From the IMG/VR virus record IMGVR_UViG_3300044620_001069, positions 1-26,449 of that record: DNA of 26,449 nucleotides, one strand, 5' to 3'. The position numbers and the translations under genes are program-made. The notes under the pieces were generated by a model. The model was not told where the DNA came from. It did not search any database and worked only from the letters and a program-made list of their open reading frames with translations. Shown here piece by piece: positions 1-26,449 of this stretch (its first letter is position 1; the number at the start of each line of letters is the position of its first letter). The DNA is from a virus.

Positions 1-565
1 GTAAAATTGTTCTTTTAAACACTTTTGTAATTCCATTAACTACCGTTTCTCTTTTTGTTACTGTGTAATTTAAAATTTTACCATTTGCGTCAAAATTAGG
101 TACTTTAGTTCTATTTGGAAACCCTTCGTTATTGAACGGTGATGAAAAATCAATATCATAAACAGTTTCAAAAACTTGCCCTGCACCAACACATTGCGAT
201 CCTCTCCTTAATATACCACAATATCTAATATCTTCTTTATCACCAAATGCCGGAACAATAATTGAAAAATCAACCAATGCCACTGATGGTCTTTGACCTG
301 GTATTTTTAACCCGTATGTTCTTGCTATGTTATAGATAGATGATCTTTGCTGAGCATATTGGAGAACGGTCTCTTGAATACTTCTGTCTATTTGAAATTG
401 TAGGTTATCTGAAATGGCCGCATTTAAATCAAGTAACACAGAGAAAACTGAAGCATCATTAACATTGGATAATAAATCAGGATAATATGTTTTGACAAAA
501 TTTATTAATTCTGTCCTGATTGATTGGAAATCTCTTGTTGTGTATGATATTTTTTTATTTGCCAT
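1..565 (-). CDS. 6: Baseplate wedge protein gp6-like (baseplate J family), N-terminal part only
   Basis: This open frame starts at ATG 565 and runs off the left edge, showing 188 residues. The visible start (MANKKISYTTRDFQSIRTEL, followed by a segment containing NDASVFSVLLDLNAA and an ISDNLQFQIDRSIQE stretch) is the characteristic N-terminus of T4 gp6 and related baseplate J-like proteins. A QQRSSIYNIARTYGLKIPGQ segment follows. In T4, gp6 dimers form the inner ring of the baseplate wedge and drive the change to the star-shaped baseplate; T4 gp6 is about 660 residues, so roughly two thirds is missing here. The start lies 4 bases after the stop of the gp25-like gene, and gene 25 followed by gene 6 is a common order in T4-like phages. 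No Shine-Dalgarno sequence is visible. The family call is firm although the gene is incomplete. Confidence 0.85.
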   Translation of the reverse strand, partial: MANKKISYTTRDFQSIRTELINFVKTYYPDLLSNVNDASVFSVLLDLNAAISDNLQFQIDRSIQETVLQYAQQRSSIYNIARTYGLKIPGQRPSVALVDFSIIVPAFGDKEDIRYCGILRRGSQCVGAGQVFETVYDIDFSSPFNNEGFPNRTKVPNFDANGKILNYTVTKRETVVNGITKVFKRTIL

Positions 566-569
566 ACTA

Positions 570-1025
570 TTAAATATTAATTATTATGAAATTACTTGAT
601 TGAAATACGTTTGTGGTTATTACATAATCTAGTTTAACTCTTGCTGTGTGTTCTTTTGTTCCTGCACCAGGTAATCTATATACCCTATCGTCACCACTTG
701 CAACCCTTATTTCTTCGGTTTCTTCTGTTGAAGCGTCGTATACAGTTATTGAGGTTACTTTTAAATTTGGTATATATCTTTTTATTGATTCCCTGATTTC
801 AGATTCTATTTCTGAAAAACTTGTCCCATCCATAGGTTCAAAAATGTATTCCAACAATCTTGTACCAAAATCAGGTAAAAAATATCTTGTTCCTTTTCTT
901 GTTAATAATAAATGAATGAGGTCTGTTCTAATTTCTTCTTCAATCGTATCAGATAAATCCAAATATTTACCATTGAATGAGTCCCGAAATGGGAAATTTA
1001 TACCATATGTAACTCCATTTGCCAT
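570..1025 (-). CDS. 25: Baseplate wedge protein gp25-like
   Basis: The gene encodes 151 residues of the GPW/gp25 family (T4 gp25 has about 132). The family signature is at residues 43-64, RKGTRYFLPDFG followed by TRLLEYIFEP, which is the conserved core that packs in the baseplate wedge. An N-terminal segment (FPFRDSFNGKYLDLSDTIEE) precedes a helix before this core, and a beta-rich C-terminal half follows it. In contractile tails gp25 joins the inner wedge to the sheath-initiating end. Despite older names it is not thought to be a lysozyme, and no catalytic motif is seen. The gene lies 19 bases after the gene at 1045-1671 and 4 bases before gp6, so the two wedge proteins are probably co-translated. 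The spacer contains ATATTTAT on the coding strand but no Shine-Dalgarno sequence. Confidence 0.88.
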   Translation of the reverse strand: MANGVTYGINFPFRDSFNGKYLDLSDTIEEEIRTDLIHLLLTRKGTRYFLPDFGTRLLEYIFEPMDGTSFSEIESEIRESIKRYIPNLKVTSITVYDASTEETEEIRVASGDDRVYRLPGAGTKEHTARVKLDYVITTNVFQSSNFIIINI

Positions 1026-1044
1026 ATGTTATAAATATATGGTT

Positions 1045-1671
1045 TTAAATTTTCTGCTCTGTTATGTCATAATAATAACTATCAGTATCTTCTGATACCC
1101 ACTTATCCGAAATTGTTTCAACCGAGGGTAATTGATGATCAACCTTTATATCTTTTAAATCCATCGGAAAATCTTTTGTTATCCAATTTGAGTCCTTCCA
1201 AAAAATTCTATTGTTAGGTTGGCAAAGTAAATACCCATCATCTGCGACCAAGATATGACCACATTTATAATCTGATGGTTCATCTGAATACGAATTTTTA
1301 AACCAATCAACTGTCATTAAATATGTAGCCCAAACTTTATCACCATTTCTTAAAACAACTTGACATCTTTTTTCGTGTAAGTGGTCATACACTATAACTG
1401 AAACATTTTCCGAAAAACAATCCCATAATTGTTTAAAATGAAAAGGTATATCTTTTTTTGGTTCTTTCAAAAAAATTTCAGAAATAGGGACTCTTGACCT
1501 TAACATTCCATAATCGGTCATAATATGAAATGTTAATATTTTTCCTGAGATAGATTGTATCGCGAATGCATATGCGTTATGAAATATATTTGAATCTTTT
1601 TCATTTTTAGTAAAGTGTGAAACCCTTACCAAACATTTAAAAAAATTAATGTTGTGATTCAAAACATTCAT
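1045..1671 (-). CDS. Conserved-looking hypothetical protein between nrdA and gene 25
   Basis: I do not recognise this 208-residue protein. The ATG at 1671 (MNVLNHNINFFKCLVRVSHF) lies 13 bases after the nrdA stop and is preferred. An in-frame ATG at 1710 would add 13 residues, but it would overlap the essential C-terminal cysteine tail of NrdA. The protein is soluble-looking and mixed alpha/beta. It has many aromatic residues and a central WATYLMTVDWFKNS segment, followed by CGHILVADDGYLLCQPNNRI and an acidic, tyrosine-rich end (SEDTDSYYYDITEQKI). It has no signal peptide, membrane segment or obvious catalytic motif. It sits at the border between the nucleotide-metabolism genes and the baseplate genes, so its position does not settle whether it is an early or a structural protein. 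Confidence 0.7.
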   Translation of the reverse strand: MNVLNHNINFFKCLVRVSHFTKNEKDSNIFHNAYAFAIQSISGKILTFHIMTDYGMLRSRVPISEIFLKEPKKDIPFHFKQLWDCFSENVSVIVYDHLHEKRCQVVLRNGDKVWATYLMTVDWFKNSYSDEPSDYKCGHILVADDGYLLCQPNNRIFWKDSNWITKDFPMDLKDIKVDHQLPSVETISDKWVSEDTDSYYYDITEQKI

Positions 1672-1684
1672 AACTAAATTATTT

Positions 1685-4105
1685 TTATGATGAACATCCG
1701 AAACAATCAACTAAACTATTTTCAGGTTTAGGAGGTAAATTCATTTTACTATAATCAATTTCAGGTAAAGGTTGCGGTTTCACTTCTTGACTTATATCTA
1801 CAGCCAAATGCTTTGCTCCTGTTGAGATAGCCTTTGTTCTTACATAATAACAAAGTGTTTTTAGTCCGTTTTCCCAAGCCCTAAAGTGAGATGATGTGAT
1901 TTTAGATACCGTAGGATTTGATAAATATATGTTCATAGATTGTGATTGGTCAATAAATGGAGCTCTATCGGTTGCCATATCAATCAAATCTTTTTGAGAT
2001 ATCTCCCAAATCGTTTTGTATTTCTTTAAAAGATGTTCAATTCTTTTGACTTTTTTGTTGTAATTTTTATCCTCAACATCTAAATATTTGTTGAAATTAA
2101 TTGATTGAACTGATCCTTCATTGATGATAATTTCATTTTTTATTTGTTCATTCCACAGACCAATTTTTTCAAAATCATTGATTAAATACTTATTGACAAT
2201 CATAATTTCACCACCAACAACTCTACGATTAAACAAAGCAGAATGTGCTGGTTCTGTCATTTCATAAGATCCTGTGATTTTTGCAGATGACGCTACTGGC
2301 ATTTGAGCTGTTGTAAGTGAATTACACACACCCCAAAACTCAACCTCTTTTTTTAACGTATTCCAATCCCACATTCCCGATAAATCATTTTCACTTAATC
2401 CCCACATATTAAATTGAAACACTCCTTGTGAGATTGGTGATCCTTTAAAGAAGTCGTATGGTTTATAAATCGCTCTCCTACATAAATCATTTGATTCATA
2501 TATAGCCCCATAATATATGGTTTCAAAAATTTGTTTATTTAATTTTCTTGCTTCTTCTGACGTGAATTCATAATCCAATAAATAAAACACATCGGCCAAA
2601 CCTTGAGTTCCAATTCCAATTGCTCTCTGCTCTAAACCACCTTTTCTACCCTTTTCAGTAGAATAAAAATTAATATCAATCACTTTATTTAAAGCTCTGA
2701 CAATTTTTCTAGTTTGTTCAAATAACTTTTGAAAGTTGAACTTGCCATCCTCAATAAAATTCTTTAGAATTAGAGATGATAAGGTACATATAGCGGTTGT
2801 TTGTTCGTCTGTATATTGATAAATTTCATTACACAGATTTGATTGTTTTATTACACCAATGTTTTGATGGTTGGTTTTTTTGTTTGCGTTATCTTTAGAA
2901 CATAAATAAGGAACACCTGTTTCAATTTGAGATTCAATTATTTTATACCAAAGTTCTTGAGCACTTACTTTTTTTCCTAAACCTAAGCTAACCGCCTTAT
3001 TGTAATTTTGTTCGTATTCTTCACCATAACATTCTTGCAAAGGTTTGATACCCGCTTTTAATATGTCATCAGGACAGAAAAGATACCAAGGTGAGTTTTC
3101 TTTAACCGCCCTCATAAAATTATCAGGTAACCACAAAGAAGTAAAAAGATCTCTCGCCCTTAACTCCTCAGGACCTGTATTTTTTTTAATATCCAAAAGG
3201 TCAAAAATATCTTTGTGCCAAGGTTCAATATAAATGGCCGCGCTACCTGGTCTTCTGCCTTGTTGATTGAAAAATCTTAACGATTCATTGACAATTTTAA
3301 GATACTTCAAAAGTCCGCCAGCAAATCCACCTGATGATGAAATTCTTGTATCCTTTGATCTGATATTACTCATACATAGACCGATACCAGCAGCGTCAGA
3401 TGAATAAGTTGAGATGTCTTTTAGTGTATCCAAAAGTCCTTTTCTTGAATCATCATTATTATAGTGCAAAACGCAAGACGCTAACTGAGGAACCTTAGTT
3501 CCTGCGTTAATCATAATAGGAGTTGCCGGTGAAATTAATTGATTTGACAAGGAATAATAATATTCAATAGCCTCCTCAAAGGAATTTGTAACCCAAAGCG
3601 CAACTCTCATATACATGTGTTGTGGCCTTTCAATTGACTTTCCGCTTGAATTTTTTGTTAGATACATTTCTTGTAAAGATCTCCACGCAAAATAATCAAA
3701 GTTATAATCAAGTTCGTGATTGATTACTTGGTCAATTTTTTCTCTACCATAAATTTTAATAGTTAAAATCAAATCATCATTGATAATCCCTTCCTTATTT
3801 AAGGTCTCCATTACTTCTGAAAAACTTGGATTGGTTTCCTTATGATAAGCAGATATTGCAACTGTTGCTGCCAACCTACTGTAATCATAGTGACTACCAG
3901 TATATGATGCAGATATCTCATATATCAACTTATCCAAATCTTTTGTTGTAATTTTTCCTTCAGTTGGAACTGATGTGATTACCTTAATGAATATTTCATC
4001 TGAATTAACATTCAGAGATTTAGCAGCTTTTTTTATTCTGTTATATATTTTGGTTGGATTGAAAGCAACTTCTTCTCCACCTTTTTTAATTATTGTAAGT
4101 GACAT
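1685..4105 (-). CDS. nrdA: Ribonucleoside-diphosphate reductase class I, large (alpha) subunit
   Basis: This 806-residue protein reduces ribonucleoside diphosphates to deoxyribonucleotides for phage DNA synthesis. An N-terminal ATP-cone (residues about 3-90, beginning IIKKGGEEVAFNPTKI) is the allosteric activity site. The catalytic set is complete: C211 (LASCVLHY) and C440 (CTLSS) form the active-site disulfide pair. N423, C425 and E427 in SNLCNEI form the radical and proton-transfer site. Y753 and Y754 in TLCYYVRT are the radical-relay tyrosines. The C-terminal tail ends DCFGCSS, so C801 and C804 can act as the redox shuttle that reopens the active site through thioredoxin or glutaredoxin. 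Length matches full-size class Ia enzymes. The gene follows nrdB after 19 bases, so both subunits are made from one transcript. All residues point to an active enzyme. Confidence 0.97.
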   Translation of the reverse strand: MSLTIIKKGGEEVAFNPTKIYNRIKKAAKSLNVNSDEIFIKVITSVPTEGKITTKDLDKLIYEISASYTGSHYDYSRLAATVAISAYHKETNPSFSEVMETLNKEGIINDDLILTIKIYGREKIDQVINHELDYNFDYFAWRSLQEMYLTKNSSGKSIERPQHMYMRVALWVTNSFEEAIEYYYSLSNQLISPATPIMINAGTKVPQLASCVLHYNNDDSRKGLLDTLKDISTYSSDAAGIGLCMSNIRSKDTRISSSGGFAGGLLKYLKIVNESLRFFNQQGRRPGSAAIYIEPWHKDIFDLLDIKKNTGPEELRARDLFTSLWLPDNFMRAVKENSPWYLFCPDDILKAGIKPLQECYGEEYEQNYNKAVSLGLGKKVSAQELWYKIIESQIETGVPYLCSKDNANKKTNHQNIGVIKQSNLCNEIYQYTDEQTTAICTLSSLILKNFIEDGKFNFQKLFEQTRKIVRALNKVIDINFYSTEKGRKGGLEQRAIGIGTQGLADVFYLLDYEFTSEEARKLNKQIFETIYYGAIYESNDLCRRAIYKPYDFFKGSPISQGVFQFNMWGLSENDLSGMWDWNTLKKEVEFWGVCNSLTTAQMPVASSAKITGSYEMTEPAHSALFNRRVVGGEIMIVNKYLINDFEKIGLWNEQIKNEIIINEGSVQSINFNKYLDVEDKNYNKKVKRIEHLLKKYKTIWEISQKDLIDMATDRAPFIDQSQSMNIYLSNPTVSKITSSHFRAWENGLKTLCYYVRTKAISTGAKHLAVDISQEVKPQPLPEIDYSKMNLPPKPENSLVDCFGCSS

Positions 4106-4124
4106 AGGTTTAAAATTTTAAATT

Positions 4125-5072
4125 TTAGAAATCTTCATCAAACGAAATTGCTTCGTTCAATTTTGCTTTTTGGTATTCAATTGTTCTACTTTCAAAGAAA
4201 TTACCTTTGGTTTCAACTGCGATTTGCTCCATAAATTTAAATGGTTGCTCCACATTGAATTGTTTTTGGCAACCGAATTTAACCAAAAGTCCATCAACAA
4301 CAAACTCCAAGTATTGTTTCATTAGGTTTTGGTTCATACCAATTAATGAAACTGGTAATGATTCGGTAATAAATTCTTTTTCAATTTCAAGTGCCGACAA
4401 CAAAATTTCTTTAATTCTTTTTTCTGAAATTTTATTTTCCAAATGATTATTGAATAGATGTATTGCAAAATCACAATGTAAATTTTCATCTTTAAAAATC
4501 AAGGCATTTGCGTTACATAATCCTTGCATTATTCCTCGTGATTTTAACCAAAAAATGGAACAGAATGAACCTGAAAAGAAAATACCCTCAACCGCTGCGA
4601 ACGCTACCAATCTTTCTTGAAAAGATGCGTTGTTTATCCAATTAAGAGCCCAATTGGCCTTCTTTTGAACTGCGGGGAGATGTTCAATCGCCCGGAAACA
4701 TTCCAATTTTTCATTTGGATCTTTAATATATGTATCAATCAATAATGAATACATTAAAGAATGGATATTTTCCATTGCCAACTGAATACCATAGAAAAAT
4801 TTAGCTTCGGGGTATTGTACTTCCCTATAAAAGTTTTCTGCCAAGTTTTCATTGACAATTCCGTCAGAAGCCGCAAAAAATGATAATACATTTTTAACGA
4901 AAAACTTTTCGTTATCAGACAACATTTCCCAATCTCTGATATCACCACTCAAATCAACTTCTTCAGCAGTCCAAAATGCGGCTTGATGTTTTTTATAAAA
5001 TTCCCATATATCGTGATACTCGATGGGAAATATAACAAAACGGTTGGGGTTTTCTTTTAAAATTTGTTCCAT
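4125..5072 (-). CDS. nrdB: Ribonucleoside-diphosphate reductase class I, small (beta) subunit
   Basis: This 315-residue ferritin-like protein holds the diiron centre and tyrosyl radical that start catalysis in NrdA. The metal ligands read as D40 (EEVDL), E101 and H104 (MENIHSLMY), E162 (AVEGIFF), and E196 and H199 (DENLHCDFA). The radical tyrosine is Y108, four residues after H104, matching the E. coli H118/Y122 spacing. Because the tyrosine is present, this looks like a classical Ia enzyme and not the Phe- or Leu-substituted Ic type. The C-terminus ([11 protein letters not shown]) is an acidic/aromatic tail of the kind that docks on the large subunit. The start lies only 2 bases after the helicase stop, so DNA unwinding and dNTP supply genes share a transcription unit. 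Confidence 0.97.
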
Positions 5073-5074
5073 AA

Positions 5075-6457
5075 TTAATTTAATTTTTGATCTTTTTCTT
5101 TTCTTTTATCCATCAATTCTTTCATTCTTTTACGACGTTCTTCCTCTTTGTTTTCTTCATGACCCAAGAATGTTGTAGATGATTCAACATCTATTTCAAG
5201 CATCGCATTGTCAAATTTACAATTTTCAAAGATTATACCATCATCTCCGATACGAGATTTTGTAATGGCGATTGTTGCCAATTTCATTTCCTTTTGTTGT
5301 AATGTCTTAGCAACTGATATAATAACGTGACCAACTTGAGCTTTCTTAATAGAACCCCCCATTTGATCTGTGGTAACAACCTCTGAGGAAATTGAACTAC
5401 GATTACCTTGAGTTGCGGTCCATCCGGCCAAACTTAATTCGTGACACATCGCTTCAAATCCTCTCATAACCGAACCTTCACTTTTCCATTCATCTTCTAA
5501 CTGCCTATCAGGTAAAACACAATCAATATAATCAAGTAAAACCATATCAATTTGCTGACCATCGGCAATTAATTTTCTTATTGAATTTTTAATCTGGTTC
5601 ATAGACAAGGTATCTGATGCATATTTTTGTAAAATTAGTTTATTTTTCATTGATCCTTCAACTTCTTTTACTTTATGTATCACTTCATCCTTTTTTACGG
5701 TCAAATCGTCAGGGTGGATTCCTGTCCATAATACGATGTGTTTTCTTTGAATTATCTTTGGGTTATCCTCAAAAAATATTTGAAGTACATTATAACCCAA
5801 ATTAAATGCGTGATTTGCTATCTTAGTGAGTAGGGTACTTTTTCCAACACCTGTCGGGGCGAGTATAACACCAATCTCACCTTTAGCCAATCCACCTTTT
5901 AATAACCTATCAATACCTGGAACACCCATAGGGATTGGATGTCTATAATCCTCGTTTAAAACATCGTCCAGGTTTGAGAAAACATCCATAAGTGAAATTT
6001 CTCTTTCTCCGACTTGTAACGCATTTTTAAATAATTCCTCAATTGTGTCATAACTTTCAAACTCACCACCATCAATGATTTTCTGAGCCTTTGTCATGGC
6101 TTTTGAAACTTCTTGTTGCTTACAAAATTTCAAAGCCTTTTCTTGAACAAATTGAAGTCCTTCAACGTTAATATCTTTGATTTTTTTTATTGTGTCAATC
6201 ACAACCTTTGCAACGGTTTCTTGAGGTAATTCGCTTCTTGTAATTTGGTTTATCGTTTCAAACGATGGTGATGCTTCGTACTTTTTGAAATACTCTTTAA
6301 TCATTTGTAAAATGATTTTGAAGTATTTGTTTTCAAAATAGGTTGGTTCAATAACATCAATAATAGAATGGGCGAACTCCTTATCAATGACAAGTTGGTT
6401 AAGTAATTGTAACTGAAATGTTTGTCCTAAATATTCAAAATTTTTCTCTGTCGCCAT
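5075..6457 (-). CDS. 41: Replicative DNA helicase, DnaB/T4 gp41 family
   Basis: The gene encodes 460 residues, close to T4 gp41 (475). An all-helical N-terminal domain (about residues 1-150) resembles the DnaB N-domain that makes the hexamer collar and contacts primase. The RecA-like motor follows: Walker A at 200-208 (APTGVGKST, with K206 binding ATP phosphate), a conserved FFEDN segment near 228-232, Walker B at 303-309 (IDMVLLD) and a C-terminal TQGNRSS segment typical of motif H4 in DnaB-type helicases. The last 25 residues are highly charged ([20 protein letters not shown]), possibly a flexible arm for loader or primase contacts. The protein would be a hexameric 5'-3' helicase on the lagging strand. 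It lies 29 bases after the unknown at 6487-6939 and 2 bases before nrdB. Confidence 0.95.
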
Positions 6458-6486
6458 ATATTTTATCTTTGATGTATTGATAAATA

Positions 6487-6939
6487 TTACACATCCAAAC
6501 TATAATTCATATAATCAAAACTTAATTTTTTTGTTGAAAAAATCTCGGTTAGGGATGTCAGAATGGGTTTTAATTTTGGTCGAAGATCGACTGTGTATCT
6601 AACTTTTGGAGGATAAACCTTCGCATCCATGTACCTTGAATAAAGAATGTTTTCACCATTTTTAATGGTTAATGTAAATTTTTCCGGTCCATCCAAAAAT
6701 GAAGTTTCCATAATATCAGGGTTTTCAAAAATCTCATATTGATTATCCATCATATAAGTCGCAGTTCTAACTCTAAGATTCTCACGAAATTCTGTAATAA
6801 ACTCCTCAATAAATTCATGCAGATCGATTGAATTTTTAGCCTTTGGGTTATAACCCCTGACGTTAAAAAATCTTTGGACAATAATGTTGTCATTGACCTT
6901 CAAAAGGAATTCAAGTTTTGTAATTTCTTGCTCTTTCAT
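6487..6939 (-). CDS. Unknown protein with an internal duplication, between exonuclease and helicase
   Basis: I do not recognise this 150-residue protein, but it contains two related copies of a segment of about 42-46 residues. Copy 1 is at residues 11-52 and copy 2 at 88-133. Shared anchors are F11/F88, L13/L90, I19/I98, R23/R102, Y30/Y109, P32/P111, K33/K112, D39/D118 and L40/L119. The spacing from R to Y (7) and from Y to D (9) is identical in the two copies. Each copy looks like a beta hairpin followed by a DL-initiated helix. The start codon overlaps the exonuclease stop (ATGA), indicating translational coupling, and the helicase follows after 29 bases. A role with the replication proteins is inferred from position only. 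There is no catalytic motif, zinc site or membrane segment. In T4 the helicase loader gp59 and primase gp61 are the expected helicase partners, but I see no resemblance to either. Confidence 0.82.
   Translation of the reverse strand: MKEQEITKLEFLLKVNDNIIVQRFFNVRGYNPKAKNSIDLHEFIEEFITEFRENLRVRTATYMMDNQYEIFENPDIMETSFLDGPEKFTLTIKNGENILYSRYMDAKVYPPKVRYTVDLRPKLKPILTSLTEIFSTKKLSFDYMNYSLDV
6541..6678 (-). repeat. Second copy of the protein-level internal duplication
   Basis: This stretch encodes residues 88-133 of the unknown protein and pairs with residues 11-52. Both copies read F-x-L, then N-I, an Arg, seven residues to Tyr, a P-K pair, and nine residues from the Tyr to Asp-Leu. The similarity is in the protein and not obvious in the DNA, so the duplication is old. 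Confidence 0.6.
6784..6909 (-). repeat. First copy of the protein-level internal duplication
   Basis: This stretch encodes residues 11-52 of the unknown protein, beginning FLLKVNDNIIVQRFF and including YNPKAKNSIDL. It aligns with residues 88-133 (FTLTIKNGENILYSRY, then YPPKVRYTVDL) with one inserted residue before the Asn-Ile pair. Confidence 0.6.
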
Positions 6940-7952
6940 AATTTGTTTTTTTGGTTTTTGAATTTGATTTTTTCTTTTCTTGTTAATTTTAAAATGGGTC
7001 TTAAAAACTCAACCCAAGCGTTATCATTTTTTGGTAGATATTTAAACAAACCATCTTCCATCATCATTCGAATTAAGTTCTTATATCCACGACCATCAGG
7101 GTCTAATGTTTCTTTATAATAATCTTGGACGATTTGTTTTGCGTTATCAGTTATTAGTGGGTTAGATAAGTCAATTATCTTTTCATTTATTTGAAAATAT
7201 TCTTCACCATATATACCATCCTTTGTTTTTCCTGTAAGTAAATTTTTAAGTGCGACATTTTCTTTATCTTCTTTTAAAAGTGTTTCTGCTTTTAATAAAA
7301 TATCATTAAATGATATTGGATTTTCAAGTATTTCGGGAAATAATTTAACCAATGTTTTTTCTCCGAGTAATCTAATACCATCAATATTATCTGAAGTATC
7401 ACCACATAAAATTTTGATTGTTTTAATGTTATAGTGGGGAAATTCTAATTCCTTATTTTTAATCATATCACCCATCTTATATGTTTTTTTTGCGTTGGGT
7501 GAATAAACTGACACCTTACCTGAAATAAGTTGTGTAAGATCCCTATCCCCTGAAAAGATGGTTATTTGTTCGTTTTCTGCTATTTGACAATAATATGATA
7601 TAAGGTCGTCGGCTTCATTATTATTAACCTCAATTTGTCTTACAAACATTTCTTCCAAATATTGTTTGATTCTTTCTTTTTGTCTGTAAAAAGACTCCTT
7701 TTTTTGGTCAGTTTCCGTTGAGGTTCTTTGTTCTTTATATTTGGGGTATATTAATTTTCGTGCGGATGAATTTGAGTCACCGTCCCACATTACAACTACC
7801 TTATCAAAATTTTGTTCTTCTATGAATTTACGGAGGGTATTTAAAAAATGATAAATACCTCCGATGTGCTCACCTTTGTGGTAAAACTCTTTAACCCCAT
7901 AGAATCCTATCTTGAGCAAATTATTTGCATCTACGAGTAATGTTTTAGTCAC
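6936..7952 (-). CDS. 5'-3' exonuclease / flap endonuclease, T4 RNase H-like (PIN/FEN family)
   Basis: This 338-residue nuclease would remove lagging-strand RNA primers and 5' flaps. Metal-binding acidic residues are present in order: D8 (LLVDANN), D57 and D59 (MWDGDS), E113, D115 and D116 (NNEADD), D136 and D138 (SGDRDLTQL), and D185 and D188 (CGDTSDN). The helix-three-turn-helix DNA-binding element follows at about 184-206 (GDTSDNIDGI, then LLGEKTL). The start is GTG (7950-7952): an in-frame stop lies at 7965-7967, and the catalytic VDANN must sit near the N-terminus, so no upstream ATG is possible. The gene begins 4 bases after the HNH endonuclease stop. Its own stop overlaps the next start (ATGA). 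T4 RNase H is 305 residues; the extra length here lies mainly in the C-terminal third, which is Lys-rich. Confidence 0.92.
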   Translation of the reverse strand: MTKTLLVDANNLLKIGFYGVKEFYHKGEHIGGIYHFLNTLRKFIEEQNFDKVVVMWDGDSNSSARKLIYPKYKEQRTSTETDQKKESFYRQKERIKQYLEEMFVRQIEVNNNEADDLISYYCQIAENEQITIFSGDRDLTQLISGKVSVYSPNAKKTYKMGDMIKNKELEFPHYNIKTIKILCGDTSDNIDGIRLLGEKTLVKLFPEILENPISFNDILLKAETLLKEDKENVALKNLLTGKTKDGIYGEEYFQINEKIIDLSNPLITDNAKQIVQDYYKETLDPDGRGYKNLIRMMMEDGLFKYLPKNDNAWVEFLRPILKLTRKEKIKFKNQKNKL

Positions 7953-7956
7953 TTTG

Positions 7957-8670
7957 TTATTTTTTTAATTGTTCAACAATAATTTTGTTACTTTTTTTCA
8001 AATTATCTTCCGCCCATAAAGGTTGAAGATTTGTGTAATGACATAATTTATATAGTTCCTCTTCTGTTTTAGCGGATGATAAAGGAATTATGTGGTCTAT
8101 GTGCCATTCATTTCTATTTTCCCAAGTCATACCACTTACAAATTGTTTTTCTAAATGTTCTTTTAATTCATAAGGAGAACAACCGACGATGTCAAATGTT
8201 TTGTTTTTTTTTGTAAATCCTTTTTTTGTGAGATACGAACATAACCGAGATCTCATTCCTGTTAATAGATTGTAAAATGAATTGTTTTTCTTTTTTATTT
8301 TTTCACTTTCATTTCGTTTAACCTTATTTTCACGTCTATGTGTTTGGATCTTTAACTTAATCAATTCTTTATTTTTTTCGTAATATTCTTTTTTTCTTTT
8401 CCTAACTTTATCACTATTTACATTTCTGTATTTTTTTTGATATTCCGAAATTTTATCCTTCACCTCAAAATAATGATTTTTGATTTTTGTTTTGTTATTA
8501 TCCCTCCACTTTTTCTTTCTTAACAACACATTCTCACCATCGTATTTTTTTTCAATATTTTTCCTACACTCTCTGCAAAAATATCTATATCCGTCTTTAG
8601 ATGATTTAAGTTTACCAAATTCACAAACACTTTTTTCTACATTACATTTAGAACAAACTTTAGTTTCCAT
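7957..8670 (-). CDS. HNH homing-type endonuclease with N-terminal zinc finger
   Basis: The gene encodes 237 residues in three parts. Residues 1-40 carry a four-cysteine zinc site, C6/C9 (CSKC) and C32/C35 (CREC), as often seen at the front of phage HNH proteins. Residues about 41-135 form a very Lys/Glu/Asn-rich helical arm, probably for DNA contact. Residues about 188-228 carry the HNH nuclease: H190, D192 and H193 in WHIDHIIPL, then N214 in TNLQPLW and N223 in EDNLKKSNK. Such enzymes cut or nick phage DNA and promote their own spread. The gene sits between uvsX and the exonuclease, in a Lys-rich, highly A+T-rich segment. Its start overlaps the end of a small ribbon-helix-helix gene by 11 bases. 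All nuclease and zinc residues are intact. It is a free-standing gene and does not interrupt a neighbour. Confidence 0.93.
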   Translation of the reverse strand: METKVCSKCNVEKSVCEFGKLKSSKDGYRYFCRECRKNIEKKYDGENVLLRKKKWRDNNKTKIKNHYFEVKDKISEYQKKYRNVNSDKVRKRKKEYYEKNKELIKLKIQTHRRENKVKRNESEKIKKKNNSFYNLLTGMRSRLCSYLTKKGFTKKNKTFDIVGCSPYELKEHLEKQFVSGMTWENRNEWHIDHIIPLSSAKTEEELYKLCHYTNLQPLWAEDNLKKSNKIIVEQLKK

Positions 8671-8812
8671 TTTTAATATAATCTTTCAATAGTTTATTAA
8701 CTAGGGAAGATAGATTTATAGATTTATCTTTAAAGTATTGAGGTAATTCCGGATCAACGGATACTCCTATTTTAACTTTTTTTTCAATTTCGTTTATTTT
8801 CTTTCTTCCCAT
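8660..8812 (-). CDS. Small ribbon-helix-helix (Arc/CopG-type) DNA-binding protein
   Basis: This 50-residue gene was found by reading the spacer between uvsX and the HNH gene. It begins ATG 8812 (MGRKKINEIEKKVKIGVSVD) and ends TAA 8660. A basic N-terminal arm leads to a short beta strand with alternating residues (VKIGVSVD, 13-20). A first helix starts at PELPQYFKD and a second at SINLSSLVNKLLKDYIKN, which is the layout of a minimal ribbon-helix-helix dimer that binds DNA through the strand. Its stop lies 11 bases inside the HNH gene, so the two are translationally linked. The likely role is a repressor that binds its own promoter and limits endonuclease expression; this is inference from context. 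It could also be an antitoxin-like remnant, but the partner here is clearly an HNH nuclease. Confidence 0.72.
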   Translation of the reverse strand: MGRKKINEIEKKVKIGVSVDPELPQYFKDKSINLSSLVNKLLKDYIKNGN

Positions 8813-8861
8813 ATTAATAAATATCTACAAATTAGTAAAAAGTAGAATAATTATAACTTTT

Positions 8862-9848
8862 TTATTCGTCAATTTCAGATTCTTTTTCATCCAAAAGAAT
8901 CTCACCAGTTCCCGAAAGTATTGCGTTCCAATAACTAGAGTATTGTTTCTTATATTGTTCTAATGCTTCTTTGGTATCACTAATATACCCTTGTGGTACG
9001 GCAATAATCTTACTATCTTTATATCCCAAACCATTTACGTGATTTTTAATAATGGATATTTTAGTTCTGATTGCGTAAGATACAGTTCTTCCGTTTTTAG
9101 TTGCGGTAATGTGATTAATGCCAGCTTTCTTTTGGTTTCCAAATAAGAATACCAAAGAAGATGCTAACCAAATTGCTTCGCCCCCCTTACTTTTAATTTC
9201 AGGTTGTCCGAAAGGATTATCGGGTAGATCAACCCAAGGTTGGTTAACCACAACCATAGTGTTATAATATGGGTAATCTTCTTTCTTTGACTTTGAAATT
9301 CTTGAGTGAATACCCATACCGATTTTATCGGCAAGTGCCGAGGCGTTATGCATCTTCCCACCTTTACCTTCAAATGTCATCTTACAAGGAATTGAACCAA
9401 CAGAATCCCATAGGAATAATAAATTGTAAGGAATGTCCCCTTTTTCTTGATCGTCCAACATTTCATTAATGAAGTCAGTTGCTTGTTCAATATAGTCAAA
9501 ACTATCATTAAATATGAAGTCTCCGTCCCATTCTCCATTACTATTTTTTTCCGCAACCAATCCCAATTCAATCGCGTGTTCCCAAGACCATTTCTTCTCT
9601 GTGATAATGAAAACAGGAATATGTCCTTTTCTCTGAGCGTCAGCCCCTGCCAAAATCATAGCGGTAGTTTTAGAAGAATTCGAGTGACCCAAAAACATAT
9701 TGATACCACCCATAATTGGACCTGGTAATCCACAAGCCTCCATAAAGGCTTCACCACAATTATAATAACTTTCAGGTTTATATTTTGTTTTAGTCGAGAA
9801 CTTATCTTTAATACTACTTAACCCGATTTCTTTTTTCTTTAAAGCCAT
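8862..9848 (-). CDS. uvsX: RecA-like recombinase UvsX
   Basis: The gene encodes 328 residues from ATG 9848 (MALKKKEIGLSSIKDKF), one base after the upstream stop at 9850. A longer frame to 9917 would run through the end of the upstream gene and is not needed. UvsX coats single-stranded DNA and performs strand exchange in phage recombination, repair and recombination-primed replication. Walker A is residues 54-61 (GHSNSSKT), with K60; the second glycine of the classical motif is replaced by serine, and T4 UvsX likewise departs there. E84 in IITEKKW is the probable catalytic glutamate, Walker B is LLFLWD (D148), and VVVNQPW (about 199-205) corresponds to the RecA segment with the ATP-sensing glutamine. 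The C-terminus is acidic (DEKESEIDE), as in many RecA proteins. T4 UvsX is about 390 residues, so this is a shorter version. Confidence 0.93.
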   Translation of the reverse strand: MALKKKEIGLSSIKDKFSTKTKYKPESYYNCGEAFMEACGLPGPIMGGINMFLGHSNSSKTTAMILAGADAQRKGHIPVFIITEKKWSWEHAIELGLVAEKNSNGEWDGDFIFNDSFDYIEQATDFINEMLDDQEKGDIPYNLLFLWDSVGSIPCKMTFEGKGGKMHNASALADKIGMGIHSRISKSKKEDYPYYNTMVVVNQPWVDLPDNPFGQPEIKSKGGEAIWLASSLVFLFGNQKKAGINHITATKNGRTVSYAIRTKISIIKNHVNGLGYKDSKIIAVPQGYISDTKEALEQYKKQYSSYWNAILSGTGEILLDEKESEIDE

Positions 9849-9849
9849 A

Positions 9850-10068
9850 TTAAATTTCGTATTTGTAAAATTGTTCCAAGTTTTCCAACTTGTCTTTTGC
9901 GTTGGCTCTTTTTTCAATTAACTTATCCATTTCTTCAATATGTTGCGGATGTTCTCCGATACCAACAGGATTCGTGAAATAAACAAGTAATGATGATTCA
10001 GCGTCCAACATCTCAAACTCATATTTAGTTTTAAGAGCTTGATACATTTTATTTTTTATTTTGTCCAT
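9850..10068 (-). CDS. Small helical unknown protein upstream of uvsX
   Basis: The gene encodes 72 residues from ATG 10068 (MDKIKNKMYQALKTKYEFEM). An in-frame ATG at 10101 would place the start inside the terminator hairpin and add a low-complexity stretch, so 10068 is preferred. The protein is mainly helical, with a central VYFTNPVGIGEHPQHIEEMD motif and a heptad-like second helix (MDKLIEKRANAKDKLENLEQ). I recall no named family. Small proteins with a similar NPVGIGEHP-type motif may occur near uvsX in other T4-like phages, but I cannot confirm this from sequence alone. Its stop is one base before the uvsX start, so it is probably co-translated with uvsX. It begins just downstream of the gp32 terminator, so expression depends on read-through or on an unseen promoter. 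Confidence 0.75.
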   Translation of the reverse strand: MDKIKNKMYQALKTKYEFEMLDAESSLLVYFTNPVGIGEHPQHIEEMDKLIEKRANAKDKLENLEQFYKYEI

Positions 10069-10080
10069 TGTTTTTTTTTT

Positions 10081-10129
10081 AAAAAAAACTCTCAAGGACA
10101 AAATGTCTTTGAAAATGTCCTTGAGAGTT
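10081..10129 (-). terminator. Rho-independent terminator after the gp32-like gene
   Basis: A perfect 12-base-pair stem (10089-10100 with 10116-10127, CTCTCAAGGACA paired with its complement), extendable by two A-T pairs, encloses a 15-base loop. On the minus strand it is followed by eight U residues (10081-10088). No U-tract follows on the plus strand, so it acts in the gene direction. It begins 12 bases after the gp32 stop and would limit read-through into uvsX. Confidence 0.9.
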
Positions 10130-10141
10130 ATAAGTTAATAA

Positions 10142-10990
10142 TTAAAAAGGTAAATCCTCGTCAGGTGCGTCCATTAACTGTGGATCTTCAACTGAAGCGG
10201 AACCACCTACTGATGTTGTTCCAACTGATGAATCACCATAGACATATTTGCCAGCATCTGAATCCCAACGTGGAGTTTCACCACGAGCAATTGCTTCTAA
10301 ATAATCTTCAGGTTTTTTTGAGTATACGTCAGCCCAAGTTAACTCATCTTCCAACCAAGATTTTGCGGTATCAGCATCTTCGTGAAGTGGTTGTGGGTCG
10401 TCGTACATAACCGCTTGAATAACGGTGTAAGGTTTTCCGTTGTTTGCCTTTGTTTTGGTAAGTTCCAATATCAGGTCACGTCCTTTTTCAGAATCGGTGA
10501 TATCTCCTTTTGCTCTCCAAATAGGAATAATCTTGTCCAAGATACCTTCTTTTTTGTAATTGTGTTTAAATCTCCAAAATTTCGGACCATCTTGCTCAGC
10601 ATCTCTATCAATTACCTTTACAATGTAAAATAACCTTGACCTATAAGAACTCGCAAGTTTTTTATCCGTTTCTTTACCCGTTGAACTAAGTTCCTCATAA
10701 AGCTCGTTAAGTGGGGAACGCTCGTTATCGTTTTTACCAGGATCGTAGAGTTTAACCCATTTTCCATCTACCTGAACTTCGTGATACCATACTTCTTTGA
10801 AGGGGGAGCTTCCATCAGGTGTTGGTAAAATACGAAGTCGTTTTTGTCCTTGATTTTCTTTATCGCCTAGAACGGCAGCGAAGTATTTTTTCATTCTCTC
10901 GTCTTGACTCATCTTTGAGCCTGAAGACGAACTTGACTTTTGTTGTTTTTCATACTGAGCCAAAACAGCATCCATTGCATTTGTCGCCAT
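10142..10990 (-). CDS. 32: Single-stranded DNA-binding protein, T4 gp32-like, without zinc site
   Basis: This 282-residue protein would coat single-stranded DNA during replication, recombination and repair. The core resembles T4 gp32: KRLRILPTPDG with FKEVWYHEVQVDGKWVKLYD, then SRLFYIVKVIDRDA and PKFWRFKHNYKKEGILDKI, which matches the T4 region where a VVKDP segment leads to KYRFGKKIWDKI. T4 gp32 has a zinc site made with cysteines in its core; this protein has no cysteine at all. A Ser-rich linker (residues 18-25) follows the N-terminal helix that in T4 mediates cooperativity. The C-terminus is acidic and ends DAPDEDLPF, like the tip of bacterial SSB proteins. The gene has its own promoter (11023-11053) and terminator (10081-10129), consistent with high, separately controlled expression. 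Confidence 0.9.
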   Translation of the reverse strand: MATNAMDAVLAQYEKQQKSSSSSGSKMSQDERMKKYFAAVLGDKENQGQKRLRILPTPDGSSPFKEVWYHEVQVDGKWVKLYDPGKNDNERSPLNELYEELSSTGKETDKKLASSYRSRLFYIVKVIDRDAEQDGPKFWRFKHNYKKEGILDKIIPIWRAKGDITDSEKGRDLILELTKTKANNGKPYTVIQAVMYDDPQPLHEDADTAKSWLEDELTWADVYSKKPEDYLEAIARGETPRWDSDAGKYVYGDSSVGTTSVGGSASVEDPQLMDAPDEDLPF

Positions 10991-11022
10991 AAATTAAAAT
11001 ATTTGATTGTTAAATTGTTTAA

Positions 11023-11053
11023 GAAATATAAGTGTTTTAAATAGGTTGTCAAA
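11023..11053 (-). promoter_or_regulatory. Bacteroidetes-type promoter for the gp32-like gene
   Basis: On the minus strand TTTG (11050-11053), exactly 19 bases, then TATATTTC (11023-11030) matches the Bacteroidetes sigma consensus TTTG-N19ish-TAnnTTTG except for the last base. The same stretch also reads as TTGACA, 16 bases, TATATT. Transcription would begin near 11016, giving a leader of about 25 bases to the ATG at 10990. It starts at the end of the preceding terminator's U-tract. Confidence 0.7.
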
Positions 11054-11088
11054 TAAAAAAAGGGTATGACAAGAAAAATCACACCCTT
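11051..11088 (-). terminator. Rho-independent terminator ending the upstream small-gene operon
   Basis: The stem pairs 11060-11069 with 11079-11088 around a 9-base loop. In the minus-strand RNA the only non-Watson-Crick position is a G-U wobble; on the plus strand it would be an A-C mismatch, which supports minus-strand use. The RNA continues into a U-rich tract (11051-11060, about UUUUUUUAUUU). It lies 24 bases after the stop of the gene at 11112-11456 and insulates it from the gp32 promoter. Confidence 0.87.
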
Positions 11089-11111
11089 AAATTATAATCA
11101 ATATTTTTATT

Positions 11112-11456
11112 TTAATTTTTAAAAATCCCTAACATTTCTGGCCATTCCCTAACATTTCGTAATGGTCTAACACCTCTAAATTCGTATGCTTGCTCCAACC
11201 AATCTTCCATAATTAACTGAACATCAGCATAGTTAAAGTTAAAAGACTTTTCCAATTTTGACCAAATATTACTATCACTTATCCGAACTATCTTATTTCT
11301 TTTGTTATATTCCATTAACACCCTATTTTTAGAATCAACATAAAATAATGAATCCGGATATTTTTTAATTTCTTTTGGTGTTAAATTTCCAAATGATTTT
11401 GTTAAATATAGCTTAACAACTCTAACTAATTTTGGTCTATCTATTATTATGTTCAT
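11112..11456 (-). CDS. Hypothetical protein of 114 residues
   Basis: I do not recognise this protein. It begins MNIIIDRPKLVRVVKLYLTK, has a mixed alpha/beta pattern with a short YVDSKNRVLMEYNKRNKI beta hairpin, and a C-terminal helix rich in aromatic and acidic residues (DVQLIMEDWLEQAYEF) followed by RGVRPLRNVREWPEML. There is no signal peptide, membrane segment or catalytic motif. Its ATG overlaps the preceding stop as TAATG, so it is coupled to the Pro-rich protein gene, and a terminator follows after 24 bases. As the last gene of the unit that follows the large baseplate genes, it could be a minor structural or assembly protein, but that is only positional inference. Confidence 0.75.
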   Translation of the reverse strand: MNIIIDRPKLVRVVKLYLTKSFGNLTPKEIKKYPDSLFYVDSKNRVLMEYNKRNKIVRISDSNIWSKLEKSFNFNYADVQLIMEDWLEQAYEFRGVRPLRNVREWPEMLGIFKN

Positions 11457-12133
11457 TATTTAACCTCAACAGGTCTTTCATTACCAGGAAAATCTCTGAA
11501 ACTGTCTTTAATTTCGGATGGAGAAAAATCTTTTACCTCATCAGTTGTTAAAATATATTCATTTTTACCTGATTTTTCCATTTCTTCTTCTTTATCTACG
11601 AAAAAATCTGAAAGTTTTTGATTATATGGTCCCGAATCCAAACTTCTCAATTCTAATTTTTCTTGCGCGGTCTTTGGTCTATATTTTTCAACTTTTGCTT
11701 CTAATGAATCAATTTTTGAAACCAACTTATCCATTTCTCCAAGTTTTGTTTGTAAATTTTCCAACTGTCCAAACAAATTATTAAAGTATTCTTCTTGCTT
11801 TGTTTCTATTGATTTTTGAGATGTAACCAAATCTGTAATATCTAATTCTTCTGTTGAATCTCCCTCTTCTGATTCCCCTTCAGCACCTACTTTTTCAACA
11901 TCAGGATCTGTTTCTGGATTAATTGGTTCTGTGTCTGCCGGTGGAGCTGGAGGTACCGCACCTTCGGGTGCTGGTGGAGGTACTTCTCCCCCTAATGGTG
12001 GAGCGGCCGCCGCGGGATCTGCGGGCGGAGCGTCAGCCGGTGGTGGTGCGTCAATCACTTCTTGTTCATAGATATATCTATTTATTTGATTATATCTTCT
12101 TAGTTCCTCTAATATTTTTTTATCTACACTCAT
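11456..12133 (-). CDS. Hypothetical protein with Pro/Ala-rich linker and coiled coil
   Basis: The gene encodes 225 residues from ATG 12133 (MSVDKKILEELRRYNQINRY). An ATG at 12145 (MVKK in front) is possible and would overlap the upstream gene by 8 bases. After a short N-terminal helix comes a Pro/Ala-rich linker (about residues 27-70: PPPADAPPADPAAAAPP and similar), then an acidic stretch (EGESEEGDSTEELDITDL). A predicted coiled coil spans about residues 105-150 (FNNLFGQLENLQTKLGEMDK, VSKIDSLEAKVEK). A charged C-terminal domain contains SGPYNQKLSDFFVDKEEEME. The layout (helix, flexible linker, acidic patch, coiled coil) suggests an adaptor or chaperone-like structural protein, but no function is recognised. 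The linker is encoded by an isolated G+C-rich island. The stop overlaps the next ATG (TAATG). Confidence 0.8.
   Translation of the reverse strand: MSVDKKILEELRRYNQINRYIYEQEVIDAPPPADAPPADPAAAAPPLGGEVPPPAPEGAVPPAPPADTEPINPETDPDVEKVGAEGESEEGDSTEELDITDLVTSQKSIETKQEEYFNNLFGQLENLQTKLGEMDKLVSKIDSLEAKVEKYRPKTAQEKLELRSLDSGPYNQKLSDFFVDKEEEMEKSGKNEYILTTDEVKDFSPSEIKDSFRDFPGNERPVEVK
11941..12060 (-). other. G+C-rich island encoding the Pro/Ala linker
   Basis: By hand count 80 of these 120 bases are G or C, against flanks that are strongly A+T-rich. The coding strand uses GCG, GCC, CCG and GGC codons that are rare elsewhere in the window, and the island contains a NotI-type octamer at 12003-12010. Pro and Ala need C/G in their first two codon positions, which explains part but not all of the composition. 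Confidence 0.8.
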
Positions 12134-12137
12134 TTTT

Positions 12138-12365
12138 TTAACCATTTAATAATTGTTTAATACCTTTTGCAGTTTCAACCTGAATTTTTCTAGATTGATT
12201 TACGGTGTTATCAACTCTTTCAATAAGACCGTCTTTTATTCTAATGGTGTAACATTCACCACTATCAAGATCACAAACTTGTTTTGATCCATTACCTAAA
12301 TCTTTTTCTGACACCCTTGTGGATTTACCAAGGTAATTGTCCAATATTTCTTTAACTGTGTTCAT
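12138..12365 (-). CDS. Small hypothetical protein of 75 residues
   Basis: I do not recognise this protein. It begins MNTVKEILDNYLGKSTRVSE, has a two-cysteine beta segment (QVCDLDSGECYTIRIKDGLI) whose cysteines are seven residues apart, and ends in a basic helix (SRKIQVETAKGIKQLLNG). The segment around YTIRIKDGLIERVD looks like a small beta sheet, so a compact alpha-beta-alpha fold is likely. It is the first gene after the 2130-residue baseplate gene, separated by 38 bases, and it leads a three-gene unit ending at the terminator near 11051-11088. The next gene starts within a few bases of its stop (12138). Confidence 0.72.
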   Translation of the reverse strand: MNTVKEILDNYLGKSTRVSEKDLGNGSKQVCDLDSGECYTIRIKDGLIERVDNTVNQSRKIQVETAKGIKQLLNG

Positions 12366-12374
12366 AATTTTTTT

Positions 12375-12382
12375 TATTTATA
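12375..12382 (-). promoter_or_regulatory. Candidate T4-late-promoter-like TATAAATA box (weak)
   Basis: TATAAATA on the minus strand equals the T4 late-promoter core and lies 9 bases upstream of the ATG at 12365. It is part of the near-palindrome TATTTATAAATA, so orientation is ambiguous, and the leader would be only a few bases long. Chance occurrence in A+T-rich DNA is a serious alternative. Confidence 0.22.
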
Positions 12383-12403
12383 AATATCACCAAAAGATGA
12401 AAA

Positions 12404-15400
12404 TCACAAATTTAAACTTTGAGCTAAAACAATTGCTTCTTTAATTATTGAAACATTATTTTTAGTAGTTTGATTATCTTTTATTTTATTATATGCCGAT
12501 TCAACAGACGTAGTTGGGTATTGTAAATATATAAATTTATATATTTCTGATGCCAAATTATTTATGTCGGTAATTTGACTACCTGTTTTAATATCTTTAC
12601 CGTTAGTAATATTTGTATTTACTTTATTTACCATATAATTTGCGACATATCTAACAGAATTTGTTGGGTTATCAAAAGATGCTAAAGTTACAGCATAGTC
12701 ACCCACATTTATACAGTAATATTTCTTGTTCAGATAAGCATCAACTGAAGCTTGTGGGTAATTAATCTCTTTATTGTTTATATTCAAATTTAATGGTAAA
12801 AAGATGAAATTATTCTCATATGATGAGAATCCAACATCAGAGTAATTATAAAGATAAATTAAACTCCAAATAGTATAGTTCAACTTATTTTTTATAATTT
12901 GATTTATTGGTTTATTACTAACATTTAAACTGTTTGTAACCCCTGTTATAATATCTAACATTTCATTAACAGATTTTTTAGTTACGGATGGATTTGTAAT
13001 ATTTTCAAATTTTTCAAACTGCTTATTAACCTTACAAGAATCCGAATTAGATATTTTAACCTGATTTGAATTATTTTGTTGATTTTGTTTATCTTGTGCG
13101 GTTGTTTGTGATTTTTGTTGTTCTTTTATTTTTTCTTGTTTTGCCAAATCAAAAACATTATTCAAAAATGATGTCAAAATAGATTGTAAATATGTATCAG
13201 GATTTGGTAATGAGAAAATAGATTGTCTAACACCACCAAAACTAGTCTTAAAACTTCCGGCAGTAATATTATGGTTTACACTTAAAATCATATATGACCC
13301 TGAAAACATTGGTATATGTCTTAAATTAAAATACATCATCGGCTGTATCATCGCACATCCCATCATATCAATTGAACAACCGTAGCTTCTAGTCTTATAC
13401 AAATTATATAATGATAAACTCTGAGTTGATGTAGTTCTTCCTCCTGCTTGATTAGCCATATCTGTTTGTATTTTAAGTGTCTCAGATGTTGGCTTTCCAG
13501 CGTCTTGACTAACGGATATATTCTCGAATACTCCTTGATTTTGGATTCCCATATCAACTGTAAAACCTACAACCCTATTTGTCTGACCCCAATTTGTTTT
13601 ATTATTCAAATTATCGGCCAAGGTTGTTGCCGTATCTAATTTATTGAAGTAAATTCCATCATCATTATACGCATAGTTTGGCGTGTTTTGTTCTAAATGT
13701 TCTGAAGTTTTTCCTACATAAAAACAAACCATTTTCGGTCCTGAATTTCTATAATCAACATTTGGATGCGTTCCAAACATATCATTTGCAAACTGTAATG
13801 AATTCTCTATTTTTGGTATTGCATTTTTTATTGGATCTTGTACGTTATAAAAATTCACAAATGATGGTAAAGTCATAACTTGAAAATTATTCATTTGTAA
13901 TATAGATTGAACATAATACAATAGGTTGCTTTTTTGATTAATATTTGATAATAAATTGTTAAGTTGCAATACATCAACTAAAACTATATCGCCTAAATCA
14001 CGGCTTGCTCTATCTAAAAGTAATACATCCTCAAAAATTGTTTTATATTTTAAATCATAACCAGAAATCCACCTGTCATTTGTCGCTTTTAAAGATTCCC
14101 AAATTTCAGTTTTTCCAACTGCCCCGATTAACTCTGATGCGAAATCTTGTTGGGGGCTCATATTAACATTACCCAATTTAGATCTAATTTTAATCATTGT
14201 TGATTGTAAAACCAAATTTTGAAAATTATTATTTCTATTAATATATTCTAAGATATCTGATTGGAATTCAAATTTATTATAATTCGGATTCTCCAATTTT
14301 TGAGTTGCATATATTTTAATTAAAGGATATAATAGTTCTATATTTGTTGGTTCAAATTCAATATCGTTGTCAATAAAATAATCAAATATTGTTGATCCGC
14401 TGTCTGTATATTTTATACCTTCTATTTCAGAAAAACCAACATATGTTGTCAAAGCTTTCCATGCTTGTGGATAATTTACGGCCACAGAACTAATCGGAAA
14501 TACTTTTGTTTTTGATGGTAACGCTAAAGGTGTGTTTGTAGCATAAGATCTTGGAATAAATGGATCGGCAACCGAATCAAATCCTAATGATCTTGACTGT
14601 GGGTTAGTAAAAGATAAGAAAATATTTTTATTATATTCTGATGGATTTCCGTATTTAAAAAGCACATCATATTCCATAAATGATTGTATTACCGATCTAA
14701 AATTATCGTATTGGAACGCTTTTACTTTATTAACATCCTTTGATAATTGTTTAATTGGTAGTTTCATCATTTCTATAAAAAGTAATTGGAAATTTTGAAA
14801 TGTGTTATCTTTTGAGTTTGGAGTTACATCAAATTGAATCCTATCAATCGGTAAAAAATCATATCTTGAATTACACCAATTCAAAAATAATTGTTCAAAT
14901 TGGTCTAATATTTCTCTTTTAAATGTTGGTAACAATTCATCAGTTTTTGTGTATCCTGACTGATTACCTGTTAATTCAAAATTATTTTGATTTGATGTGT
15001 TATTTAATATTTTTTTAAAATATTGATCGTAATCTGGTTTCGATATTTTAGAATTATCAAACCACCCATAATTAGGAGATAACCAAAAAGTTCTAACTGA
15101 ACCGTTATACATTGATGGGTTATTAAACACTTCTTTTTTCAAATTAGGACTTTGCGTTGTTGAATCTATATTATCAAAGCATTCGTTTAAAGTTTGGTTA
15201 AAGTCATTACCGATAGAAGGGATTGCAAAAAAACTTGTGTCAGATCTATTATTTAATAAAACAGAATAAGAGTTAAATGTTAAAGTTCTTCCTGTCTGAG
15301 TCTGATCGAATCCGAAAGGTGCTGTAATTGTTGATGTTCTAAACACCGTAATACCTGAATTAATACCATTTTGAATATCGCTATCAGTATAACCAGAAAC

Positions 15401-18400
15401 AAACGTTCGATAACCATTATAAAACACTGAAAAATCATTTATCACTTTCGGATAAAAACCAACATTCAAAGTAGATGATGTAAAAGTACCAATAGTATCG
15501 TTTACCTGTAAAATTATTCTTGTCTCACTTGTATTATTTTTTCCAGTAAATACATATGTTTTTGTGGCGGCAGAACTAACAGGATCATAATTATCCAAAT
15601 AATTAAAATCTTTCCAAATATCATCTAATATATCTATATTATTTTCAACCTTCTTTTTATATCTGTGCCAAATTGATCCATATTTTAATATCCACGCATA
15701 CGGTAATTTATGTAATGCTCCGAATTTTTTGAATGTTGCAAACAAATAATCTAATTCTTGAGTTTGATTAACACTATAATTTTTATAGGTTTCTCCTAAT
15801 GTGGCTAGTGGTAAAGAATTTAAAAACAAATATCCGGCAGATACATATGGATAATTAACTGAATTCCTAAAATTAGCAACCCCTTTTTGTATTGCATTTA
15901 CAAAATAAGGAGTGTTTAGCATTGAGGTTGTTTGCTCATTAATTAATGATGAGTCATAATTTGAATAAGATATTTTACCCTCAGTTGGTAACTGCGTTTG
16001 TTTTGAATTAACCCTATTTTGATAAAATGTTTTAAGCTCAGCAGTTGTTTGGTTACCAACTTTTAAACTTGGAGTAATTTGGTCTTTTAAATAGTTAAAG
16101 TATGTTAATGGTCTTTTGACTAAAAATGTAGTATCATCAACTGTAAAGTTTGTAATACCATTTATTATACTATTGAAACCTATAACTCTATCGGTTTTAT
16201 TTGCCAGTGTGGGGTTTGAAATATTTAATCCGTTTGACAAGTTATCTTTTATCCATTTTGAATCATTAAATGGGTAAGTATCAATAAATTCATATGTATT
16301 ATGTGTTGATGATTTTAAATAATTTTCAAAATTTTTTATATTCGGAATTGTCGAAGTAGCCCTACTTGCTTGGTTAATCTCGTTAAAAATAGGTTTATCG
16401 AATATTTTAAAATCATTTTCTGAAAATGATGTGATATATGGCGTAGAATAATATCCTCGTATATATCTCTGATATGATTCGCCTTCCCCTGAATTTGATA
16501 TTGTTCTAAGTATCGGTCTTATTGTGGTTGGGTTAATATCATATTCTTTTAGTTTTTTTATCAAAAACACATTTGTATCTCCTAAAGAATTTAAAATGTT
16601 GAACGATTCGGTTTCACCTATAACATCAGTTATACTAAATTGTTCTGAATTTCCCCTTGTTAGTCGTGAATAATTTGTCGTAAAACCCATTCTTTCCCAT
16701 AATTCGTAAAAATATTTAACCTCTTCTTTATTTAGATAAATCTGATTACTAACAGGATATTCGACTTCGTTAAATGAGATTCTATTTACAACAGTTAATT
16801 CAGTTTCTGTGGGGTCTGTAGCTGCGTTATTAGTGTCTCTATTCAAAAGACCATTTAATAATTCCTCAACAAATTCTATTTCAGGCCATTCATCAAATAA
16901 AAATCCTTGTGTGGTTTGTATAACATTAATATCACCAGGATAAGTAACGTCATAGGTTTTAATACCATTTTTTTCTGTTTCAACGATATATTGCGGCCAC
17001 GGATAAACTAAATTATTATTTTTTGATAATAAAGGTTTATCAGAACTTTTACTCCCTTGTAATATTACATTTTTTCTAACTTCACTATCTCTTTTATTCC
17101 AAGCTTCCCTATGGACATCATCCATCAATCTTAAAAACGCTTCTCCGTTTGCAAAAAGTATAGCTAAAACATTTCTAATAGTCGGAACAAAACCTAATCC
17201 AGCTTTATTATTACTACCATTTTTTAACAAATCGTTTAATGCTTTACTTAACTTATCCAAAATCATATTACGTTTTTGAGAAAGTTCTTTTGTCATATCT
17301 GCATATAGTGAGGTAAAACTATTTTCACCATCTATTTTATAAAATTGTGGTACCGGTTTTGGTTTGTTAGGTTCTTGAGGTTGGGTGGAATTTTCGCTAG
17401 CCGTTGTTGCGAATAAAATTGAGGTGTCGGAATTAAATTTTGCAACCTCTGCCGCATTTTTTGGATCGTCATAACTTTTTTTGTACTGAGCTTCAAAAGT
17501 TTTTTTTAGATTTATTCCTCCTATGTTTATAACATCAACGTTTAACCAATCAGGTAGATCAGAACTAATTTTTGATATTTTAAATTTATTTGTAATTCTC
17601 GCATCTTCATATGGTTGATTTGAAATGGTGTATTTACCATTAACGCCACACAATGGGTTCTCATCTAATTGTTTATTAAATTCAATAATTTTTTTACGGA
17701 ACTCACTTCTTGGTGTTTCCCTACTTTGTAACCCCAAAAATTCTTTTTTCAATAGATAAACTCTCTGTGAAGTTTCACCCACCAATATATATGGATTATT
17801 AACATCAACATATTTGTTAAATACCGAATCTGTGTATGTTTTTATTTCTTTAAAGTATTCATTCAAAATTTTGGAATAAGTTTCTAAATTTGTCAAAGGT
17901 GCCATGTTTTCTTGACCCCATTTTACCAAAACTTCTTTTATGAATGTGTCTAATTTTTTTTGTAATTGAGTTAATGTATATTCTGGTAGGTTTTCAGGTA
18001 TTAATCCCTTCGCTTTATACTCATTGTACAATTCATTAATTTTTTGTTTTCCTAGTGTAACATTTCTTGTAATCACATTAGTATCTTCTACATTTGGATT
18101 TCCACTATTATTTTTAATTGACACAATATTTTTATACATGTTAGGAACGGCTAGTAAATAGCCCATTGCAACATCAGCTAACACTGTAAATTTATAAGTC
18201 ATAAATGTAAGATCAATAACAAAGTTACCTGATTGATTATCAAATCTAGCATTAAAATTTTGAAGCATAAGTTGATATCTTACAGCTTTTCCATAATAAC
18301 CTTTCAGGGTAAGATAAAAAGCCGGATATGGTAAGTTAAAAAATGCTGCGTAAGGTGATTTGTCTCCTAATTCAAAAAGAGCTCTTCCTCTTATATCCTC

Positions 18401-18796
18401 TAAGGTCATTGTAATTGTTGGCATAAACGAAGTATTAACTCTGAAGTTAATATTTGTTATTCCCAGTAGTGAAGATTCTATTACTTCGTCTGGATTTGTT
18501 TGACCAGATTGACCTGTAAAAAAATTTGTATAGTTATTATTTAAAAAATTACTATTTGTTGGTTTTAAAAAATTAATTTTGGCTAGCGAAACAGTTCTCA
18601 ATTCGTTATTTTCAATACCTAAAACTAATTTTGATCTTGGAATTAAAGAGCATTCCAAGTTTGCATACATCACCAAATCTTCGTGATTTATCAGACGTTC
18701 CTTAGCCTTACCTTCTTGATCTATGATTTTGTTTGGATCTACGATGATAATATTTTGATAGTCAAATTCAACAAATATATTTTCGTTATCTGCCAT
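12404..18796 (-). CDS. Giant (2130-residue) baseplate/tail-hub-like structural protein
   Basis: One uninterrupted frame encodes 2130 residues, a quarter of the window. The N-terminal region (about 112-225) includes SFMPTITMTLEDIRGRALFE, KSPYAAFFNLPYPAFYLTLK and GYYGKAVRYQLMLQNFNARF, reminiscent of the barrel domains of tail-hub proteins. Near residues 1815-1850 a second hub-like signature appears, MFSGSYMILSVNHNITAGSF then TSFGGVRQSIF; similar G-x-Y-x-I-x-x-V-x-H and G-x-F-x-T patterns occur in gp27/gpD-type hub proteins. A Q/N/K-rich linker (about 1880-1920) leads to a final domain of about 210 residues. The middle is Asn/Ser/Tyr-rich and unrecognised. The gene overlaps the gp53-like gene by 11 bases and follows the other baseplate genes, supporting a structural role. 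Assignment to a specific T4 protein is not possible from sequence alone. Confidence 0.72.
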   Translation of the reverse strand: MADNENIFVEFDYQNIIIVDPNKIIDQEGKAKERLINHEDLVMYANLECSLIPRSKLVLGIENNELRTVSLAKINFLKPTNSNFLNNNYTNFFTGQSGQTNPDEVIESSLLGITNINFRVNTSFMPTITMTLEDIRGRALFELGDKSPYAAFFNLPYPAFYLTLKGYYGKAVRYQLMLQNFNARFDNQSGNFVIDLTFMTYKFTVLADVAMGYLLAVPNMYKNIVSIKNNSGNPNVEDTNVITRNVTLGKQKINELYNEYKAKGLIPENLPEYTLTQLQKKLDTFIKEVLVKWGQENMAPLTNLETYSKILNEYFKEIKTYTDSVFNKYVDVNNPYILVGETSQRVYLLKKEFLGLQSRETPRSEFRKKIIEFNKQLDENPLCGVNGKYTISNQPYEDARITNKFKISKISSDLPDWLNVDVINIGGINLKKTFEAQYKKSYDDPKNAAEVAKFNSDTSILFATTASENSTQPQEPNKPKPVPQFYKIDGENSFTSLYADMTKELSQKRNMILDKLSKALNDLLKNGSNNKAGLGFVPTIRNVLAILFANGEAFLRLMDDVHREAWNKRDSEVRKNVILQGSKSSDKPLLSKNNNLVYPWPQYIVETEKNGIKTYDVTYPGDINVIQTTQGFLFDEWPEIEFVEELLNGLLNRDTNNAATDPTETELTVVNRISFNEVEYPVSNQIYLNKEEVKYFYELWERMGFTTNYSRLTRGNSEQFSITDVIGETESFNILNSLGDTNVFLIKKLKEYDINPTTIRPILRTISNSGEGESYQRYIRGYYSTPYITSFSENDFKIFDKPIFNEINQASRATSTIPNIKNFENYLKSSTHNTYEFIDTYPFNDSKWIKDNLSNGLNISNPTLANKTDRVIGFNSIINGITNFTVDDTTFLVKRPLTYFNYLKDQITPSLKVGNQTTAELKTFYQNRVNSKQTQLPTEGKISYSNYDSSLINEQTTSMLNTPYFVNAIQKGVANFRNSVNYPYVSAGYLFLNSLPLATLGETYKNYSVNQTQELDYLFATFKKFGALHKLPYAWILKYGSIWHRYKKKVENNIDILDDIWKDFNYLDNYDPVSSAATKTYVFTGKNNTSETRIILQVNDTIGTFTSSTLNVGFYPKVINDFSVFYNGYRTFVSGYTDSDIQNGINSGITVFRTSTITAPFGFDQTQTGRTLTFNSYSVLLNNRSDTSFFAIPSIGNDFNQTLNECFDNIDSTTQSPNLKKEVFNNPSMYNGSVRTFWLSPNYGWFDNSKISKPDYDQYFKKILNNTSNQNNFELTGNQSGYTKTDELLPTFKREILDQFEQLFLNWCNSRYDFLPIDRIQFDVTPNSKDNTFQNFQLLFIEMMKLPIKQLSKDVNKVKAFQYDNFRSVIQSFMEYDVLFKYGNPSEYNKNIFLSFTNPQSRSLGFDSVADPFIPRSYATNTPLALPSKTKVFPISSVAVNYPQAWKALTTYVGFSEIEGIKYTDSGSTIFDYFIDNDIEFEPTNIELLYPLIKIYATQKLENPNYNKFEFQSDILEYINRNNNFQNLVLQSTMIKIRSKLGNVNMSPQQDFASELIGAVGKTEIWESLKATNDRWISGYDLKYKTIFEDVLLLDRASRDLGDIVLVDVLQLNNLLSNINQKSNLLYYVQSILQMNNFQVMTLPSFVNFYNVQDPIKNAIPKIENSLQFANDMFGTHPNVDYRNSGPKMVCFYVGKTSEHLEQNTPNYAYNDDGIYFNKLDTATTLADNLNNKTNWGQTNRVVGFTVDMGIQNQGVFENISVSQDAGKPTSETLKIQTDMANQAGGRTTSTQSLSLYNLYKTRSYGCSIDMMGCAMIQPMMYFNLRHIPMFSGSYMILSVNHNITAGSFKTSFGGVRQSIFSLPNPDTYLQSILTSFLNNVFDLAKQEKIKEQQKSQTTAQDKQNQQNNSNQVKISNSDSCKVNKQFEKFENITNPSVTKKSVNEMLDIITGVTNSLNVSNKPINQIIKNKLNYTIWSLIYLYNYSDVGFSSYENNFIFLPLNLNINNKEINYPQASVDAYLNKKYYCINVGDYAVTLASFDNPTNSVRYVANYMVNKVNTNITNGKDIKTGSQITDINNLASEIYKFIYLQYPTTSVESAYNKIKDNQTTKNNVSIIKEAIVLAQSLNL

Positions 18797-19109
18797 AATA
18801 ATAAAAATGGTTCTCTAAAGCGTTATTATAATCCTGTAATGAAGCTAACAAGGGAAATGGGATTGTCAATACTGTACCATCAGGTATTATAAATTCATTT
18901 CCACCAAATTGTGGATTTGCTTGTAAAATTAACCATCCAAAATATGGAGAATCGTAAAATTGTTGTGAAATCTTATCCAATCTTGTTTGACCTAGTTTGT
19001 AAATATAGTTCTTGTCTGTGGTTTTTAAAGGTATTTTAACAAAAGGAACTACAGTTTGATTACCATCAATTAAAAAATCATTATATCTATTATAATATTG
19101 TAATGCCAT
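18786..19109 (-). CDS. Small baseplate protein, gp53/LysM-like
   Basis: The gene encodes 107 residues. The core at about residues 33-88 (YIYKLGQTRLDKISQQFYDS, then FGWLILQANPQFGG and IPDGTVLTIPFP) has the LysM-like pattern: a start resembling G-D-T-L-x-x-I-A, a helix pair, a central Trp plus Asn, and a final strand with G-x-x-L-x-I-P. In phage tails this fold is found in baseplate wedge gp53 of T4 (196 residues) and in small tail X proteins, where it mediates assembly rather than cell-wall binding. The gene sits between two giant baseplate genes, 2 bases after the 1534-residue protein gene, and overlaps the next start by 11 bases, so all three are likely co-translated. Which of these small tail families it belongs to is uncertain. 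Confidence 0.72.
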   Translation of the reverse strand: MALQYYNRYNDFLIDGNQTVVPFVKIPLKTTDKNYIYKLGQTRLDKISQQFYDSPYFGWLILQANPQFGGNEFIIPDGTVLTIPFPLLASLQDYNNALENHFYYYGR

Positions 19110-19111
19110 AA

Positions 19112-22100
19112 TTAAAATATTTTACCATTAAATTTATTGTCTGTAGTTGGAACTGATTTATATAAATTTAAAAGTTCTGTTTTTGCACTATCAGGTGGTG
19201 TAGGTGTTGTACTGTAATTCGCAGTTCTACTTGTTGTTATTTTTCTGAAGTTAGCGTATTTCTCGTATTTGTTTTTATAATCCTTATTTGTTTTAATGAA
19301 TTTATCAACAAAATCTATTAACTCCTTTTTCAAACCATTATATCTTTCATAGTAGGTTGATTGATATCTTAATTCACCATAAGTGGTAGGCGATAATCCT
19401 ACAATTGAATTAAAAAAATCTTTAGGTGGTACAGGAGAATTGACTTCAACTCCCGCTATTTTATTACCTTCAGGAAATAAATAGTCACTTAATTTCTGTA
19501 GTAAATTAATATCAGTCATAGTTTTAGACATAATTGTGAAAAATTGTTCCTCTTCAGGATCAATAATCCAACTTGTTGTTTTGATAGACACACTCTCAAA
19601 TGAACTCGGCTCATCAACAATACCGTTAGTTTCTAATAATGTAATAAAATTATCAGCGTCAGATCTAAAGTTTGATATGTCATCAACCACCCCAAACCAT
19701 CCAGTAACACCAGTTGCTCCTGATACATTATAGACTATAGGACTACCATCAGTTTTTATTGAGCCATCATATTCAGAATAAATAAAATTAGCTTTATCGA
19801 AATTTTTGATAATATCATTTTGATTTTGATAAATTAATTGTAATTGTTGATTTAATTCTAAAAGAAAATCTCCTCTTAATTCAAGGTCTATATAATTTAC
19901 TATGTTTTGTTTTAACTGTCTTAAAACAACATCAGTAAATCCTCTGTCTATAAAATCTTGAACTATTAAATTATTATCTGATAATATATCACTTAGAACT
20001 GTTCCGAATAACTTTGTAAAAAGTTGGTCTAAATTTTTTGGTATTCCATAAATATGAGTTTCTATCCCTCTAACAGTTCCTGTTGTATATTTTCTTTCAC
20101 AATTTACATATTGCCAAACATAAAAGTTATAAGTTTCGGATACTGATTTTGATGTTTGAACCAAGGTATTGAAATAATTTTGTAATGAATCAATATTACT
20201 TTCCAAAAACCCTTTATAATCTATTGTACCGCTAAAATCAACACCATCACTATTTGTGGTAAGTATGGTTCCTATGGTAGTACCACCAGGATTTTGTTGC
20301 TGAGTTGTGGCATCTCTCACATCAGTTTTATTTTCTCTTTCTTCAATTGACTTTGCAATCAATGCGTCAAGTTCAGAAACATCTTCTGTTGGTGTTGATC
20401 TCTCATCAAAAATCTCAGTATTCGCATAATAATTAAATGATAAAGCATTTTGTAATTCTTCAATTGGCCTTGCTAAACCTTGTCCTCCTATAAAATCAAA
20501 ACTTAATGTTACGTTAGCGATCATAGGTTGGATACCGATTCCTTCTCTATTCATATCTAAAACTAAAGGTTCATATGCAAACTGAATATTTCTTGGTATT
20601 ATTTTTGAATTATAAAAATCACCTATTCTTAAAACTAATACAGGAGGTCTACCAAATGCGGTATTTATCGCATCGTTATAAATTGGCCGACCATCGGTAC
20701 CGATTGTAGGTATTGTATCTCCAGGTCTTAAACATTGATTTAGAAAAGTTAATCGTGAATTTAAACCTTCTGGTGTTGTTGAGTGGAAAGCTGGATGAAA
20801 ATACTTTAATTTTTCTTTTAATGAATTGTAGATGAAAGGAGATTCTTGCTCCATCGCTTGGAAGTAGTTACATTCACTTAATAACATTCTCAAAACCTTT
20901 TTAGATAACCCCGGTATCCTTTTAAATTCAGCGGCAGGGCTTGGCTTAATTGATTGTTTAGGTCCTGGAAGATTATTTGTTATTTCTTCTGTTGGTTCAT
21001 TAGGTGGTGGTTTAGGAGGATCTGAAGCTGGAGCATTTATACTTTTTATTCTAACACTTCTACACGCCATTGAGTTGGTTACATAAATTGCTTGGTTGTC
21101 AGTTAATGTCACATTTCCTACTTTTGGTTTTGTAGTACAAGCGGCAACAGTTATTTTATCATTACCACCTCCTTGAGGTATAACATTTGTAGCTAATTCT
21201 CCTTTAGCCTCATAACTTATTTTAACTTTACCCTCATCAATAAATTTGGATATGTTTATTTCAGTTTGCCCGCTAGAAATTTTAAAACTTTTGAAGAATT
21301 CTTTAACCGATTCTACACGCCTTTCTGATAATTTTTGATTATAATCAACACTCGCAGAAGCAGAAGCCGAACCTTCCATTTGTATTTCTATAAACTTTAC
21401 AGAATTTGTTGTCAGGGCCTCATATATAGTTAAAATCAATCCAGGATCTTGTGGTCCAGAAATTATTTGGTTATAATTGTTTGTTATTATATTATCAAAA
21501 AAAATCTCTACTGATGTGTTAGGTGTTTGTTTTGTTTTTTGTTTGTATATTTGTTTTTTTGATATATATTCAGAATATAAATCCGAATAGGGTTGAGTAC
21601 TACCTATTTTTGGAATGTCATTATCAAAATAAAAACCTAAATTACCAAATCTTTCAAAATTATAAGATTTAGCTTCATTTTCTGAAATTTTTGTCGCATT
21701 TGTTGAATCAGTTGATAGAACTGGTATTGATTCGCTTATTAAATTTTGTTCTTCAGGTGTTGCCCTTTGTAATGATTCTTGTAAAAACTGAATGTCATTT
21801 AAACTAGCCGTGTTGAATTTAGCCGCTAATTCATATAAATCATAAGTTTGACAACCGGCAAAAAATGAATTAATAACCTCATCAGCATTTGAGTCTATTT
21901 CTTTTTCTAAGACTTTATCAACAATAAGATTCAAAACAGAAGGATGATCTACAACAATTTTCCAGCTTAATGTACCATTTCTACTTGTGTTCCTATAGGT
22001 ATATACAGGTTCAGGTCTTCCTAAGAAATTTGTGTCTTGCCAATTAGCAGTTGAATTATCGTTGAATTTCAATTCGTATGGGGCAAACCACATTATTCTC

Positions 22101-23716
22101 CCACCATTAGGACCTCTTTCACATAATGGTAGGTCTTGAACATTAAATCCAGGTCTTTTTGAATCTTTCCAAGCTAAATTCTCAATTGAGAACATATATT
22201 TTTTTACGGTTGTTGTTCCAACCCATGAAGGTTTTTCATTTTGAGTTATTTTAGAAGGATAAATATTTAGATTATATGTGTTATTTAACACAGAATTATC
22301 AAATTTTCTACCGAAATTTACGATACCATCTGATTGTTGTAATCTATTGTTTGTTGCGTAAGGACTTGATTTTGTAAAAATTCTACAATATTCCTCACCG
22401 ACAACCGCGCTTCCATTATTGTAAGTTACACTTTTAACTTGAGATCCTTTTGTAATTTTTTTGTAACCATCGTGAAATATGGTACTAGACTGATTAATCG
22501 CATTTCCAACATGTTTTAACCTTTGTTCTCCTTGTAATCTATCAGCCGAATCAATTAATCTTTGAGTTTCATCCAAAATTGAACCCGGCCTAAAATCAAT
22601 ACTTGTTGACCAAAACTGTTCATTACCTGATTTATACTTTGGAGACACCCAAATAATATTACCTTCCAAATTGTTTTGGTTGATATATGCCTTTGACGCC
22701 AAACCAAAACTAATTTTACCTTCATTACCTTCGTAATCTTTACCTAGTACATCAGGTCCATAAACTATAGATTGCGTCGCATTTCCAAATACATCAATCG
22801 GTACCGCATTTAAAGGTGAATTTGCAAAACTTGGATCTGATATTGATGATCCAACATAATATGCACCGGGCAGTTTTAAACCAAAATTATCTAATAAGTT
22901 ATTAACACCAGTAGTTATTAAATTGCCAGCTAATCCACCAAGTAAACTATCTCCATACGCAGGTCTAAAAATGTTATAGGATATATTTGAAAACATAATA
23001 TCCTTTTGACCATCGTTTGTACTTTCTAAAAGTATTTGACCAAAATTTATAACCCTTCTTGATGCACCATTAAATAAACCTCCTAAAATTGTGCTTCTTC
23101 CTGCTGCTAAGTTTATTATCTCACCTAAATTATCCGTGTTTCTTTTATTTAAACCATCTAAAAAAAGATCACCAGGAATTGGTGACGAACCAATATAACT
23201 TCCTTCTAACTTACTTAAAAAAGTGTCATTAACATCTGAAGTTGTAATTTGAAAATTAACAGAACTTTTACTTAAAATCTCTTGATTTGTAAAAAACGCA
23301 TCGGTACTTAAAAGTTGAGTTTTTAAAACTTGTGACCCAATTTTCGCCAAATATGAGTCTTGAGATAACGAACCGTTATTACCATTTGGATTACTCTTTG
23401 TTAATATCTCATATGCAGTATATGTTGATGGTATTAATGTTGAGTTTGCATTTGTGTTTTTTATAACTGGCGGAAATCCAAAATTTTCTAAAGAAAAAAG
23501 CACTTCCGATGCCGATAAATTTGGATTTGATTGTTGATACTGAGCGCTCGGTTGTGGTGGATCATTGAAACCTACCATGTTATATGGTTTCAAATTTTTA
23601 ACAATTAATTCTTTTCTGAATGTCTCAGACGAAGCAAAAGATAGCTGACTTTCTGTGTTGCTTTGATTAACAGGACCGGCTTGCTGTGCTTGATATAGTA
23701 AAGATTGTACAGGCAT
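19112..23716 (-). CDS. Large (1534-residue) baseplate protein with embedded OmpA-like domain
   Basis: Several blocks can be seen. At about residues 535-600 a segment with GRIMWFAPYELKFND, FLGRPEPVYTYRNTSRNGTL and SWKIVVDHPSVLNL looks like a tail-assembly domain. Residues about 736-885 form an OmpA-like domain: VEIFFDN, then IEIQMEGSASASAS, then YNQKLSERRVESVKEFF, close to the consensus N-x2-L-S-x2-R-A-x2-V, and a late Cys pair. A Pro-rich linker (DPPKPPPNEPTEE) follows. Residues about 1030-1080 (IIPRNIQFAYEPLVLDMNRE, PMIANVTLSFDFIGGQG) resemble the strand pattern of baseplate tube-initiator proteins such as gp48/gp54. The last 300 residues are helical and Tyr/Asn-rich. The gene lies 40 bases after the probable tape-measure gene and 2 bases before the gp53-like gene. 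Baseplate membership is well supported by context, its exact position is not. Confidence 0.75.
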   Translation of the reverse strand: MPVQSLLYQAQQAGPVNQSNTESQLSFASSETFRKELIVKNLKPYNMVGFNDPPQPSAQYQQSNPNLSASEVLFSLENFGFPPVIKNTNANSTLIPSTYTAYEILTKSNPNGNNGSLSQDSYLAKIGSQVLKTQLLSTDAFFTNQEILSKSSVNFQITTSDVNDTFLSKLEGSYIGSSPIPGDLFLDGLNKRNTDNLGEIINLAAGRSTILGGLFNGASRRVINFGQILLESTNDGQKDIMFSNISYNIFRPAYGDSLLGGLAGNLITTGVNNLLDNFGLKLPGAYYVGSSISDPSFANSPLNAVPIDVFGNATQSIVYGPDVLGKDYEGNEGKISFGLASKAYINQNNLEGNIIWVSPKYKSGNEQFWSTSIDFRPGSILDETQRLIDSADRLQGEQRLKHVGNAINQSSTIFHDGYKKITKGSQVKSVTYNNGSAVVGEEYCRIFTKSSPYATNNRLQQSDGIVNFGRKFDNSVLNNTYNLNIYPSKITQNEKPSWVGTTTVKKYMFSIENLAWKDSKRPGFNVQDLPLCERGPNGGRIMWFAPYELKFNDNSTANWQDTNFLGRPEPVYTYRNTSRNGTLSWKIVVDHPSVLNLIVDKVLEKEIDSNADEVINSFFAGCQTYDLYELAAKFNTASLNDIQFLQESLQRATPEEQNLISESIPVLSTDSTNATKISENEAKSYNFERFGNLGFYFDNDIPKIGSTQPYSDLYSEYISKKQIYKQKTKQTPNTSVEIFFDNIITNNYNQIISGPQDPGLILTIYEALTTNSVKFIEIQMEGSASASASVDYNQKLSERRVESVKEFFKSFKISSGQTEINISKFIDEGKVKISYEAKGELATNVIPQGGGNDKITVAACTTKPKVGNVTLTDNQAIYVTNSMACRSVRIKSINAPASDPPKPPPNEPTEEITNNLPGPKQSIKPSPAAEFKRIPGLSKKVLRMLLSECNYFQAMEQESPFIYNSLKEKLKYFHPAFHSTTPEGLNSRLTFLNQCLRPGDTIPTIGTDGRPIYNDAINTAFGRPPVLVLRIGDFYNSKIIPRNIQFAYEPLVLDMNREGIGIQPMIANVTLSFDFIGGQGLARPIEELQNALSFNYYANTEIFDERSTPTEDVSELDALIAKSIEERENKTDVRDATTQQQNPGGTTIGTILTTNSDGVDFSGTIDYKGFLESNIDSLQNYFNTLVQTSKSVSETYNFYVWQYVNCERKYTTGTVRGIETHIYGIPKNLDQLFTKLFGTVLSDILSDNNLIVQDFIDRGFTDVVLRQLKQNIVNYIDLELRGDFLLELNQQLQLIYQNQNDIIKNFDKANFIYSEYDGSIKTDGSPIVYNVSGATGVTGWFGVVDDISNFRSDADNFITLLETNGIVDEPSSFESVSIKTTSWIIDPEEEQFFTIMSKTMTDINLLQKLSDYLFPEGNKIAGVEVNSPVPPKDFFNSIVGLSPTTYGELRYQSTYYERYNGLKKELIDFVDKFIKTNKDYKNKYEKYANFRKITTSRTANYSTTPTPPDSAKTELLNLYKSVPTTDNKFNGKIF

Positions 23717-23756
23717 TCAATATTTTTTATATAAATAGATTGAATGTTATTTTTTG

Positions 23757-26449
23757 TTATGCAGTTGTTTGATATTCACCAACATTATTACCCGTTAAAT
23801 TGTAATTATTTTTCATATTTTTTTGTTCTTGGATTAACGCAGCAATTGTTTGAGGTTGTTTTAAGACCTTTGACATCACATCAGTAATATATGCAGTATC
23901 AACACCAGGAGGTGCATCCACTTTAATATTAAAATCTATAGTATGGTTGTGAGTAAATTCTCCTTTTTTTGTTTCGGTGCTCTGCGAATACTCTTTTATT
24001 TTTTGATCAAATGTGTTTGTTACAGATTTTAATTCAGTAATAGGATTTTGTGTATTAATATTTTTTAATATATCATCGGTTAAAGGACTTTCCAATGAAT
24101 TAGGTGTAAAATTATTAGAACCTAAACTTATTTTGGGTATTTTTATTGAATCTTCTTCTTTTTTTGCAATTTGACCATTAAATAAATTTTGAGATTTTTC
24201 ATCAAAGCTTTTAAATAAATCTGCAAATCCTGACATTTGTTTATCAATGTCTATTTCAATGTTACCTAATGATTTATCTTCTTTAAATAAATTTTCATTT
24301 GATGAATTAGTTATATTTGTTGTTGATAAATCTTTATTTTCTGTAATTTGATTAGATAGATTTTTAAAATTATTCTCTGAATTTGTTAGTGAAGTTGTAT
24401 TTGGTTTATTATTTTGCAATAAAATACCAATCAGAGAATTAAAGTCATAATCAGTACCGCCAATTAATCTTTTATTTTCTATTGGTTGTTTGACATTTAA
24501 ATTTGAGGCCACTGGTGCGGTTGTGATATTATCCTCTTTTTTAGTGTTATCTACTTTATTGAAAGTTAAACCTGGTGTGACATAAGGGATATTTAAACCG
24601 AACTTACTACTTTTTTGATCCGACGAAAAAGGATCGCTCAAAAGATTTTGCGAGTTATTTTGATTAACTAAACTTGAGAATTGACTATAATTATCAGTCG
24701 TTTTTAGCGATGAGTATTGATTTAAGTTATTACTAAATTCTGTTAAATTATTATTTGTATTTTGGGTATTATTTAATGCGGTATTTAATGTACTATCAAA
24801 TTTTCTTAGGAAAGTTGAATCAAAAGGTAATGTATTAATTAATTTATCATCATTTTTAGTCTTAGCATTTTCGGCAAAATTTAATGGTGTGTTTTCTGTA
24901 CTTTTACTTCCAACTGATTTATCTTTTAAAGTTAAATCAGAAATATCTAACTTTGTTGGTTTTTCTGATGTTTTTATCAAATCAGCAAAACCTGTTTTTG
25001 ACACATCCACCAATTCTTGTAACTTAGTTATAGTCTCTTCTTTTGTTCTTATATTTGCAGTCAAATCAGATTGTTGGCTTACGTTGCTAAATGTGGATTG
25101 GTTTTGAGTTGTTTGTGCCAAATTAGTGTTTAGTGTATTACCAGCATTTACAACAGAAGAAGTATTTGTGACTGTATTTGGAATTTGAATCGCTTGGCTT
25201 GTTTGCTCAGCACTTTGTCTTTGATTACGTAATTTTTCTACGAAGTCAAATATAGCGAACGGTTCTTTTGGTGATTCTGGCTTAGTTTCATCTAAAGAAG
25301 CTGTGGCAATTGAATTGGTATTGTCCTTTACTAATACCGAATTCTTAAGATCAGTACCTATTTTAGTTATACCATCTTTTGATATATTATACAATTTTTC
25401 AAGTTTATCAAAAAATTCTTCACCTAAAATTTTTGAATATTTTTCGTCCAATGCTTTACCTTGTTCTTCTAGTTGTTTTTCGGAGAATTTTCCACTAGAT
25501 ATATTTTTAAAAAAATTCATTAAATCGGAAATCCCTACATCACTTAATTCTCGTATTTTTTTTGAATCAATAGATTTTAATAATTCAGCGGCAAGATCAT
25601 TTTTAAATTCATTAAGTGATTCTATCCCCTTCCTAACCGGTCTAGCCATAGAAATTCCACCTCTAACAGATGATGCAATTGACTCTAATTCGTTTAAGGA
25701 TCTTTTTTGTATGTTTAATTGGTCTTTAGCCGTCTCCTCAATTGTTTTATTTGCATCTTTATTTTGTTCTGCTAAACTTTTTAGATCTTCGTCTGTTAAT
25801 TTTTCAATTTCTTTTCTATCATAAATCCCTAAACCTTCACCTTTATCATCTCTTCGTTCAACAGAAATCATATATTTACCATCCTTCATTTCTGATAGAT
25901 TTGCTATCATTTCTTTTTGATCTTCGGTCAAATCGGTTTTAAGAGTTGGAAATCTAATTTTACTCATCTTGTCCGCAAGTTCTGAACTACCTAAAGCCAT
26001 CTTAGCTAATTCGTCGGCAGTTAATCCAAGTACTTTACCTATTTCTCTTAATTCACGTTTAGCACCTGGTAATATTTCAAATTTTTGATTTTGTTCATTA
26101 AAATACGTGAATCTTTTTGACATTTCGGTGACCTGTTTCATGAGCTCTTCTGGATTGTTCTGACCTAAATCCATAAGTTTCAGAGGGTCTAATAAATCAC
26201 CAGTTGCAACACCTAATCTTTGTAACGACGCAGCCAAATCAACGGCCTTTTCGGGGTCAAACAAATCTTCGGCCAATGTAAATATTTTAGTCATGTCAAT
26301 GTTAAACAATGCGGCCTTTGCCGACATTCTAGTTAAACCCTCAATTCCATTTGCAAAATTAAATGTGCTAAGCTTACCTAAATTTTGAACAACTAAATCA
26401 CTAACCGCTTTAGTATTCACCCCCAACGCTCTTGTAGTGTTGATAACTT
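23757..26449 (-). CDS. Probable tail tape-measure protein, C-terminal part (start outside window)
   Basis: The frame is open to the right edge, so at least 896 residues are present and the true N-terminus is missing; a TTG at 26426 is just an internal Leu codon. The visible start is Ala/Leu/Lys-rich helix (GIEGLTRMSAKAALFNIDMT, DPEKAVDLAASLQRLG, LLDPLKLMDLGQNNPEELMK), typical of the helical part of tape-measure proteins that sit inside the tail tube and set its length. Residues encoded by about 24000-25250 are low complexity, rich in Asn, Ser, Thr and Gln, and probably flexible. The C-terminus (FTHNHTIDFNIKVDAPPGVD, then TAYITDVMSKVLKQ) is a small beta-alpha domain. Position directly before two giant baseplate genes fits a tape measure. 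Another long fibrous tail protein is the main alternative. Confidence 0.6.
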   Translation of the reverse strand, partial: VINTTRALGVNTKAVSDLVVQNLGKLSTFNFANGIEGLTRMSAKAALFNIDMTKIFTLAEDLFDPEKAVDLAASLQRLGVATGDLLDPLKLMDLGQNNPEELMKQVTEMSKRFTYFNEQNQKFEILPGAKRELREIGKVLGLTADELAKMALGSSELADKMSKIRFPTLKTDLTEDQKEMIANLSEMKDGKYMISVERRDDKGEGLGIYDRKEIEKLTDEDLKSLAEQNKDANKTIEETAKDQLNIQKRSLNELESIASSVRGGISMARPVRKGIESLNEFKNDLAAELLKSIDSKKIRELSDVGISDLMNFFKNISSGKFSEKQLEEQGKALDEKYSKILGEEFFDKLEKLYNISKDGITKIGTDLKNSVLVKDNTNSIATASLDETKPESPKEPFAIFDFVEKLRNQRQSAEQTSQAIQIPNTVTNTSSVVNAGNTLNTNLAQTTQNQSTFSNVSQQSDLTANIRTKEETITKLQELVDVSKTGFADLIKTSEKPTKLDISDLTLKDKSVGSKSTENTPLNFAENAKTKNDDKLINTLPFDSTFLRKFDSTLNTALNNTQNTNNNLTEFSNNLNQYSSLKTTDNYSQFSSLVNQNNSQNLLSDPFSSDQKSSKFGLNIPYVTPGLTFNKVDNTKKEDNITTAPVASNLNVKQPIENKRLIGGTDYDFNSLIGILLQNNKPNTTSLTNSENNFKNLSNQITENKDLSTTNITNSSNENLFKEDKSLGNIEIDIDKQMSGFADLFKSFDEKSQNLFNGQIAKKEEDSIKIPKISLGSNNFTPNSLESPLTDDILKNINTQNPITELKSVTNTFDQKIKEYSQSTETKKGEFTHNHTIDFNIKVDAPPGVDTAYITDVMSKVLKQPQTIAALIQEQKNMKNNYNLTGNNVGEYQTTA

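Follow-up and report, generated by a model that had tools for sequence, protein, structure and literature searches.

A homing nuclease is a danger to the genome that carries it, and to our knowledge the way in which free-standing ones are restrained has been worked out only for a handful of examples from T4. Small dedicated regulators are familiar from other systems. The C proteins of restriction-modification systems are small helix-turn-helix regulators encoded just 5' of the nuclease, and act on their own promoter. Minimal ribbon-helix-helix (RHH) repressors of the CopG/Arc type, stand-alone proteins of 45-53 residues with no effector tail, act on plasmid copy number or on the lysis-lysogeny genes of phages. 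In phage T4, the free-standing homing endonucleases (seg and mob) are intergenic and lie beside core replication genes, segA adjoining uvsX (PMC2988022). They are patchily distributed among relatives and often overlap the upstream ORF by 11-24 bp (11 for segF, 20 for segC and 23 for mobA), the overlap partner being a host gene (PMC2988022). Seven of them are promoter-less, and that review attributes to none of them a repressor gene of its own or a shared operator (PMC2988022). I-TevI, from the T4 td intron, represses its own synthesis through an operator that overlaps its promoter and resembles its homing site (PMC2988022).

We analyzed a window of 26,449 nucleotides (IMG/VR virus record IMGVR_UViG_3300044620_001069, positions 1 to 26,449) in which the gene of a small RHH-like protein overlaps an HNH nuclease gene. 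The pair and its leader probably constitute a free-standing homing cassette that encodes the RHH repressor of its own promoter and whose portable control module has been swapped between nucleases. As with C proteins, a small putative DNA-binding regulator is encoded just upstream of a nuclease gene, but it is RHH-like rather than helix-turn-helix and its partners belong to homing-type nuclease families instead of restriction-modification systems. The protein resembles CopG and Arc in being a small, stand-alone RHH without a tail, with an Arc-like PHROG match; its proposed target differs, being a homing nuclease and not plasmid copy number or lysis-lysogeny genes. The intergenic site, the overlap sizes and the patchy distribution recall the T4 seg and mob genes, except that the overlap partner here is a cassette-owned RHH gene with its own putative promoter. 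As for I-TevI, a protein encoded by the element would limit nuclease expression at a putative promoter-overlapping operator; I-TevI itself is the repressor, whereas here a separate RHH protein would take this role. Both halves of the scheme thus have precedent, since T4 overlaps and I-TevI autorepression are documented (PMC2988022). In the full-text literature searched, whose scope excluded subscription papers and preprints, no description was found of an RHH/Arc repressor arranged with a homing endonuclease.

Organization of the locus

All features described here lie on the minus strand. The RHH gene (8660-8812, ATG start, 50 codons) overlaps the HNH gene (7957-8670, ATG start, 237 codons) by 11 nt at 8660-8670, where the codons for the last RHH residues, NGN and the stop, overprint the MET start of the nuclease; the coordinates and overlap first read from the sequence are confirmed. 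Upstream, a uvsX-like RecA recombinase gene (8862-9917; PHROG 97, E 3e-13) ends where the cassette begins, at the uvsX stop codon, and the interval from there to the RHH start (8813-8861) forms a leader conserved together with the cassette. Downstream, a 5'-3' exonuclease gene (6936-7952, GTG start; Pfam PF02739, 2e-33) begins 4 nt past the HNH stop. The pair sits between both genes, as initially described, and the same junction is empty in 45 uvsX relatives. Chance does not explain the RHH/HNH pairing: of 178 distinct RHH contexts, 165 show the same overlap, and the RHH gene evolves under purifying selection (median dN/dS 0.15).

Evidence that the 50-residue protein belongs to the RHH family is weak but consistent. 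It matches Pfam CcdA with an E-value of 1.7e-4 and 22.3 bits, just below the cut-off of 22.4, and the PHROG 'Arc-like repressor' family at about 1.2e-3; the homologue at locus L266 reaches 24.3 bits against CcdA, above the cut-off. Searches of PDB sequences returned no RHH match and were uninformative. The AlphaFold monomer is of low confidence (mean pLDDT 68), with helices at residues 25-28 and 34-47 and the strand not formed. Judged by sequence and by this model, the chain stops shortly after helix 2, lacks a toxin-binding tail and would be a bare DNA-binding domain.

The nuclease matches PHROG 1035 'endonuclease VII' (E 2.5e-21). Its architecture comprises an N-terminal CxxC...CxxC zinc-binding part (8566-8655), a long series of short predicted helices, and a C-terminal HNH motif region (HIDHIIP...NLQPL...NLKK; 7993-8103). 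An alignment of 33-35 members displays invariant C6, C9, C32 and C35 in the former, and H190, D192, H193, N214, N223 and K226 in the latter, so that the active-site residues of a homing family are intact. In the structure model the strands of the CxxC...CxxC part are of high confidence, and the top Foldseek match, a weak one, is the beta-beta-alpha-Me enzyme Hpy99I. The middle region of the protein (window gene 7957-8670) varies in both length and sequence at a single site, relatives having 186-258 residues.

Presence and absence at insertion sites

We surveyed the uvsX/exonuclease junction in 80 uvsX relatives from IMG/VR. Twenty carry an RHH gene with a nuclease and 45 are empty, with junctions of at most about 110 nt; the others contain methylases, other genes or an HNH remnant. 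This distribution, with more empty than occupied junctions, identifies the cassette as a mobile insertion and not a core component: most uvsX relatives lack the pair here, contrary to what a core locus would present. Comparison of an empty locus (L002) with an occupied one (L003), both with a uvsX gene 97% identical to that of the window, defines the insertion site, which the sequence-only reading had left to be located from cassette-free relatives: the insertion starts cleanly at the uvsX stop codon and, on its 3' side, the end of the HNH gene continues into native sequence. A second pair (L441 empty, L442 occupied; polymerases 94% identical) places an insertion between a DNA polymerase stop codon and the next terminator-like hairpin, and a third (L447/L448) involves an HtrL/YibB-like gene. 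Broken cassette remnants are found at L028, L093 and L157.

These observations bear on two other readings of the locus. One would have the RHH protein regulate neighbouring phage genes such as uvsX, the HNH gene being merely inserted behind it. The RHH protein is indeed better conserved than its nuclease at the uvsX site, but it is missing from all 45 readable empty junctions, which makes regulation of uvsX unlikely; it also accompanies nucleases at many other sites and in both orientations, and no uvsX-site RHH gene was seen without a nuclease gene downstream. We regard this reading as extremely unlikely. The other takes the pair as a nuclease operon serving the phage in some other way, for instance rival exclusion, and not mobile by homing. 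Purifying selection on the RHH gene would suit such a function, and homing is itself putative here; the patchy distribution, the precise placement at stop codons, the broken remnants and the LAGLIDADG partners described below all fit homing, and we give this second reading very little credence. The homing cassette remains the preferred interpretation.

Other genes lie in the same region. At L212 (2669-4033), a TnpB-like ORF with a Cas12f1-like TNB domain (PF07282, 1.4e-24) lies directly 3' of a uvsX-site RHH-HNH cassette. Methylase genes without an RHH gene are present in the junction at L014 and L031 (C5) and at L017 (Dam-like by eye).

Diversity of nuclease partners and genomic sites

A first scan of IMG/VR contigs, seeded by the RHH protein alone, returned 80 loci, 75 of them with the HNH family. 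After the addition of divergent seeds and whole-contig searches, 178 distinct RHH contexts were available, of which 165 have the HNH family directly downstream. Overlaps between the two genes are nearly always 11-29 nt, mostly 20 (86 cases), 11 (46) or 23 (17), and all have the same frame relation. Cassettes are located at the uvsX/exonuclease junction and beside genes for DNA polymerase B, a DnaG-like primase, an SNF2-type helicase, SmpB and an HtrL-like protein. Automatic clustering of flanking ORFs yields about 45 flank classes, at least 20 of which we judged clearly different. The RHH gene thus recurs beside HNH genes at different loci, the point that the sequence-only reading had put up for checking, and it almost always adjoins a nuclease rather than occurring mainly without one. 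A single phage contig of 85-318 kb can hold as many as five RHH genes, each at a different locus. Cassettes are found in both orientations and some are antisense to neighbouring genes, hence they need a promoter of their own.

Partners are not restricted to HNH proteins. The RHH gene overlaps or directly precedes a LAGLIDADG_3 nuclease gene at L264, L260, L275 and L370 (2e-9 and 1e-8 among the matches), and a NUMOD3/TnsA-like nuclease gene at L092, L094 and L095 (NUMOD3 6e-6, TnsA-like 1e-5). At the uvsX/exonuclease site, it also stands before a C5 DNA methylase gene at L098 (322-2460) and L371 (from about 2702); the L098 methylase gene starts inside the RHH gene and is interrupted by a LAGLIDADG intein.

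The layout also resembles a toxin-antitoxin module, since the gene of a small DNA-binding protein comes first and runs into that of a nuclease; the RHH protein would then neutralize a toxic DNA nuclease and render the cassette addictive, and weak matches to the CcdA and BrnA antitoxins point the same way. Several lines of evidence oppose this. Since members of one RHH family stand before nucleases whose folds are unrelated, a specific fit between the RHH and nuclease proteins is unlikely. The RHH protein stops at helix 2, without the tail that would contact a toxin. Finally, at least five uvsX-site loci keep an intact nuclease without any RHH gene, and a PADLOC search gave no match. A toxin-antitoxin function is therefore very unlikely, and this part of the sequence-only reading is abandoned. 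Its principal proposal, a self-regulated homing cassette with repression entrusted to a separate RHH protein, is favoured by the recurrence of the pair, its patchy presence and its conserved leader.

Two side observations concern SmpB and SNF2-type helicase genes. The SmpB homologue beside which RHH-HNH cassettes insert is encoded by a large phage (L262:1986-2423; PF01668, 3e-48). Genes for SNF2-type helicases (G011:142671-145553, G027:21293-24130 and G013:80804-83668) contain an in-frame insert of ~1.1 kb after about residue 168, giving open frames of 962-982 residues; these inserts are likely inteins.

Association of the leader with the RHH gene

The leader is conserved alongside the cassette in phages with differing uvsX genes. 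Partial correlations between leader and RHH similarity are 0.64 for cassettes at the same site and 0.30 for cassettes at different sites, against -0.03 and 0.04, respectively, between leader and HNH. Linkage alone would produce part of this co-variation, as the leader physically adjoins the RHH gene. Between different sites, DNA homology begins at the upstream stop codon and spans the leader, the RHH gene and the start of the HNH gene; in four alignments (L166/L266, L166/L267, L165/L378 and L338/L351) it resumes only in the HNH domain. One further candidate for a different-site pair, L304/L308, was dropped as its downstream flanks align.

The converse situation, a nuclease without the module, is encountered at the uvsX site, where intact HNH genes lack an RHH gene at L060, L186, L198, L216 and L224 at least. 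In these five loci the nuclease starts directly after the uvsX stop codon and the leader is gone too. Most contigs bearing such RHH-free nucleases have no RHH gene anywhere, and the promoter-like element described below was found in none of 12 RHH-free nuclease loci. Comparison among loci shows leader and RHH gene to be co-inherited as a module exchanged between nucleases, the same head standing before HNH, LAGLIDADG and NUMOD3/TnsA-like proteins at many unrelated sites.

The same data allow us to weigh the idea that the RHH protein is the targeting half of the system, docking at the homing site and recruiting an HNH protein with little specificity of its own. At the uvsX site RHH proteins are 78-98% identical whereas their nucleases, with a hypervariable middle, are only 36-53% identical, and the gene overlap would balance synthesis of the two. 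Elsewhere, however, RHH proteins 83-98% identical occur at unrelated sites with unrelated flanks, next to HNH proteins 44-51% identical (L351/L338, L378/L166 and L166/L266). Nor is an operator-like sequence found near the empty uvsX site, where the best match (15-16 of 26 positions) is that of shuffles, in contrast to I-TevI, whose operator resembles its homing site. Similar RHH proteins at unrelated sites and the lack of an operator copy at empty ones disfavour this idea, as do the intact HNH genes that occupy the same site without an RHH gene, and we judge it improbable. Under the preferred scheme, the RHH unit is most likely a dedicated off-switch for nucleases.

Conserved elements in the leader

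In the cassette family the leader measures ~50 nt and combines GATATTTAT with an ACTTTT box, the latter often within a dyad specific to the RHH type. The element ATATTTAT is present in 167 of 176 RHH leaders, about 12-14 nt 5' of the RHH start; over 31 RHH clusters, conservation of a TTT placed at a fixed distance reaches 99-100%. ACTTT occurs in 126 of 157 RHH leaders versus 4 of 70 control leaders that share GATATTTAT. In the window, the pattern at 8817-8843 is an exact match to that of the family, with the promoter-like element GATATTTAT at 8817-8825, 12-14 nt 5' of the RHH start, and the ACTTTT box at 8838-8843, inside a putative operator (8837-8862) formed by the imperfect dyad AAAAAGT-N12-ACTTTTT, which was recorded at L001, the identical locus. 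The stretch 8813-8861, singled out beforehand as the possible binding site of the RHH protein, coincides exactly with the leader conserved with the cassette.

Dyads around the ACTTTT box vary with RHH type and are the same across different sites. For instance, TGTGAATATTCACA recurs in cassettes beside uvsX, the helicase and the primase, and imperfect versions of it occur beside the polymerase; AAGTATNACTTTTCATACTT goes with the MKPRKKEED type of RHH and AAAGTGAAACTTT with the RKVKFGISLD type. On average over 31 RHH clusters, dyad symmetry is modestly above that of shuffles (mean z 0.74), with few clusters reaching significance individually, and symmetric covariation across clusters is seen at some centres only (z 3.4-4.2). 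Together, the putative operator dyad and the conserved box beside GATATTTAT make the leader a candidate promoter and operator region of the nuclease operon.

We rejected GATATTTAT as a cassette-specific signal, as it is also present upstream of other phage genes; it probably represents a phage promoter class. A second exact copy lies at window positions 12380-12388, just 5' of an ORF family of 75 residues (MNTVKEILDNYLGK...) common in relatives. In addition, at about 1600-1646 in L128 and L129, a long inverted repeat (AACTTTGTCATGTATT) located 5' of another HNH ORF encloses a short loop whose opposite orientation in the two loci suggests that it undergoes inversion.

A model for nuclease control

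Leader, RHH gene and HNH gene insert as one three-part unit at the uvsX stop codon, and we propose that the ~50-nt leader supplies the cassette with its own promoter and operator. RHH dimers would occupy the leader at the ACTTTT box, closing the promoter of the operon that encodes them, and the gene overlap would couple translation of the nuclease to that of the RHH protein. With translational coupling and repressor build-up, little nuclease would be made later. The insertion site would be set by the nuclease, not by the RHH protein: in co-infection the nuclease would cut cassette-free genomes, and repair would copy the cassette in. This autorepression model predicts operator specificity classes. 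If correct, selfish nucleases would have a general means of control in a portable repressor-promoter head that serves three unrelated nuclease folds and reaches five copies in a single phage.

A bolder version, about which we are doubtful, holds that leader and RHH gene form a mobile control module passed between HNH, LAGLIDADG and NUMOD3/TnsA-like nucleases and acting in trans. A cell making one RHH type would then silence any newly arriving cassette of that type, while one that enters an RHH-free infection would fire at once, an immunity-like logic akin to zygotic induction. Within five genomes, we saw no signal of avoidance of similar RHH types (mean identity 0.43 both within and between genomes).

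Occurrence in isolates and huge phages

All members of the RHH family come from metagenomic contigs, and the window protein had no match in 50,697 phage isolate records. A scan of genome contigs using an HNH relative as query recovered no relatives. HNH relatives do exist in four isolate or huge-phage records (L437-L440), with no RHH-like ORF seen upstream. The RHH gene together with its GATATTTAT leader could serve as a marker for finding cassettes in unannotated large phages. In the huge-phage record LR756502 (L436:1362-1511), an ORF of 49 residues, RHH-like by eye and with no significant match, is arranged likewise, overlapping a related HNH gene.
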